Positions 1 through 64,000 of a stretch of DNA of 64,000 nucleotides are shown piece by piece; within the stretch, counting starts at the first letter, position 1, and each line of letters begins with the position of its first letter. The DNA is from Lachnospiraceae bacterium (GTDB lineage: Bacteria; Bacillota; Clostridia; Lachnospirales; Lachnospiraceae). A model generated the notes under the pieces. That model had not been told where the DNA came from and did not search any database. It worked only from the letters and a program-made list of their open reading frames with translations. The translations under genes and the position numbers were made by a program. The DNA lies in assembly GCA_021205755.1 (NCBI GenBank), contig JAJPWX010000046.1:1-64000 (forward strand). The letters are read 5' to 3'.

Positions 1-8
1 AATTGAGT

Positions 9-965
9 ATGCGCTGGAATAAATTTACCATAAAGACGCGTTCAGAGGCAGAGGATATTGTGATTGCTACTCTAGCTGAGATTGGCATTGAGGGCGTAGA
101 GATTGAGGATAAGGTTCCTCTTTCTGAGGAGGATAAGAAGCAGATGTTTGTCGATATCCTGCCGGATGGGCCGGAGGATGACGGCATTGCTTATTTAAGC
201 TTTTATCTGGAGGAGGATGCCGATACGGAGACGATGCTGGCCAATGTGCGGCAGGAGCTGGAGGATCTGCGAATGTTTCTGGACATTGGAGAGGGCTCTA
301 TTGCGGCCTCGCAGACGGAGGACAAGGACTGGATCAATAACTGGAAAGAGTATTTCCACCAGTTTTATGTGGACGATATTCTGATCATTCCCTCCTGGGA
401 GGAAGTCAAAGAGGAAGACCAAGATAAGATGATCATCCATATCGATCCGGGCACCGCGTTTGGCACGGGTATGCATGAGACGACGCAGCTTTGCCTGCGC
501 CAGCTGAAAAAATACGTGAATGGACAGACGGAGCTTCTGGATGTCGGCACGGGCAGCGGGATTCTTTCAATTGCCGCGCTGAAGCTGGGCGCAAAGCATG
601 CTGTTGGCACCGACCTTGACCCATGCGCGATTTCAGCGGTGCGGGAAAATCTGGAAGCCAACGAGGTGCCGGAGGGTGCGATGCAGGTTTTACTGGGGAA
701 TATTATCGATGATCAGAAGGTGCAGGACGCCGTCGGCTATGGAAAATATGACATCGTGGCTGCAAATATTCTTGCGGAGGTGCTGGTGCCGCTTACACCG
801 GTGATTGTGAACCAGCTGAAGCCCGGCGGGATTTATATCACATCCGGGATTATTGATGAGAAAGAGACGGTAGTCGTGGATGCGGTGAAAGCGGCAGGGC
901 TGGAAGTGCTGGAGGTGACGCATCAGAATGACTGGGTGTCGGTGACGGCGCGGAAAAATTTGTGA
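9..965 (+). CDS. prmA: Ribosomal protein L11 methyltransferase
   Basis: This cytoplasmic SAM-dependent enzyme trimethylates ribosomal protein L11. The 318-residue product has an N-terminal L11-recognition domain and a C-terminal Rossmann methyltransferase. The SAM loop LLDVGTGSGILSIAA lies near residue 176 and the family motif NILAEVL near residue 252. The ORF track starts at a TTG at position 3, but the ATG at 9 (MRWNKFTIKT) is the usual family N-terminus; because the window begins only 8 bases upstream, the ribosome binding site cannot be judged. It is followed by rsmE after 66 bases, a pairing common in Firmicutes. Family assignment is firm. Confidence 0.95.
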   Translation: MRWNKFTIKTRSEAEDIVIATLAEIGIEGVEIEDKVPLSEEDKKQMFVDILPDGPEDDGIAYLSFYLEEDADTETMLANVRQELEDLRMFLDIGEGSIAASQTEDKDWINNWKEYFHQFYVDDILIIPSWEEVKEEDQDKMIIHIDPGTAFGTGMHETTQLCLRQLKKYVNGQTELLDVGTGSGILSIAALKLGAKHAVGTDLDPCAISAVRENLEANEVPEGAMQVLLGNIIDDQKVQDAVGYGKYDIVAANILAEVLVPLTPVIVNQLKPGGIYITSGIIDEKETVVVDAVKAAGLEVLEVTHQNDWVSVTARKNL

Positions 966-1031
966 TCGGGCGACCAGACAGAGAGACTACAAAATATTGG
1001 TTCCGGCTTATTCGGATTAGGGTGGATAGAA

Positions 1032-1778
1032 ATGCATCATTTCTTTGTAAATAAAGATCAGATCGGAGAAAAAGAGATTCAGATTACCGGCAGTGACGTC
1101 AATCATATTCGGAATGTCCTGCGGATTCGTCCTGGCGAGCAGATAACGGTGAGCAGCCCGGATGCGGTTACCTACCGCTGCGAGGTGACAAAGACAGAGG
1201 AAGCCCTGGTAACGGCAAAAATTCTCTGGTCGCAGGAGGCGGATACCGAGTTGCCTTCGAAGATTGTGCTGTTTCAGGGTCTTCCAAAGGCTGACAAGAT
1301 GGAACTGATTATCCAGAAGGCAGTGGAGCTTGGGGTCAGTGAGATTGTTCCGATGGCGACCAGGCGCGCGGTGGTGAAGCTGGACACGAAAAAGGCGGAA
1401 GCCAAGCAGAAGCGGTGGAGCGCGATTGCAGAGAGCGCGGCGAAGCAGGCAAAGCGGACGATTATCCCGGAAATAAAGCCAGTCATGACATTTGAGGAAG
1501 CCGTGCGCTATGCAGAGTCTTTTGACCGAAAATTTATCCCCTATGAGCTGGCCAGAGGGATGGAAGCTACGAGGAAAGCATTCGGAGCAATTGCACCGGG
1601 AGAATCGGTCGCAATCATGATCGGCCCGGAGGGCGGCTTTGATGAGCAGGAGGTAGCTCTGGCCGGGGAGGCTGGTGTTCTTCCAATCACACTGGGGAGG
1701 CGGATTCTGCGCACAGAAACAGCGGGGATGACGGTGTTGTCCATTTTAATGTTTCTTCTGGAAGGGAAAACATCGTGA
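1032..1778 (+). CDS. rsmE: 16S rRNA (uracil-1498-N3)-methyltransferase
   Basis: RsmE methylates N3 of U1498 in 16S rRNA. The 248-residue protein has the expected length, an N-terminal PUA-like domain (HHFFVNKDQIG) and a C-terminal SPOUT methyltransferase with the knot motifs IGPEGGFDEQE (about residue 198) and LGRRILRTETA (about residue 225), which bind SAM. It follows prmA on the same strand and is probably cotranscribed with it. The ATG is preceded by a GGTGGA-like ribosome binding site. Confidence 0.95.
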   Translation: MHHFFVNKDQIGEKEIQITGSDVNHIRNVLRIRPGEQITVSSPDAVTYRCEVTKTEEALVTAKILWSQEADTELPSKIVLFQGLPKADKMELIIQKAVELGVSEIVPMATRRAVVKLDTKKAEAKQKRWSAIAESAAKQAKRTIIPEIKPVMTFEEAVRYAESFDRKFIPYELARGMEATRKAFGAIAPGESVAIMIGPEGGFDEQEVALAGEAGVLPITLGRRILRTETAGMTVLSILMFLLEGKTS

Positions 1779-1862
1779 AGAAATCGAGCAGAAATGGCTT
1801 GATTATTTTGGAGAGATACGGTATTTTTGTTAAAATGATTTCAGATGAGGAGGAGGACGAAT

Positions 1863-2168
1863 ATGGTATATCATATTGTAATGTGGAATTTTAAGAAGGA
1901 AATCCCAGAAGAGAAAAAGCCGGAGCTGAAAGCGGAGATGGAAAAGCAGCTGGGATCTCTGGTTGGAAAGGTGCCGGGACTTTTGACGGTGGATTTTGTG
2001 ACAGAGCCGATTCCGTCGAGTACGCATGAGATTGCTCTGGTGACGACAATGGAAAAGGCGGAGGATGTGGCTGTATACGGGAAACATCCGGCACATGTAG
2101 CGGTAGCGAATACGTATGTGCGGCCTTATGTCTGCGACCGCGCGTGCCTGGACTATGTAGCCAAATAG
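1863..2168 (+). CDS. Dabb-family (stress-responsive A/B barrel) protein
   Basis: A 101-residue protein of the dimeric alpha/beta-barrel (Dabb) family. The start MVYHIVMWNFK and the C-terminal sequence with HPAHVAVANTYVRPYV are typical. Members are small dimeric ferredoxin-fold proteins; function in bacteria is generally unknown. The ORF track begins at an ATG at 1845, but that ATG lies inside the run GAGGAGGAGGA, which is the ribosome binding site for the ATG at 1863, so the shorter start is preferred. It lies between rsmE and a MutS-like gene and may be in the same transcript. Confidence 0.85.
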   Translation: MVYHIVMWNFKKEIPEEKKPELKAEMEKQLGSLVGKVPGLLTVDFVTEPIPSSTHEIALVTTMEKAEDVAVYGKHPAHVAVANTYVRPYVCDRACLDYVAK

Positions 2169-2202
2169 TCAGACGGGAGCGCCGGAGACTGTGGGAGAAA
2201 AA

Positions 2203-4035
2203 ATGGGTGACAGTTATAACATTGAAGCTTTTCTGACGGCGGCGGGGGTGGTTCTTCTGGTCGTAGCCGTTTTTGCCGCCTTTATTTTGTGGGATCGCCG
2301 CCGGACGCGTCTCTATCTGCTTGCACGGATCAGGGAGGAATGGGGTAAGGAGCCGGATCGGGAGTATGACGCCGCGGAATTTGCCAATATCAGCCATTAT
2401 TATCTGAATAAGGAGTATGACAGTTTCCAGATTGATGATATTACCTGGAACGATCTGGATATGGATCACGTGTTCTGCCAGATGAACCATACCCGCTCGT
2501 TTATCGGTGAAAGCTATCTGTATTACCGTCTGCGGACGCCGCAGCTTTCCGGCGGGGAGCTGGAGGAGTTTGAACAGATGGTGGAGTGGTTTGGAGCCAA
2601 TCAGCAGAAGCGGGAAGAAATGGAATATTTCTTTGCAAAGATCGGCCAGTCTCACAACCGCTATTCGGTGTTTGACTATATCTATCATTTGCAGGACGCG
2701 ACGACGGCAGGCAGCAACCTGACGTATTATGCCTGCATTTTGCTGATTCTTTTCTCCATTGCGGTACTTTTGGTGTATCCGCAGCCGGGAATTCTGCTGC
2801 TTCTGGCGGCGATCGGGGTCAGCTGCTATATTTATGACAAGAGAAAAAAATGGGTTCGCCCTTATATCACTTCCTGCGTGGTGCTGGATCAGGTATTGCA
2901 GGCCGCAGAGAGTTTTGTGAAGCAGGATATCGAGTGGATGCCGAAAGAGCAGATGAAAGAAGCAATCCGAGTTTTTGCAGGGACACGCCGCAGGATGTTC
3001 TTCCTGGTCGCGGGAGAAGGCGGCAATGGCAGCCTGGAGCAGATGGTATTCACTTACCTGAATATGTTTTTTCATCTGGATCTGATTCAGTTTCGTTCTG
3101 CAGTATGCTCCTTTTCAGGGCACATAAAGGAACTGGAATATCTGATTGACCAGATGGGACGGATGGAAGCAGCGATAGCGGTGGCGTCGTTTCGCGTTTT
3201 GCATTCGAATTATGCGGTTCCGGTGCTGCATGAGGAGGGTCCGATTCGCCTGGCGGCGGTCAATATGTACCATCCGCTGATTGCAAACCCTGTGACGAAT
3301 TCGGTAGATGCGCAGAAGTGTCTTTTGATCACCGGATCAAATGCTTCCGGAAAATCTACATTCCTGAAAACAGCCGCGCTTCAGGCGCTGCTTGCCCAGA
3401 CAATCCACACCGTGACTGCGGATTCCTATGAGGCCAGGTATTTTCGGATTTACTCTTCGATGGCTCTGCGCGATGACCTGGCGGGCGAGGAGAGCTATTA
3501 TATGGTAGAAATCCGCTCTCTGAAACGGATTCTGGACCGGGTGGATGGGGAAGTATTTCCATCTGGAACGTTCTCCCAAAATGACGAGACAGGTTTTTCT
3601 GCAATATCCGGTACTGGAGCCCCGAAGCGTTCCTCTTTGCATACTGAGAAAAACAATCCACAGGAAACGTTTACTCCGATCCTGTGCTGTATTGATGAGG
3701 TATTGCGCGGGACAAATACGGTGGAACGTATTTCTGCGTCCTCCCAGATTCTGAAGTGGATGGCGGGAAAGCAGATGCTTTGTTTTGCGGCGACGCATGA
3801 CATTGAATTGACTTATATTCTGGAAGAGGTATATCGGAATTATCATTTTGAAGAGCAGGTAACCGACGAGGAAGTGACGTTTGATTATCAGCTGCGGGAG
3901 GGACGCGCCATGACGCGCAACGCGATCCGGCTGCTGCACCTGATGGGCTTCGAGGACGAGATTATCGCGGAGGCGGAAGCGATGGCCGCCAGGATGGCGG
4001 AGCAATCTGCGGATGGAGTGCTGCAGTTCTCGTGA
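2203..4035 (+). CDS. Membrane-anchored MutS-family ATPase
   Basis: This 610-residue protein carries only the ATPase (domain V) part of MutS attached to a membrane region. A predicted transmembrane helix lies near residues 10-32, and a hydrophobic pair lies near 170-210 (YACILLILFSIAVLLVY and GILLLLAAIGVSCYIY). The C-terminal half has the Walker A loop GSNASGKST near residue 377, Walker B CCIDEVLRGTN near 492 and the ATHDIELT switch after it. Mismatch-recognition and connector domains of classical MutS are absent. About 40 extra residues, rich in Ser, Gly and Asn, sit between Walker A and B. ATG 2203 is chosen over GTG 2191 because GGGAGA lies at the right distance. ATPase fold is clear, physiological role unknown. 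Confidence 0.8.
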   Translation: MGDSYNIEAFLTAAGVVLLVVAVFAAFILWDRRRTRLYLLARIREEWGKEPDREYDAAEFANISHYYLNKEYDSFQIDDITWNDLDMDHVFCQMNHTRSFIGESYLYYRLRTPQLSGGELEEFEQMVEWFGANQQKREEMEYFFAKIGQSHNRYSVFDYIYHLQDATTAGSNLTYYACILLILFSIAVLLVYPQPGILLLLAAIGVSCYIYDKRKKWVRPYITSCVVLDQVLQAAESFVKQDIEWMPKEQMKEAIRVFAGTRRRMFFLVAGEGGNGSLEQMVFTYLNMFFHLDLIQFRSAVCSFSGHIKELEYLIDQMGRMEAAIAVASFRVLHSNYAVPVLHEEGPIRLAAVNMYHPLIANPVTNSVDAQKCLLITGSNASGKSTFLKTAALQALLAQTIHTVTADSYEARYFRIYSSMALRDDLAGEESYYMVEIRSLKRILDRVDGEVFPSGTFSQNDETGFSAISGTGAPKRSSLHTEKNNPQETFTPILCCIDEVLRGTNTVERISASSQILKWMAGKQMLCFAATHDIELTYILEEVYRNYHFEEQVTDEEVTFDYQLREGRAMTRNAIRLLHLMGFEDEIIAEAEAMAARMAEQSADGVLQFS

Positions 4036-4057
4036 AAGTGAGTGTACACCAGAAGAA

Positions 4058-4075
4058 AGCAGGAGAAATCCTGCA
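4058..4075. other. Small GNRA-type hairpin downstream of the MutS-like gene
   Basis: GCAGGA and TCCTGC flank a GAAA tetraloop. No T-tract follows, so it is at best a weak attenuator or mRNA-end structure before the cysteine desulfurase gene. Confidence 0.35.
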
Positions 4076-4171
4076 TTTGCGAGCTCACCATGGGTATTTA
4101 TGAAACAGTATATTTTACGAAAAAAGAGATGGGCGGATCAGTTTTCGCCCGATTAGAGAGGCGGCGCGGAT

Positions 4172-5329
4172 ATGGAAGCATATCTGGATAATTCAGCCAC
4201 CACCCGCGTGACAGATTCTGTGCGGAATGTGGTGGTACGGACGATGACGGAGGATTTTGGAAATCCTTCCTCCAAACATCGAAAAGGTGTAGAGGCGGAA
4301 CGCTATCTGCGGGACGCGCGGGAGACAATCGCGAAGACACTGAAGGTCAGTGAAAAGGAAATTTACTTTACTTCGGGCGGAACCGAGTCGGATAACTGGG
4401 CGATTCTTGGAGGCGCCGCGGCGAACCGGCGTGCCGGGATGCATGTGATTACTTCTGCTGTAGAGCATGCGGCGGTATTGATGCCGATGCGGTATCTGGA
4501 AGAGCAGGGCTTTCGCGTGACGGTTCTGCCGGTGGACGAAAAAGGGCGTATTTCTCTGGATGATCTGGCGGACGCGATCTGTGAGGAAACGATTCTGGTA
4601 TCCATCATGTATGTGAATAACGAGGTTGGTACCATTGAGCCAGTTGCAGAGGCAGGGACGCTGATCAAAAAGAAGAATCCGAACACTCTGTTTCATGTGG
4701 ATGCAGTGCAGGCTTATGGAAAGTATCCGATTTACCCGAAGCGTATGGGCATTGATCTGCTCTCTGTGAGCGGACATAAGCTGCATGGCCCAAAGGGCAG
4801 CGGTTTTCTGTACGTTGGCGAGAAGGTGAAGCTGCATCCATTGATTCTGGGGGGAGGCCAGCAAAAAGGAATGCGCTCTGGAACCGATAATGTGCCGGGT
4901 GCGGCGGGACTTGCACAGGCAGCGGCGGATACGTTTGCGACGATGGAGCAAGATCATGCGCAGCTGATTGCTCTTAAGGAACGGCTGATGAACGGCCTGT
5001 CTGACCTGCCGGATGTGGTGATCCATTCGGAGCCAGGTGAGGATAGTGCGGCGCATATTGTGAGCGCAGCATTCGTGGGTGTGCGCAGCGAGGTTCTTCT
5101 TCATGCGCTGGAAGAACGGGAAATCTATGTTTCAGCCGGCTCCGCGTGTTCTTCTAATAAGAAGACGCCGGTGAGCGGGGTGCTCAAAGAAATGCATTTG
5201 CCCAAAGAACAGTTGGAATCCACGCTTCGCTTCAGTTTTAGCCGCTTTACTACAGAAGAAGAAATTGATTACTGCCTGGATGCGTTAAGAGAGCTGCTGC
5301 CGATGCTGCGGCGATTTACGAGACGTTAG
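4172..5329 (+). CDS. Cysteine desulfurase (IscS/NifS type)
   Basis: This PLP enzyme removes sulfur from cysteine and passes it on as a persulfide. The 385-residue protein has the PLP-lysine motif SGHKLHGPKGSGF near residue 199 and the active-site cysteine loop SAGSACSSN near residue 323. The next gene, thiI, starts about 40 bases downstream; this pair is the standard sulfur relay for 4-thiouridine in tRNA, in which the desulfurase charges ThiI. No iscU or iscR neighbour is present, which favours a dedicated ThiI partner (NifZ-like role) over general Fe-S assembly, but that is inference from context. Confidence 0.93.
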   Translation: MEAYLDNSATTRVTDSVRNVVVRTMTEDFGNPSSKHRKGVEAERYLRDARETIAKTLKVSEKEIYFTSGGTESDNWAILGGAAANRRAGMHVITSAVEHAAVLMPMRYLEEQGFRVTVLPVDEKGRISLDDLADAICEETILVSIMYVNNEVGTIEPVAEAGTLIKKKNPNTLFHVDAVQAYGKYPIYPKRMGIDLLSVSGHKLHGPKGSGFLYVGEKVKLHPLILGGGQQKGMRSGTDNVPGAAGLAQAAADTFATMEQDHAQLIALKERLMNGLSDLPDVVIHSEPGEDSAAHIVSAAFVGVRSEVLLHALEEREIYVSAGSACSSNKKTPVSGVLKEMHLPKEQLESTLRFSFSRFTTEEEIDYCLDALRELLPMLRRFTRR

Positions 5330-5370
5330 AGGTATAGGAAAGTAATGCAAATGGAATGGAAAGGGAAATT

Positions 5371-6549
5371 ATGTTCAAAACATTTTTGATAAAATACGGA
5401 GAAATCGCGATCAAGGGCAAAAACCGGCATCTTTTTGAAGAAGCGCTGGTAAAACAGATCCGCCATGCGCTTTCGAAGGTGGACGGAGCGTTCGCCGTGA
5501 CAAGGGAGCAGGGCAGAATTTATGTGGACTGTGAGAGTGATTATGATTATGACGAAGTGGTCGAGGCTTTGCAGCGGGTATTTGGAATCGTTGGCTTCTG
5601 CCCGGTGATGAAGGTGGAAGACAGCGGCCTGGACGAGCTTGGCAATGATGTGATCCGTTTCCTTTCAGAAGTCTATGAGACGCACAATCAGACCTTTAAA
5701 GTGATGACGCGCCGGGCGAAGAAGAGTTATCCGATTGATTCTATGGAAGTCAATGCGGAACTGGGCGGGCGGATTCTGGACGCGTTTCCCGAAATGAAGG
5801 TAGACGTTCACACCCCGGAGCTTCTGGTTCATGTGGAGATTCGGGAAAAGATCTATATTTATTCCAAAGTGATTCCTGGCCCCGGCGGGATGCCGGTAGG
5901 CACGAGCGGACGTGCAATGCTGCTGCTTTCCGGCGGAATCGATAGCCCAGTAGCCGGATACATGATCGGCAAGCGCGGCGTAGTGATTGATGCTGTTTAT
6001 TTTCATGCGCCGCCCTATACGAGTGATCGGGCAAAGCAGAAGGTAGTCGATCTGGCGCAGATTGTGGCAAGATATACCGGCCCGATTCGGCTCCATGTTG
6101 TAAACTTTACGGAGATACAGCTCTATATCTATGAAAAATGCCCGCATGACGAGCTGACGATTATCATGCGCCGCTATATGATGCGGATTGCGGAGCGCTT
6201 TGCCGCTTTGGACGGTTCCATGGCGCTGATTACGGGCGAGAGCGTTGGCCAGGTGGCCAGCCAGACGATTCAGAGTCTTGCTGCGACGAATGAGGTATGC
6301 GACTTACCGGTCTTCCGGCCGCTCATCGGCTTTGATAAGCAGGAGATTGTTGAGGTTGCGAAAAAGATCGATACTTTTGAGACATCCATTCTGCCGTTCG
6401 AGGACTGCTGCACAATTTTTGTGGCCAAGCATCCGGTGACCAAGCCGAATCGGAAAGTGATCCAGCGCTCAGAACTGAAGCTGCAGGAAAAGATTGACGA
6501 GATGGTGGAGACTGCCATCGCGACCGCAGAGACGATACGGGTGGAGTAG
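5371..6549 (+). CDS. thiI: tRNA 4-thiouridine synthase ThiI
   Basis: ThiI adenylates U8 of tRNA and replaces its oxygen with sulfur; in some bacteria it also supplies sulfur for thiamine. The 392-residue protein has an N-terminal ferredoxin-like domain, a THUMP domain (about 60-165) and a PP-loop ATPase with LLLSGGIDSPVAG near residue 187. A CC pair in EDCCTIFVAKHP lies near residue 347. There is no C-terminal rhodanese domain, so this is the short form found in Firmicutes. ATG 5371 (MFKTFLIKYGEIAIKG) is preferred to ATG 5356 because AAGGG precedes it. It ends just before a hairpin that serves mainly the opposite strand. Confidence 0.95.
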   Translation: MFKTFLIKYGEIAIKGKNRHLFEEALVKQIRHALSKVDGAFAVTREQGRIYVDCESDYDYDEVVEALQRVFGIVGFCPVMKVEDSGLDELGNDVIRFLSEVYETHNQTFKVMTRRAKKSYPIDSMEVNAELGGRILDAFPEMKVDVHTPELLVHVEIREKIYIYSKVIPGPGGMPVGTSGRAMLLLSGGIDSPVAGYMIGKRGVVIDAVYFHAPPYTSDRAKQKVVDLAQIVARYTGPIRLHVVNFTEIQLYIYEKCPHDELTIIMRRYMMRIAERFAALDGSMALITGESVGQVASQTIQSLAATNEVCDLPVFRPLIGFDKQEIVEVAKKIDTFETSILPFEDCCTIFVAKHPVTKPNRKVIQRSELKLQEKIDEMVETAIATAETIRVE

Positions 6550-6561
6550 AAATTTTTGTGC

Positions 6562-6591
6562 AGAAAAAAAGGAGACAGCTTTGCTGTCTCC
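6562..6591 (-). terminator. Rho-independent terminator of the HPr-like gene
   Basis: A perfect 9-bp stem GGAGACAGC / GCTGTCTCC with a TTT loop occupies 6571-6591. Read on the minus strand it is followed by seven T residues. It lies 60 bases past the stop of the minus-strand HPr-like gene and just after the thiI stop on the plus strand. On the plus strand the T-tract is missing. Confidence 0.8.
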
Positions 6592-6650
6592 GAAAATAGC
6601 GTATCTGATTCGCAAATGGGAAATCCATAGTCCGGAATAATATCGACCGC

Positions 6651-6884
6651 CTACTGGATAATGTAAGTATCAAGTACAGTCAGGATTTCATCAATGTTGT
6701 CTTCCGCATGGATGTTCAGATCGATTGGTTTGGAAAGATCCAGGCTGAAGATACCCATGATGGACTTTGCATCAATGACATAACGGCCGGACACGAGATC
6801 AAAATCGTTGTCAAATTTTGTAATGTCATTGACAAAAGATTTTACTTTATCAATCGAATTTAAAGAAATCTGTACTGTTTTCAT
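6651..6884 (-). CDS. HPr-family protein lacking the catalytic histidine (Crh-like)
   Basis: A 77-residue protein with the HPr fold signature. The region around the regulatory serine is conserved (DAKSIMGIFSLDL, equivalent to the Ser46 site of HPr). The phosphocarrier loop that normally reads GLHARPA is replaced by IDKVKSFVN, so there is no His15 equivalent. It therefore should not carry phosphate in the PTS, but could still be phosphorylated on the serine by HPr kinase, as Bacillus Crh is. It is a single-gene unit with its own promoter, a GGAGGGG ribosome binding site and a terminator. Regulatory role in carbon catabolite control is an inference. Confidence 0.8.
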   Translation of the reverse strand: MKTVQISLNSIDKVKSFVNDITKFDNDFDLVSGRYVIDAKSIMGIFSLDLSKPIDLNIHAEDNIDEILTVLDTYIIQ

Positions 6885-6928
6885 AATATCACCCCTCCAT
6901 GTGTTTTATAGTTATAGAACCATTTATT

Positions 6929-6957
6929 ATCTTACTGTCTGGCGCGTGAAAAGTCAA
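6929..6957 (-). promoter_or_regulatory. Sigma-A promoter of the HPr-like gene
   Basis: On the minus strand TTGACT is followed after exactly 17 bases by TAAGAT, about 45 bases before the gene's start codon. Confidence 0.75.
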
Positions 6958-7096
6958 GAATAAATCAGCGGAAGTTCTGGCGCTTTCTTTGTAAAAACTG
7001 ACGGCTGTTTTACGCAGAATTTACATTTTGCGCCGGAACGGTATGAGCAAGATGCCTATATGGAGCTGGGATGACAATAGAAAAGAGGAATTGACG

Positions 7097-8536
7097 ATGG
7101 GAAAAAAAGCGGCGCTTCACAACCTTGGATGCAAAGTAAACGCATATGAGACAGAAGCTATGCGGCAGCTTTTGGAGGAAGCGGGATATGAGATTGTGCC
7201 ATTCGCGCCTGGCGCGGATGTATATGTGATTAATACCTGTACGGTAACGAACATTGCAGACCGTAAATCGAGACAGATGCTGCACAAAGCCCGGAAAATG
7301 AATCCGGACGCGATTGTAGTGGCGACGGGCTGTTATGTACAGACGGCGGAGCACCCGGTGGAGGAAGATGGGATGGCTGACCTGGTGCTTGGAAATAATT
7401 GTAAAAAAGAACTGGTGGATGCTCTGCGGATGTTTGAGTCGGTTCGTGGAGGAAAGACAGCGTCAGACGCTGCAGAATCCTGCGAAAACGCCGGATTGTG
7501 TGCCGGGGAGAAGGAACCCTTTGAGAGTACGGATGGTCGGGTGGTCGGAAAGATTGATATCAATCATAATCATGAATATGAAAATCTTTCCATTACCCGT
7601 ACAGAGGAGCATACGCGCGCTTATATTAAGGTACAGGACGGCTGTAATCAGTTTTGTACCTACTGCATTATCCCCTACGCACGCGGCCGTGTCAGGAGCC
7701 GCAGAATGGAGGATGTTCTGCGTGAAATAGAAGTTCTGGCGGAGAACGGCTGCCGCGAGGTGGTTCTGACAGGGATTCATTTAAGCTCTTACGGTACTGA
7801 TTTTGAACGGTCTCAGCTTCCGGAAGGTTCCTGTGATAAGGATACCGGGATTTCCCTTCTCACTTTGATTCAGGCGGTTCATGAGGTGTCGGGGATTGAT
7901 CGTATTCGTCTGGGTTCCCTGGAACCAGGGATTGTCACTGAAGAATTTGCGCTCGCTCTGCGGGCACTTTCTAAGGTCTGCCCGCACTTTCATTTATCTC
8001 TGCAGAGCGGCTGCACATCGGTACTAAAGAGGATGAACCGCCGATATACCGCAGAGGAATTTGAAAAAAAATGTGAGATCCTGCGGAAGGTTTTTGACCG
8101 CCCTGCGATTACGACCGATGTGATTGCTGGTTTTCCGCAGGAGACACAGGAGGAGTTCGATACAACTGTGAAATTTCTGGAGAAGATTCATTTATATGAA
8201 ACACATATTTTTAAATATTCCAGAAGACAGGGGACACGTGCGGCCGCTATGTCCGGGCAGATTCCAGAGATCGAAAAAGGCGTTCGCAGTGATCTTCTGA
8301 TCGAACTCGGCGAGCGGAACCGAAGCCGGTTTGAAGAGGAATGTGCCGGGAAAACCGTCGAGGTGCTTTTTGAAGAAAAGGCTCAGATTGACGGAACAGA
8401 GTATTTTCTAGGCTATACAAAAGAATACATTCGGGTGGCTGTGCTGGCGGAAAAAGATTATGCGAATCAGATCATGACCGGGGAACTGGGAAAGCAGATT
8501 GCGCCACATATCTATTTGCTAACGCATTCATACTGA
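7097..8536 (+). CDS. mtaB: tRNA t6A37 methylthiotransferase MtaB
   Basis: MtaB is a radical-SAM enzyme that adds a methylthio group to t6A37 of tRNAs decoding ANN codons. The 479-residue product has an N-terminal UPF0004 domain with three cluster cysteines (GCKVNAYE, NTCTVTNIADRKSRQ, GCYVQ), the radical-SAM motif CNQFCTYC near residue 183, and a C-terminal TRAM-like domain. The motif NTCTVTN followed by ADRKSRQ separates MtaB from MiaB. The ORF track opens at a TTG at 7028, but ATG 7097 (MGKKAALHNLGCKVN) has GAGGAA upstream and matches the family N-terminus. Confidence 0.93.
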   Translation: MGKKAALHNLGCKVNAYETEAMRQLLEEAGYEIVPFAPGADVYVINTCTVTNIADRKSRQMLHKARKMNPDAIVVATGCYVQTAEHPVEEDGMADLVLGNNCKKELVDALRMFESVRGGKTASDAAESCENAGLCAGEKEPFESTDGRVVGKIDINHNHEYENLSITRTEEHTRAYIKVQDGCNQFCTYCIIPYARGRVRSRRMEDVLREIEVLAENGCREVVLTGIHLSSYGTDFERSQLPEGSCDKDTGISLLTLIQAVHEVSGIDRIRLGSLEPGIVTEEFALALRALSKVCPHFHLSLQSGCTSVLKRMNRRYTAEEFEKKCEILRKVFDRPAITTDVIAGFPQETQEEFDTTVKFLEKIHLYETHIFKYSRRQGTRAAAMSGQIPEIEKGVRSDLLIELGERNRSRFEEECAGKTVEVLFEEKAQIDGTEYFLGYTKEYIRVAVLAEKDYANQIMTGELGKQIAPHIYLLTHSY

Positions 8537-8563
8537 AAGTTCAGGAATCTTTTTTAAAAAGGA

Positions 8564-8592
8564 TTGAATTATTTCGCAAGATATATTAGAAT
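8564..8592 (+). promoter_or_regulatory. Sigma-A promoter of the ireB operon
   Basis: TTGAAT and TAGAAT are separated by 17 bases, 40 bases upstream of the ireB start codon. Confidence 0.6.
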
Positions 8593-8631
8593 AAAAAAGC
8601 CTAGAACTGTGGTAACAAAGGACGTGAAAAA

Positions 8632-8907
8632 ATGGCAGAGATTAATAACACGCAGTACTTTAAATATACAACAGATCCGGAGACACGGGTGAAGACAGTG
8701 CTGGATGTGGTATACAATGCGATGGCGGAAAAAGGCTATAATCCGGTGAATCAGATTGTTGGCTATATCATGTCAGGTGATCCGACTTACATTACCAGCC
8801 ATAATAACGCGCGCAGCATGATTATGAAAGTGGAGCGTGACGAGCTCGTTGAGGAGCTTTTGCGGGAGTACATCAAAAATAAGTCGTGGGAGCGGAGAGA
8901 AGAATGA
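8632..8907 (+). CDS. ireB: IreB-family regulatory phosphoprotein (UPF0297)
   Basis: A 91-residue protein of the IreB/YrzL family. In Enterococcus, IreB is a small dimeric substrate of the Ser/Thr kinase IreK and controls cell-envelope stress and cephalosporin tolerance. Family hallmarks visible here are [15 protein letters not shown], a possible N-terminal phosphothreonine site, and [18 protein letters not shown]. Its stop codon overlaps the ruvX start by ATGA, so the two are translationally coupled. The ireB-ruvX-DUF1292 order is conserved across Firmicutes. Confidence 0.92.
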
Positions 8908-9371
8908 ACCGCGTGATAGGGTTGGACTATGGCTCAAAGACAGTTGGAGTGGCGGTGAGCGATCCGCTGGGATTGACCGCACAGGGGATAGAAACCATCA
9001 CACGGGCACAGGAGAATAAACTGCGGAGGACACTTGCGCGTATTGAAGAACTTGTCAGACTATATAATGTGGCAGAGATCGTGTTGGGCTACCCGAAGAA
9101 TATGAATAACACGGTTGGAGAGCGCGCTGAGAAATCACTGGAGTTTGGCGAGATGCTAAAGCGGCGTACAGGATTGCCGGTGGTGATGTGGGATGAGCGC
9201 CTGACAACGGTTGCCGCAGAACGGACTCTGATGGAGAGCGGCGTACGGCGCGAGAATCGCAAGGAATACGTGGATATGATTGCAGCCGTGTATATTTTGC
9301 AGGGGTACCTGGATTTCAAACAGAATCAGGGTACAAGCGGGGAAAGTATCACTTATAACGAAAACGTTTAA
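8904..9371 (+). CDS. ruvX: RuvX/YqgF RNase H-fold protein (pre-16S rRNA / Holliday junction resolvase)
   Basis: A 155-residue RNase H-fold nuclease. It is annotated as a putative Holliday junction resolvase and, in E. coli, participates in processing the 5' end of pre-16S rRNA. Acidic catalytic residues are seen in [18 protein letters not shown] (residue 6 onward), the E of [10 protein letters not shown] and in WDERLTT. The start at ATG 8904 overlaps the ireB stop; the ORF-track GTG at 8886 is not needed. Confidence 0.92.
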
Positions 9372-9446
9372 GTACCATCTCATCACGGCTGGAAATTGAA
9401 AAATACGACGCGAAGCGGATAGGAAGGTTTAGAGATAGGGAGATAT

Positions 9447-9713
9447 ATGGAAAAAATAGAATTTCGCCCGGTAGAAGGAGGAGAGACGGTCTGGTTTTTT
9501 GTGTTGGAAGCGACCAGGCTCAATGGAGTCTCCTATCTGCTGGTGACAGAGTCCGAGAATGAGGAAGAAGATGCGGAGGTTTATATCCTCAAAGACACCT
9601 CGAAGGATGGAGAGACGGATGCCGTTTATGAGTTCGTAGAAGATGACAACGAGCTGGAGGCAGTGTCAAAGATCTTTGCAGAGCTTTTGGAGGACGTGGA
9701 CATAGAGCTCTGA
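9447..9713 (+). CDS. DUF1292 (YrzB-like) protein
   Basis: A very acidic 88-residue protein. The sequence YLLVTESENEEEDAEVYILK is the typical centre of DUF1292. It follows ireB and ruvX in the conserved Firmicute order. Function is not established. The ATG is preceded by AGGGAGA. Confidence 0.88.
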   Translation: MEKIEFRPVEGGETVWFFVLEATRLNGVSYLLVTESENEEEDAEVYILKDTSKDGETDAVYEFVEDDNELEAVSKIFAELLEDVDIEL

Positions 9714-9752
9714 ATAGATAGATAAAAGCGGGCAGGCAAGGAAAGCTGGCGA

Positions 9753-11525
9753 ATGCCGCAAAAAAGCAGTTACACAGAGATGGTGCCTTATAGGGACACC
9801 TTACTATTTGTGCGTGAAAACGCAGGAAAGAGGTATGAGATATTGAAAAAAGAACAGAACAGACAGAACAATACAGGGAGATTGAAAATTATACCGCTTG
9901 GCGGACTTGGCCTGATCGGTATGAATATCACGGCATTTGAGTATAATGACAGCATTATTGTTGTGGACTGCGGTCTGGCGTTTCCTGAGGAAGACATGCT
10001 GGGGGTTGACCTTGTCATCCCGGATGTCACTTATCTGAAGGAGAACATAGAAAAAGTAAAAGGTTTTGTGTTTACACATGGCCATGAAGATCATATCGGG
10101 GCGATTTCGTATATTTTGAACGATGTAAATGTTCCGCTCTACGCGACGAAGCTGACCATGGGACTGATTGAACATAAGCTCGAGGAGAGCGGTCAGCTTC
10201 GCACCACAAGACGCAAGGTGGTGAAGCAGGGCCAGATGATCAATCTGGGTGATTTTCGGGTGGAATTTATCCGCACTAACCACAGCATCGCGGATGCAGT
10301 GGCACTGGCAATCTATTCTCCGGCAGGAGTCGTGATACACACCGGCGATTTCAAGGTGGATTATACGCCGGTTTTTGGCGATGCGATTGACCTGCAGCGC
10401 TTCGCGGAGCTGGGTAAAAAAGGCGTGCTGGCTTTGATGTGCGACAGTACAAACGCGGAGAACCCAGGCTTCACCGCATCGGAACGCACCGTGGGGAAGA
10501 CGTTTGACCATTTATTTTCTGAGAACGTGAATCACCGCATTTTCATAGCCACCTTTGCTTCCAATGTGGATCGTGTGCAGCAGATCATCAACACAGCTTA
10601 TAAATACGGCCGAAAAGTCGTGATTGAAGGCCGCAGCATGGTGACAGTCATATCGATCGCGTCAGAGCTGGGATATATTAACATTCCGCAGAATACGCTG
10701 ATTGATCTGGATGACATGAAAAATTATACAGACGAGCAGCTTGTGTTGATCACGACAGGCAGCCAGGGAGAACCGATGGCCGCACTTTCACGGATCGCTG
10801 CGAATATGCACAAAAAGATTGCGATCCATCCGAATGATGTCGTGATTTTCAGCTCCAATCCGATCCCCGGCAACGAGAAAGCGGTCTCCAAGGTGATCAA
10901 TGAGCTGTCTGAAAAAGGAATTAAAGTGATTTTCCAGGACACGCATGTTTCCGGGCATGCCTGCCAGGAGGATATCAAACTGATCTATTCTCTGGTAAAG
11001 CCTAAATATGCGATACCGGTGCACGGTGAATACCGTCATTTGAAGGCACAGGCGGAACTGGTGGAAGAGCTTGGTATTCCGAAAGATCATATTTTGATGC
11101 TCAGAGCCGGAGATGTGCTGGAGCTTGACGCGGAATCTGCGGCAGTGACTGGTCAGGTGCAGACTGGCTCCATTCTGGTCGATGGCCTTGGCGTTGGAGA
11201 CGTCGGCAATATTGTGCTGCGCGACCGTCAGCATCTGGCAGAGGATGGTATTGTCATCGCTGTGCTTACGCTGGAAAAATACAGCGGTCAGATCCTTTCC
11301 GGACCGGATATTGTATCCAGAGGCTTTGTGTATGTCCGCGAGGCGGAAGATCTGATGGAAGAAGCCTGCGCGGTTGTGGAAGAAGCGATGGATTACTGTA
11401 ATTCGCACCGCATTCTTGACTGGGCGAAGATGAAGAATACCATTCGGGATTCTCTTGGAGAATTTCTCTGGAAGAGAACGAAGAGAAGACCGATGATACT
11501 TCCAATTATTATGGAAGTCGAGTGA
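9753..11525 (+). CDS. rnj: Ribonuclease J
   Basis: RNase J is a metallo-beta-lactamase/beta-CASP enzyme with 5'-3' exo- and endonuclease activity on mRNA and rRNA. The zinc motif THGHEDHIG is near residue 108, further ligands follow in HTGDF, the beta-CASP region contains ISGHA-like SGHACQED, and PVHGEYRH is the last ligand motif. The annotated ATG adds about 30 residues before the family N-terminus; a TTG at 9843 (LKKEQNRQNN) preceded by GAGG may be the real start. The 590-residue frame is given as the longest option. Only one RNase J gene is in view. Confidence 0.93.
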   Translation: MPQKSSYTEMVPYRDTLLFVRENAGKRYEILKKEQNRQNNTGRLKIIPLGGLGLIGMNITAFEYNDSIIVVDCGLAFPEEDMLGVDLVIPDVTYLKENIEKVKGFVFTHGHEDHIGAISYILNDVNVPLYATKLTMGLIEHKLEESGQLRTTRRKVVKQGQMINLGDFRVEFIRTNHSIADAVALAIYSPAGVVIHTGDFKVDYTPVFGDAIDLQRFAELGKKGVLALMCDSTNAENPGFTASERTVGKTFDHLFSENVNHRIFIATFASNVDRVQQIINTAYKYGRKVVIEGRSMVTVISIASELGYINIPQNTLIDLDDMKNYTDEQLVLITTGSQGEPMAALSRIAANMHKKIAIHPNDVVIFSSNPIPGNEKAVSKVINELSEKGIKVIFQDTHVSGHACQEDIKLIYSLVKPKYAIPVHGEYRHLKAQAELVEELGIPKDHILMLRAGDVLELDAESAAVTGQVQTGSILVDGLGVGDVGNIVLRDRQHLAEDGIVIAVLTLEKYSGQILSGPDIVSRGFVYVREAEDLMEEACAVVEEAMDYCNSHRILDWAKMKNTIRDSLGEFLWKRTKRRPMILPIIMEVE

Positions 11526-11560
11526 GCAAAAGAGACATTATATAAATAATAAGAGACTAA

Positions 11561-11594
11561 GAGCGCTGAATCAGGATCCTGATTTTTGGCGCTC
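11561..11594. other. Nested palindrome between rnj and ylbF
   Basis: GAGCGC and GCGCTC flank a perfect 16-base palindrome AATCAGGATCCTGATT. The hairpin lacks a T-tract, so it is not a classical terminator; it may protect the rnj mRNA end or attenuate read-through into ylbF. Confidence 0.45.
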
Positions 11595-11623
11595 AAGTCA
11601 AATGATATGGAAATCAGGGAAGT

Positions 11624-11968
11624 ATGAGAACAATTGAGGAGAGTACACAGGAACTGATTCGCAGCATTCAGACTACAGAAGAATATCGGCGTTATCAGAA
11701 GCTGCGGGAAATAGTAGAAGCGGATTCCGAACTGCGTGGAAAGCTGAATGCGTTCCGAAGAAGGGTTTATCAGGCGCAGACCTCGGATGAGACGCTGAAT
11801 TATTTCAGTGAACAGTCCCGTCTGGGAGCAGACGCGGCGGAACTTCGAAAAAACGAACTGGTGGATGAGTACCTGAAGATGGAGCTGCATATCTGCCGGA
11901 CAATCCAGAAGGTGGCGTTTGAACTGGCAGACGCGATTGACCTTGACCTGGACGAGGTTCTGGGGTAG
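11624..11968 (+). CDS. YlbF/YmcA-family protein
   Basis: A 114-residue, mostly helical protein of the Com_YlbF family. In Bacillus, YlbF forms the Y-complex with YmcA and YaaT and stimulates mRNA maturation by RNase Y. Matching features are the paired helices TTEEYRRYQKLREIVEADSE and an acidic C-terminus. Its place directly after RNase J fits a role in RNA metabolism. An AGGGA ribosome binding site precedes the ATG. Confidence 0.85.
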   Translation: MRTIEESTQELIRSIQTTEEYRRYQKLREIVEADSELRGKLNAFRRRVYQAQTSDETLNYFSEQSRLGADAAELRKNELVDEYLKMELHICRTIQKVAFELADAIDLDLDEVLG

Positions 11969-12023
11969 CGGAAAATGTGTGTTTTTTTCGATTTAGAACA
12001 GCAGATGGGATGGGACGGAAACG

Positions 12024-12719
12024 ATGATTATACCAGAGCGGATGTCTGTTTACATTAATTCACTGGATACCGGAAACGATACGTTCCTGGATGAATTGGA
12101 GCGTACCGCGATCGCAGATCATGTGCCTGTGATCCGACCGGATATGCAGAGCTTTCTGAAGGTGCTGCTGGCGATCCATCGCCCGCACCGGATTCTGGAA
12201 GTCGGCACGGCAATCGGCTTTTCTGCACTTCTGATGGCTGCAAATACGGATTCTGACTGTCAGATCACTACGATTGAGAATTATGAAAAACGGATTCCGC
12301 TTGCACGGGAAAATTTTAGGCGTGCTGCAATGGAAGAGCGGATTACGCTGATCCCTGGGGACGCACAGGAAATCCTGCCGACATTGAAGGATCCGTTTGA
12401 TTTTATTTTTATGGACGCGGCAAAGGGGCAGTATATTCACTTTCTGCCAGAGGTGCTGCGGCTGCTGCGCGTGGGTGGTGTGCTGGTCTCTGATAATGTA
12501 TTGCAGGATGGCGATATCATGGAATCACACTATGCCGTTGAGCAGCGCAACCGCACGATTTATAAGAGAATGCGGGAATATCTGTATGTATTGAAGCACA
12601 CCGACGGCCTTCTGACCTCGATTGTAGCGGTTGGGGATGGGGCGGCAGTGACAGTGAAGCAGGCGGAAGTGCCGGTGGAATACCTATCAAAGATGAGAGA
12701 GAGGGGATCTGTCTCATGA
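12024..12719 (+). CDS. trmR: tRNA 5-hydroxyuridine O-methyltransferase (YrrM/TrmR)
   Basis: A 231-residue class I SAM methyltransferase of the catechol-O-methyltransferase-like family. The SAM-binding loop EVGTAIGFSALLMA is near residue 57, the metal-binding FMDAAKGQY near residue 130 and VSDNVLQDG near 157. In Bacillus TrmR methylates 5-hydroxyuridine at tRNA position 34 to give mo5U. The next gene encodes a U32-family tRNA hydroxylase, overlapping by four bases, so the two steps of mo5U34 synthesis are adjacent. The usual neighbour mltG is not between ylbF and this gene. Confidence 0.88.
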   Translation: MIIPERMSVYINSLDTGNDTFLDELERTAIADHVPVIRPDMQSFLKVLLAIHRPHRILEVGTAIGFSALLMAANTDSDCQITTIENYEKRIPLARENFRRAAMEERITLIPGDAQEILPTLKDPFDFIFMDAAKGQYIHFLPEVLRLLRVGGVLVSDNVLQDGDIMESHYAVEQRNRTIYKRMREYLYVLKHTDGLLTSIVAVGDGAAVTVKQAEVPVEYLSKMRERGSVS

Positions 12720-14035
12720 GACATCCAGAGTTATTGATCCCGGCGAGTTGCCTGGAGGTATTGAAAACAGCAGTGGTTTATGGCGCCGACGCGGTGTATA
12801 TCGGCGGAGAAGTCTACGGCCTGCGGGCGAAAGCAAAGAATTTTACAATGCCGCAGATGGCGGAGGGAATTGCTTTTGCGCATGCGCATGGCGTCAGGGT
12901 TTATGTGACGGTCAATATTCTGGCCCATAATCGTGATCTGGAAGGGGTGGAGTCGTATCTTCAGGAATTGAGGGATATGCGCCCGGATCCGCCGGACGCT
13001 CTGATTATTGCGGATCCGGGGGTATTTCAGATAGCGAAGCGCGTTTGCCCGGAAATTGAGCGCCATATCAGCACACAGGCGAATAATACGAATTATGAGA
13101 CCTGCCGTTTCTGGTGGGAGCTTGGCGCGAAGCGCATCGTCACCGCGCGAGAGCTTTCCCTGGCTGAGATCAGGGAGCTGCGCGCAAAAATTCCGGCAGA
13201 GATGGAGATTGAGACATTTGTGCACGGGGCGATGTGCATTTCCTATTCCGGGCGCTGCCTGCTCAGCAATTATTTTACCGGACGAGACGCGAATCAGGGA
13301 GCCTGTACGCATCCATGCCGCTGGAAATACGCGGTTGTGGAAGAGACGCGGCCGGGAGAATATCTGCCGATTGAAGAAAATGAGCGCGGCACCTTTATTT
13401 TTAATTCAAAGGATCTGTGCATGATCGAGCATATTCCGGATTTGCTGGAGGCGGGAATTGACAGCTTCAAGATTGAGGGGAGAATGAAAACTGCGCTTTA
13501 TGTCGCGACGGTAGCGCGCACCTATCGTAAGGCAATTGATGACTGTCAGCGGGATCGGGCCTTGTATGAGAAAAATCTGCCCTGGTACAGGGAGCAGATT
13601 TCTAATTGTACCTATCGGCAGTTTACAACTGGATTTTTCTATGGAAAGCCGGATCACGAGTCACAAATCTATGACAGTAATACGTATATAAAAGAATACA
13701 CATACCTGGGGATGATTGGGGACGCCCCCAAAACGAACTGCATGCCTGGCAACATGCCTCAGACGGAAGAAACTGCCTGCAAAACGGACAAGGATACGGG
13801 CGGCTGGTATTCGATTGAACAGCGCAATAAGTTTTCCGTCGGTGAGCTTATCGAGGTGATGAAGCCGGATGGCAGGAATATTCAGACAAGGGTGCTCGGT
13901 ATTCGCGATGAAAGTGGCGTGCCGATGGAGAGTGCGCCGCATCCGCAGCAAAAGCTGATGCTCCGGCTGGAGTGTGAGGCCGGGCAGTATGACATTTTGC
14001 GGAGAGCGGAGAAAACGCATACGCAGGCTGTGTAA
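12716..14035 (+). CDS. trhP: U32-family tRNA hydroxylation protein
   Basis: A 439-residue U32 family protein. The hallmark FVHGAMCISYSGRCLLSNY is near residue 170, followed by cysteine-containing GACTHPCRWKY and FKIEGRMK. In Bacillus and E. coli such proteins make 5-hydroxyuridine at wobble position 34 using prephenate and an iron-sulfur cluster; protease activity named in older annotations is doubtful. The start codon overlaps the trmR stop (ATGA). Bacillus uses two paralogues (trhP1, trhP2); only one is here. Confidence 0.88.
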   Translation: MRHPELLIPASCLEVLKTAVVYGADAVYIGGEVYGLRAKAKNFTMPQMAEGIAFAHAHGVRVYVTVNILAHNRDLEGVESYLQELRDMRPDPPDALIIADPGVFQIAKRVCPEIERHISTQANNTNYETCRFWWELGAKRIVTARELSLAEIRELRAKIPAEMEIETFVHGAMCISYSGRCLLSNYFTGRDANQGACTHPCRWKYAVVEETRPGEYLPIEENERGTFIFNSKDLCMIEHIPDLLEAGIDSFKIEGRMKTALYVATVARTYRKAIDDCQRDRALYEKNLPWYREQISNCTYRQFTTGFFYGKPDHESQIYDSNTYIKEYTYLGMIGDAPKTNCMPGNMPQTEETACKTDKDTGGWYSIEQRNKFSVGELIEVMKPDGRNIQTRVLGIRDESGVPMESAPHPQQKLMLRLECEAGQYDILRRAEKTHTQAV

Positions 14036-14098
14036 AGCTTTTCCTGTGTTACGGAAACAGAATATGCGCGTACGGGCGCGCAAAGGAGGCGGTAATAA

Positions 14099-14941
14099 AT
14101 GCGTGAGATTCCGGTCAGCCAGCTGACGGAGACCATTGAACGGTTATGTATTGAAGCGAATGAGCATCTTCCGGAGGATGTGCAGTGTGCACTGAGAGAC
14201 TGCCGCGCCTGCGAGGATGGAGAACTCGCAAAAAGTGTTCTGGATGATATTATTGAGAATTTTGAGATTGCGGATGCCCAGCAGGTACCGATCTGTCAGG
14301 ATACGGGAATGGCCTGTGTGTTTCTGGAGATTGGACAGGATGTGCATCTGACGGGCGGTGATCTGACGGAAGCGGTGAACGAAGGGGTTCGCCGTGGGTA
14401 TGTCAACGGATATCTGCGAAAATCAGTGGTAAAAGACCCGGTTCGCCGCCAGAATACGGGTGACAACACGCCCGCGATGCTGTATACGGAAATCGTTCCG
14501 GGAGAAACGGTTCAGATTACGGTGGGGCCGAAAGGCTTTGGCAGTGAAAATATGAGTATGATCCGCATGTTTAAACCCTCCGCGGGCCTGCAGGGGATCA
14601 AAGATTTTATTCTGGAAGTGGTTGAGACAGCCGGACCGAATCCCTGTCCTCCGATGGTAGTCGGCGTTGGGATTGGAGGTACGTTTGACAAGTGTGCGCT
14701 GCTCGCGAAAAAAGCGTTGATGCGGCCGCTGGATGTAAGAAACCCGGATCCCTTTTATGCGGACCTGGAAACAGAACTGCTGGAAAAGATCAATGCCCTT
14801 GGTATCGGCCCGCAGGGATTTGGCGGCAGGACAACGGCGATTGGGCTGAACATTGAGACGATGCCGACGCACATTGCGGGGATGCCCTGTGCGGTGAATA
14901 TTAGCTGTCATGTGACGCGGCATAAGACGGCGGTTCTCTGA
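14099..14941 (+). CDS. fumA: Class I fumarate hydratase, alpha subunit
   Basis: A 280-residue alpha subunit of the oxygen-sensitive [4Fe-4S] fumarase/tartrate dehydratase family. Cluster-binding cysteines are visible in PICQDTGMACVF and in the C-terminal half (GGTFDKCALLAKKAL). It catalyses reversible hydration of fumarate to malate together with the beta subunit encoded 89 bases downstream. The GGAGG ribosome binding site is strong. A class I enzyme rather than FumC is expected in a strict anaerobe. Confidence 0.93.
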   Translation: MREIPVSQLTETIERLCIEANEHLPEDVQCALRDCRACEDGELAKSVLDDIIENFEIADAQQVPICQDTGMACVFLEIGQDVHLTGGDLTEAVNEGVRRGYVNGYLRKSVVKDPVRRQNTGDNTPAMLYTEIVPGETVQITVGPKGFGSENMSMIRMFKPSAGLQGIKDFILEVVETAGPNPCPPMVVGVGIGGTFDKCALLAKKALMRPLDVRNPDPFYADLETELLEKINALGIGPQGFGGRTTAIGLNIETMPTHIAGMPCAVNISCHVTRHKTAVL

Positions 14942-14948
14942 AAACCCT

Positions 14949-15007
14949 GTTATAGGCCACACCTGTAGTGGCTGAAATAACATGAATTGTTCAGGGGAAC
15001 CTGTAAC
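14949..15007. repeat. Imperfect palindrome, family 2 (GTTACAGGTCACACCT type)
   Basis: The left arm GTTATAGGCCACACCTGTAG and right arm AGGGGAACCTGTAAC form an imperfect inverted repeat filling the gap between the two fumarase genes. The left arm is closely similar to the arm at 62616-62636. Confidence 0.5.
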
Positions 15008-15030
15008 GAATTTAGCAGGAGGATTTCAAA

Positions 15031-15597
15031 ATGGAAAGAAGACGCGTGGAATTGCCGCTTACGGAGGAGCTTGCGCGTACCCTTCATGCGGGTGATCAGG
15101 TGCTTCTGACAGGCACGATCTATACCTCCCGCGATGCGGGGCATAAGAGAATGTGTGAGACGCTTGCAAGAGGCGAGGCGCTGCCATTTGATCCGACGGA
15201 TGCGACGATTTATTATGTCGGACCGACTCCGGCGAAGCCCGGACAGGTGATTGGCTCTGCCGGACCGACCACGAGTGGGCGTATGGATGCTTATGCGCCA
15301 ACCATGATGCGTGTCGGCGCGCGCGGGATGATTGGCAAAGGCGCACGGCTGCCGGAGGTTGTGGAAGCGATGAAACAATATGGCGGCGTGTATTTTGGAG
15401 CAATCGGAGGCGCGGGCGCTCTGCTTGCGAAGTGTATCAAAAAGGCGGAATTGATTGCATATGAGGATCTGGGCGCGGAGGCGCTGCGAAAATTGTACGT
15501 GGAGGATATGCCTCTGGTCGTGATCATTGACTGTGAGGGAAATAATCTGTACGAAGCGGGGCGTGCGGAGTATTTAAATCTACATAAAAAACCATAA
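15031..15597 (+). CDS. fumB: Class I fumarate hydratase, beta subunit
   Basis: A 188-residue beta subunit that completes the fumarase. Conserved signatures are GDQVLLTGTIYTSRDAGHKR near residue 26, GPTTSGRMDAYAP near 83 and GGAGALLAKCIKKAE near 130. Its ribosome binding site GGAGGA is well placed. Subunits split into separate genes are usual in Clostridia; enteric class I enzymes are fused. Confidence 0.93.
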   Translation: MERRRVELPLTEELARTLHAGDQVLLTGTIYTSRDAGHKRMCETLARGEALPFDPTDATIYYVGPTPAKPGQVIGSAGPTTSGRMDAYAPTMMRVGARGMIGKGARLPEVVEAMKQYGGVYFGAIGGAGALLAKCIKKAELIAYEDLGAEALRKLYVEDMPLVVIIDCEGNNLYEAGRAEYLNLHKKP

Positions 15598-15733
15598 TTT
15601 TGTTGATAAAAGAACTGATTTGCGGAGGTAACGCGACTTATATCAGGAGGCAGGAACAAGAGCTTGCGGGAACTATTATGCCACATATGAAGAAAATTTT
15701 TTGCGTGGCACTCACAGAGGAAGGAGAAAAATT

Positions 15734-17290
15734 ATGGCAATGAGAGGAATTTACACATCAGTGAATGATATCCGCAAGCGTGTTTTTGCGGAAGTCGCCA
15801 GGCTTTCTTATGATTACCAGGACGGCGATCTTTCGCAGATGGAATTGATTCCGTACCGGGTGATTCCGGGGGAGGTTTCCACATATCGCGAGAGTGTTTT
15901 TCTGGAGCGGGCGATTGTAAAGGAGCGTATGCGGCTTGCGATGGGCCTGAATCTGCGCTCTGCGTCGGAGCACGCGCCGGTATCCACCGGAGCGGAGGAA
16001 TGCGTCAAGCCGGAAAAATACTATCAGCCGCCGCTGATTAATATTATCAAATTTGCCTGTCACAAATGTCCGGATAATGAGATGCACGTAACAGACGCCT
16101 GCCAGGGCTGCCTGGCGCATCCATGCCGGGAGGTCTGCCCGAAAGGGGCGATTTCTTTTGTAAATGGGCGCTCTGTGATTGACCAGAATAAATGTGTAAA
16201 ATGCGGGAAATGTATGGCTGCCTGCCCTTATGGCGCAATTTTAAAGCTGGAACGCCCCTGTGCAAAAGCCTGCGGAATGAAAGCAATTGGCTCTGACGAA
16301 TATGGGCGTGCGGATATTGATCAGGATAAATGCGTTTCCTGCGGTATGTGTCTGGCAAACTGCCCGTTTGGGGCGATTGCGGATAAGGCGCAGATTTTCC
16401 AGACTATTCAGGCCATTAAAAGTGATACACCTGTATACGCGGCGATTGCGCCAGCGATTGCGGGACAGTTTGGTCCGGAGCTTACACCGGGGAAAATGCG
16501 CTCTGCGCTGCAGGCGCTTGGATTTGAAGATGTGGTGGAAGTAGCGATCGGCGCAGACCTTTGCACAATCGAAGAGGCGAAGGATTTTGTACAGGAAGTG
16601 ATGGAAGAAAAGAAGCTTCCCTTTATGGCGACTTCTTGTTGCCCAGCGTGGTCGATGATGGCGAAAAAACTGTTTCCACAGTATTCGGAATGTATTTCGA
16701 TGGCGCTGACGCCGATGGTTCTGACCGGGCGCCTGATCAAAAAACAGCATCCGGGCTGCAAGGTGGCGTTTATCGGTCCATGCGCGGCGAAAAAGCTGGA
16801 GGCTGGACGGCGCACCATCCGCAGCGATATTGATTTTGTCCTGACATTTGAAGAACTGATGGGGATGTTTGAGGCGAAAGAGGTAGATTTTTCTGCTCTG
16901 GAAGAGCAACCATTGCCACAGGAGGCGAGCGCGGATGGGCGTGGTTTTGCGGTGAGCGGCGGTGTTGCCGGTGCGGTGGTGAACTGTATCAAAGAGCTGT
17001 ATCCGGATCTGGAGGTGAAAACAGAGAGCGCGGAAGGACTGGAGAATTGTCGGAAGCTGCTCTCTCTGGCAAAAGCCGGGAAATACAACGGCTACCTGCT
17101 GGAAGGAATGGCCTGCCCGGGCGGCTGTGTGGCCGGAGCCGGGACGCGCCAGCCCATCGCTAAATCAGCGGCGTCCGTCGGACAGATCAAAAAACAGACT
17201 ACGGCGAAGGTGGCGCTGCAGAGCAGCTATAAAGAACTCTTGGAGGATCTCGAAGAGAGAGCCCAGCTGGTGGCTCCGCCCAAAGACTGA
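15734..17290 (+). CDS. Monomeric [FeFe]-hydrogenase (group B type)
   Basis: A 518-residue iron hydrogenase-family protein. The N-terminal part is unique (about 1-100), followed by several ferredoxin-like cysteine clusters (CQGCLAHPCREVCPKGA, CVKCGKCMAACPYGA, CVSCGMCLANCPFGA). The H-cluster motifs are all present: TSCCPAW near 300, FIGPCAAKKLEA near 345 and EGMACPGGCVAGAG near 460. There is no N-terminal [2Fe-2S] domain. The variants match the group B enzymes of anaerobic Firmicutes, whose physiological partner is presumably ferredoxin. No hydE, hydF or hydG maturation gene is in view. ATG 15734 is chosen because GGAAGGAGA precedes it. Confidence 0.9.
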   Translation: MAMRGIYTSVNDIRKRVFAEVARLSYDYQDGDLSQMELIPYRVIPGEVSTYRESVFLERAIVKERMRLAMGLNLRSASEHAPVSTGAEECVKPEKYYQPPLINIIKFACHKCPDNEMHVTDACQGCLAHPCREVCPKGAISFVNGRSVIDQNKCVKCGKCMAACPYGAILKLERPCAKACGMKAIGSDEYGRADIDQDKCVSCGMCLANCPFGAIADKAQIFQTIQAIKSDTPVYAAIAPAIAGQFGPELTPGKMRSALQALGFEDVVEVAIGADLCTIEEAKDFVQEVMEEKKLPFMATSCCPAWSMMAKKLFPQYSECISMALTPMVLTGRLIKKQHPGCKVAFIGPCAAKKLEAGRRTIRSDIDFVLTFEELMGMFEAKEVDFSALEEQPLPQEASADGRGFAVSGGVAGAVVNCIKELYPDLEVKTESAEGLENCRKLLSLAKAGKYNGYLLEGMACPGGCVAGAGTRQPIAKSAASVGQIKKQTTAKVALQSSYKELLEDLEERAQLVAPPKD

Positions 17291-17443
17291 CCGAACGTGT
17301 GACCTGTAACCAGTCTTGCGGTGGTGCGCAGACACCAGCGGTGCGTCAGGCAGAAGTGCGCGGATGGCAGGCAGATGATTTTGTGCGGAAAGAGGAATGT
17401 GCCTGAGTCATAAGAGAGACAGAAAGGAAGAAATACAGAAACG

Positions 17444-18325
17444 ATGACGAGAGAGGAATTTCAGAAGCTTACACAGAATCTTCTTTTGGTGGACGGAGCG
17501 ACCGGTTCGAACCTGATGGCGATGGGGATGCCCCGCGGTGTCTGCACGGAAGCCTGGGTACTGGATCATAAGGATGTGCTTCAGGGTCTGCAGAAAGCTT
17601 TTATTGAAGCGGGAAGCCGCGTGATTTATGCGCCGACGTTTGGCGCGAACCGCCATAATCTTGCAAAGCATGGCCTGGAGAATCAGCTTCGCGAGATGAA
17701 TCTGACACTGGCCGGATTCTCAAAAGAGATTGCAACGGACGGCGTGCTGGTGGCAGGGGATATCAGCCCGACCGGCGGGATGATGCAGCCTATGGGTGAC
17801 ATGACTTATGAGAGGGCGTTTGCAATCTATCAGGAACAGATGCGTTATCTGGCAGAAGCGGGGGTTGATCTGCTTGCAGTGGAGACGATGTATCAGATAG
17901 AAGAAACGATGGCGGCAATTGACGCGGCGCACAGTGTCTGCAACCTGCCGATACTCTGTACGGTGACGGTAGAGGCGGACGGCAGTATTTTTACCGGCGG
18001 CAACGCAACCGAAGCGGCGATGGCTTTTGAAGCCGCGGGAGCGGACGCGGTTGGTGTGAACTGCTCGGTGGGGCCGGATCAGCTGGTATCTGTGATCCGC
18101 AATATCCGCGAGAATGTGTCGATTCCGGTGATTGCAAAACCCAACGCGGGTATGCCGCAGATTGATGACGCTGGGAAAGCCATTTACAGCATGGGAGCGG
18201 AAGAATTTGCGCAGCATATGAAAGGCCTGGTGGAAGCAGGAGCGACCATCATCGGCGGCTGCTGCGGTACGACGCCGGAGTATATCCGGGCGGTGGCAGA
18301 GATGTTGGGAAAACTATCTTGCTAA
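17444..18325 (+). CDS. Homocysteine S-methyltransferase family protein
   Basis: A 293-residue TIM-barrel protein equivalent to the N-terminal homocysteine domain of MetH. Zinc cysteine motifs are GVNCSVGP near residue 205 and the C-terminal GGCCGTTPEYI near 270. It could transfer a methyl group from a donor such as S-methylmethionine, or act with separate cobalamin and folate domains; none of these lies beside it here. The reaction is therefore assigned only to family level. Confidence 0.88.
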   Translation: MTREEFQKLTQNLLLVDGATGSNLMAMGMPRGVCTEAWVLDHKDVLQGLQKAFIEAGSRVIYAPTFGANRHNLAKHGLENQLREMNLTLAGFSKEIATDGVLVAGDISPTGGMMQPMGDMTYERAFAIYQEQMRYLAEAGVDLLAVETMYQIEETMAAIDAAHSVCNLPILCTVTVEADGSIFTGGNATEAAMAFEAAGADAVGVNCSVGPDQLVSVIRNIRENVSIPVIAKPNAGMPQIDDAGKAIYSMGAEEFAQHMKGLVEAGATIIGGCCGTTPEYIRAVAEMLGKLSC

Positions 18326-18452
18326 TTCGGGGTACTTGTGCTATCCTTGCGTATATGTCAGTGTCATGCGGGGAAAAGGAATGGCTTCCGAAGCATGGCA
18401 AGTGCCGGTCAGTCTGCACAGGATGAAGACTGGGTGACAGGAGGAGAAAATT

Positions 18453-20126
18453 ATGGAAGAAAAAACGGCAGTTTCGAGAAATTTCATTGAGCAGATCATT
18501 GACACCGATCTCGCGGAAGGCAAATATGAGACCATTTGCACCCGGTTTCCGCCGGAGCCAAATGGGTATCTGCACATCGGTCACGCGAAATCGATTCTTT
18601 TGAATTACGGTCTGGCAAAGAAGTATGGCGGCAGATTTAATCTACGGTTTGACGATACCAACCCGACAAAAGAAAAGACAGAGTTTGTCGATTCTATTAT
18701 CGCTGATGTAAAGTGGCTGGGCGCGGATTTTGAAGATCGGCTGTTTTTCGCGTCGAATTATTTTGATCAGATGTATGAGGCGGCAGTGAAGCTGATTAAG
18801 AAAGGTAAAGCTTTTGTCTGCGACCTTTCTGCGGAAGAGATCCGTGCATACCGCGGTACGCTGACGGAGCCGGGAAAAGAAAGTCCTTACCGGAACCGCA
18901 GCATCGAGGAAAACCTGGAACTGTTTGAAAACATGAAAAACGGCATGTATGAGGATGGCGCAAAGGTGCTCCGCGCGAAGATTGATATGGCATCCCCGAA
19001 CATCAATATGCGTGACCCGGTTATTTACCGTGTGGCACATATGTCGCATCACAATACCGGTGATAAATGGTGCATTTATCCGATGTATGATTTTGCGCAC
19101 CCCATCGAGGATGCGATTGAAGGTGTGACACATTCCATCTGCACGCTGGAGTTTGAGGATCACCGTCCGCTCTATGACTGGGTGGTAAGAGAGGTAGGCT
19201 ATGAGCATCCGCCTAAACAGATCGAATTTGCGAAGCTTTATCTGACGAACGTCGTGACTGGCAAGCGTTACATCAAAAAGCTCGTAGAAGAAGGAATTGT
19301 GGATGGCTGGGACGATCCGCGGCTGGTATCCATCGCGGCGCTGCGGCGGCGCGGTTTTACGCCGGAGTCGATTCAGATGTTTGTCGACCTCTGCGGTATC
19401 AGCAAGAGCCAGAGTTCTGTGGACTACGCGATGCTGGAGTACTGTATCCGCGAGGACCTGAAGATGAAACGCCCGCGTATGATGGCGGTGCTTGATCCGG
19501 TGAAGCTGGTGATTGACAATTATCCGGAAGACCAGATCGAGTATCTGGACGTGGAGCTGAATCTGGAAAATCCGGATCTTGGTATGCGCAAGGTCCCGTT
19601 TGGCCGTGAACTCTATATTGACCGCGAGGACTTCATGGAGAATCCGCCGAAAAAATATTTCCGCCTGTTCCCGGGCAACGAAGTACGCCTGATGGGGGCT
19701 TACTTTGTGAAATGTGTGAGCTTTGAAAAAGACGAAGCTGGAAACGTGACGGAGATTCACTGCACCTATGACCCGGAGACAAAGAGCGGCAGCGGGTTTA
19801 CTGGCCGCAAAGTCAAGGGCACGATTCACTGGGTGGCGGCGAAGTCTGCGCTTCGGGTGACCGTGCGTTTGTATGAGAACATTATTGACGAGTCAAAGGG
19901 CGTGTACAATGAGGATGGCTCTCTGAATTTGAATCCGAACTCTCTGACTGTGTTGAATAACTGTCCGGTGGAACCGGCATTTGCGGATGCAAAGCCATAT
20001 GACAGCTTTCAGTTTGTTCGTCAGGGATACTTCTGTGTGGACGCGAAAGACTCCAGAGAGGATGCACTTGTATTCAACCGGATTGTGTCCTTAAAGAGCT
20101 CCTTCCGTTTACCGAAAGCAGAGTGA
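18453..20126 (+). CDS. glnS: Glutaminyl-tRNA synthetase
   Basis: GlnRS charges tRNA-Gln directly. The 557-residue class I enzyme has [15 protein letters not shown] (HIGH motif) near residue 34, RFDDTNP near 69 and the anticodon-binding beta-barrel in the C-terminal third. The second signature is altered: where E. coli has VMSKRKL, this protein has VVTGKRYIK, keeping the lysine but replacing Ser with Gly. GlnRS in a Firmicute often coexists with GatCAB, which is not seen in this window. No T-box leader is visible upstream. The GGAGGAG ribosome binding site is strong. Confidence 0.95.
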
Positions 20127-20148
20127 GAAATGGCATATGCCATTCGTG

Positions 20149-20181
20149 TCTCTTACAGGTAATCCTGTAAGAGATGGTTTT
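20149..20181 (+). terminator. Terminator of glnS
   Basis: A perfect 11-bp stem TCTCTTACAGG / CCTGTAAGAGA with a TAAT loop is followed by TGGTTTTA. It lies 22 bases past the glnS stop codon and upstream of the MocR start. Confidence 0.75.
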
Positions 20182-20211
20182 ACTGCCCCGGTTATAAGGA
20201 GATACGGCGTT

Positions 20212-21636
20212 ATGAATGATCTGACCATCAGCCTGGATGTCCATGCTTCGGTTCCTCTGTATGAGCAGATTTATCATTATATCAAGAACGAAATCCAGAA
20301 CGGAGGGCTGCCTTTCAAAGAAAGGCTGCCCTCTTCGAGAAAATTGGCAGATTATCTGCAGGTAAGCCGAACGACGGTCAATATGGCATATGACCAGCTG
20401 ATTGCGGAGGGCTTTATCGAAGCGGTGCCGCACCGGGGCTATTTTGTGTGTGATCTGGAGGGGCTTGTGCACATAAAGCCGACAATCACGCAGGCCGCAG
20501 GAGAGCCGGCATCGGGAGAAGAAGTATATCAATTTGATTTTTCTCCTCATGGTGTGGATCTGAACAGCTTTCCGCACAACGCGTGGAGAAAGCTTTCCAA
20601 AGAATTGCTGCAGGAAGAGGACAAATACATGTTCCGCCTGGGGGATCCCCAGGGGGAGAGAGAATTGCGGGAAACCATCGCGGTTTATCTGCATCAGGCG
20701 CGTGGAGTAAACGCGTGTCCGGAGCAGATCATTGTCGGCGCGGGGAATGATTTCCTGCTTCTTTTGCTGTGCAGCATGTTCGGGGGCAGCATGAAGATCG
20801 CGATGGAGAGCCCGACCTACCGCAAGGCGTATGACCTGCTTTGCAATTTTTCTAACGATGTGCGGATTGTAGAAATGGATGAATCCGGCATGCGGGTTGA
20901 TCAGCTCGAGAAAACGGGCGCCTGGCTGGCTTATGTGATGCCATCCCATCAGTATCCTCTGGGAACCGTTATGCCGGTGAAACGACGGATGCAGCTGCTT
21001 CGCTGGGCAAGCGCCGGAGGGGATGGGGAAGAACGCTATATTATTGAAGATGATTATGACAGTGAATTCCGTTACAAGGGCAAGCCGATCCCGGCGCTGC
21101 AGGGGTATGACCGGGACGACCGCGTGATTTATATCGGGACATTTTCCAAATCCATAGCGCCTTCCATCCGTGTCAGTTACCTGGTGCTTCCCATGCGGCT
21201 GATGGATTTGTACAGAGCCAGGGCGGGAAATATATCAAGTACGGTTTCCCGTGTCGACCAGATGCTGATCGCCGGATTTTTGAACCAGGGCTATTACGAG
21301 CGTCATCTGAACCGAATGCGCGCGGTATACCGCAGCCGCCACGATGTCCTGCTGGAAGAGCTGAAAGCATTCCGGGGAATTTGCCGGGTGAGAGGGGAAA
21401 ATGCGGGCGTGCATCTGCTGCTTACCTTTACGAACGGCATGACAGAGGAAGAGGCGATTCATCGTGCAGCGGCGCAGGGCGTCCGTGTTTACGGCTTATC
21501 CAGTTATTATGTTGGAGAAGCCAGAAAACCGGCGAAGGATACGGTTATTCTGGGATATGCCAACCTCTCTGAGCAGGAAATACGGGAGGCGGCCGGGCGG
21601 CTGCGGGCAGCGTGGCTGTCGACGGAAGAAATCTGA
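20212..21636 (+). CDS. MocR-family transcriptional regulator (GntR helix-turn-helix plus aminotransferase domain)
   Basis: A 474-residue MocR/PdxR-type regulator. The N-terminal winged helix (SVPLYEQIYHYIKNEI, RLPSSRKLADYLQVSRTTVNMAYDQL) covers residues 1-75 and a fold-type I aminotransferase domain covers about 110-470. The PLP lysine is in IGTFSKSIAPSIRVSY near residue 315. Such proteins sense PLP or an amino acid and regulate neighbours; no vitamin B6 gene is adjacent, so the target is unknown. ATG 20212 has AAGGAG upstream, whereas the ORF-track ATG at 20137 lies inside the palindrome AATGGCATATGCCATT before the glnS terminator. Confidence 0.88.
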   Translation: MNDLTISLDVHASVPLYEQIYHYIKNEIQNGGLPFKERLPSSRKLADYLQVSRTTVNMAYDQLIAEGFIEAVPHRGYFVCDLEGLVHIKPTITQAAGEPASGEEVYQFDFSPHGVDLNSFPHNAWRKLSKELLQEEDKYMFRLGDPQGERELRETIAVYLHQARGVNACPEQIIVGAGNDFLLLLLCSMFGGSMKIAMESPTYRKAYDLLCNFSNDVRIVEMDESGMRVDQLEKTGAWLAYVMPSHQYPLGTVMPVKRRMQLLRWASAGGDGEERYIIEDDYDSEFRYKGKPIPALQGYDRDDRVIYIGTFSKSIAPSIRVSYLVLPMRLMDLYRARAGNISSTVSRVDQMLIAGFLNQGYYERHLNRMRAVYRSRHDVLLEELKAFRGICRVRGENAGVHLLLTFTNGMTEEEAIHRAAAQGVRVYGLSSYYVGEARKPAKDTVILGYANLSEQEIREAAGRLRAAWLSTEEI

Positions 21637-21716
21637 GGTTTAAGAAGCGGAGAAACCGATCTTTGAGAAGCGCTGCAGGGCGGTTGCGAAATACAAAAAA
21701 AAGTGAGGTGGCCAAA

Positions 21717-22346
21717 ATGTTTTATGATGCGCTCACGGATTTCATTTTTGTGGAAGATGAGCCGCGGGAGGCGGACATTATTTTCATACCGGGAAGCTTT
21801 CGGCCGGAGCTGGCGAGGCGGGCATCCAGGCTTTATCACGAGGGATACGCTCCATATATCCTGCCTTCCGGGAAACACAGTATTACCATCGACCGTGCGG
21901 AACAATCAGAAGAGCGGAATATGACAGAGGCGGGAATGGCGCACAGCTCCGCTGCTTCGTACGGTTCTTATGTGTATGATACGGAATCGGATTTCCTTGG
22001 CGGGATTCTGCGCGAAGAAGGAGTTCCGGAGCAGGCTATTCTTCGGGAGCCGGAGGCTACCTTTACCTGGGAAAATGCGATTTATTCCAGGCGTGTGACG
22101 GACGCTGCACATCTTGTGATTCGCCGGGCAATTCTGTGCTGTAAGGCATTCCATGCCCGTCGCAGTCTCATGTACTACCAACAGCAGTTCCCCGATACTG
22201 AATTTATGGTCTGTCCGGTAGTGGTTGACGGGATCGGCCGGACCAGCTGGTATCAGACCCGGCTGGGGATTGATACCGTGCTCGGTGAAGTCGAGCGCTG
22301 CGGCGGACAGTTTCATGAAATCCTGGCGGACAGGATTACCGTTTAA
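21717..22346 (+). CDS. YdcF/DUF218-family protein
   Basis: A 209-residue DUF218 (YdcF-like) protein. Characteristic pieces are ADIIFIPGSF near the start, a serine/threonine-rich middle and EPEATFTWENAIYSRR, the motif around the conserved Asn. Family members are often linked to envelope or SAM-binding functions but no reaction is established. ATG 21717 is preceded by GAGGTGG; the upstream in-frame extension to 21612 runs into the MocR gene. Confidence 0.8.
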   Translation: MFYDALTDFIFVEDEPREADIIFIPGSFRPELARRASRLYHEGYAPYILPSGKHSITIDRAEQSEERNMTEAGMAHSSAASYGSYVYDTESDFLGGILREEGVPEQAILREPEATFTWENAIYSRRVTDAAHLVIRRAILCCKAFHARRSLMYYQQQFPDTEFMVCPVVVDGIGRTSWYQTRLGIDTVLGEVERCGGQFHEILADRITV

Positions 22347-22371
22347 CTGAAAATATGACCGTTTAACTGAA
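22338..22371. repeat. Tandem 20-bp direct repeat at the end of the DUF218 gene
   Basis: ACCGTTTAACTGAA occurs at 22338-22351 and again at 22358-22371. The first copy contains the stop codon of the DUF218 gene. Confidence 0.6.
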
Positions 22372-22480
22372 TCCTATTGAAAAAAATTTTATAACGTATA
22401 TTATGATAAAAAAGACAGACGTTACAGGATTGCTTTTGAGGTTAAATCGTTGAAAAGCAGATACAACAGGAGGTGGGGCG

Positions 22481-22849
22481 ATGGTTCGGTTTGTCATGTA
22501 CGCGGATAAAAAAGAAGATATCGATGGATATGCCAGCCTGCTGCGAGATGCAGTGCGGGAGCGCGGAGAGTGGCCGCTGATCCATACGTATGTCGGAGCG
22601 CACGAGCTGCTCCCATACTTGCATTTTGTACGCAAAAACCCCTGCCTGATTATGGTAGTAATGACCCGCGGTCAGCAGGGACGTAAGGAAGCTATGCGGA
22701 TTCGGGAAAACAACTGGGAAGCCAGAATGCTCTGGTTCTCTGATCCGGAGAACGAACCCTACTCTGATTCTATGAAGCTTACCTGTTTCGGTCGCCTTCC
22801 GGTTGAGGAAGAAGAGATAGGAGCCGTGCTCGATGCATGTGATCTTTGA
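22481..22849 (+). CDS. Degenerate receiver-like small protein
   Basis: A 122-residue protein with no firm family match. Its layout resembles a response-regulator receiver of the LytTR class without an output domain: strand MVRFVMYADKKED, helix GYASLLRDAVRERGEW, hydrophobic strand CLIMVVMTRGQQGRKEAMRIR, strand ARMLWFSDPENEP and a final Leu-Pro-rich strand-helix. The position where a phospho-aspartate is expected is occupied by Met-Thr, so it would not be phosphorylated normally. GGAGGTGGGG precedes the ATG. This is a fold-level guess. Confidence 0.5.
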   Translation: MVRFVMYADKKEDIDGYASLLRDAVRERGEWPLIHTYVGAHELLPYLHFVRKNPCLIMVVMTRGQQGRKEAMRIRENNWEARMLWFSDPENEPYSDSMKLTCFGRLPVEEEEIGAVLDACDL

Positions 22850-22987
22850 TGCTTTATAGGCCGGAAACACAGTGAATAAGAAAAATATCAGAATAAAAAT
22901 CTGGGAAAAAGATAAACCTGTAATTGAAGCAGAAATCAGGATATAAACAGGAACATGACAAACAGGAAAAAGAAAGCAGGTAATGAA

Positions 22988-23248
22988 ATGACATATAAAA
23001 AGGAATATCTGGAAGTTTTTTTAAAGAATCAGGAACGGCTCTTTGACGAACCTGTCGCTGAGACCCTGGAAGATGCGGACGAGTTTCTGGAAGAATGCAT
23101 GGCGATAGTCGTTGATAATTACAAAGAACTGAAAAAATACTTTAAAGAGAACGGCGGCGACATTTCCGGAATGACCAAAGAGGAAGTCCTGGAACAGGCA
23201 GAGGTTTTTGCATTGCCGGATGGAAAATTTCTGGTCGTCGAGGGATAA
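22988..23248 (+). CDS. Small acidic protein of unknown function upstream of spoVAC
   Basis: An 86-residue, acidic and probably all-helical protein (LEVFLKNQERLFDEP, ADEFLEECMAIVVDNYKELKKYF). I do not recognise the family. It is the gene immediately before spoVAC, and a candidate sporulation promoter for spoVAC overlaps its stop codon. The start at ATG 22988 is preferred over 22955 because GCAGG lies nearby and the extra N-terminus is lysine-rich and unstructured. Confidence 0.6.
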   Translation: MTYKKEYLEVFLKNQERLFDEPVAETLEDADEFLEECMAIVVDNYKELKKYFKENGGDISGMTKEEVLEQAEVFALPDGKFLVVEG

Positions 23249-23271
23249 CCGAATAAAAACAGGACATCCTA
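23243..23271 (+). promoter_or_regulatory. Candidate sigma-G-type promoter of spoVAC
   Basis: CATCCTA fits the sigma-G -10 pattern CATnnTA, and GGATA (pattern GnATR) lies 17 bases upstream. The spacing and a sporulation gene downstream support it; the -35 base at the second position is not the preferred one. Confidence 0.4.
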
Positions 23272-23355
23272 TACTATAAGTTTATGCGCACGATCTTCGC
23301 TACAGGTGAGAATATTTGTGCGGAATCGTAAATAAAAAAGAAAGAGGATGTCATT

Positions 23356-23823
23356 ATGCCGGATATAGCAAAGCAAAAACAACAGAAAGAATACCAAAAA
23401 TATGTAAAAGAAATAACGCCGACCCACAGCCTTGCCCTGAATATGTGCAAGGCTTTTGTTACAGGCGGTGCAATCTGTGTAATTGGTCAGATCATCACAA
23501 ACTGGTGTACCTCCCTGGGAATGGAAGACCAGACAGCGGCGAGGTGGTGCTCTCTGCTCCTTGTTCTGCTCAGCGTGATCCTCACTGGATTTGGAATATA
23601 CCCCAAACTGGCAAAGTTTGGCGGCGCTGGTACGCTCGTGCCGATTACCGGTTTTGCGAATTCCGTTGCGGCTCCGGCGATCGAGTATAAGAAAGAAGGC
23701 CAGGTCTTCGGCATCGGCTGTAAGATTTTTACCATCGCCGGACCGGTGATTTTGTACGGGCTGTTCACCAGCTGGGTGCTGGGGCTGATTTACTGGGTGC
23801 TGAAGATGATTGGGGTGATGTGA
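23356..23823 (+). CDS. spoVAC: Stage V sporulation protein AC
   Basis: SpoVAC is an inner-membrane component of the spore dipicolinate channel, mechanosensitive in Bacillus. The 155-residue protein has an N-terminal charged stretch (KQQKEYQKYVKE), then four hydrophobic segments starting near 30, 62, 90 and 125; NMCKAFVTGGAICVIGQ is the family signature. Partners spoVAD and spoVAE are not next to it. A second, truncated copy of its 3' end lies 1.3 kb downstream on the far side of the Fic module. Confidence 0.93.
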   Translation: MPDIAKQKQQKEYQKYVKEITPTHSLALNMCKAFVTGGAICVIGQIITNWCTSLGMEDQTAARWCSLLLVLLSVILTGFGIYPKLAKFGGAGTLVPITGFANSVAAPAIEYKKEGQVFGIGCKIFTIAGPVILYGLFTSWVLGLIYWVLKMIGVM

Positions 23824-23992
23824 GCAGGGAAAGTTTTCTTTTTTTATTTCGAAGAAGCACCGCCGGAATGATGTGTTGATACTGCGAGTTTTCAATTGCT
23901 CAATATGTCTGCATCGGGGTGTTGGATTGAAACATTTTGTCCTTTGGTGCAACGTGGCGGAGATAATTAATAATGAGGCAGACATGATACAG

Positions 23993-24036
23993 AATGGAAG
24001 ACATATCCTTGCGGAACAGGTCTTCCATTTTTCATT
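23993..24036 (+). terminator. Terminator upstream of the vbhA-fic module
   Basis: A 10-bp perfect stem AATGGAAGAC / GTCTTCCATT with a 17-base loop is followed by TTTCATTTT. It could end transcripts from spoVAC about 170 bases after its stop. Apart from this hairpin and the vbhA promoter, 23824-24128 holds no gene. Confidence 0.65.
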
Positions 24037-24065
24037 TTAAGATGGCTATTTCTATCGCAATGTGT

Positions 24066-24071
24066 TATACT
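24066..24071 (+). promoter_or_regulatory. -10 element of the vbhA-fic promoter
   Basis: TATACT, embedded in GTTATACTATAAAA, lies 58 bases upstream of vbhA. A convincing -35 is not seen (TGGCTA at 17-base spacing), which may indicate an autoregulated or activator-dependent promoter. Confidence 0.4.
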
Positions 24072-24128
24072 ATAAAAATAAAAGATGTTTTAGGTTATGG
24101 CAAAGACGTATACAAGGAGATGATTTCA

Positions 24129-24299
24129 ATGTTAGTGAGTGCTGATAAAAAATGGGATTACGCACTTGGTATGATAAAAATAGATGGTCTGGAACCTACG
24201 GCAGAAATGAAGAAGCTTATTGAAAAGGAAAAGCATGGAGAGATGTCCATGGAGGATGTAAAAATAGCACTGGATCGCAAATATAAAATGAAACAATAG
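24129..24299 (+). CDS. VbhA-type antitoxin of the Fic module
   Basis: A 56-residue helical protein with the layout of VbhA-family antitoxins: an inhibitory helix (DYALGMIKIDGLEP), then EMKKLIEKEKHGEMSMEDVKIAL. Class I Fic toxins are kept off by such a separate protein whose inhibitory motif S/TxxxE(G/N) blocks the ATP site. Here the best alignment reads MIKIDG, with Met for Ser/Thr and Asp for Glu. It ends 8 bases before the fic gene. ATG 24129 is chosen because AAGGAG sits nine bases upstream; the longer ORF-track start lies in a terminator. Confidence 0.75.
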   Translation: MLVSADKKWDYALGMIKIDGLEPTAEMKKLIEKEKHGEMSMEDVKIALDRKYKMKQ

Positions 24300-24307
24300 G
24301 AGAGAAA

Positions 24308-25072
24308 ATGCGAGACCCCTATCTTTATCCGAATTCAAATGTTTTGAAAAATCTTGCCGACTTGAGGGATCAGACTCTGTTGGACGACATGGAGGCAGAT
24401 TATACTGCCCTCAGACTTTCTGAGATTGTTACAGACATCAATTGGCTGGATTTTAATTTTCAATCTCTGTGTTACATGCATTATCTGATTTTTCAGGATG
24501 TGTACGAATGGGCTGGAAAGCCACGTATCATTAATATAGAAAAATCTGAGGCTGTGTTGGGCGATCTTTCTGTTGAATACTCTGATTGTTTTGACATTGA
24601 AAGAGATTCAGAAACTGTCTTGTCGGATATGAATGCTACTGACTGGAAAACTCTTGATCCAGAGTGTGCAACAAAACAGTTTTCTGATTCTATGTCAAAA
24701 CTCTGGAAAGTTCATCCTTTCCGGGAGGGCAACACACGTACAGTTGTTACGTTCTGTTCCCTGTTTATTGAAGCTCAGGGAATTTATATTGACAGTAATC
24801 TGTTTAAGGATAATGCAGCATATATGCGGAATGCGTTGGTAGCTTCTAATGCGATTTTTCATGACCTTGGCGATTTGCGTAAGTCTGAATATCTGGAACG
24901 AATTGTGCGGAATGCGCTTGATGAAGGTAGCCATATGCGAAATCGTGTGGAGAAACAAATTCAGAAAGCAGGAATTCCTGTATCGGATGATGTGGTTAGA
25001 AAAATTGTGTTCTGGAATCGGAAAACAGAATATGAACATACCTCACAGGAAATTAAGGAGTATTTGAAATAA
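24308..25072 (+). CDS. fic: Fic-family AMP-transferase toxin
   Basis: A 254-residue Fic-domain protein. The catalytic motif reads HPFREGNTRT near residue 138; the canonical form is HPFx(D/E)GN(G/K)R, so the G/K position is Thr. The catalytic histidine, acidic residue, Asn and Arg are all kept. An N-terminal segment (YMHYLIFQDVYEWAGKPR) is the usual Fic substrate-flap region. Fic toxins transfer AMP from ATP to Tyr/Thr/Ser of targets such as gyrase or topoisomerase IV. A vbhA-like gene precedes it. Base usage is visibly more AT-rich than the neighbouring genes, suggesting transfer. Confidence 0.85.
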   Translation: MRDPYLYPNSNVLKNLADLRDQTLLDDMEADYTALRLSEIVTDINWLDFNFQSLCYMHYLIFQDVYEWAGKPRIINIEKSEAVLGDLSVEYSDCFDIERDSETVLSDMNATDWKTLDPECATKQFSDSMSKLWKVHPFREGNTRTVVTFCSLFIEAQGIYIDSNLFKDNAAYMRNALVASNAIFHDLGDLRKSEYLERIVRNALDEGSHMRNRVEKQIQKAGIPVSDDVVRKIVFWNRKTEYEHTSQEIKEYLK

Positions 25073-25117
25073 TAAATCATATTAGGATGTTACATTTTTT
25101 CTAATGTACCCCTGGCA

Positions 25118-25246
25118 GAAGGTCAAACTTTCGGAATAGGCTGCAAAATCTTTACCATTGCCGGTCCCGTAATCCTGTACGGGCTATTCACCAGCTGGGG
25201 GCTGGGATTGATTTACTGGGGGCTGAAGATGGTTGGGGTGATGTGA
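25118..25246 (+). pseudogene. Truncated second copy of the spoVAC 3' end
   Basis: Translation gives EGQTFGIGCKIFTIAGPVIL and onward to KMVGVM and a stop, matching the last 42 residues of SpoVAC. By hand count about 106 of 129 bases match 23695-23823, most differences being silent third positions. The similarity continues past the stop with an identical GCAGGGAAAGTTTTCTTTTT. The 5' part of this copy is missing; the Fic module lies where it would be. The remaining part of 25073-25377 has no gene except the GGDEF promoter region. Confidence 0.85.
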
Positions 25247-25300
25247 GCAGGGAAAGTTTTCTTTTTATATTTCCAAGAAGCGCGCTCCCATTTTGATGTT

Positions 25301-25328
25301 TTGCCTGTTGATACTGGCTTTGTATGCT
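25301..25328 (+). promoter_or_regulatory. Possible promoter of the GGDEF gene
   Basis: TTGCCT and TATGCT at 16-base spacing lie upstream of the GGDEF gene. Match is moderate. Confidence 0.35.
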
Positions 25329-25378
25329 AAACTGTGCTCGTAGAGTTTAACGTATGGCAAATGGTGTGGATTCACTGA

Positions 25379-26545
25379 ATGTTGCTGCGGCGAGTGTGGT
25401 TGCGTTCTGGGAGTTATGTAAAAAAGGCGACTGAGAGGGAAAGTATTTTGCAATTATGGAATAGAATCTGGAAAAAAATGAATCAGGAATCCCTTTTTGC
25501 GAATGAAACACAGCGAACCGTTGTTTTGCTGCGCTGTGTTTATCTGGTTCTGATTGTATATTATGCAATTTTCTTTGTGCTGATGACTGTCTACAGTCAG
25601 ACAGAGGAAGGGATTTTCCGCATTTCATGGATTGCCATTGTGTCTATTTGCGCTACAGTATGGCTGCTTTGCCTTTCCTATCGGCAAAGAATCCGTAGGA
25701 ATCTGATACTTTTTATCGCCATGGAAATTATATGGCTGATCGGTTTTATTGCAGTGTTTGGCTGGAGTTGCGGCGCTCAGCAGATTATGTTTGTTTTGAT
25801 GGTATTGGTTTATTTTTCTTTTTATGATGCCCTTCCTCAGAAAGCAATTTTTACGGTTGGGCTTTTTCTGCTTCGTTTCATCCTCTTTGTTTTTTCACAG
25901 AAATATGGAGCGTATGCAGAGCTGCATGGCAGATTGTTAATTATCCTGCAGGTCTGGAGTTCTCTTTCTTTTTTTACATTGATGGGGATTATCTGCGGAT
26001 TTTTCAGTTCTAATATTGAAACTGCGGACAAGAATCTTGTTCTCTACAATCAGATGCTGCGGGAACAGGCCTCAACAGATCCGCTGACCGGGATCTGGAA
26101 CCGACGCCGTATGCGTACCTATCTGGCTGACAATATCCGGCAGTATCCACAGATGCCTTTTTCACTTGGAATGGGGGATATTGATCTGTTCAAGCGAATC
26201 AACGATACATATGGGCATGATTGCGGGGACGCAGTTTTGAAATGGCTTACGGATTTGCTGCAAAATACCATGGATGGAAAGGGACGGATCTGCCGTTGGG
26301 GTGGTGAGGAATTCCTTTTGTATTTTCCGGAAATGAATGGTGATGAGGCAACAAAGGTACTCATTGATTTTCTTTTGAAACTGGGAAGAACCCCTTTTCG
26401 GTGGAAAGAGGAAGAAATACATATTTCCATGACATTCGGTGTGGGAGAATATGATTTTCATTCAGAACTGGATGCACTGATCAAACAGGCAGATGAAAAG
26501 CTGTATATAGGCAAAAACAAAGGACGCAATCAGGTGGTATTCTGA
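25379..26545 (+). CDS. Membrane diguanylate cyclase (GGDEF)
   Basis: A protein of up to 388 residues with about five or six transmembrane segments between residues 45 and 225 and a GGDEF domain from about 240 to the end. The cyclase motif is RWGGEEFLLYF near residue 305, and GDIDLFKRINDTYGHDCGD is the family signature for metal and GTP binding. It should make cyclic di-GMP at the membrane; no EAL partner is in view. The start is uncertain: GAGGGAAAG precedes TTG 25448 and another candidate is ATG 25478. Its last codons overlap the ssrA terminator of the opposite strand. Confidence 0.85.
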   Translation: MLLRRVWLRSGSYVKKATERESILQLWNRIWKKMNQESLFANETQRTVVLLRCVYLVLIVYYAIFFVLMTVYSQTEEGIFRISWIAIVSICATVWLLCLSYRQRIRRNLILFIAMEIIWLIGFIAVFGWSCGAQQIMFVLMVLVYFSFYDALPQKAIFTVGLFLLRFILFVFSQKYGAYAELHGRLLIILQVWSSLSFFTLMGIICGFFSSNIETADKNLVLYNQMLREQASTDPLTGIWNRRRMRTYLADNIRQYPQMPFSLGMGDIDLFKRINDTYGHDCGDAVLKWLTDLLQNTMDGKGRICRWGGEEFLLYFPEMNGDEATKVLIDFLLKLGRTPFRWKEEEIHISMTFGVGEYDFHSELDALIKQADEKLYIGKNKGRNQVVF

Positions 26546-26553
26546 GCGTCCTT
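26510..26553 (-). terminator. Terminator of ssrA, overlapping the GGDEF gene
   Basis: An 8-bp stem AAGGACGC / GCGTCCTT (26520-26527 and 26546-26553) read on the minus strand is followed by TGTTTTTGCC. It begins six bases after the mature tmRNA 3' end. The lower arm lies within the coding sequence of the GGDEF protein. Confidence 0.8.
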
Positions 26554-26558
26554 GCGGA

Positions 26559-26893
26559 TGGAGCAGACGGGAGTCGAACCCGTGTCCGAAAGCCGATCCA
26601 CTGTACTTCTACTATCATAGTCAGTTAATTGACATTCCCTCCGGCAGACGGCAACTGACAGTCTCCTGCTTTTAGTAGCTTCATGATACGCCCATATGCG
26701 CAAAGCTTAACATATGTCGTTTCCCGCATCGTCGATGCCTGGATCACAAAGTGCGAGTGCTCTGTGTCAGACAGCTGCCTCAGGCAGCGAGTGCTAAATT
26801 ATCTTCAGCGTTTAATTTTAATTTGTGATTTGACGCATCACCTGCGGATAGCTTCTCCAGATTCACAGCCCCCGTCGAAACCTTTACTACCCC
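26559..26893 (-). ncRNA. ssrA: tmRNA (ssrA)
   Basis: Transfer-messenger RNA rescues stalled ribosomes. Read on the minus strand, the 5' end GGGGTAG pairs with 3' CTGCTCC (two wobble pairs), the T arm ACGGG-TTCGACT-CCCGT is intact and GTTTCGACGGGGGCTGTGAA is the conserved 5' region. The tag reading frame ends at 26780 with NAEDNLALAA then TGA; the preceding codons read SNHKLKL, with resume codon probably the GCG or TCA before Asn (not certain). The 3' CCA is not encoded; the bases after discriminator A are TCC. Length is about 335 nt before CCA addition. Confidence 0.95.
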
Positions 26894-26963
26894 GGGGATT
26901 CGCGCTTTCAGAACTCTTTGCAAATATGATAAATGAAAACACGAACATTGCTTTTCTCTTATA

Positions 26964-26992
26964 ACTATAGTCTTTTCGCTCTGATTTGTCAA
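26964..26992 (-). promoter_or_regulatory. Sigma-A promoter of ssrA
   Basis: On the minus strand a perfect TTGACA is followed after 17 bases by TATAGT. Transcription would start about 60 bases before the mature tmRNA 5' end, leaving a leader for RNase P. Confidence 0.85.
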
Positions 26993-27032
26993 GAGGATTT
27001 TTTCTGATTAAAACTGCCCTTTAATTCCTCTG

Positions 27033-27061
27033 TTTACAAATCCCTGCGGAGCGGGTATACT
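27033..27061 (+). promoter_or_regulatory. Promoter upstream of the two-component operon
   Basis: TTTACA and TATACT are separated by 17 bases. If used, the mRNA has a leader of roughly 190 bases containing the direct repeats at 27151-27194. Confidence 0.55.
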
Positions 27062-27150
27062 AAGAAAAATCGGGAAGTGTTTGGAACGGCAGGCCGCAGT
27101 CTTACGCATTGGAACGGTTTTCACCTGTTGCTCAAAAGAATGACACAGAA

Positions 27151-27194
27151 TTTACATATTTTCTCATAATTGCTTTCACAGGATTGTCATAATT
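27151..27194 (+). promoter_or_regulatory. Direct repeats, possible response-regulator operator
   Basis: TCATAATT occurs at 27164-27171 and 27187-27194, 23 bases apart, and each is preceded by a TTTACA- or TTTCACA-like sequence. About two helical turns separate the repeats, as in OmpR/PhoB-family binding sites, and the gene downstream encodes such a regulator. Confidence 0.4.
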
Positions 27195-27260
27195 CGATGT
27201 TACTATCAATCTAAAAGTGTACTTCGAGATATCTATCTGGCAGGAGAAAGGAGAAATCTT

Positions 27261-27938
27261 ATGGAACGTTTGAAGATACTTGTGGTGGATGATGAGAGCA
27301 GGATGCGCAAGCTGGTGCGCGATTTCCTGGTGAAGAAGGATTTTGACGTGCTGGAAGCGGAGGACGGTGCGCAGGCGATTGATATGTTTTTTGCACAGAA
27401 AGATATCGCACTGGTGATTCTGGATGTGATGATGCCAAAGATGGACGGATGGCAGGTTTGCCGGGAGATTCGGGCGTACTCGACGGTGCCGATCATTATG
27501 CTGACGGCGAAGAGCGATGAGCGGGATGAACTGCTGGGCTTTGAGCTGGGGGTGGACGAGTATATCTCGAAGCCGTTTTCGCCGAAAATCCTGGTGGCGC
27601 GTGTAGAAGCGATTCTGCGCAGGACAAGCGGTTTTTCTGCGGATGACGTTCTCCGCGCCGGAGCGATTGAGATCAATAAGGCGGCGCATGAGGTGACAAT
27701 TGATGGTAAGAATGTAGAACTCAGCTTTAAGGAATTTGAATTATTGACTTATTTTGTGGAAAACCAGGGGATTGCGCTGTCGAGGGAAAAGATTCTGAAC
27801 AGCGTCTGGAATTATGATTATTTTGGAGACGCCAGAACGATCGACACCCATGTAAAGAAGCTGCGCAGCAAGCTGGGAGACCGGGGAGACTACATTCGCA
27901 CGATTTGGGGGATGGGTTATAAATTTGAGGTGGAATAA
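27261..27938 (+). CDS. OmpR-family response regulator
   Basis: A 225-residue response regulator. The receiver domain (1-120) has the acidic pair in VVDDESRMRK, the phospho-acceptor in VILDVMMPKMDGW near residue 55, LTAKSDERD and the lysine in YISKPFSP near 107. The C-terminal winged helix (about 128-225) ends with DYIRTIWGMGYKFEVE. Partner kinase follows three bases downstream. GGAGAAAGGAGAAA precedes the ATG. The stimulus is unknown; no phosphate transport or other diagnostic genes are adjacent. Confidence 0.93.
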   Translation: MERLKILVVDDESRMRKLVRDFLVKKDFDVLEAEDGAQAIDMFFAQKDIALVILDVMMPKMDGWQVCREIRAYSTVPIIMLTAKSDERDELLGFELGVDEYISKPFSPKILVARVEAILRRTSGFSADDVLRAGAIEINKAAHEVTIDGKNVELSFKEFELLTYFVENQGIALSREKILNSVWNYDYFGDARTIDTHVKKLRSKLGDRGDYIRTIWGMGYKFEVE

Positions 27939-27941
27939 CAG

Positions 27942-29555
27942 ATGAAGCATTCTTTGAGAAAGCAGCTTACGGTCATTTTTGGTGTCCTGATGGCGGTGAT
28001 GTTTCTGGCGAATTACCTGATCAATTCGTTTTTCCTGGAAAGCTTTTATTATACAAAAAAACAGGAGGTTCTGGTTGAGGCTTACCGGGTTCTGAATGAG
28101 AATATTGACACGCTGGGGAATCTGGATGAGGAATCGTCAGAGACACTGGATGTCCTTTGCAATAAAAACGGACTTTCTTATCTGGTGACGGATATGAGTT
28201 ATAATGAAGTCCTTGGTTCCAAGTCCAATTTTTATGCCAGCATTATGAAAGGCCGCTTAAATGGCTATGGTATTGGTGTGGACACAGACAATGTCACGGT
28301 GCTGGATTCGAATGACAGTTATACGATCCAGAAGAAGTACGATACGGAAATTGGCTTGAACTATCTTGAGATGTGGGGAATTCTGGATGAAGGCTTCTAT
28401 TTTATCATGCGTATTAATATAGAAGGAATCCATGACAGTGTTCAGATATCGAATGAATTTATAAAATACAGCTGCATCATTGGTGTGATTTTGACTGCGA
28501 TTCTTGTGTGGGGTGTTACCAAGGGCGTTACTCGGCCTTTGAATGAGCTGACGGAGCTCTCGAAACGTATGGCGGATCTGGATTTTAATGCAAAATATAC
28601 GAGCGGAGGTACGGATGAGATTGGGCAGCTGGGACAATGCTTTAATGAGATGTCGGAAAAGCTGGAGCAGGCCTACGCACAGCTGATGACTGCGAACAAT
28701 GAGCTTCAGCGGGATATCGCCAAAAAAGAGAAGATTGACGATATGCGGAAGGAGTTTTTGTCTAATGTGTCGCATGAGCTGAAGACTCCGATCGCTCTGA
28801 TTCAGGGATATGCGGAAGGGCTGCAGGAATGCATTAATGACGACCCGGAGAGCCGCGAGTTTTACTGCGACGTCATTATGGATGAAGCTTCTAAGATGAA
28901 TACGCTGGTGCAGAAGCTTTTGACGCTGAATCAGCTGGAGTTTGGCAATGATGAGGTAGTGATGGAGCGATTTGACCTGGCGCTGTTGATTCGCAATAAG
29001 ATGCAGGCGGTTGGGATTCTTGCGCAGCAGAAGAATGCAGAGATTCGTTACAGCGGGGAAGACTCGCTCTTCGCCTGGGGCGATGAGTTTAAAGTAGAAG
29101 AGGTTGTGAACAACTACGTGAGCAACGCACTGAACCATGTCAGCGGAGCCGGCAAGATCGAGATTACTGCAGAAATTCGCAAGGGTGAGACTCTGAAAGA
29201 TCAAAAGGTTCGTGTCACCGTATTTAATACGGGTGAACAGATTCCGGAGGAAGACATCGGGCAGATCTGGGATAAATTTTATAAAGTGGATAAGGCGCGG
29301 ACGCGAGAGTATGGCGGAAGCGGCGTGGGCTTGTCGATCGTAAAGGCGATCATGGATTCTTTCCATCAGGCTTATGGTGTAGAAAATCAGGAAGACGGCG
29401 TGGCATTTTGGTTTGAACTGCAGTGTGGTGACGCGCTGCATCACAAGGAAGAGCTGCATAATGCTTCCGGAAATGCACTGGAAAAGGAATCGGAAGTATC
29501 AGGGGTAGAAACCGATGACTCGGATGTGTGCGATGGAGAATGGAGACCTCAATAG
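27942..29555 (+). CDS. Sensor histidine kinase
   Basis: A 537-residue membrane sensor kinase cognate to the upstream regulator. Transmembrane helix 1 is at about 10-30, an extracytoplasmic sensor of about 140 residues follows, transmembrane helix 2 (SCIIGVILTAILVWGV) is near 178-195, then HAMP (TRPLNELTELSKRMADLDF), HisKA with the phospho-histidine in FLSNVSHELKTPIALIQGY near 275 and HATPase with GGSGVGLSIVKAIMD near 460. The C-terminal 40 residues are an acidic tail outside the kinase core. It starts three bases after the regulator stop, so translation is coupled. Confidence 0.93.
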   Translation: MKHSLRKQLTVIFGVLMAVMFLANYLINSFFLESFYYTKKQEVLVEAYRVLNENIDTLGNLDEESSETLDVLCNKNGLSYLVTDMSYNEVLGSKSNFYASIMKGRLNGYGIGVDTDNVTVLDSNDSYTIQKKYDTEIGLNYLEMWGILDEGFYFIMRINIEGIHDSVQISNEFIKYSCIIGVILTAILVWGVTKGVTRPLNELTELSKRMADLDFNAKYTSGGTDEIGQLGQCFNEMSEKLEQAYAQLMTANNELQRDIAKKEKIDDMRKEFLSNVSHELKTPIALIQGYAEGLQECINDDPESREFYCDVIMDEASKMNTLVQKLLTLNQLEFGNDEVVMERFDLALLIRNKMQAVGILAQQKNAEIRYSGEDSLFAWGDEFKVEEVVNNYVSNALNHVSGAGKIEITAEIRKGETLKDQKVRVTVFNTGEQIPEEDIGQIWDKFYKVDKARTREYGGSGVGLSIVKAIMDSFHQAYGVENQEDGVAFWFELQCGDALHHKEELHNASGNALEKESEVSGVETDDSDVCDGEWRPQ

Positions 29556-29651
29556 AAAATCCGTCGACCTCCTGTCTGAGAGTGACGGGAAAAGGAATGG
29601 CATTCCTGTTTGAGGAGAACAGCGAAAGGTTCTTATAGGAGAAAGAGAAAA

Positions 29652-30893
29652 ATGAGTTCGATCATTGTGATTGGCGGCGGTGCGGCAGGAATGATGGCTG
29701 CTGTGACCGCCGCCCAGGCGGGGCACGAGGTTCGCCTTTATGAAAAAAATGAAAAGCTGGGAAAGAAGATTTACATCACTGGGAAAGGGCGGTGTAATCT
29801 GACCAATGATTGCGGTGTGGAGGAGCTTTTACAGGCGGTGTGTGTAAACCGGAAGTTCCTCTACAGCGCATTTTATGGTTTTGACAGCCAGAGCACCATC
29901 CGGTTTTTTGAAGAAGCGGGAATGCCTACCAAAACGGAACGCGGCCGAAGGGTGTTTCCGGTTTCGGATCATTCTTCGGATGTGATTGCGGCCTTGATGC
30001 GGAAATTAAAAAAGACGGGAGTGAAAATATATCTGAACCAGGAAGTGAAAAAGCTGCTGCTGGAATCGGACGGGGAAGGGAAAAACGTTGTGCGGGGAAT
30101 TTTGCTCTCATCCGGGCGCCAGGAAAAGGCGGATGCGGTGATTGTTGCTACCGGCGGATTTTCTTATCAGACGACCGGTTCAACCGGGGACGGCTACCGG
30201 TTTGCAAGGGAGAGCGGGCATCAGGTGAGTGAGATTTCTCCGTCGCTTGTTCCCATAGAGACAGAGGGGACGGAAGCGCAGCAAATGCAGGGATTGTCTC
30301 TGCGCAATGTCGAGGCAGCTATATTTGATGGAAAAAAAGAGCTGTACCGGGAATTTGGTGAGATGATGTTTACGCATTACGGTGTGACCGGTCCGCTGAT
30401 TCTTACAGCCAGCAGCCAGATTCAGAAGCCTCTGAAGGAGCGCCCGCTCTTGCTGCTCCTGGATCTGAAGCCGGCGCTTTCCGAAGAGCAGCTGGATGCG
30501 CGTATTCTGCGTGAATTCGAGGCAGCAAAGAATAAACAGTTTAAAAATGTGCTGGGAACGCTGTTCCCCACAAAAATGATTCCGGTGATAGCCCAAAAGA
30601 GCGGTATCTCCGGGGAACGTCCGATCCATGAAATTACACGGGAGGAACGCAAAAATCTGATTCAGATTACAAAACAATTTCCATTGACATTGCTGCGGCT
30701 TCGAGATTATAATGAAGCAATCATTACACGGGGCGGTGTCAGCGTCAGAGAGATCAACCCGACGACGATGGAATCCAAAAAGGTCAAAGGGCTTTACTTT
30801 GCCGGAGAAGTATTGGACGTGGACGCCGTGACAGGCGGTTTCAATCTTCAGATTGCCTGGTCGACGGGCTACGCCGCCGGAGCATCCGTCTAA
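29652..30893 (+). CDS. BaiN/HI0933-type FAD-dependent oxidoreductase
   Basis: A 413-residue flavoprotein of the HI0933/BaiN family. The FAD-binding loop IVIGGGAAGMMAAVTAAQAG is at the N-terminus, followed by the family motif KLGKKIYITGKGRCNLTND near residue 40 and the C-terminal GEVLDVDAVTGGFNLQIAWSTGYAAG. BaiN of a gut Clostridium was proposed to act on bile acids, but most family members have no proven substrate and gene context here (cmk follows after 15 bases) is the general Firmicute one. So I assign family only. Confidence 0.9.
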   Translation: MSSIIVIGGGAAGMMAAVTAAQAGHEVRLYEKNEKLGKKIYITGKGRCNLTNDCGVEELLQAVCVNRKFLYSAFYGFDSQSTIRFFEEAGMPTKTERGRRVFPVSDHSSDVIAALMRKLKKTGVKIYLNQEVKKLLLESDGEGKNVVRGILLSSGRQEKADAVIVATGGFSYQTTGSTGDGYRFARESGHQVSEISPSLVPIETEGTEAQQMQGLSLRNVEAAIFDGKKELYREFGEMMFTHYGVTGPLILTASSQIQKPLKERPLLLLLDLKPALSEEQLDARILREFEAAKNKQFKNVLGTLFPTKMIPVIAQKSGISGERPIHEITREERKNLIQITKQFPLTLLRLRDYNEAIITRGGVSVREINPTTMESKKVKGLYFAGEVLDVDAVTGGFNLQIAWSTGYAAGASV

Positions 30894-30908
30894 CGAGGAG
30901 AACAATTT

Positions 30909-31577
30909 ATGAGTTTTAATATTGCGATTGATGGTCCTGCAGGTGCGGGTAAAAGTACGATTGCAAAACGCGCAGCCGAGGAACTGTCTTTTATTTATGT
31001 AGACACAGGGGCAATGTACCGGGCGATTGCGCTTGGCCTGCTCCGTAGAGGAACAGACATCAGGGATGAGGCAGCGCTTACAGCGGCGCTGGACGAGATA
31101 AAAGTCAGTATCTGCTATGTAGATGGAGAGCAGCATGTTTATCTGAATGGGGAAGACGTTTCTTCTCTGATCCGTACGGAGACAGTGAGCGATATGACAA
31201 GTCGTTCCTCTGCGATTCCGATGGTACGTGCGAAGCTGACGGATTTGCAGAGAGATCTGGCCAGACGAGAGGACGTGCTGATGGATGGGCGGGATATCGG
31301 TACGGCGATCCTGCCGGATGCGGATCTGAAAATTTACCTGACAGCCAGTGTGGAGACGCGCGCGAAGCGCCGCTATCTGGAACAGGCGCAGAAGGGGGAG
31401 ACATGCAGTCTTGACGAAATTGAGAAAGATATCCGCGAACGTGATTATCGCGATTCCCATCGCGAGACGGCACCGTTAAGACAGGCAGAGGATGCGGTGC
31501 GGATTGACTCCTCTGATATGACAATTGAAGAGGTAGCAGCGGAGATTTTGCGCCTGGTGAAGGAGCGCAGATCATAA
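30909..31577 (+). CDS. cmk: Cytidylate kinase
   Basis: Cmk phosphorylates CMP and dCMP. The 222-residue product has Walker [10 protein letters not shown] near residue 8, the NMP-binding region [14 protein letters not shown] near 31, [13 protein letters not shown] near 125 and [19 protein letters not shown] near 180. The GAGGAG ribosome binding site is close to the BaiN stop, so the two genes share a transcript. In many relatives ispH-rpsA follow; here clpC does. Confidence 0.95.
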
Positions 31578-31623
31578 TATATTAAGAAAGGAATGTCGGG
31601 AAAGTCTGCTCGACGAATATTTC

Positions 31624-34074
31624 ATGCAGTTAAACTATACGGAAAGCGCCCTTAAGGCGCAGCAATTGGCTCAGAAGGCAGCGAAGAGCTGCGGCCAGAG
31701 CTATGTTGGGTCGGAACATTTGCTGATTGGATTGTTGAGGGAGGAGCAGGGCTCCGCAGGCGTGATCCTGCGGGAAAATCATGTGGAAGAAGAAAAGCTG
31801 CTTGCCCTGATTGATCAGCTGATTACACCGGAAGGAGGCATGGCGGTAAAAGAACCGTCCGGCCTGACTCCGCGGACAGAGTCTATTCTGGAAGAGAGTG
31901 CGCAGCTGGCTGTTTTTTTTGATAATCGTGAAATCGGGACGGAGCATATCCTTCTGGCTATGCTGAAGGATATTGAGTGTGTTGCAACGCGCCTGCTTCA
32001 TACGATGGGGATCAATCTCCAGAAGCTTTTTTCAGATATTATCGATGTGACTGGAATTTCAGAAGAGAAATACCGCGAACTGGCAAAGCAGGTTCGGGCG
32101 GAAGGTTCGGGCGGAAGTACGACACCGATGCTGGATCAGTATAGCCGGGATCTGACGGAGCTGGCAGAGGCGCATAAGCTGGACGCGACGGTCGGACGTG
32201 AACAGGAGACCGAGCGGATCATGCAGATTTTGAGCCGCAGGACAAAGAATAATCCCTGCCTGATTGGCGAACCAGGAGTGGGGAAGACGGCGATTGTAGA
32301 AGGACTGGCGCAGAGAATTGTCAATGGGCAGGTGCCGGAACCTATGCAGGGAAAGCGCGTGGTGACGCTTGATATGGCAGGCATGGTTGCGGGCAGTAAA
32401 TATCGCGGCGAGTTTGAGGAGCGCATCAAGCGTATCATCAACGAGGTAATTGATAGCGGCGATGTGCTGCTTTTTGTGGATGAGCTGCACACCATTATCG
32501 GTGCGGGAGGCGCGGAAGGAGCACTTGACGCTTCCAATATTTTGAAACCAGCTCTCTCACGCGGGGAACTGCAGCTGATTGGCGCCACGACGATTGATGA
32601 GTATCGTAAATATATCGAAAAGGATGCTGCCCTGGAGCGGCGTTTCCAGCCGGTGACAGTGGAAGAACCGTCGGAAGAGGAGACGGTGGAGATTTTGAAG
32701 GGGCTGCGGCAGCAGTACGAGCAGCATCATGGCGTCCGGATTACGGATGAAGCGCTGATTGCTGCTGCAAAGCTTTCGAAACGTTATATCAATGACCGTT
32801 ATCTGCCGGACAAAGCGATTGACCTGATGGACGAGGCGGCCGCGCGCTGTCAGCTTGGGTATTATCATGCGTCGGAGGCACAGACTGAGCAGCAGCAGCG
32901 TTACGAGGAACTGGAAGGGCTTCGCGAGGAGGCCCTTAAGGCAGGTGATCTCGCGAAAGCGAAGACGGTCAACGAAGAAATGGAGCAGCTGAACAAAAAG
33001 CGGAACCGGCAGAAAAAACAGCAGAATTCCAGACAGAACGGGAAATCCAGAGCAGTGACGGAGGAGGATATCGCGGACATCGTAGCGATCTGGACAAAAA
33101 TCCCTGTGCAGAAGATCGCGGAGCAGGAAGGGAAAAAGCTTCTGAAGCTCGACACACTTCTCCATTCTCGGGTGATCGGTCAGGATGAGGCCGTACAGGC
33201 GGTTTCCAGGGCAGTCCGCAGAAGCCGTTCCGGTCTGAAAAGCCCCCAGCGCCCGATTGGTTCTTTCCTGTTTTTAGGACCGACTGGTGTGGGAAAGACA
33301 GAACTGTCAAAGGCACTTGCTGATCTGGTATTTGGTACGCCGAACGCGCTGATTCGCTTTGATATGTCCGAGTATATGGAAAAACACAGCGTATCGCGTC
33401 TGGTGGGTTCTCCGCCCGGATATGTCGGATACGATGAGGGCGGACAGCTTAGTGAAAAAGTGCGGCGTAACCCGTATTCCGTTGTTCTGTTTGATGAGAT
33501 TGAGAAAGCGCATCCGGATATTTTTAATATCCTTTTGCAGGTATTGGATGAGGGACATATCACAGACGCCCAGGGACGCAGGATTGATTTTAAGAATACG
33601 ATTCTGATTATGACATCCAATGCCGGGGCACAGTCCATTGTCACGCCAAAGCATCTTGGATTTGGCGCAGGTGATGACGCCGCAAAGAATCATGAGTCAA
33701 TGAAAAACAGCGTGATGGAAGAAGTGCGGCGCATTTTCAAGCCGGAATTTCTGAACCGCATTGATGAGACGATCGTTTTCCACGCACTCAGCGAGGAAAA
33801 TGTGCGTGACATTGCCGGGCTTTTGCTGGATGAACTGAAAAAGAGATGTGAAGAACAGACAGGAGTGAAGATTCATTTCAGTGCAGCCCTGAAGCAGTTG
33901 ATCGCGAAGGAAGGCTATGATCCTAAATATGGGGCGCGGCCGCTGCGCCGCGCGGTGCAGGCAAAGATTGAAGATCCGCTGGCAGATGAAATTCTCTCTG
34001 GACGCATTGCAGCCGGACAGGAGGTGTCGGCAGGTGTGGAAAAAGGGAAGATTGTGTTCCGGGTGAAGGAATAA
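31624..34074 (+). CDS. clpC: ATP-dependent Clp protease ATPase subunit ClpC
   Basis: An 816-residue class I HSP100 unfoldase that feeds substrates to ClpP. It has the twin Clp-N repeats (1-145), AAA-1 with GEPGVGKT near 218 and Walker [11 protein letters not shown] near 280, a middle domain with a UVR-like helix (about 425-465), and AAA-2 with GPTGVGKT near 553 and [14 protein letters not shown] near 620. The ctsR, mcsA and mcsB genes that usually precede clpC are absent here; cmk is the upstream neighbour. No strong ribosome binding site is seen before the ATG. An unusual basic stretch ([19 protein letters not shown]) follows the middle domain. Confidence 0.93.
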
Positions 34075-34103
34075 AGGATGCACATAGCAACGGCGCAAAG
34101 GAA

Positions 34104-34121
34104 AACGATTTACGTCGTTTG
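34104..34121. other. Small hairpin after clpC
   Basis: AAACGA and TCGTTT flank TTTACG about 30 bases past the clpC stop. It is short and lacks a T-tract. Confidence 0.3.
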
Positions 34122-34247
34122 CTATATATTTTAGAAACGATTTACTGGTTTTTCAGGAACATTTATGCTATAGTAACAATAGTTGTAACTGCAAGGATAC
34201 GGAACCGTTCGTATTCGTCATAACTGTGAGGGCACATAGCCCGCATT

Positions 34248-34270
34248 CCCGGCCTGCTGAGCAGGTCGGG
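34248..34270. other. Strong hairpin in the leader of the 34297 gene
   Basis: CCCGGCCTGCT and AGCAGGTCGGG pair over 11 positions (one G-T) around a single base, ending 11 bases before the GGGAGGG ribosome binding site. It may act as a processing or stability element. Confidence 0.45.
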
Positions 34271-34296
34271 GCATATTGATCGGGAGGGCATTTTCA

Positions 34297-34710
34297 ATGT
34301 CGGAAATTCATGAGCTGATTTATACAGAAAAGGATGGCACACTGGGATTTGGCAATTATGAGCTGACGGAGAAGTCAAAGAAATCGGATTTTGAGCATGA
34401 TGGAGATCTGTACAAAGTGAAAACATTCGCAGATATTACAAAGCTGGAGCGCAATGGAATGTTTGTGTATGAGTCCGTTCCGGGCACCTCCGTACATAAG
34501 TTTCATGCGACAGGCAACGGTGTTTCCTTTGAGGTGGAAGCGAAGAAGGACGCGCAGATCATTTTAGGCATGGAAGAGGATGCGGAATACAAGGTCTATA
34601 TTCAGGATGTGAATATCGGAAATGTGAAGACCAGCATGGGCGGTAAGCTGGTGCTTAGTGTAGAGACAGGTGCCGCGGATATGGTTTCCGTGAAAGTTGT
34701 GAAGCTCTGA
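34297..34710 (+). CDS. Conserved protein of unknown function between clpC and radA
   Basis: A 137-residue, beta-rich protein (GTLGFGNYELTEKSK, KVKTFADITKLERNGMFVYES, VLSVETGAADMVSVKVV). I do not recognise a characterised domain; homologues in Clostridia are sometimes labelled endosialidase, which is not supported by the sequence. It has its own hairpin leader and a strong ribosome binding site and ends 14 bases before radA. Confidence 0.65.
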   Translation: MSEIHELIYTEKDGTLGFGNYELTEKSKKSDFEHDGDLYKVKTFADITKLERNGMFVYESVPGTSVHKFHATGNGVSFEVEAKKDAQIILGMEEDAEYKVYIQDVNIGNVKTSMGGKLVLSVETGAADMVSVKVVKL

Positions 34711-34724
34711 AATAAGGAGTAGGT

Positions 34725-36092
34725 ATGGCTGCAAAGACAAAGAGTGTATTTTTCTGTCAGAACTGTGGTTACGAGTCTTCCAAATGGATGGGTCAGTGTC
34801 CCGGCTGCAGAGAATGGAATACGTTTGCGGAAGAACCGAAAGTGGTAAGCAAAAAGGCAGCGTCCGGGACGATACGGCGGGATTCAACGCCGCGTCCCCG
34901 GACGCTTTCTCAGATTGAGATGGGAGAAGCGCCCCGGGTGACGACTGGGATGGGAGAGTTTGACCGTGTCTTAGGAGGCGGGATCGTACAGGGTTCCCTG
35001 GTTCTGGTCGGCGGAGATCCCGGCATCGGCAAATCCACCCTTCTTTTGCAGATGTGCCGGAATCTTGCCGCAAATGGGAAAAAGATTCTTTATGTTTCCG
35101 GTGAAGAATCGCCGCAGCAGATCCGGATGCGCGCGCAGCGTATGGGGGATTTTTCAGAGAATCTGAAAATCCTTTGTGAGACGAACCTGGCGGATATCCG
35201 GGAGACGATTTCACAGGAACGCCCGGATATTGTGATCATTGACTCGATCCAGACCATGTATCACGAGGAAGTGTCTTCTGCTCCGGGCAGTGTGTCACAG
35301 GTACGTGAGAGTACCGGTATCCTGCTTCAGATCGCGAAGGGGATGAATATTACAATTTTTGTGGTTGGCCATGTAACTAAGGAAGGTGTCGTGGCAGGAC
35401 CTCGGGTGTTGGAGCATATGGTAGATACGGTTCTGTATTGTGAAGGGGATCGCTATGCGGCTTACCGTGTGCTGCGCAGCGCGAAAAACCGATTTGGATC
35501 GACCAATGAGATCGGTGTGTTTGAGATGCGCCAGGAAGGACTGGTCGAGGTGCCGAATCCGTCTGAATATATGCTGGAGGGCAAACCGGAGGGAGCGTCC
35601 GGTTCCATTGTGGCTTGCACGATGGAGGGAACCCGACCGGTGCTTTTGGAGGTGCAGGCATTGGTCTGCAAGACCAATCTGGCCTTTCCGCGGCGCACGG
35701 CTGCCGGCACCGATCTGAATCGGGTCAATCTTCTGATGGCTGTTCTGGAAAAACGAGCCGGGCTGCGGCTTTCCTCCAGTGACGCATACGTTAATATAGC
35801 GGGCGGTATCCGTATGAGTGAACCGGCGCTGGATCTGGGAATTGTGCTGGCCGTAGCGTCCAGCTTCAAAGACCAGCCGATTGATGAGAAAACTATCGCG
35901 TTTGGCGAAGTCGGCCTGAGCGGAGAGGTGCGTTCTGTCTCCATGGCAGAGCAGCGCGTCCGCGAGGCAAAGCGACTGGGCTTTACGTCTGTCATTCTTC
36001 CGGAAAGCTGCCGGAAGCAGCTGGTACGTGTGGAGGGAATCGAGCTGATTGGTGTGCGCAGTGTCAGGGATGCGATAATGAAAATTGGATAA
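34725..36092 (+). CDS. radA: DNA repair protein RadA/Sms
   Basis: RadA is a RecA-like helicase that promotes branch migration during recombination. The 455-residue protein has a C4 zinc finger (CQNCGYESSKWMGQCPGC) at residues 10-27, Walker A GGDPGIGKSTLL near 98, the RadA-specific KNRFG motif near 256 and a C-terminal Lon-protease-like domain (about 285-450). It follows the 34297 gene closely. The combination clpC-radA is common in Firmicutes. Confidence 0.95.
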   Translation: MAAKTKSVFFCQNCGYESSKWMGQCPGCREWNTFAEEPKVVSKKAASGTIRRDSTPRPRTLSQIEMGEAPRVTTGMGEFDRVLGGGIVQGSLVLVGGDPGIGKSTLLLQMCRNLAANGKKILYVSGEESPQQIRMRAQRMGDFSENLKILCETNLADIRETISQERPDIVIIDSIQTMYHEEVSSAPGSVSQVRESTGILLQIAKGMNITIFVVGHVTKEGVVAGPRVLEHMVDTVLYCEGDRYAAYRVLRSAKNRFGSTNEIGVFEMRQEGLVEVPNPSEYMLEGKPEGASGSIVACTMEGTRPVLLEVQALVCKTNLAFPRRTAAGTDLNRVNLLMAVLEKRAGLRLSSSDAYVNIAGGIRMSEPALDLGIVLAVASSFKDQPIDEKTIAFGEVGLSGEVRSVSMAEQRVREAKRLGFTSVILPESCRKQLVRVEGIELIGVRSVRDAIMKIG

Positions 36093-36100
36093 AATCTAAA

Positions 36101-36132
36101 CAAAAAAAGAACCTATAAAACATAGGTTCTTT
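36101..36132 (-). terminator. Terminator of tRNA-Trp
   Basis: A perfect 11-bp stem AAAGAACCTAT / ATAGGTTCTTT with a five-base loop lies immediately after the tRNA 3' end on the minus strand and continues into a T-tract (TTTTTTTG). It may also stop radA transcription from the other side. Confidence 0.8.
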
Positions 36133-36134
36133 AC

Positions 36135-36205
36135 CAGGGGTTGAGAGAATCGAACTCCCACTAAGAGTTTTGGAGACTCCTGTCATACCACTTGACCAAA
36201 CCCCT
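36135..36205 (-). tRNA. tRNA-Trp (CCA anticodon)
   Basis: Read on the minus strand the 71-nt sequence folds as a cloverleaf: acceptor AGGGGTT/AACCCCT, D arm with GGTCAAGTGGTATGACA, anticodon stem GGAGT/ACTCT with loop CTCCAAA (anticodon CCA), T arm with GGGAG-TTCGATT-CTCTC. Discriminator is G73, as usual for tRNA-Trp. The 3' CCA is not encoded. It is a single isolated tRNA gene with its own promoter and terminator. Confidence 0.95.
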
Positions 36206-36224
36206 ATTTGTGACTCACCAGACA

Positions 36225-36253
36225 TTTATACCACAAAAATAGTGGCCTGTCAA
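36225..36253 (-). promoter_or_regulatory. Sigma-A promoter of tRNA-Trp
   Basis: On the minus strand TTGACA and TATAAA are 17 bases apart, about 20 bases from the mature tRNA 5' end. Confidence 0.85.
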
Positions 36254-36375
36254 TCTGTTTTTTTAAAATATTAGAATCAGGAATTAGCAATCACTGGATA
36301 GCTGGGTTACAAAGCGGCCGGGCTATGGTATGGCTCTTGCGTGGCCTGTAAAGGCGCGAAAGAGCGGTGATGGGA

Positions 36376-36404
36376 TTGACAGTTTCAGGGTTCATTGTTA
36401 CAAT
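36376..36404 (+). promoter_or_regulatory. Sigma-A promoter of metY
   Basis: TTGACA and TACAAT are 17 bases apart, giving a leader of about 120 bases before metY. No SAM riboswitch signature was recognised in that leader. The rest of 36254-36531 holds nothing else that I recognise. Confidence 0.8.
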
Positions 36405-36531
36405 ATTCTTTGTGTGCAAATGAATTATTTTGCAATCCGATGCCTGAGGCAGAAGAAAAGAATACCAGAGGGAGCTGTTGGGCGCAGAGTGCGGGAATGG
36501 TTCTCCATAAAAAGGAAGGAAGGACAAAAGG

Positions 36532-37815
36532 ATGAGCGATTATAAAATTGGGACTCGCTGTGTGCAGGGAGGCTATACGCCGGGGAATGGTGAGCCGCGT
36601 CAGATACCAATTGTGCAGTCGACGACATTTCGTTACACAACAAGTGAGGATATGGGAAAACTGTTTGACCTGGAGGCGAGCGGCTATTTTTATTCACGGC
36701 TGCAGAATCCGACGAATGACATGGTGGCAGCTAAGATCACAGAGCTGGAAGGTGGTACCGCCGGGATGCTGACCTCCTCCGGGCAGGCGGCAAACTTTTT
36801 TGCGCTTTTTAATATCTGTGAGTGCGGAGATCACATTGTTTCCTCCTCTTCGATCTATGGCGGTACATTCAATCTGATCGCGGTCACGATGGCAAAAATG
36901 GGGATTACGGCCACTTTTGTCAGCCCGGACGCGAGCGAAGAAGAACTGAATGCGGCGTTTCAGCCGAATACGAAGGCCGTCTTTGGGGAGACCATTGCGA
37001 ACCCGGCGCTGACCGTGCTGGATATTGAAAAATTCGCGAAAGCGGCTCACGCGCATGGGGTACCGCTGATTGTGGACAACACATTTCCAACGCCGGTAAA
37101 CTGCCGCCCATTCGAATGGGGAGCAGACATTGTCACGCATTCGACGACGAAGTATATGGATGGCCACGGTGCGTCTCTGGGCGGAGCAATTATTGATCAC
37201 GGCGTCTTTGACTGGATGGCGCATGCGGAAAAATTCCCGGGGCTGTGCACGCCGGATGAGAGCTATCATGGGATTACATACGCGGAGAAATTTGGCAAGG
37301 AAGGCGCGTTTATTACAAAATGTACCTCTCAGCTGATGCGCGACTTTGGATCTATGCAGTCTCCACAGAATGCCTTTATCCTGAATCTGGGTCTGGAATC
37401 GCTGCATGTCCGCATGCCGAAGCATGTAGAGAATGGGCAGGCTGTGGCAGAATTCCTTTACAACCATCCGAAGGTGGCTTATGTGAATTATTCCGGTCTG
37501 CCGACGGACAAATATTATGCGGTGGCGCAGAAATATCTGCCGAACGGCGGCTGCGGTGTTGTCTCTTTTGGTTTAAAGGGCGGCCGTGAGGCAGCATCAA
37601 TCTTTATGCGGGAATTGAAGCTTGGCGCGATTGAGACCCATGTAGCGGACGCGCGCACCTGCTGTCTGAATCCGGCGACCTCCACGCATCGGCAGATGAA
37701 CGATGAGCAGCTTGCAGAGGCTGGTGTACCGGCAGAGCTGATCCGCATCAGTCTGGGGCTGGAGGATAAGGAAGATCTGATTGCGGATATTGCGAACGCG
37801 CTGGACGCGATCTGA
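36532..37815 (+). CDS. metY: O-acetylhomoserine sulfhydrylase (Cys/Met PLP family)
   Basis: A 427-residue gamma-family PLP enzyme that makes homocysteine from O-acetylhomoserine and sulfide. The PLP lysine is in HSTTKYMDGHG near residue 205, SSIYGGTFNLI near 105 binds the cofactor, and the roughly 430-residue length separates MetY from the 380-residue MetB/MetC type. Monocistronic, with promoter upstream and hairpin terminator downstream. A homocysteine methyltransferase family gene is 18 kb upstream. Confidence 0.93.
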   Translation: MSDYKIGTRCVQGGYTPGNGEPRQIPIVQSTTFRYTTSEDMGKLFDLEASGYFYSRLQNPTNDMVAAKITELEGGTAGMLTSSGQAANFFALFNICECGDHIVSSSSIYGGTFNLIAVTMAKMGITATFVSPDASEEELNAAFQPNTKAVFGETIANPALTVLDIEKFAKAAHAHGVPLIVDNTFPTPVNCRPFEWGADIVTHSTTKYMDGHGASLGGAIIDHGVFDWMAHAEKFPGLCTPDESYHGITYAEKFGKEGAFITKCTSQLMRDFGSMQSPQNAFILNLGLESLHVRMPKHVENGQAVAEFLYNHPKVAYVNYSGLPTDKYYAVAQKYLPNGGCGVVSFGLKGGREAASIFMRELKLGAIETHVADARTCCLNPATSTHRQMNDEQLAEAGVPAELIRISLGLEDKEDLIADIANALDAI

Positions 37816-37918
37816 GTATGAAGCACGTCTTGTATATGTGAATTTTGATAATGAAATACTGCAGTATGCTTTGTCTGCCGGAAAGTACAGGGGAGGACGA
37901 AGCTTATTGTATGGAAAA

Positions 37919-37971
37919 CCCAAAGAAGAAGGTTGTTAAGGGTAACTTTCTTTCTTTGGGCTTTTCTTTTG
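37919..37971 (+). terminator. Terminator of metY
   Basis: CCCAAAGAA and TTCTTTGGG form a 9-bp stem, with a partly paired interior, followed by CTTTTCTTTT. Confidence 0.8.
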
Positions 37972-38010
37972 AATCGAAACTGCGAAGTACTGTCCCTGAA
38001 TAATTACAGC

Positions 38011-38039
38011 TTGACAAATAAATAAGATGGATTTACAAT
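38011..38039 (+). promoter_or_regulatory. Sigma-A promoter of the DegV gene
   Basis: TTGACA and TACAAT separated by exactly 17 bases, about 60 bases before the ATG. Confidence 0.85.
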
Positions 38040-38100
38040 CACATCATAACACAAGACGTAGATTTAAAAACCAGATAATGCGAATTTGAGGGAGGATGTT

Positions 38101-38991
38101 ATGAATCGGGATTATGTTTTGAGCTGTTGTTCGACGGTAGATTTGTCAAAGGAGCACCTGGAGAAACGGAATATCCGGTACGCCTGTATGCATTATTCTC
38201 TGGATGGGAAAGAATATTTCGACGATCTGGGGCAGTCGATGCCGTTTGACCAGTTTTATAAGGCAATGCAGGATGGGGCGGAAACAAAGACTTCTCAGAT
38301 TAATGTAGAGGAATTCCTGAAATATTTCCGTCCGTTTTTGGAGCAGGGTCTGGATGTGTTTCATGTGAGTCTCTCAAGCGGGATTTCGGGCACTTATAAT
38401 TCTGCGTGTATCGCGCGGGATACACTTCAGGAGGAGTTCCCGGAACGGAAAATCTGGGTCATCGACTCCCTGGCTGCTTCTTCGGGTTATGGTTTGCTGA
38501 TGGATTTGCTTGCGGACAGACGGGATGCCGGAGTCTCTGCGGAAGAATTGTACGATTGGGTACAGAAGAACCGGCTGACGGTTCATCACTGGTTTTTCTC
38601 GACAGATCTGACTTTTTTTATCAAAGGAGGACGGGTTTCGAAAACAGCCGGTTTCTTTGGAACGATGCTGAATATCTGCCCGCTTCTGAATGTGGATGAT
38701 GAGGGCAAGCTGATTCCGCGCAGTAATATCAGAGGAAAGCGTGCGGTGATCCGCAAGCTTGTAGAGAAAATGAAAGAGCATGCACTGGATGGCACAGCTT
38801 ACAGTGGAAAATGCTATATCTCCAATTCTGCGTGCCCTGAAGACGCCAGGGCAGTTGCGGACCTGGTGGAAAAGACCTTTCCCAACCTGCCTGAGCCAGT
38901 GCTGATTAATAGCATCGGCACGACGATTGGCAGCCATACCGGTCCGGGAACGGTTGCTCTGTTTTTTGTGGGAAACGAAAGAGTTCATTGA
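38101..38991 (+). CDS. DegV-family fatty-acid-binding protein
   Basis: A 296-residue DegV/FakB-type protein. FakB proteins present fatty acids to the kinase FakA for phosphorylation. Typical features are CSTVDLS at the N-terminus, the TSQINVEEF segment near residue 65, SLSSGISGTYNSA near 91 and DSLAASSGYGLLM near 122. FakA is not adjacent, so the lipid partner is inferred. The stop codon overlaps the stop of the convergent VWA gene by seven bases. Confidence 0.9.
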   Translation: MNRDYVLSCCSTVDLSKEHLEKRNIRYACMHYSLDGKEYFDDLGQSMPFDQFYKAMQDGAETKTSQINVEEFLKYFRPFLEQGLDVFHVSLSSGISGTYNSACIARDTLQEEFPERKIWVIDSLAASSGYGLLMDLLADRRDAGVSAEELYDWVQKNRLTVHHWFFSTDLTFFIKGGRVSKTAGFFGTMLNICPLLNVDDEGKLIPRSNIRGKRAVIRKLVEKMKEHALDGTAYSGKCYISNSACPEDARAVADLVEKTFPNLPEPVLINSIGTTIGSHTGPGTVALFFVGNERVH

Positions 38992-40466
38992 TCTTCCAGC
39001 TCTTCGCGGTCAATGATCAGCTTGATCGCCCACGGCGGCACATCGACATCGCAATAGTCTTCTTTCAGGAATACAAAAGCGGTGTCATAGGGCGGCTTTT
39101 TGACCGGAAAGATGCCGTAGCCGTCCGTAAAATAGATCAGTCCGCGAAGCTTCGTAAAACAGCCCTGGCGGGCCAGCTCCTGCACACGCGCAAACGGCGG
39201 GCGGAAGTCGGTTCCGCCGAAGCCTCGGATGGTGAAATGCTCCAGATAGTCCCGCATCTCTTCCTGATTTGTGATGAGGACGTCCTCCTGCACCTGATCA
39301 TCACATTGCAGGATATGGACGTGGATTTTTCGGAAAAAGCTTTCTGATTCGCTTAAGATGCGGTAGGTTTCTTCCAGAAAATGCTGCAAAAGCTCACCCT
39401 TGCAGGACATGGAGGTATCCAGCACGATTACGAAATCTTCGATCTTTTTCACTTCTTTTGTCTCAAGCGGCTCAATGAGCGGCATATTGCCGTACAGACC
39501 CATACCGTAATTGTAGTATATGTAGTCGAACGCGTCCAGGTCGACCTGCATTTCTTCTTTTAATACTGAGAACTTTCGCAAGAATTCCCGGTAATCATAG
39601 TGCCTGCGGTTCGCGGCGCTGACCTGTTCTTCCAACGCTTTCACATCGTCAGAGGAATCTTTTCCAAATGTCTCCATTTCCGTCTGCATGCGGTCGCGGA
39701 TGTCTTCCCAGCGTTTTTTTGCTTCGGAAGAAGAAGTATTTGTCTGGTTTGCGGTCGGCGGCTGTTCTTGTGGGCTGTTATTTGGGTTGCTCGAAGCTTC
39801 CTGCTGCGGTGCGGGTATATAAGGCTGCTGCGCACGGTCTGCTTTTTGCCAGCGACTATGGTCGTCTACAGCAAATTCCCGTTTCAGGCGGTCAAGCTGT
39901 GCCTGCACGGGGTGAATCCGGCAAAGGCAGCGGTAAACGCGCTGGGCGGTCAGAGCAGGGCGGGAAGCTGTTCCGCCAGAGGAGGAATTTCTGCCAGAAG
40001 AAGGGCGCGTATTTGTAGAGTCTGGCATATCCGCGTCTTCGGCCAGCGTATGGTAAAATTCCCTTCTAAGAGCCGACATTGGCCGGTGCAGCGCGCGGAT
40101 ATAGAGGCCGTCAATGATCGATTCGACCGCAATGTCACAGGCGAGATTCCAGTATTCCAAATCGCGATCTTTTTGTGTCCAGAGATGCGCAAAGAGACAG
40201 TGCAGGATGCTGTGCAGATAAAGACGGTTCACGTATTCTCGTCCTCTGCGGAAGACCTCGGTCAGCTGATCTGGCTGAAAATAGTAAAAAATACCGTCAG
40301 TGCCTGCCGTACGGATCTGTCCGTCAGGAAGAGGCCTTAGAGTGGCGAGCGCTACATCCAGAAACCGCATATTCAGATATAATTCATTTTGCGCACCGCG
40401 TAAGATGTCCTGCGCGATCTCCGCGAAAGCGAGTGAGCGCGCCTGCTCGTCATAAATAACACTCAT
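38985..40466 (-). CDS. VWA-domain protein with DUF2201-like N-terminus
   Basis: A 493-residue protein of the DUF2201/VWA type. The N-terminal half has the peptidase-like helix LHSILHCLFAHLW near residue 80, where the HExxH glutamate is replaced by Ser, so catalysis is unlikely. A low-complexity Ser/Asn/Gln/Pro linker spans about 165-255. The C-terminal VWA domain begins at FVIVLDTSMSCKG near 355, with MIDAS residues DTSMS, and LIYFTDGYG follows. VWA proteins of this type pair with MoxR AAA+ ATPases; the partner is 1.6 kb away on the same strand, separated by ilvE. GGAGGG precedes ATG 40466. Confidence 0.85.
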   Translation of the reverse strand: MSVIYDEQARSLAFAEIAQDILRGAQNELYLNMRFLDVALATLRPLPDGQIRTAGTDGIFYYFQPDQLTEVFRRGREYVNRLYLHSILHCLFAHLWTQKDRDLEYWNLACDIAVESIIDGLYIRALHRPMSALRREFYHTLAEDADMPDSTNTRPSSGRNSSSGGTASRPALTAQRVYRCLCRIHPVQAQLDRLKREFAVDDHSRWQKADRAQQPYIPAPQQEASSNPNNSPQEQPPTANQTNTSSSEAKKRWEDIRDRMQTEMETFGKDSSDDVKALEEQVSAANRRHYDYREFLRKFSVLKEEMQVDLDAFDYIYYNYGMGLYGNMPLIEPLETKEVKKIEDFVIVLDTSMSCKGELLQHFLEETYRILSESESFFRKIHVHILQCDDQVQEDVLITNQEEMRDYLEHFTIRGFGGTDFRPPFARVQELARQGCFTKLRGLIYFTDGYGIFPVKKPPYDTAFVFLKEDYCDVDVPPWAIKLIIDREELEDQ

Positions 40467-40564
40467 ATGAAATCCCTCCTGCAGATAAATGCCCGTGTTG
40501 TATAGAATTTGCCGCAAATGGCTGCGTTTCCATATCCTCAAAGTTACACGGTTCATGTGCTCTT

Positions 40565-40594
40565 ACTATACCATGTAAGCTTTCGTATCTGCAA
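40565..40594 (-). promoter_or_regulatory. Promoter of the VWA gene
   Basis: On the minus strand TTGCAG and TATAGT are 18 bases apart, about 100 bases before the VWA start codon. Confidence 0.55.
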
Positions 40595-40725
40595 TCTTTT
40601 TCTCGATTGTTTCGAATGCCGTTTTGATGAATTCCAAGCCCTGCCTTTTGTTTTGAGCGGGAATGTTTTCCATGAAAAACCCAGAGAAACTCTTGACAGT
40701 CCCTTTTTGCAAGCGTAAACTGAAC

Positions 40726-40945
40726 GTAACAGTTCAGAACAGCATCAAAAAGAAAAGACAGACTGTGCAGATTTATCTGCTAAAGGCTGTATTTTCTTTT
40801 TGGGATGGGCGGGTGCTGATCGTCCAGTGGACGATCGTTTAGCACCGACCGAAGTGAAACGGAGACGCCCATCAGCCACAGACATATGACGCGTTAGCGG
40901 CATATAGCCTGCTTAGCAGGCGGTCTGCGGCTTGCTGTTCTGAAC
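40726..40945 (+). repeat. Structured inverted-repeat element, copy A (upstream of ilvE)
   Basis: The element has perfect 13-bp terminal inverted repeats, GTTCAGAACAGCA at 40732-40744 and its complement at 40933-40945; the left end extends to GTAAC at 40726. Inside are, in order, a long A/T stem containing the small hairpin GCAGATTTATCTGC, an expanded stem beginning GATGGGCG with inner GATCGTCCA/TGGACGATC, and a branched stem CAGAC/GTCTG holding two hairpins (ATATG..CATAT and GCCTGC-TTA-GCAGGC). It resembles copy B (reverse complement) closely apart from the expanded second stem. It fills 40700-40945, and the rest of 40467-40990 holds the VWA promoter and the ilvE leader. Confidence 0.85.
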
Positions 40946-40960
40946 CCCGAAAGCTATATT
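40932..40960 (+). promoter_or_regulatory. Possible ilvE promoter spanning the end of copy A
   Basis: TTGCTG lies inside the right terminal repeat of copy A and TATATT lies 17 bases further, just outside the element. It is 30 bases from the ilvE start codon. Confidence 0.45.
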
Positions 40961-40990
40961 TTTATTTTACACAAAGGAAGGTTTAAAATT

Positions 40991-42016
40991 ATGGAGAAAA
41001 AGAATATTGACTGGGCAAACCTTGGGTTTGGCTATATGCAGACCGATAAGCGGTATGTGGCAAATTATAAGGACGGCGCCTGGGATGACGGCGCTCTGAT
41101 TTCGGACGCGACTGTTACGATCAGCGAGTGCGCGGGTGTGCTGCAGTATGCGCAGACCTGTTTTGAGGGGTTGAAAGCCTATACCACGGAGGACGGTCAT
41201 ATTGTAATGTTCCGCCCGGATCTGAACGCTTCCCGCCTGAAATCCTCCTGTGAGCGCCTGGAAATCCCTGTATTTCCGGAAGAGCGTTTTATCGAAGCGG
41301 TTGCCAAGACCGTAGCTGCGAATGAAGCGTATGTACCACCCTATGGTTCTGGCGCGACGCTTTATATCCGTCCGTATATTTTCGGCAGCAGCGCGGTGAT
41401 CGGCGTGGCTCCGGCTGCAGAGTATCAGTTCCGCGTATTTACGACGCCGGTAGGCCCATACTTCAAGGGCGGAGCAAAGCCGCTGACGATCCGTGTGTCT
41501 GACTTTGACCGTGCGGCACCTCATGGCACTGGACATATCAAAGCAGGACTGAATTACGCGATGAGCCTCTATGCGATCGTTGACGCGCATCAGAAGGGCT
41601 TTGATGAAAATATGTATCTGGATCCGGCTACACGGACAAAGGTAGAGGAGACTGGCGGTGCGAACTTCCTGTTCGTAACGAAGGACAATAAGGTCGTGAC
41701 TCCGAAGTCGGGCAGCATTCTTCCGTCCATCACGCGCCGTTCCCTGATTACGGTCGCGAGAGATTACCTTGGTCTCGAGGTAGAGGAGCGTGAGGTTCTC
41801 TTCGATGAGGTGAAGGATTTTGCGGAGTGCGGTCTGTGCGGCACGGCGGCCGTTATTTCCCCGGTCGGCAAGATCGTTGATCACGGAAATGAGATCTGCC
41901 TGCCGAGTGGCATGACGGAAATGGGTCCGGTGACAAAGAAGCTCTATGACACTCTGACCGGTATCCAGATGGGCCGCATCGAAGCACCGGAAGGCTGGAT
42001 TCATGTGATTAAATAA
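40991..42016 (+). CDS. ilvE: Branched-chain amino-acid aminotransferase
   Basis: IlvE performs the last transamination step for Leu, Ile and Val. The 341-residue class IV PLP enzyme has RPYIFGSSAVIGV near 123, the PLP lysine around GTGHIKAGLNYAMS near 182, and the ETGGANFLFV segment near 217. It is the only plus-strand gene between the minus-strand VWA and MoxR genes and ends 24 bases before the MoxR stop. The leuB-ilvD-ilvB genes of the same pathway are 12 kb downstream. AAGGAAGG precedes the ATG. Confidence 0.95.
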   Translation: MEKKNIDWANLGFGYMQTDKRYVANYKDGAWDDGALISDATVTISECAGVLQYAQTCFEGLKAYTTEDGHIVMFRPDLNASRLKSSCERLEIPVFPEERFIEAVAKTVAANEAYVPPYGSGATLYIRPYIFGSSAVIGVAPAAEYQFRVFTTPVGPYFKGGAKPLTIRVSDFDRAAPHGTGHIKAGLNYAMSLYAIVDAHQKGFDENMYLDPATRTKVEETGGANFLFVTKDNKVVTPKSGSILPSITRRSLITVARDYLGLEVEEREVLFDEVKDFAECGLCGTAAVISPVGKIVDHGNEICLPSGMTEMGPVTKKLYDTLTGIQMGRIEAPEGWIHVIK

Positions 42017-42040
42017 AGAACAGAAACTGCCATACGGATT

Positions 42041-43541
42041 TTAGAGATTGAGCTCTTGCAGCCGCGCCTCGATGGAGCGGCTGCGTTCTTCGAAGAGCAA
42101 TTCTTTGTTGTAGCGGTAATAGCGCTCACAATCATATTCCTGCAGGAAGCGAATACAGTAGTAGTCTGTGTTCAGGTTTGTAATAAAGATAACGGTTTCC
42201 TGACCGTTTCCGAAGGCTGTTTCGATGAAGTCAAAGGCATGCTCCAGCATCTCTGCGGCTTTCTCAAAGCTCTCATCTAAAGCGTCCTGCTCCTGATCAA
42301 ATTGTTCCTTGATCCAGGCGAAGGTATCCTCTGGTCCCCGCAGGTCGGAGGTCTGTAAGGCATGATTCCAGGCTTCTAGCTTCTCTGCTGCCTGGCGATA
42401 GCGGCGGTCTTCTTCACGGGAGAGCAGACCAGCCGTTTTTTTCTGCTCATATTCCTGATAGAAACGCTCCATTCGGTCAGCGAGAGCGTTGTGTGAATGA
42501 AACATGGTTTCTTTCAACAGCTTCAGCTGTTCAAAGAGCAAAAGGATAAATTCTTCCTGGCGAATCTGCGCGGCAAAGCTTTCCCGGCAGCGGGCGAGCA
42601 AAAGATTGACGACACTGAACCTCTCATCGAAAGGCGCGTTTGCAGCCTTTTTCAGAAGAACCTCGTCGATGTGCCCGGAGAGCACGGCATCTAACTGGTA
42701 ATCCATCTGATATTTCCGGTATAATTCGAGATAATTGGCAAAATCTTTGGCGATCATTTCGTGCTGGATATACTGGACGACTACCTCACGGTCCATTTCT
42801 TTCCCTAATGTCTCGTAGACTTTTAGCATAGTTGAGAGGTCTTCCCAGCCGCGCGGGGTCGCGAATTTACGCCCGTCTACGGTTGTTTCCATTTTGTAAA
42901 AGCTGCCGGGGCGTGTGTCGAGATAAGAGATGACGGCAGAATGGATCTGCTCTTTTTGCGCGTATTCTTTCCAGACCGCGTAGTCTGGTTCTACTTCGAT
43001 CTTTTTCACACGGTCCATCGTGACAACGTCAAATTCCCGGACAGATTTGTTGTATTCCGGCGGATTTCCGGCCGCAACGATGACCCAGCCCTGCGGAATC
43101 TCGTGGCTTCCGAAGGTCTTGCACTGCAGAAACTGCAGCATGGCGGGCGCAAGCGTTTCTGAGACGCAGTTGATTTCATCAATAAATAAAATTCCTTCCC
43201 GCAGGCCGGTTGCTTTCATTTTTTTTGTAAATCGATGCGACGATCTCACTCATGGTGTATTCAGTCACGGAGAATTCCTGTCCGTTGAATTCCTGCTTTG
43301 AGATGAAGGGCAGGCCAATCGCGCTCTGACGCGTGTGGTGGGTGATCGTATAGGAAACCAGGCCGATTCCGCATTCGCGGGCCACCTGCTCCATGATCTG
43401 TGTCTTGCCGATTCCGGGCGCGCCGAGCAGTAACACCGGACGCTGACGAATCTGGGGAATGACATAATCCCCGAATTCGTCTTTTAGCAGATAGGCTTCG
43501 ATGGTATCTTTAATCTCATTTTTTGCGCGTTTGATGTTCAT
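42041..43541 (-). pseudogene. MoxR-family AAA+ ATPase with a one-base frameshift
   Basis: Two overlapping minus-strand frames together encode one AAA+ protein of about 500 residues. The first part (from ATG 43541, MNIKRAKNEIKDTIEAYL) holds Walker A GAPGIGKT; it continues to EYTMSEIVASIYKK and then terminates in an out-of-frame tail. The second part resumes at KMKATGLREGILFIDEINC, giving Walker B, then AAGNPPEYNKS (sensor 1). The switch is at a run of eight A on the coding strand (43219-43226). With seven A the frame would be open. It may be a sequencing error, a real mutation or a slippage site. The partner VWA gene lies downstream on the same strand. Confidence 0.8.
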
Positions 43542-43613
43542 AAGTCTAATTGCCTTCCTTTGCTCACCCTGGTTTTGCACGGGCTTTTGTTTGCAATTCC
43601 TGCATGCTTTTCT

Positions 43614-44114
43614 TTACCGGAGGAGTATTTTATGCTGTATTCTTTCTGCTGCTTCTGCTACGCTTAAGCCTGCGATGTCGACGGTAATATCTGCGTATTT
43701 TTCATAAAGCGGGATGCGCTCGGTGTAGAGATTATCCAGCGTTTGTCCGGGCTTTATGGTGACGCCTCTTTGGGAGAGATCGCCAAGCCGCCTGGCAAGC
43801 TCTTTACAGCTGATTTTCAGGTAGACAATTGTTCCGATGGAATGCAGATGCTCCATCGCCTGTGGGCAATAAACAACGCTGCCGCCAGTCGCGATAACGG
43901 TTTTGTCTGCGGTAATCTGCCCGTTCACGCGCTCTTCGATCGCGCGGAAGCCATCCAGACCACAGCGCTCAATAATCTGCCACAGCAGTTGTCCTTCTTC
44001 TTTCTGAATTAAGAGATCCGAGTCGATAAAATCATAGCCAAGCACTTTGGCGAGGACGATGCCTACGGTGCTTTTTCCCACGCCGGGCATCCCGATTAAC
44101 GTAATATTGTTCAT
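43614..44114 (-). CDS. aroK: Shikimate kinase
   Basis: A 166-residue P-loop kinase that phosphorylates shikimate on the way to chorismate. Walker A GMPGVGKST is at residue 8, FIDSDLLIQ near 29 binds shikimate, GFRAIEE near 55, and ATGGSVVY near 75 is the family Walker B-equivalent loop. It lies about 70 bases upstream of the MoxR gene and 115 bases downstream of structured element copy B. Other shikimate genes are not in the window. Confidence 0.9.
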   Translation of the reverse strand: MNNITLIGMPGVGKSTVGIVLAKVLGYDFIDSDLLIQKEEGQLLWQIIERCGLDGFRAIEERVNGQITADKTVIATGGSVVYCPQAMEHLHSIGTIVYLKISCKELARRLGDLSQRGVTIKPGQTLDNLYTERIPLYEKYADITVDIAGLSVAEAAERIQHKILLR

Positions 44115-44159
44115 TTTTTGTTTTTCCAGATTTATATGTATATGAAAGCTGTAACGGTG

Positions 44160-44193
44160 CAGCCGCCGCTAAAGATCTGTGCAAACACGGCTG
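44160..44193. other. Hairpin in the aroK leader
   Basis: GCAGCCG and CGGCTGC can pair around a 20-base loop between copy B and aroK. It is the only other structure I see in 44115-44228. Confidence 0.35.
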
Positions 44194-44228
44194 CCTGGCT
44201 CACGGTTTCGCGGGTATATAAGAAAATG

Positions 44229-44404
44229 GTAACTATTCAGAACAGCAGGCCGCAGACCGCCTGCGATGCAGGCTATATGCCGCTAACGCGTCATATGTCT
44301 GTGGCTTGATGGGCGTTCCGCCCATCCCGAAATGAAAATACAGCCTTTAGCAGGTAAACCTGCACAGTCTGTCTTTTCATTTCGATGCTGTTCTGAACTG
44401 TTAC
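44229..44404 (-). repeat. Structured inverted-repeat element, copy B (upstream of aroK)
   Basis: On the minus strand this reads GTAACAGTTCAGAACAGCA at its start and ends TGCTGTTCTGAATAGTTAC, giving 19-bp terminal repeats with two mismatches. Internal stems are the same as in copy A: CGAAATGAAAA/TTTTCATTTCG, nested GCAGGTTTACCTGC, GATGGGCG-GAA-CGCCCATC, and CAGAC/GTCTG with two hairpins. It occupies most of the 307-base gap between the small exporter gene and aroK. Confidence 0.85.
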
Positions 44405-44421
44405 AGAAAATGTGCGGGGTT

Positions 44422-44898
44422 TTAAGAAAACAAAACCCCGATTGCACCGAGCAGCCCATTGCTGGCGAGGCCCATAATGATTCCGGCAAGCAGAACACCA
44501 AGCATCACTGCGGTAATGGTGGATTTGAAATCCATCTTCAGGATGCTGGCGGCGAGGGTGCCGGTCCATGCGCCTGTACCCGGAAGCGGAATTCCAACGA
44601 AGAGAAGCAGGGCAACAAAAAGTCCCCTTCCGGCTTTGGCCTGCAGCTTTTGTCCGCCCTTTTCCCCCTTCTCCAGGAAAAATGTGAACAGTTTTCCGAT
44701 TAAAGGCTTATCCTGCCCCCAGATGAGAACTCTGCGCGCGAACAGATAGATAATCGGTACAGGGAGTATATTTCCAATGATCGCTACGATGTAGGTCGGG
44801 AGCGTCGGCAGCCCGAAAAGTACGCCATAGGGAATGGCTCCGCGCAGTTCAATCAGGGGGAGCATGGAAATCAGAAATACAATCAGATAACTTTTCAT
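44422..44898 (-). CDS. Small multidrug-export family membrane protein
   Basis: A 158-residue protein of the COG2426 (Sm_multidrug_ex) family with about four to five transmembrane segments: MKSYLIVFLISMLPLIELRGAIPYG at the start, VAIIGNILPVPIIYLFA near 40, VALLLFVGIPLPGTGAWTG near 95 and a final hydrophobic helix pair. The motifs ELRGAIP and PLPGTGAWTG are diagnostic. Transport activity is not proven for the family. It lies upstream of aroK on the minus strand with copy B between them. Confidence 0.85.
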   Translation of the reverse strand: MKSYLIVFLISMLPLIELRGAIPYGVLFGLPTLPTYIVAIIGNILPVPIIYLFARRVLIWGQDKPLIGKLFTFFLEKGEKGGQKLQAKAGRGLFVALLLFVGIPLPGTGAWTGTLAASILKMDFKSTITAVMLGVLLAGIIMGLASNGLLGAIGVLFS

Positions 44899-45015
44899 AG
44901 AAAACGTAATCTCCTTATATGGTATTCATTCAGTCATCGCTAAACGTGTGTCACGACTTGCGCTGTTTACTTAATATAATATATCAACAAAGGAAAGAAA
45001 ATGCAATCAGAATAT

Positions 45016-45045
45016 GAATCGGTGAAACGCTTTTGGGACATACTG
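45016..45045 (+). promoter_or_regulatory. Weak sigma-G-like promoter of the GerA-type gene
   Basis: GAATC and CATACTG lie 18 bases apart, each one base off the sigma-G patterns GnATR and CATnnTA. Supported mainly by the germination gene downstream. Confidence 0.3.
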
Positions 45046-45080
45046 GGAGTAATACAGAATGTTATAAGGAGATATCTGAC

Positions 45081-46439
45081 ATGGCAGAACCGCAGAAAAT
45101 TTACTGGAAACTCTGGCAGAATGTGGCGTGCATGAAGCATTTGCTGCCGATTGATGAAAGCTTTGATCTGGTTCAGAGAGATATCCGTCTCGGCGGAAGA
45201 GAAGCGTCGTTTTATTTTCTGGATGGCATGATGAACGATGAGGCAATGCTGAAGATTCTGGATTCCATCCTGAAAATCACACCGGAGGAGATGCCGCAGG
45301 ATGCGGAAAGTCTTACACGGAAAATTCCGTACTCAGAAGTAGATACAGTGGAGGATTTTGACCAGGCGGTACGCCTGGTGCTTTCCGGTATTACCATGCT
45401 TTTTGTGGATGGGTACGGCGAGGGCATCCAGATTGACTGCCGTTCCTATCCGGTCCGCAGCGTGGATGAGCCGGGGATGGACAAGTCTCTGCGCGGGTCG
45501 AAGGATGGTTTTGTTGAGACGGTTGTGTTTGATACCGCGCTGATTCGCAGGCGCATCCGTGATCCGAATCTGATCATGGAAATTCTGGAGGTTGGAAAAG
45601 CTTCGCGCTCCGATGTTGTACTCTGTTATATGAAAAATCTTGTTGACCCGAAGCTTCTCGAGAAGGTGCGTGCAAAAATTCAGGCGATTGAGACGCCGGA
45701 TCTGTGCATGAACCAGCAAAGCCTGGCGGAAGCGCTGATCGGCACGCGCTGGTACAATCCGTTTCCGAAATTCAAATTTACGGAGCGGCCGGACACGACA
45801 GCTGCCTGCATTATGGAAGGAAAGCTGGCGATCTTGGTGGATAACGCACCTTCGGCGATGATTTTGCCGACTTCCATATTTGATATGATCGAGGAAGCAA
45901 ACGATTATTATTTCCCAGCCTGGACTTCGCTGTACCTGAAAATTTCCCGCATCCTGATTTTGATTGTTACCGTGTTTCTGACGCCGGTTTATCTGCTTCT
46001 GATGCAGAATCCGCAGTGGGTGCCGCCGCTGTTTGATTTTATTCTGATACGGGATACAATCAATATTCCGCTGATCTGGCAGCTGTTAATCCTGGAACTG
46101 GCAATCGACGGCCTGCGTCTGGCGGCGCTGAATACTCCAAATATGCTCAGCACCCCTTTAAGCATTTTCGCCGGACTTGTGCTTGGGGAATTTGCCGTGA
46201 CCTCCGGATGGTTTAATACAGAAGTTATGCTGTATATGGCCTTTGTGGCGGTGGCAAACTATACCCAGCCGAACTTCGAGCTTGGCTACGCAGTGAAATT
46301 TATGCGGCTCATCCTGTTGGTTCTGACAGCAGTATTCGATTTGCCGGGCTTTTTTGCTGGCTGCCTGATTCTGATTTTACTCCTCTGCACAAATCAGACC
46401 CTTTCCGGGCGGAATTATCTGCATATCAGCCGGAACTGA
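45081..46439 (+). CDS. GerA-family spore germination protein (SpoVAF-like)
   Basis: A 452-residue protein of the GerA/SpoVAF family. The soluble N-terminal part (1-270) contains the signature RGSKDGFVETVVFDTALIRRR near 138-158; five hydrophobic segments follow in the C-terminal part from about residue 285. GerA subunits sense germinants in the spore inner membrane, while SpoVAF belongs to the SpoVA channel. No GerB or GerC partner is adjacent, which favours the SpoVAF type. ATG 45081 has AAGGAGATAT upstream; the ORF-track start at 45033 adds an unrelated extension. Confidence 0.88.
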   Translation: MAEPQKIYWKLWQNVACMKHLLPIDESFDLVQRDIRLGGREASFYFLDGMMNDEAMLKILDSILKITPEEMPQDAESLTRKIPYSEVDTVEDFDQAVRLVLSGITMLFVDGYGEGIQIDCRSYPVRSVDEPGMDKSLRGSKDGFVETVVFDTALIRRRIRDPNLIMEILEVGKASRSDVVLCYMKNLVDPKLLEKVRAKIQAIETPDLCMNQQSLAEALIGTRWYNPFPKFKFTERPDTTAACIMEGKLAILVDNAPSAMILPTSIFDMIEEANDYYFPAWTSLYLKISRILILIVTVFLTPVYLLLMQNPQWVPPLFDFILIRDTINIPLIWQLLILELAIDGLRLAALNTPNMLSTPLSIFAGLVLGEFAVTSGWFNTEVMLYMAFVAVANYTQPNFELGYAVKFMRLILLVLTAVFDLPGFFAGCLILILLLCTNQTLSGRNYLHISRN

Positions 46440-46599
46440 AGCTGTATCTTTTGGCGGGCATCGTTCTCCTCGCGGCCTCTGCGCGGGAGATTGAAGACGG
46501 TGCCGCACGTTGCAAGTTACGCTTGCAGGACAGGAAATACTGTAAATCTTGTTAAGGTGTGACTTGCAACTGAATTTGTGCAAAATGTCAAAAAAGTTC

Positions 46600-46628
46600 T
46601 TGAAAAAATGCGAGTTGTTGTGTATGAT
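46600..46628 (+). promoter_or_regulatory. Promoter of the PRTase-like gene
   Basis: TTGAAA and TATGAT are 17 bases apart, 34 bases before the ATG. The remainder of 46440-46599 shows no gene. Confidence 0.7.
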
Positions 46629-46661
46629 AGACCCATACTAAGATTCCAGGAGGGACTGTCT

Positions 46662-47303
46662 ATGGAAAACAGGGCAAACAGAATTGAGTCAAAGCTAAAC
46701 AAGAATGTGATTATCCGGACGATTCCGGGACATTTTGCTACGAATCACTCCCACATTAACAATTATGTGGATATGACCATTATGAAGTGCAGGAAGAGTG
46801 AAGCCGCTGCGGCAGCATCTGTGTTGGCGAGAAAGTATACGAATTCTACGTACATAGATACGATTATCTGTATGGATGGCTGCGAGGTGATCGGCGCCTA
46901 TCTGGCGGACGAGTTGACGGAATCGGGGATTATGTCTCTGAACCGCCATCAGACGATGTATGTGGTGACGCCGGAGATGAATCCGGGCGGACAGCTGATT
47001 TTCCGCGATAACATGCAGATGATGATTAAGGGAAAACACTGCATTCTCCTGCTGGCATCCGCGACAACCGGACGGACAATTGCCAGTGCGATTGACTGCA
47101 TCCATTACTATGGCGGCATCCTGGAAGGAATCTCGGCGATATTCAGCGCGAGCTCGGAAGTGGAAGGTTATGAGATCAACAGCATCTTCCACGGGGAGGA
47201 TATCGGCGATTATCAGACCTATGAGGTAGGACACTGCCCGATGTGCGCGGCAGGGCAGAAAATTGACGCGATTGTGAACAGTTTTGGGTATTCGAAGCTG
47301 TAA
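46662..47303 (+). CDS. Orotate phosphoribosyltransferase-like protein
   Basis: A 213-residue protein resembling type I phosphoribosyltransferases: a hydrophobic strand followed by a glycine/threonine loop, CILLLASATTGRTIASAIDCI, occupies the position of the PRPP loop, but the usual acidic pair (as in VDDVITTG) is replaced by Ala-Ser. Close relatives in Clostridia carry the name orotate phosphoribosyltransferase without proof. A CPMC pair lies near the C-terminus. GGAGGGA precedes ATG 46662. Catalytic activity is doubtful because of the altered loop. Confidence 0.6.
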   Translation: MENRANRIESKLNKNVIIRTIPGHFATNHSHINNYVDMTIMKCRKSEAAAAASVLARKYTNSTYIDTIICMDGCEVIGAYLADELTESGIMSLNRHQTMYVVTPEMNPGGQLIFRDNMQMMIKGKHCILLLASATTGRTIASAIDCIHYYGGILEGISAIFSASSEVEGYEINSIFHGEDIGDYQTYEVGHCPMCAAGQKIDAIVNSFGYSKL

Positions 47304-47352
47304 GAAAGTAAAGCTCTATGTTATTCAGAAAATTATTTAAGTAAATAAAAAT

Positions 47353-47393
47353 AAGAAAAGACAGTCTGAATTTGATACAGGCTGTCTTTTCTT
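47353..47393. terminator. Bidirectional terminator between the PRTase-like gene and the activase gene
   Basis: AAGAAAAGACAG and CTGTCTTTTCTT form a 12-bp stem, with three further inner pairs. T-rich sequence exists on both sides, suiting two convergent genes. Confidence 0.75.
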
Positions 47394-47402
47394 AATGCCT
47401 AA

Positions 47403-50400
47403 TTATCTTTCCGCCGCTTCTTTTTTCAGATTCTTCTGAGCGGTGGAGAGCATCAGCTTGATGCGGTTGAGCTGGTTGACCTCGCTGGCGCCCGGATCGT
47501 AGTCGATGGCTACGATGTTGGACATCGGATACTGGCGGCGCAACTCTTTGATGACGCCCTTGCCGACTACATGGTTCGGCAGACAGGCGAACGGCTGCGT
47601 GCAGACGATGTTGTTGACACCGGAATGGATCAGCTCCAGCATCTCGCCGGTCAGGAACCAGCCCTCACCGGTCTGGTTGCCGAGGGAGACGATATCCTTT
47701 GCCATCTCGCCGAGCTCGTTGATCTTTGAGGGCGGGTCAAAATGGACACTCTTGCGTAGCTCGTCGCCTGCAGCGGCACGCAGCTTTTCAAGAAAAGCAA
47801 TGCCGAGGTTCGCGAAAGTGGCCGTACTCTTTTTCGTCCCTAGGTTCTGGCTCTTGAAGTTCTGGTTGTAGAAGCAGTAGAGGAAAAAGTCCATCAGGTC
47901 CGGCACGACCGCCTGTGCGCCTTCTTTTTCGAGCAATTCCACGAGGTAATTGTTGGCGGCCGGCATGAATTTCACCAGAATTTCGCCTACTACGCCGACC
48001 TTTGGCTTTACCTCGTCGGTGATCGGAAGATTGTCAAAGTCGCGGATGATTTCGCGACACAGTTTTTTGTATTCCAGGTAGGAAGGATTGCCGGAGACAA
48101 ATTCACAGCAGCGATCCTCCCATTTTTTGAACAGCGCATTTGCTGAACCCGGTTCCTTTTCGTAGGGGCGCATCCGGTACAGGCAGCGCATGAAAATATC
48201 ACCGAACTCGAGCGCGAACAAGGCACGCTTAAGCAGGGAATAGCTCAGTGTGAAGCCAGGGTTCCCTTCCAGACCGCTCAGATTCAGGGAGATCACCGGG
48301 ATCTGCTGCATACCCGCTTTTTCCAGCGCGCGGCGGATGAAGCCGACGTAGTTCGAGGCACGGCAGCCGCCGCCGGTCTGTGTCATGATGACAGCTGTGT
48401 GATCCAGATCGTATTTGCCGGAGAGCAGCGCTTCCATGATCTGGCCAACCACCATCAGGGACGGATAGCAGGCGTCGTTGTTGACGTAGCGCAGTCCCAT
48501 GTCAATTGCGTGGCGGTTGTCGTTCGGAAGCACTTCCAGATGGTAGCCGGAGGCGTTCATCGCGGCGGAAATCACCCGGAAATGGATCGGCGACATCTGC
48601 GGACACAGAATCGTATAATCCTTGCGCATTTCTTTTGTGAACTGGACACGCTCGATGTTCGCCGGGACAATCTGGCGCGGCTCATCCCCCCGCTCTTTGC
48701 GCACGCGGATGGCGGAGAGCAGGGAGCGGACGCGGATGCGGGCGGCGCCCAGGTTGTTGACCTCATCGATTTTCAGGCAGGTATAGATTTTGCCGGAGCG
48801 GGAGAGGATGTCGTTTACCTCATCGGTGGTGACGGCGTCCAGACCGCAGCCGAAGGAATTCAGCTGAATCAGGTCCAGATCTTCCCTGGTTTTTACAAAG
48901 TTCGCCGCACCGTAGAGACGGCTGTGGTACATCCACTGGTCCAGCACCTGCAGCGGCCGCTCGACCGGGTTCAGGTTGGAGACGGAATCCTCAGTCAGCA
49001 CTGCGACACCGTAGGAATTGATCAGCTCTGGGATGCCGTGGTTGATCTCCGAGTCAATATGGTAGGGACGACCCGCGAGCACAATGCCGTGGCGTCCGGT
49101 CTCTTCGAGGTATTTCAGCGTCTCCTGTCCTTTATCGTACATTGCCTGGCGTGTTTTGGCCATTTCCTCCCAGCCGGCCTTTGCCGCGGCGGTCACCTCA
49201 GTGGCCGGGATATCCGGGAAGACTTCTTTCAGGCGTTTTGTCACCGTATCCAGATTTGTGAAAGCGATGAACGGGTTTTCGAAACGCACATGCTCCGAAC
49301 GCAGGCTTTCTACGTTATTTTTAATATTCTCCGCGTAGGAGGTGACGATCGGGCAGTTGTAATGGTTCGGCGCGTCCTCAAACTCTGTGCGTTCGTAAGG
49401 AATGCACGGATAGAAGATGTATTTGATGCCTTTTTTGATCAGCCATTCAATATGCCCGTGTGCGAGCTTTGCTGGATAGCACTCGGACTCGCTCGGGATG
49501 GACTCGATGCCCAGCTCGTAGATCTTGCGTGTCGAGGGCGGCGAGAGGATGACCCGGTATTTCAGCTCCGTGAAAAAGCGGAACCAGAACGGGTAATTTT
49601 CATACATATTCAGCACACGCGGGATGCCGACGATACCGCGCTCGGCTTCATCCTCCGGAAGCGGCTCGTAGGAAAAGAGCAGCTTGTTCTTATATTCAAA
49701 TAAATTCGGCACATGATCCTTGTTGCGCTCCTTGCCGATGCCGCGCTCACAGCGGTTGCCGCTGATAAACTGGCGGCCGCCGGAGAAACGGTTGATTGTC
49801 AGACGGCACTGGTTCGTACAGCCTTTGCATTTCGCCGAGGAGGTCGTGTACTCCAGCGCATTGATGCGCTCAATGGAGAGCATCGTGGATTTAGGAAATG
49901 CAGGAGTTTGTGAGGCGGCTGCTTCTGCATCCGCCGCATCGGATTCGGACCAGGTCGGACAGGTGGTCTGTGCGTCGGCAATGCGTTTTGCTTTTTCATA
50001 TTTCGCCACTTCTGCCTGATAGCGTTCACGCGCCACAAGCGCTGCGCCGAACGCACCCATGATCCCGGCGATGTCCGGGCGGATGGCTTCACAGTTTGCG
50101 ATGCGCTCAAAGCTGCGCAGCACGCCGTCATTGTAGAACGTGCCGCCCTGTACGACGATATGATGCCCAAGCTGGGAGGCGTCGGATACCTTGATTACCT
50201 TATATAATGCGTTTTTAATAACCGAGTAAGCCAGGCCGGCGGAGATGTCGGAAACTTCCGCGCCCTCTTTCTGTGCCTGCTTTACCTTGGAATTCATGAA
50301 AACGGTGCAGCGCGTTCCCAGATCAATGGGATGCTTTGCGAACAGTGCGGCCTTTGCAAAATCCTGCACCGAATAATTCAGAGACTTAGCGAATGTCTCG

Positions 50401-51899
50401 ATGAAAGAGCCGCAGCCGGAGGAGCAGGCTTCGTTCAGCTGCACACTGTCCACGGTACCATTTTTAATTTTAATGCACTTCATGTCCTGACCGCCGATGT
50501 CGAGGATACAGTCAACCTCCGGGTCAAAGAAGGATGCGGCGTAATAGTGCGACACCGTCTCCACTTCACCCTCATCGAGCAGCAGGGCGGATTTAATCAG
50601 CGCTTCCCCGTAGCCGGTCGAGCAGGACCAGGCGATATGCGCGTCCGCAGGAAGCAGAGAATAGATCTCCTGCACGGCCTGGATGGTCGTGCGCAGCGGA
50701 CTGCCGTTGTTATTGCTGTAAAACGAATACAAAAGTGTGCCGTCCTCGCTGACGAGGGCCGCTTTTGTCGTGGTGGAACCGGCGTCAATGCCCAGGAAGC
50801 AGTTGCCGCTGTAGGCGGAGAGATCACCGGTCTTTACCTTGTGATGGCTCTGCCGTTCAATGAAATCGTCGTAATCCTGCTGGGTGGCGAAAAGCGGCTC
50901 CATGCGGGCAACCTCAAATTCCATGTGGATGTTGCCGGACAGCCGGTGAATCAGCGCCCCGAAAGTTGTCACTTCCCCAGTATGATCCGTATGTGTATCT
51001 ACAGAAGCTTCGCTTCGGCCGCAGCTTTCACAGCTGCAGTCCTCACAGCCGTCCTCCATGACGGTAGAATGGAACTGATATTTTTCAGAAAGCTTCTCCA
51101 CATTCGCGTTCAGCGCAGATCCAATCGCCGCGAACAGGTGGGAATTCTCCGGTGTGATCGCGTGTTCTTCATCCAGCTTCAATGTGCGGATAAATGCCTC
51201 GCGCAGCTCGGAGAGGAAATGCAGCGGGCCTCCCAGGAATGTGATGTGTCCCCGGATCGGCTTGCCGCAGGCCAGGCCGCTGATGGTCTGGTTGACAACC
51301 GCCTGAAAAATCGAGGCCGACAGATCTTCCTTGGTCGCTCCGTCGTTAATCAGCGGCTGAATATCGGATTTCGCAAACACGCCGCAGCGCGCCGCAATCG
51401 TATACAGGGAAGAATAGTTCTTCGCGTACTCATTCAGCCCTGCGGCGTCTGTCTGCAGCAGGGAAGCCATCTGGTCAATGAACGAGCCGGTGCCGCCTGC
51501 GCAGACACCGTTCATACGCTGCTCCACATTGCCTCCTTCAAAATAGACAATTTTTGCGTCCTCGCCGCCAAGCTCGATTGCTACGTCTGTCTGCGGCACA
51601 TAGTGCTGCAGCGCAGTCGCGACCGCGATCACCTCCTGCACGAACGGTACCTGCAGGTGATTCGCCAGCGAGAGCCCGCCGGAGCCCGTGATGACCGGAG
51701 CTACCGTCAGGTCGCCGAGCTTTTCGGAGGCTTCCTGCAAAAGCGCAGAAAGTGTCTCCTGTATGTTGGCGTAATGCCGTCTGTAATCAGAAAATAATAA
51801 CTCTTTCTCCGGACTAAGTACCGCCACCTTGACTGTAGTGGAACCGATATCAATCCCGAGCGTATGTAAAAGAATGGTGGAATCGTTTGCCATAAACAT
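47403..51899 (-). CDS. Fused acyl-CoA dehydratase activase / HgdB-like protein
   Basis: A 1498-residue protein, the largest in the window. It has two BadF/BcrA-type ATPase modules: residues 10-265 ([15 protein letters not shown], cluster cysteines in [10 protein letters not shown] and [11 protein letters not shown]) and about 365-625 ([15 protein letters not shown], cysteines in [10 protein letters not shown] and [11 protein letters not shown]). A cysteine-rich linker [10 protein letters not shown] lies near 287 and CKGCTNQC near 690. DUF2229-type and HgdB-like dehydratase-component regions follow (about 725-960 and 1050-1480). HgdC-type activases drive ATP-dependent electron transfer to 2-hydroxyacyl-CoA dehydratases; substrate of this fusion is unknown. 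The GGAGGG site is 15 bases from the ATG, with a small hairpin between. Confidence 0.88.
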
Positions 51900-51960
51900 T
51901 GCGGATATGCCGCACCCTCCTTTGTATCTTTTGCGCTGAAGTTTTATTCAAGCATTCCGT

Positions 51961-51989
51961 ATTATAGTACAAACCTTTGAAAATAGCAA
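51961..51989 (-). promoter_or_regulatory. Promoter of the activase gene
   Basis: On the minus strand TTGCTA and a perfect TATAAT are 17 bases apart, about 60 bases before the ATG. Confidence 0.7.
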
Positions 51990-52012
51990 ATACTACATTT
52001 CACCATTCCGAA

Positions 52013-52040
52013 AAAGTCAATCATAAAATTGATTGACTTT
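52013..52040. promoter_or_regulatory. Perfect 11-bp inverted repeat, candidate operator
   Basis: AAAGTCAATCA and TGATTGACTTT flank TAAAAT in the divergent region between the activase gene and tgt. The right arm contains the TTGACT -35 box of the tgt promoter. Confidence 0.55.
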
Positions 52041-52061
52041 GCGAATCAGGAATATTATGAT
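52033..52061 (+). promoter_or_regulatory. Sigma-A promoter of tgt
   Basis: TTGACT and TATGAT are 17 bases apart, about 50 bases before the tgt start codon. Confidence 0.75.
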
Positions 52062-52110
52062 ACAAAGGATTTTGAAAACACGGGCGATGTTCCGTTCTGG
52101 GAGATATGGA

Positions 52111-53247
52111 ATGTATAAAATTATAAAAAGAGATCACCTTGCGAAGAGGGCAGTTTTTGAGACCGTGCACGGGACGGTGCAGACACCCGTATTTATGAAT
52201 GTGGGGACAGTTGCGGCCATCAAGGGCGCGGTGGCGACGACCGATCTGTATGAGATCGGCACACAGATTGAATTATCCAATACGTATCATCTGCATGTGC
52301 GTCCGGGAGATGAGGTTATAAAAAAGCTGGGCGGCCTGCACCGTTTCATGAACTGGGAGCGGCCGATTCTCACGGACTCAGGCGGATTTCAGGTGTTTTC
52401 CCTTGCCAGTCTCCGCAAAATAAAAGAGGAGGGCGTTACCTTCCAGTCGCACATCGACGGGCATAAGATTTTTATGGGACCGGAGCAGAGCATGCAGATT
52501 CAGTCTAATCTCGGTTCGACGATCGCGATGGCGTTTGATGAGTGTCCGTCAAGTGTAGCAGACCGTAGCTATGTGCAGGCTTCTGTTGACCGCACAGCGC
52601 GCTGGCTGGTACGCTGTAAGGATGAGATGCAGCGGCTGAACGCTTTGCCGGATACCATTAATCCGCACCAGCTGCTGTTTGGTATCAATCAGGGTGCGAT
52701 CTATGAGGATATTCGCATTGAGCACGCGAAGCGCATCTCGGAGCTGGAGCTGGACGGTTATGCGATCGGAGGTCTGGCGGTCGGAGAATCGCACGAGCAG
52801 ATGTACCATATACTGGATGAGGTCGTACCTTATCTGCCGCAGGACAAGCCGACGTATCTGATGGGGGTAGGGACGCCTGTGAATATCCTGGAAGGCGTCG
52901 CGCGCGGCGTAGATTTTTTTGACTGTGTCTATCCGAGCCGGAACGGACGTCATGGTCATGTTTATACCAAAAACGGCAAATTAAACCTGTTTAACGCGAA
53001 ATATGAACTGGATTCACGCCCCATCGAGGAGGGTTGCGGCTGCCCTGCCTGCCGCCACTACAGCCGTGCTTATATCCGCCATCTGCTGAAAGCGAAAGAA
53101 ATGCTTGGAATGCGGCTTTGCGTATTGCATAATCTTTACCATTATAATCACTTGATGGAGGAGATTCGCGAAGCGATTGAGCAGGAGCGTTATGAGGTCT
53201 TCAAAAAGGAAAAAATCGATCGTTACTCACAGGGAGCAGACGCCTGA
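52111..53247 (+). CDS. tgt: tRNA-guanine transglycosylase
   Basis: Tgt exchanges guanine 34 of tRNA-Asp, Asn, His and Tyr for the queuine precursor preQ1. The 378-residue TIM-barrel protein has the nucleophile region LTDSGGFQVFSLASLRK near residue 88, GGLAVGE near 228, DCVYPSRNGRHG near 263, and the zinc site CGCPACRHYSRAYIRHL near 303. The start ATG 52111 (MYKIIKRDH) has GGGAGA upstream. The gene for QueA is not in the window. yajC follows 600 bases downstream, with one small gene in between. Confidence 0.95.
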   Translation: MYKIIKRDHLAKRAVFETVHGTVQTPVFMNVGTVAAIKGAVATTDLYEIGTQIELSNTYHLHVRPGDEVIKKLGGLHRFMNWERPILTDSGGFQVFSLASLRKIKEEGVTFQSHIDGHKIFMGPEQSMQIQSNLGSTIAMAFDECPSSVADRSYVQASVDRTARWLVRCKDEMQRLNALPDTINPHQLLFGINQGAIYEDIRIEHAKRISELELDGYAIGGLAVGESHEQMYHILDEVVPYLPQDKPTYLMGVGTPVNILEGVARGVDFFDCVYPSRNGRHGHVYTKNGKLNLFNAKYELDSRPIEEGCGCPACRHYSRAYIRHLLKAKEMLGMRLCVLHNLYHYNHLMEEIREAIEQERYEVFKKEKIDRYSQGADA

Positions 53248-53288
53248 GAACCATACATTTCCATATATGCATGCCAAACAAATGTTCC

Positions 53289-53316
53289 TCACCCATTTTC
53301 AATCCGAAATGGGTGA
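53289..53316. other. Ten-base-pair hairpin after tgt
   Basis: TCACCCATTT and AAATGGGTGA pair around an 8-base loop. Only a weak T content follows, so it may be a terminator without a T-tract. Confidence 0.45.
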
Positions 53317-53338
53317 TGTCAGGCAAGAAAAAGCATGA

Positions 53339-53344
53339 TATAAT
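53339..53344 (+). promoter_or_regulatory. -10 box of the Cys-rich gene promoter
   Basis: A perfect TATAAT lies 63 bases before the start codon; the -35 (ATGTCA at 17-base spacing) is poor. Confidence 0.45.
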
Positions 53345-53406
53345 CACGGCAGGTAAAAAAAACGATGTGACGGCTATGCCTGACAGGAAAGAAGAAGGAG
53401 GTGCAG

Positions 53407-53712
53407 ATGGAAAAGAAATTACGACACTATGAATTCGAAGGCGCGGTATTTGATATACCGATGTACTACGATCAGCTGGCAGACATGTATATTGAAGAAT
53501 ACCGGAATTTTTATGAAAATCCTGCCTGGACGAAAGACGGACATCCGATCATGGGTTCCGTGGAGGAGGCCTGCCTCTGCGGGGAATGGGACAAACCGGA
53601 GCGATGCAATACCTGTGGTTCCTGCCGTTTCTTTCAATTACTCGCTCCGCATACCCTGATCGGGGTGTGCAGGCAAAAAAACGGCTTTGGGCGAATAAAA
53701 AATAGTGGCTGA
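53407..53712 (+). CDS. Small cysteine-rich protein between tgt and yajC
   Basis: A 101-residue protein whose C-terminal half holds six cysteines (EEACLCGEWDKPERCNTCGSC and GVCRQ). The spacing suggests a metal or Fe-S site, or a zinc ribbon. I do not recognise the family. AGGAGG lies seven bases before ATG 53407, and the frame is well defined by its neighbours. Confidence 0.6.
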   Translation: MEKKLRHYEFEGAVFDIPMYYDQLADMYIEEYRNFYENPAWTKDGHPIMGSVEEACLCGEWDKPERCNTCGSCRFFQLLAPHTLIGVCRQKNGFGRIKNSG

Positions 53713-53852
53713 AGCAAAAAAAGACTTGATTCGTGGAGATGGATTGTGTATTATGGTATGCAGTCAGCCGAAACATCTCGCCTGAAATGCGCCAGGGGCG
53801 AGTTTCGGAAAGATGTTGCGGCGAAATACGAGAGAATCAGGAGGCTCATGAG

Positions 53853-54167
53853 ATGTTGAACTTATTAACAGATTCCACCACATCGACTGGCAGCAGTATG
53901 ATCGTGCTGATTATTTACATTGTGGTGATTGGTGTTGCGATGTATTTTTTTGCGGTTCGTCCGCAGAAAAAGGAGCAGAAGCGGATGCAGGCGTTGATTA
54001 ATTCCGTGGAAGTCGGGGACACCGTTGTCACGACGAGCGGCTTTTACGGAGTGGTGATTGACCTGACAGATGAGGATTGCATTGTAGAGTTCGGGAGCAA
54101 TAAAAACTGCCGGATTCCGATGAAGAAGTCGGCGATTGCGGATGTGGAGAAAGCCGGACAGGCATAA
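53853..54167 (+). CDS. yajC: Preprotein translocase subunit YajC
   Basis: A 104-residue accessory subunit of the Sec translocase. A single transmembrane helix (MIVLIIYIVVIGVAMYFFAV) spans about residues 16-36, followed by the family motif RPQKKEQKRMQALINSVEVGD and a small cytoplasmic beta domain. YajC following tgt is conserved in many bacteria. No secD or secF follows here. Start at ATG 53853. Confidence 0.92.
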   Translation: MLNLLTDSTTSTGSSMIVLIIYIVVIGVAMYFFAVRPQKKEQKRMQALINSVEVGDTVVTTSGFYGVVIDLTDEDCIVEFGSNKNCRIPMKKSAIADVEKAGQA

Positions 54168-54246
54168 GGATTGTGTATGGAGTACCGGGAAGGTACGGAT
54201 AAGCGCTATGCGTCAGACTGGCTGCATGGCGTTTTTATCATATGGA

Positions 54247-54322
54247 GTAACAGTTCAGAACAGCATCGACCGGAGCGAAACGGAGATGTGCAGGTTTACC
54301 TGCTAAAGGCTGTATTTTCTTC
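54247..54322 (+). repeat. Structured inverted-repeat element, copy C, truncated (upstream of leuB)
   Basis: The exact 19-base end GTAACAGTTCAGAACAGCA is at 54247-54265. It is followed by CGACCGGAGCGAAACGGAGATG, which resembles part of the expanded second stem of copy A, and then by TGTGCAGGTTTACCTGCTAAAGG with CTGTATTTTCTT, shared with A and B. The right terminal repeat is missing. It ends 27 bases before the leuB start. Confidence 0.75.
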
Positions 54323-54348
54323 ATGAAAAATTGTAGAGGAGAACGGAT

Positions 54349-55431
54349 ATGAACTATAAGATAGCGGTCATTCCGGGCGATGGGATTGGCCCGGAGATTG
54401 TGAAGCAGGCACAGCGCGTACTGGATGCGGCTGCTGCGAAATTTGGCTTTGAACTGGAATACACCAGTCTTTTGATGGGCGGCGCATCGATTGATGCGAA
54501 TGGTGTTCCTCTGACAGAGGAAACCATCTCCATTGCAAAAGCGAGCGATGCGGTACTGATGGGCTCCATCGGCGGCGACGCGAAGACGTCTCCGTGGTAT
54601 CAGCTTCCGCCGAATCTGCGCCCGGAAGCAGGGCTTCTGGGGATTCGCAAGGCTCTGAATCTGTTTGCGAACCTTCGGCCTGCGTATCTTTATGAGGAGT
54701 TAAAGGCAGCCTGCCCGCTCTCGGATGAAACCATCGGTGATGGTTTTGATATGGTGATTGTGCGTGAACTGACTGGCGGCCTGTATTTTGGCGAGCGGCA
54801 CACGGAAACAGTGGATGGGGTACGGACAGCGACCGATACACTGGTGTATAATGAAAATGAGATTCGCCGGATTGCGAGGAAAGCCTTTGAGATCGCACAA
54901 AAGCGCCGCAAAAAGGTGTGCAGTGTGGATAAGGCGAATGTGCTGGATTCCTCACGTCTCTGGAGAGCTGTAGTCGAGGAAGTCGCGAAGGATTATCCGG
55001 ATGTTGAATTGTCTCATATGCTGGTGGACAATTGTGCGATGCAGATTGTAAAGGATCCGGCGCAGTTTGATGTGATTCTGACAGAGAATATGTTTGGAGA
55101 TATTCTTTCGGATGAGGCGAGCATGGTGACCGGTTCGATCGGGATGCTTTCCTCCGCCTCTTTGAATGAGACAAAGTTCGGTCTTTATGAGCCGAGTCAT
55201 GGCTCCGCTCCGGATATCGCGGGGCAGGGCATCGCGAACCCGATCGCTACCATTTTATCTGCGGCGATGCTCCTTCGATATTCGCTGGATCAGGACGAGG
55301 CGGCGGACGCGATTGAGAATGCGGTGAAGCAGGTGCTGAGTGAGGGTTACCGTACTGTGGATATTATGAGCGAGGGCTGCGAAAAAGTCGGCACGGAAAA
55401 GATGGGTGAGCTGATCGCCGAGCGCGTGTAA
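54349..55431 (+). CDS. leuB: 3-isopropylmalate dehydrogenase
   Basis: LeuB oxidises and decarboxylates 3-isopropylmalate in leucine synthesis, using NAD. The 360-residue protein shows [17 protein letters not shown] near the start, [13 protein letters not shown] near 102, [13 protein letters not shown] near 138 and the metal/substrate site [21 protein letters not shown] near 245. The first gene of leuB-ilvD-ilvB, preceded by truncated copy C. leuC and leuD are not in view. Confidence 0.95.
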
Positions 55432-55465
55432 GATTGAGAATGAGTAAAGAGAGGAGATTTGTGAA

Positions 55466-57139
55466 ATGAGAAGTGACGCAGTAAAAAAGGGCGTGCAGCA
55501 GGCGCCGCACCGTTCTCTGTTCCATGCATTGGGATTGTCAGAGGAAGAGATGAAGCGGCCGCTGGTCGGCATTGTAAGTTCCTATAATGAAGTGGTTCCG
55601 GGACATATGAACCTGGATAAGATTACAGAAGCAGTGAAGCTCGGCGTATCGCTGGCCGGCGGTGTACCGCGGGAGTTCCCGGCGATTGCCGTCTGCGATG
55701 GTATTGCGATGGGACACATTGGTATGAAGTATTCGCTTGTGACGCGCGACCTGATCGCGGATTCGACCGAGTGCATGGCGATGGCGCATCAGTTTGACGC
55801 GCTGGTGATGATCCCGAACTGTGACAAGAACGTGCCTGGGCTTCTGATGGCGGCTGCGCGGCTAAATATTCCGACAATTTTTGTCAGCGGCGGTCCGATG
55901 ATGGCAGGCCACCACAGAGGACGCAAGCGCAGCCTTTCCAGTATGTTTGAGGCGGTCGGCGAGCACGCGGCCGGGAAGATGACGGATGAAGAACTGACCG
56001 AATTTGAGCATAACGCATGTCCGACCTGCGGTTCCTGCTCCGGCATGTATACCGCGAATAGTATGAACTGTCTGACCGAGGTGCTCGGCATGGGCCTGAA
56101 GGGGAATGGTACGATTCCGGCGGTATATTCTGACCGCATTATTTTGGCGAAGATGGCCGGTATGCAGGTGATGGAGCTTCTGAAAAACGACATCCGCCCG
56201 CGTGACATTATGACGGAAAAGGCGTTTATGAATGCGCTGACAGTGGATATGGCGCTCGGTTGCTCGACAAACAGTATGCTGCATCTTCCGGCGATTGCGC
56301 ATGAGGCAGGCGTAGAGCTGAATGTAGACATAGCCAACGAAATCAGTGCGCGTACACCGAATATCTGTCATCTGGCGCCGGCGGGTCCGACCTATATGGA
56401 AGACCTGAATGAGGCAGGCGGCGTATACGCGGTGATGAATGAACTGACGAAGAAGAACCTGCTGAACCTGGACTGCATGACAGTGACCGGAAAGACAGTA
56501 GGAGAGAATATTAAGGACTGTGCAAACCTGAATCCGGAAGTCATCCGGCCGGTGGAGAATCCATACAGTACGACTGGCGGACTTGCTGTCCTGAAAGGCA
56601 ATCTGGCGCCGGAGGGCAGCGTAGTAAAGCGTTCTGCGGTTGCGCCGGAGATGATGGTGCATGAGGGACCGGCTCGTGTCTTTGACTGTGAGGAGGATGC
56701 GATTGAAACCATCCTTGGCGGAGGAATCCATCCGGGGGATGTAGTTGTCATTCGCTATGAAGGACCAAAAGGCGGACCGGGTATGCGCGAAATGCTGAAC
56801 CCCACTTCCGCGATTGCTGGTATGGGGCTTGGCTCTACCGTGGCTCTGATCACGGACGGGCGTTTCAGCGGCGCCTCCAGAGGCGCTTCGATCGGACATG
56901 TCTGCCCAGAGGCAGCGGTCGGCGGACCGATTGCGCTGGTCGAAGAGGGCGATATTATTAAGGTGAATATTCCGGAATGCACGCTGACGCTGGACGTAGA
57001 TGAGGAAGAACTTGCGAAGCGGCGGGCGGCATGGCAGCCAAGAGAGCCGAAGGTAAAGACTGGCTATCTGGAGCGCTACGCAGCGCTGGTGACAAGCGCG
57101 AGCCGCGGTGCGGTGCTGGAAGTACCGGGAAAGAATTAA
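55466..57139 (+). CDS. ilvD: Dihydroxy-acid dehydratase
   Basis: IlvD dehydrates dihydroxy acids in Val and Ile synthesis and needs a bound Fe-S cluster. The 557-residue protein has the cluster cysteines in PNCDKNVPG near residue 117 and [17 protein letters not shown] near 190, plus [24 protein letters not shown] near 465. GAGGAGA precedes the ATG. It lies 35 bases after leuB. Confidence 0.95.
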
Positions 57140-57188
57140 TCATATAGTCGGAAAGATTAAACAGAAGGATTCGAAAGGAAATACACGG

Positions 57189-58862
57189 ATGAAATTAAAT
57201 GGTTCTCAAATTGTAATCGAGTGCTTAAAGGAGCAGGGCGTAGACACGGTCTTCGGCTATCCGGGCGGCACGATTCTGAATATCTATGATGAACTGTATA
57301 AACACAGCGGGGAGATTCGCCATATCCTGACGTCCCATGAGCAGGGCGCCTCCCACGCGGCGGACGGATACGCGCGTTCTACCGGAAAAGTGGGCGTCTG
57401 CCTGGCAACCTCCGGACCGGGCGCGACGAACCTGGTGACCGGTATCGCGACGGCTTATATGGATTCGATCCCAATCGTGGCGATCACGGCGAATGTGGCA
57501 GTGTCCGCGCTTGGCCGTGACAGCTTTCAGGAGATCGATATTGCGGGTATCACCACACCGATTACGAAGCATAATTTTATTGTGAAGGATATTACAAAGC
57601 TCGCGGATACGATCCGCTGGGCCTTCCAGATCGCGCAGGAGGGACGTCCGGGACCGGTTTTGGTAGATATTCCGAAGGATGTCACTGCGGCAGTCACAGA
57701 GTTTGAACCGCAGGTGCCGGAAAAGCCGGAGCGCAGTACGGAGTATATCCGGGAAGCAGATCTGGATGCGGCCGTGAAGCTGATTAATGAGTGCGAAAAG
57801 CCATTCGTGTTTGTCGGCGGCGGCGCGGTGCGCTCGGACGCGTCAGAGGAACTGAAAAGATTTGTAGATAAGGTGCATGCGCCAGTGGCGGATTCTCTCA
57901 TGGGCAAGGGAGCATTTGACGGCAGAGAAGAGATGTACTGCGGCATGCTCGGCATGCATGGGACAAAGACCGCAAACCTTGGCGTGAGCCAGTGCGACCT
58001 GCTGATTACGATTGGTGCGCGTTTCAGCGACCGTGTGATCGGAAATGCCGCAACCTTTGCCAGAAACGCAAAGGTTCTGCAGATTGACGTTGACCCGGCG
58101 GAGATCAACAAGAATATTCAGGTGGATACCAGCATCATCGGCGATGTCCGTGAAGTTCTGAAGCGGCTGAATGCGCGGATTGAGGATCACCGTCACGATG
58201 AATGGGATGATTCGATCAAAGAACTGAAAAAGAAATATCCATTGAAATACAATGAAAATGGCCTGACCGGCCCCTATGTGGTGGAAGAGATTTACCGCCA
58301 GACGCAGGGCGACGCAATTATCGTAACCGACGTTGGTCAGCACCAGATGTGGACCGCGCAGTATTACAAGTTCTCCAAACCGCGCACGCTTCTTTCCTCT
58401 GGTGGCCTGGGCACGATGGGCTATGGTGTCGGAGCCGCGATTGGCGCGAAAGTGGCGAACCCGGATAAGACGGTGATCAATATCGCGGGCGACGGCTGTT
58501 TCCGCATGAATATGAACGAGATTGCCACAGCGGTACGCTACAACATACCGATCATTGAAGTGGTGATCAATAATCATGTACTCGGTATGGTGCGCCAGTG
58601 GCAGACCCTGTTTTATGACAAGCGCTATTCCGCGACGATACTCAACGACCAGGTGGATTTTGTAAAGCTGGCGGAGGCCATGGGTGCGGTTGGTATTCTG
58701 GTGACGGAAAAAGAAGAGGTCGGACCGGCGATTGAAAGAGCGATCGGCCTGGGACGTCCGGTGGTGATCGACTGTCAGATTGACGCTGATGATAAGGTGT
58801 TCCCGATGGTATCGCCTGGAGCGGCGATTGATACTGCGTTTGACCAGGATGACCTGAAATAA
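57189..58862 (+). CDS. ilvB: Acetolactate synthase large subunit
   Basis: This ThDP enzyme condenses pyruvate (or pyruvate with 2-ketobutyrate) at the start of the branched-chain pathway. The 557-residue protein has QGVDTVFGYPGGTILNIYDEL near the start, catalytic Glu in SHEQGASHAADGYAR near 45, and the ThDP motif GDGCFRMN...NN near 430. ATG 57189 has GAAAGGAAAT upstream and is the family start; the ORF-track start at 57108 extends into ilvD. The regulatory subunit ilvN and ilvC are not adjacent. Confidence 0.93.
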   Translation: MKLNGSQIVIECLKEQGVDTVFGYPGGTILNIYDELYKHSGEIRHILTSHEQGASHAADGYARSTGKVGVCLATSGPGATNLVTGIATAYMDSIPIVAITANVAVSALGRDSFQEIDIAGITTPITKHNFIVKDITKLADTIRWAFQIAQEGRPGPVLVDIPKDVTAAVTEFEPQVPEKPERSTEYIREADLDAAVKLINECEKPFVFVGGGAVRSDASEELKRFVDKVHAPVADSLMGKGAFDGREEMYCGMLGMHGTKTANLGVSQCDLLITIGARFSDRVIGNAATFARNAKVLQIDVDPAEINKNIQVDTSIIGDVREVLKRLNARIEDHRHDEWDDSIKELKKKYPLKYNENGLTGPYVVEEIYRQTQGDAIIVTDVGQHQMWTAQYYKFSKPRTLLSSGGLGTMGYGVGAAIGAKVANPDKTVINIAGDGCFRMNMNEIATAVRYNIPIIEVVINNHVLGMVRQWQTLFYDKRYSATILNDQVDFVKLAEAMGAVGILVTEKEEVGPAIERAIGLGRPVVIDCQIDADDKVFPMVSPGAAIDTAFDQDDLK

Positions 58863-58866
58863 ATGA

Positions 58867-58918
58867 TTTTCCCTTGTAACGGTCTGTGAAGGTACAGGAC
58901 AGTTATGAATGGGAAATA
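58867..58918. other. Imperfect palindrome between ilvB and serC
   Basis: ATTTTCCC and GGGAAATA flank a region in which GTAAC and GTTAT also face each other, before the serC ribosome binding site. No T-tract is present. Confidence 0.3.
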
Positions 58919-58938
58919 TACGAGGAGGAAATGAAAAA

Positions 58939-60021
58939 ATGAGCAGAGTGTACAACTTTTCAGCCGGTCCGGCGGTATTGCCGGAGGAGGTTCTGCGCGA
59001 AGTGCAGGACGAGATGATGGATTATGGCGGCAGCGGGATGTCCGTGATGGAGATGAGCCACCGCTCGAAGGTGTTTGATAACATTATTCAGGAAGCAGAG
59101 CAGGATCTGCGCGATCTGATGGGGATTCCGGACAATTACCGCGTGCTGTTCATGCAGGGCGGCGCGAGCCTGCAGTTTGCGATGATCCCGATGAACCTGA
59201 TGAAGAACCGGGTAGCGGACTATGTGATTACCGGCCAGTGGGCGAAAAAAGCATGGCAGGAAGCGCAGAAGTACGGTACCGCGAACGCAGTGGCGTCCAG
59301 CGCAGACAAGACGTTCTCCTATATTCCGGATTGCAGTGATCTGCCGATCAGTGAGAATGCTGACTATGTGTACATCTGTGAGAACAATACCATTTACGGG
59401 ACAAAATACAAAAAACTCCCGAATACGAAAGGAAAGATTCTGGTTTCCGATGTATCCTCCTGCTTCCTTTCTGAACCAGTAAATGTGACAGATTACGGCA
59501 TTATTTATGGCGGCGTCCAGAAGAACATCGGACCGGCCGGGATGGTGATTTCCGTGATTCGCGATGACCTGATTACGGATGATGTGATGGAGTGCACGCC
59601 GACTATGATGAAATTCAAAACACACGCCGATGCGGGCTCTCTTTACAACACCCCGAACTGCTGGTGCATTTATGTGTGCGGCAAGGTCTTCAAGTGGCTG
59701 AAAGCGATGGGCGGTCTTTCTGTGATGAAGGAGCGCAATGAGAAAAAAGCTGCGATTCTTTATGATTTTCTGGATAACAGCCGGTTGTTCCACGGTACGG
59801 TGGTGAAGGAAGACCGTTCCCTGATGAATGTTCCTTTCGTGACCGGGGATAATGAGCTGGACGCGAAGTTTGTCAAAGAAGCAGAGGCAGCCGGATTTGT
59901 GAACCTCAAAGGTCACCGCACCGTTGGCGGTATGCGCGCCAGCATCTACAACGCGATGCCGCAGGAGGGCGTGGAGAAGCTGGTGGAGTTTATGAAAGAT
60001 TTTGAAGAGAAAACTCTGTGA
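58939..60021 (+). CDS. serC: Phosphoserine aminotransferase
   Basis: SerC transaminates 3-phosphohydroxypyruvate to phosphoserine. The 360-residue class V PLP enzyme begins MSRVYNFSAGPAVLPEEVL, has HRSKVFDNII near 40, QGGASLQFAMIPMNLM near 72 and the PLP lysine in YGGVQKNIGPAGM near 195. ATG 58939 is preceded by GAGGAGG. serA follows 88 bases downstream and DUF1015 after that, a cluster typical of Clostridia. Confidence 0.95.
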   Translation: MSRVYNFSAGPAVLPEEVLREVQDEMMDYGGSGMSVMEMSHRSKVFDNIIQEAEQDLRDLMGIPDNYRVLFMQGGASLQFAMIPMNLMKNRVADYVITGQWAKKAWQEAQKYGTANAVASSADKTFSYIPDCSDLPISENADYVYICENNTIYGTKYKKLPNTKGKILVSDVSSCFLSEPVNVTDYGIIYGGVQKNIGPAGMVISVIRDDLITDDVMECTPTMMKFKTHADAGSLYNTPNCWCIYVCGKVFKWLKAMGGLSVMKERNEKKAAILYDFLDNSRLFHGTVVKEDRSLMNVPFVTGDNELDAKFVKEAEAAGFVNLKGHRTVGGMRASIYNAMPQEGVEKLVEFMKDFEEKTL

Positions 60022-60108
60022 GTGCAAGTATGGATAAACTCGCAGGTATCGTATAATACAAGCAATTTGCATGAATGAATGATTCTTATTAAAGAGGCAT
60101 AAAACAAC

Positions 60109-61272
60109 ATGTATCAGTATAAATGTTTAAATCCAATCGCGACAGCGGGACTGAATCAGCTGTCCGGCCAGTATGCGCAGGTAGAGAATCTGGAAGAGGC
60201 GGACGCGGTGCTGGTGCGCAGCGCAAATATGCATGAGTTGGAGTTGCCGGATACCCTCCAGGCCATCGCTCGTGCGGGAGCCGGGGTAAATAATATCCCG
60301 CTTGACTTATGTGCCGAAAAAGGCATTGTTGTATTTAATACACCGGGTGCGAATGCGAATGGTGTAAAAGAGCTGGTGATTGCGGGGATGCTGCTTGCAG
60401 CCCGCGATATTGTCGGCGGGGTTGGCTGGGTGGAAAGCCAGGCGGGCAACGCAGATGTACAGAAACAGGCGGAAAAAGAGAAGAAACGCTTTGCGGGAAC
60501 GGAACTGCGCGGCAAGAAGCTTGGTATCATCGGTCTTGGCGCGATTGGCGTGCAGGTGGCGAACGCGGCGACACATCTTTGCATGGAAGTGTATGGGTAC
60601 GACCCCTATATTTCCGTAGACGCAGCCTGGAATCTTTCACGCAGCATTCATCATATCACGGATGTAGAGCAGATTTACGCGCAGTGCGACTATATTACGA
60701 TTCATGTTCCACTGATGGATTCCACCCGCGGTATGATCGATCAGGCGGCGATTTCCAAAATGAAGCCGAACGCAGTGGTGCTGAACTTTGCGAGAGATCT
60801 TCTGGTAGATGAAAAGGCAATAGTTGCAGCTCTGGAAGAAGGGCACATCCACCGTTATGTATCCGATTTTCCAAATCCGGAGACGGTTGGCAAAAAAGGC
60901 GTTATTATTACACCGCATCTGGGCGCATCTACTGCGGAAGCGGAAGAAAACTGTGCAGTGATGGCAGTGAATGAGCTGCGGAATTTCCTGGAAAACGGCA
61001 ATATCCGCAATTCTGTGAACTATCCGAACTGTGACATGGGCGTGTGTACGCACATGGCCCGTGTGGCGATTTACCATAAGAATGTGCCGAAAATGATCAG
61101 CCGGTTTACCGATGTGCTTGGCGATATGAATATTCAGAATATGAGCAACACCAGCCGCGGTGACTATGCCTATACGTTGGTTGATCTGGATGCTCCGGTT
61201 TCGGACGAGATTGTGGCCGGGCTCAGGGCGGTAAAGGATGTCATTAAAGTGCGTGTGGTAAAAAACGGCTGA
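60109..61272 (+). CDS. serA: D-3-phosphoglycerate dehydrogenase
   Basis: SerA oxidises 3-phosphoglycerate to start serine synthesis. The 387-residue protein has the NAD-binding loop IIGLGAIGVQVANAA near 145, the catalytic DFPNPE/ITPHLGASTAEAEENC segment near 255-285 and a C-terminal ACT domain (about 320-387, MISRFTDVLGDMNIQNMSN) that probably binds serine as feedback inhibitor. The short N-terminal domain and one ACT domain make it the Firmicute short form. GAGG lies upstream. Confidence 0.93.
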   Translation: MYQYKCLNPIATAGLNQLSGQYAQVENLEEADAVLVRSANMHELELPDTLQAIARAGAGVNNIPLDLCAEKGIVVFNTPGANANGVKELVIAGMLLAARDIVGGVGWVESQAGNADVQKQAEKEKKRFAGTELRGKKLGIIGLGAIGVQVANAATHLCMEVYGYDPYISVDAAWNLSRSIHHITDVEQIYAQCDYITIHVPLMDSTRGMIDQAAISKMKPNAVVLNFARDLLVDEKAIVAALEEGHIHRYVSDFPNPETVGKKGVIITPHLGASTAEAEENCAVMAVNELRNFLENGNIRNSVNYPNCDMGVCTHMARVAIYHKNVPKMISRFTDVLGDMNIQNMSNTSRGDYAYTLVDLDAPVSDEIVAGLRAVKDVIKVRVVKNG

Positions 61273-61345
61273 AGTAACATGCTTCTGGTTTGGCAGTGTC
61301 CGCATTGCGGGTACAGAAGTTTAACGAAATAAACGGAGAAAACGA

Positions 61346-62587
61346 ATGGCAGAAATCATTCCATTTTACGGCGTACTTCCGGCAAAAGAATACGCCTCCC
61401 GCGTGGCAGCGCTTCCCTATGATGTTTACAGCCGTGAGGAAGCGGCTGCAGCTGCGTCAAAGGATCGGCTGTCCTTTTTAAATATTGACCGTCCGGAGAC
61501 ACAGTTTGATCCAGCGCAGGACATGTACGCGCCGGAAGTGTACCGCAAAGCAGATGAAATGCTTCACGCGGAAATTGCGGAGGGCATTTTTAGACAGGAT
61601 CAGGAAAAGAATTACTATATTTACGAGCTGACCATGAATGGGCGCAGCCAGACCGGGCTGGTGGCTTGTGCTTCGATAGATGATTACATCCATAATGTGA
61701 TCAAGAAGCATGAGAATACCCGTGCGGAAAAGGAAGAGGACCGCGTCCGCCACGTGGATCAGTGCAGTGCGCAGACCGGACCGATTTTTCTGGCGTATCA
61801 CCGCGATGAACGGATCGCTGCGGTAATTGCCCGCGCAAAGGAACAGGAGCCGATTTTTGCATTTTGTTCAGAGGATGGGATCGGGCACCGTGGCTGGCGC
61901 ATCGGAGATACCTCGGATATCATTGAGATCTGCGAAGCTTTTGCGGGGATTGACCACATTTATATCGCAGACGGGCATCACCGGGCTGCTTCAGCGGTGC
62001 GTGTCGGATTGCAGCGCAGGGCGGAGCATCCTGATTACGAAGGGGACGAGGAGTTCAATTATTTTCTTTCTGTGCTTTTCCCGGATGATGAACTGATGAT
62101 CATGGATTATAACCGGCTGGTGAAAGATCTGAATGGCCTGACCGTGCCGGAATTTTTAGAGCGTACGGGTGAGGTGTTTGAAGTGACCCCCTGCGAGAAA
62201 GGGAAAAAACCCGAAAAGAAGGGCTGCGTCACCATGTACCTCGACTCACAGTGGTATCATTTAGAGTTAAAACCAGAGTATCGCAGTGCAGATCCGGTTC
62301 TGGGGCTTGACGTGTCGGCACTTCAGAACCATCTGATTGCCCCGGTACTGGATATTCAGGATCCCAAACGGAACCGCCGGATTGACTTTGTCGGCGGAAT
62401 TCGTGGACTGGAAGAACTGAAACGACGGGTAGATGAGGACGGATGGGCGGCAGCGTTTGCGATGTACCCGACTTCGATTGGGGAACTTTTCGCGGTCGCC
62501 GATGCAGGGCTTTTGATGCCACCGAAATCAACCTGGTTTGAACCAAAGCTGCGCAGCGGATTGTTTTTGCATCTTTTTGAAAGATAA
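61346..62587 (+). CDS. DUF1015-family protein
   Basis: A 413-residue DUF1015 protein. Family landmarks are FYGVLPAKEYASRVAALPYDVYSREEA at the start, ETQFDP near 48, IADGHHRAASAVRVG near 208 and IDFVGGIRGLEEL near 350. It follows serC-serA, a recurrent neighbourhood that suggests a role linked to serine metabolism; the function is not established. CGGAGA precedes the ATG. Confidence 0.88.
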   Translation: MAEIIPFYGVLPAKEYASRVAALPYDVYSREEAAAAASKDRLSFLNIDRPETQFDPAQDMYAPEVYRKADEMLHAEIAEGIFRQDQEKNYYIYELTMNGRSQTGLVACASIDDYIHNVIKKHENTRAEKEEDRVRHVDQCSAQTGPIFLAYHRDERIAAVIARAKEQEPIFAFCSEDGIGHRGWRIGDTSDIIEICEAFAGIDHIYIADGHHRAASAVRVGLQRRAEHPDYEGDEEFNYFLSVLFPDDELMIMDYNRLVKDLNGLTVPEFLERTGEVFEVTPCEKGKKPEKKGCVTMYLDSQWYHLELKPEYRSADPVLGLDVSALQNHLIAPVLDIQDPKRNRRIDFVGGIRGLEELKRRVDEDGWAAAFAMYPTSIGELFAVADAGLLMPPKSTWFEPKLRSGLFLHLFER

Positions 62588-62612
62588 AGCGCAGCGATTT
62601 AATTAGCCGGAT

Positions 62613-62679
62613 GCCGTTACAGGTCACACCTGTAGTGATTGAATAAGGTAAATTTGATCAAGGTGTGACCTGTAATGGC
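62613..62679. repeat. Palindrome, family 2 (GCCGTTACAGGTCACACCT type)
   Basis: A perfect 15-bp inverted repeat (TTACAGGTCACACCT at 62617-62631 and its complement at 62661-62675), extendable to 19 bp with one G-T pair, fills the gap between DUF1015 and glgB. The left arm resembles 14949-14970, and the right arm recurs as GTGTGACCTGTAAC at 17297-17310. Confidence 0.65.
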
Positions 62680-62708
62680 TGTGAAGCGACAGAACAGGAG
62701 GATTCTCT

Positions 62709-64000
62709 ATGAATGAAAAACTGTACGATTTAATGGACTGGGCTGGAATTGAAGCACTTGTTTATTCTGAAGAGGACAACCCTCATCAGAACCTGGGTCC
62801 CCATTTGACGGAGGACGGCGTCGTTTTCCTTGCATTTTTTCCGGGCGCTGCAGAAGCGTCTGTTCGGATTGAGGGGCAAAAAGATCCGCTTCCTATGGAG
62901 ATGGAAGACGAAGCCGGATACTTTGCGGCGATGATGGAAGGGGATGCCATTCCTGCTTATTCTTATCGGGTGGTTTATGAGGACGGAAAAGAAGCGGAAT
63001 ACGGAGATCCTTATGCGTTCGCGCCGCAGCTGACTGAAAAAGATACAAAGAAATTCAATGCCGGTATTTCCTACGAAGTCTATAAAAAGCTGGGAGCGCA
63101 TCCGATGACGATCGACGGAAAGTCAGGCGTGTATTTTGCCGTCTGGGCACCATATGCGATGCGCGTCAGTGTGGTTGGTGATTTTAACAGCTGGGATGGG
63201 CGGATGTATCCGATGCGCAGACTCTGGGATTCCGGTATTTTTGAACTGTTTGTACCGGGAATTGCTTCTGGAGCGCTTTATAAGTTTGAGATCAAGGCAA
63301 AAGGAGGTCTGACCTATCTGAAGGCAGATCCTTATGCGAATGCGTCCGAGCTTCGTCCGGGAACGGCTTCGGTTGTGACAGACCTGAGTGATTTTGTGTG
63401 GACCGATGAAAAATGGCTCGCCGCCCGCAGCAGCGCGCAGGCAAAAGATGTCCCGATGGCGGTTTATGAGGTTGACCTTGCGACATTCCGGAAGCCGATT
63501 ACGCAAAACGAGAAGCAGGAAGCTGCCGCTGAGAGTATGGGCGCAGCGTTTCCTCAGATTCGGCCTGCAAAGAGTCCGGAGAAAGCAGAGGCTTCCGTTT
63601 CGAAAAACGCGGAGAAGGCGGATTCCCAGGTTTTGCCGGGGCAGAGTGAAGAAAATGGCGGCGGGAACGTGGACGCAGCGGAAGTCCGTGAATTTTACAA
63701 TTACCGTGAACTGGCTCCGATGATTGCGGATTATGTGAAAGCGCTTGGCTATACTCACATTGAACTGTTGCCGGTCATGGAGCATTATTCGGACCGTTCG
63801 TATGGCTATGAAGTGACCGGCTATTATGCGCCGACCGCCCGCTTTGGTACGCCGGAAGATTTTATGTATTTCATGAATTACATGCATGAGCAGGGCATCG
63901 GTGTGATCCTTGACTGGGTACCGTCGCAGTTCCCGCGTGACACACATGGTCTGGCAGCTTTCGACGGGACATTCCTGTATGAGCATCTGGATCCGCGCAA
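62709..64000 (+). CDS. glgB: Glycogen branching enzyme, 5' part (cut by window end)
   Basis: The open frame runs off the window; 430 residues are seen. It has a branching-enzyme N-terminal domain, a CBM48 domain (about 130-230, GVYFAVWAPYAMRVSVVGDFN) and the start of the GH13 barrel (VYEVDLATFRKP near 250; YRELAPMIADYVKALGYTHIELLPVMEH near 333; GYYAPTARFGTPEDF; ILDWVPSQFPRDTHGLAAFDGT near 405). It should create alpha-1,6 branches in glycogen. About 65 Ala/Glu/Ser-rich residues (263-330) interrupt the first barrel segment, where homologues have a few residues. GGAGGA precedes the ATG. Absent from the ORF track because it has no stop here. Confidence 0.9.
   Translation, partial: MNEKLYDLMDWAGIEALVYSEEDNPHQNLGPHLTEDGVVFLAFFPGAAEASVRIEGQKDPLPMEMEDEAGYFAAMMEGDAIPAYSYRVVYEDGKEAEYGDPYAFAPQLTEKDTKKFNAGISYEVYKKLGAHPMTIDGKSGVYFAVWAPYAMRVSVVGDFNSWDGRMYPMRRLWDSGIFELFVPGIASGALYKFEIKAKGGLTYLKADPYANASELRPGTASVVTDLSDFVWTDEKWLAARSSAQAKDVPMAVYEVDLATFRKPITQNEKQEAAAESMGAAFPQIRPAKSPEKAEASVSKNAEKADSQVLPGQSEENGGGNVDAAEVREFYNYRELAPMIADYVKALGYTHIELLPVMEHYSDRSYGYEVTGYYAPTARFGTPEDFMYFMNYMHEQGIGVILDWVPSQFPRDTHGLAAFDGTFLYEHLDPR

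Follow-up and report, generated by a model that had tools for sequence, protein, structure and literature searches.

What keeps the two sides of a stem complementary while its letters change is the question raised by three related segments in a 64,000-nt stretch of DNA from a Lachnospiraceae bacterium (the whole stretch is called the window below). The initial annotation compared these segments (copies A, B and C), reported compensatory changes in the first stem and in a hairpin nested within it, and ascribed them to selection on a folded RNA or on a DNA cruciform. All letters that it quoted for the three copies were found in the window. Arm 1, the stem in question, reads CAAAAAGAAAA/TTTTCTTTTTG in copy A (40746-40802, plus strand) and CGAAATGAAAA/TTTTCATTTCG in copy B; its nested apical hairpin is GCAGATTTATCTGC in copy A (40767-40780, plus strand, loop UUUA) and GCAGGTTTACCTGC in copies B and C; and the arm 3 loop between CCTGC and GCAGG is TTA in copy A and ATC in copy B.

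Full copies share one plan, in which the inverted ends GTAACAGTTCAGAACAGC and GTAACTATTCAGAACAGC enclose arms 1, 2 and 3; the general end pattern is GTAAC[A/T][A/G]TTCAGAACAGC, inverted, around the three arms. The element copies have no coding capacity. Copy A (40726-40945, plus strand, 220 nt) lies 5' of ilvE (40991-42016). On the plus strand it consists of the left terminal inverted repeat GTAACAGTTCAGAACAGC (40726-40743), arm 1 with its conserved G.A and A.G mismatches, arm 2 (40804-40873, GATGGGCG/CGCCCATC), which is split by a 54-nt accessory module inserted in its loop (40812-40865, GGTGCTGA..CGGAGA), arm 3 with two sub-hairpins (40875-40931), and the right terminal inverted repeat (40934-40945, inner part GCTGTTCTGAAC), which is decayed; copy A has no target duplication. 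Copy B (44229-44404, minus strand, 176 nt) is complete, lacks the accessory module and is bounded by the 8-bp target site duplication AGAAAATG on its left (44221-44228) and right (44405-44412). Copy C (54247-54321, plus strand) is a 75-nt truncated derivative, reduced to the left repeat, a residue of the accessory module and the apical portion of arm 1. It lies 5' of an ORF (54349-55431) that we take to be leuB-like from its translation; the names ilvE, leuB, pheS and pheT are likewise presumptive, assigned by reading translations rather than by family searches.

Accessory modules of this kind reside in arm 2 in copy A and in arm 1 or arm 3 elsewhere. Across the copies they were seen in all three arms (loci L005, L006, L007, L008 and L030), as if mobile or copied between arms. 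Two other features were noticed in the window. A near-perfect hairpin between convergent genes (AAGAAAAGACAG..CTGTCTTTTCTT, 47352-47394) resembles the outer part of arm 1 and is probably a bidirectional terminator, and a 165-nt direct repeat (23694-23858 and 25117-25281) is 85% identical, with the two units 1,423 nt apart.

The calculated RNA folding energy is -113 kcal/mol for copy A and -94.9 kcal/mol for copy B; both values lie some 11 sd below those of shuffled sequence. When 190 near-full copies were aligned to a profile by sequence only, 93% of the 11,990 pair cells were Watson-Crick, and the top nine of 13,861 column pairs by the APC-corrected G statistic are all stem pairs. The paired changes noted in the window are non-random: their column pairs 21-75, 25-71 and 45-50 rank 4, 1 and 3 among the 13,861 in these 190 copies. 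Significance was assessed with a home-made APC-corrected G-test, for which null alignments were simulated on a FastTree tree. Taken one by one against this tree-based null, only four pairs reach E<0.05 (E ~0.03 or less), namely 21-75, 25-71, 45-50 and 135-141, three of which are the changes named in the initial annotation. In a large alignment, the test that the annotation itself proposed, the covariation is significant. For the structure as a whole, none of 500 shuffles attained any of five measures.

The copies share ancestry and are not independent, and the assemblies are of uncertain completeness, many of them metagenomic; with this limit, 82 divergent copies have 94.6% of cells paired, with both-side changes in 41 of 52 pairs. 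The number of cells changed on both sides among them is 320, compared with 79.5 +- 10.4 in shuffled and 23-60 in slid structures. RNAalifold, run on the same MAFFT alignment as this count, independently predicted 39 pairs, of which 32 had changed on both sides.

The plan extends beyond the genus of the window. A BLAST search found matches in 31 of 60 relatives, all inside the genus. With a covariance model of the 140-nt body and a cut-off of E <= 1e-4, the element was detected in 30 of 199 genera in the family, frequently with numerous copies, whereas 199 other genomes sampled from the phylum gave no match. Most records carrying the element come from uncultured Lachnospiraceae in metagenomes. 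Matches scoring below about 40 bits are the weakest; they lack clear ends and may be look-alikes rich in hairpins, although the control genomes of the phylum speak against many such. Sequences from other genera have the same closing stem and three arms with other stem letters, and 52 of 52 pairs changed on both sides across genera in an alignment that was fitted to the model and thus leans towards structure. Among the covariance models of Rfam 15, none matched the element above its gathering score, tRNA and tmRNA being the only hits, and phages, plasmids and viral contigs gave no match. Our literature search found no relevant open-access description of such repeats in Lachnospiraceae; an earlier one in a subscription journal is possible.

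The element is mobile, non-autonomous and MITE-like. Searching at the DNA level, we found 58 matching pieces in the genome of the window, where the end motif occurs about 141 times compared with 0 for a reversed control pattern. Among 56 copies in which both inner ends are intact, 24 lie between identical 8-bp flanks, where 0.4 are expected from re-paired flanks, and perfect 8-bp duplications also occur in at least two other genera (G099, G243). At the site of copy B, the relatives G010 and G015 have an empty site, in which the flanks abut and a single AGAAAA(T) target remains. The element thus has terminal inverted repeats, a target site duplication, empty sites, small size, many copies and no transposase gene, as is characteristic of MITEs. 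The spacing between the ends is mostly 160-180 nt, at times 220-280 and at times about 50. Derivatives of roughly 50-120 nt that lack all or most arms keep the ends, and some have matching flanks; movement thus does not strictly depend on a complete fold.

The GTAA termini and the 8-bp duplication match features of IS66, as checked on a genuine IS66 of a relative from the same order (L270). IS66 was nevertheless rejected as the mobiliser, since no IS66 transposase was found in the window's genome and the IS66 copies of relatives have different ends. An autonomous partner with GTAACWRTTCAG ends was not found in the portions of genomes that were searched. A pair of ends 1,970 bp apart in L168 was also discarded as an autonomous element, as it consists of degenerate short copies flanking ordinary genes.

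Several features of the insertion sites have a direction. Where 7 or 8 flank bases match (28 copies), the target duplications follow the consensus NAWTTTTT on the plus strand of the element, T exceeding A in 23 and A exceeding T in 5; a transposon whose two ends are nearly identical would not be expected to show such orientation. Close downstream of 42 of 184 copies there is a partial repeat (18-85 nt) of the copy's own 5' part, with the same subfamily letters, the loci including L303 (the pheS-pheT spacer of G000), L304, L306, L309 and L311; the mirror arrangement, with the partial repeat upstream, was seen once. In one of two close relatives, everything between the two direct repeats has been lost, or in the other it has been gained. 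Tandem copies with spacers of about 15 nt occur in other genera (L336/L345 in G212, three in a row, and L357 in G252), and three copies (L370, L375, L024) adjoin tRNA genes.

Compensatory change continues after insertion, as copies that occupy matching sites in different records demonstrate. In 18 disjoint flank-matched pairs (11 matched on both flanks, 7 on one flank only), we counted 64 double changes from one Watson-Crick pair to another. Changes that created or removed a G-U pair numbered 24, those that did so for A-C numbered 11, and single changes involving other mismatches numbered 41. One way to obtain such changes is template-switch (quasi-palindrome) mutagenesis at replication, which would keep the arms complementary and make the paired changes a by-product in a passive MITE. 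Template switching is a documented source of compensatory changes in a single step, and 61% of double changes were reported to be G-U-compatible (PMC8794818); the share in our data, 63 of 98, is near that value, and the arms are long near-perfect hairpins.

Yet template switching is strand-symmetric, and one-sided changes in 90 disjoint near-neighbour pairs produced 92 G-U and 43 A-C pairs (binomial p = 3e-5), an excess of about twofold. It would also erase internal purine mismatches, which about 80% or more of the copies retain; counted by mismatch, they are kept as G.A in 120 of 186, A.G in 125 of 188 and G.A in 151 of 190. It would further invert loops, yet none of the 190 copies has its UUUA or GAA loop inverted. 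The loops are instead kept, with UUUA in 161 of 190 and GAA or GGA in 176 of 190, while arm 3 often carries a GNRA loop (GUAA, GCAA); CUUG loops occur as well. Finally, template switching leaves the occurrence of one three-arm plan across genera unexplained. We therefore regard it as an unlikely explanation of the whole pattern, though it may contribute in part to the paired changes.

The strand-specific excess of wobbles, the kept purine mismatches and the kept loops lead us to prefer an RNA made of the plus strand as the object of selection. In 152 of 181 copies the plus strand has the better fold of the two strands; so have all 19 sequences compared from other genera, which owing to common ancestry and the strand-specific model are not independent evidence. 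On the opposing side, the ratio of G-U to A-C did not differ significantly between copies in sense and antisense orientation (p = 0.25). The double-stranded cruciform treats the two strands alike and cannot yield such asymmetry. Of the two possibilities raised by the initial annotation, the folded RNA is the one supported, and the cruciform is disfavoured as the sole cause, given the strand-asymmetric mismatches, the kept purine-purine mismatches and the kept loops.

A wider form of the DNA explanation deserves consideration, namely that a DNA hairpin or cruciform is selected because, for example, a nuclease or nucleoid protein recognises it or because it is extruded in transposition, in the manner of attC sites. 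The hairpins are stable in both strands, a strand-specific single-stranded DNA substrate would also give asymmetry between G-T and A-C, and the oriented target duplications (23 versus 5 for the NAWTTTTT consensus) imply that some step distinguishes the strands. Incompatibility of the double-stranded form with the asymmetry, the clear 8-bp duplications that are unlike attC, and the derivatives that keep ends and duplications after loss of the arms make selection on DNA structure doubtful as the main cause.

A role in particular operons was a further candidate, with the copies acting as cis-regulatory RNAs (attenuator-like leaders) and copy A regulating ilvE. Copies A, B and C are indeed co-directional with the genes downstream, and an old site in the pheS-pheT spacer retains the element or a remnant in several species: some keep the element with different stem letters and others only a direct-repeat remnant. 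Over all copies, with gene orientation taken from a home-made caller, no bias relative to neighbouring genes was found (38 sense and 29 antisense among old copies, 6 and 10 among young ones), which does not support a function in host mRNA in general. The neighbouring genes are unrelated, no common protein having been found among the translations read at eight loci, and site occupancy differs among close species. Operon-specific regulation is accordingly very improbable, and the absence of an orientation bias and the unrelated neighbours indicate that the position of copy A upstream of ilvE is probably incidental. The pheT genes of L362 (G015) and L363 (G031) contain an in-frame insert of roughly 25 codons near codon 157 with hairpin-like sequence; it was rejected as a copy of the element, its sequence being unrelated.

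We conclude that the element is probably a non-autonomous MITE-like transposon with a 140-nt body that is maintained, most likely as RNA, in a three-armed fold of the plus strand. It would be mobilised in trans by a transposase making an 8-bp staggered cut; its stems would be rewritten stepwise, often via G-U intermediates, and copies with a broken fold would be lost or unable to spread. The most economical reading is that the folded body would make copies tolerable in transcribed intergenic regions or give a selfish advantage. As a most likely guess, a compact RNA in untranslated regions and between the genes of operons may resist RNases or Rho, which would make an insertion tolerable; alternatively, the fold may serve the element's own mobility.

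A more far-reaching reading gives the fold a part in the life cycle of the element: the mobilising machinery would recognise the plus strand in the form of RNA or single-stranded DNA, or this strand would protect the element, and spread would then depend on a structured nucleic acid and not on the ends alone. We hold it to be rather unlikely, and it would, if true, explain the oriented targets, the strand-asymmetric wobbles and the one-sided downstream repeats of the 5' part. With selection on a plus-strand RNA as the preferred reading, the analysis adds to the initial annotation a transposon with 8-bp target duplications, its spread across the family and the rival of template-switch mutagenesis. 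The bodies of MITEs are usually seen as passive filler; here one architecture is found across many genera with nearly every stem pair rewritten. The many copies of varied age in each genome form a natural experiment on RNA selection versus DNA template switching in compensatory change, and flank-matched insertions permit a direct measurement of the two. The element would represent a structured family that has not been listed, from a group dominant among gut bacteria.

Among known systems, the attC sites of integrons function in the form of folded single-stranded DNA and leave no target duplications. They resemble the element in that structure is kept as the sequence turns over and in strand asymmetry, and some sites of the element also hold tandem units; the element differs by its clean target duplications, dispersed single insertions and three arms in place of one imperfect hairpin. 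MITEs of the IS66 family share the GTAA start and the 8-bp duplication, but the rest of their terminal sequence is different. The bcr1/BCR repeats of the Bacillus cereus group, in the available parts of their descriptions, are dispersed intergenic sequences of about 150 nt that are MITE-like and have a predicted conserved structure, with about half of the copies transcribed (PMC3446304, PMC6542083, PMC2267715). By these accounts they match the element in dispersal, intergenic location, MITE-like character and conserved predicted structure; they belong to another bacterial order, their mobility is tied to TTTAT rather than to variable AT-rich 8-bp duplications, and those parts do not describe a three-arm fold across genera. 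ERIC, RUP and Correia/NEMIS are, like the element, small non-coding mobile palindromes with terminal repeats and target duplications, and ERIC RNA influences the stability of flanking mRNA (PMC2229807). Their termini are 5'-TA, whereas the element has GTAAC termini and an 8-bp duplication, and it is set apart from them by its three-arm body and by the swapping of modules.
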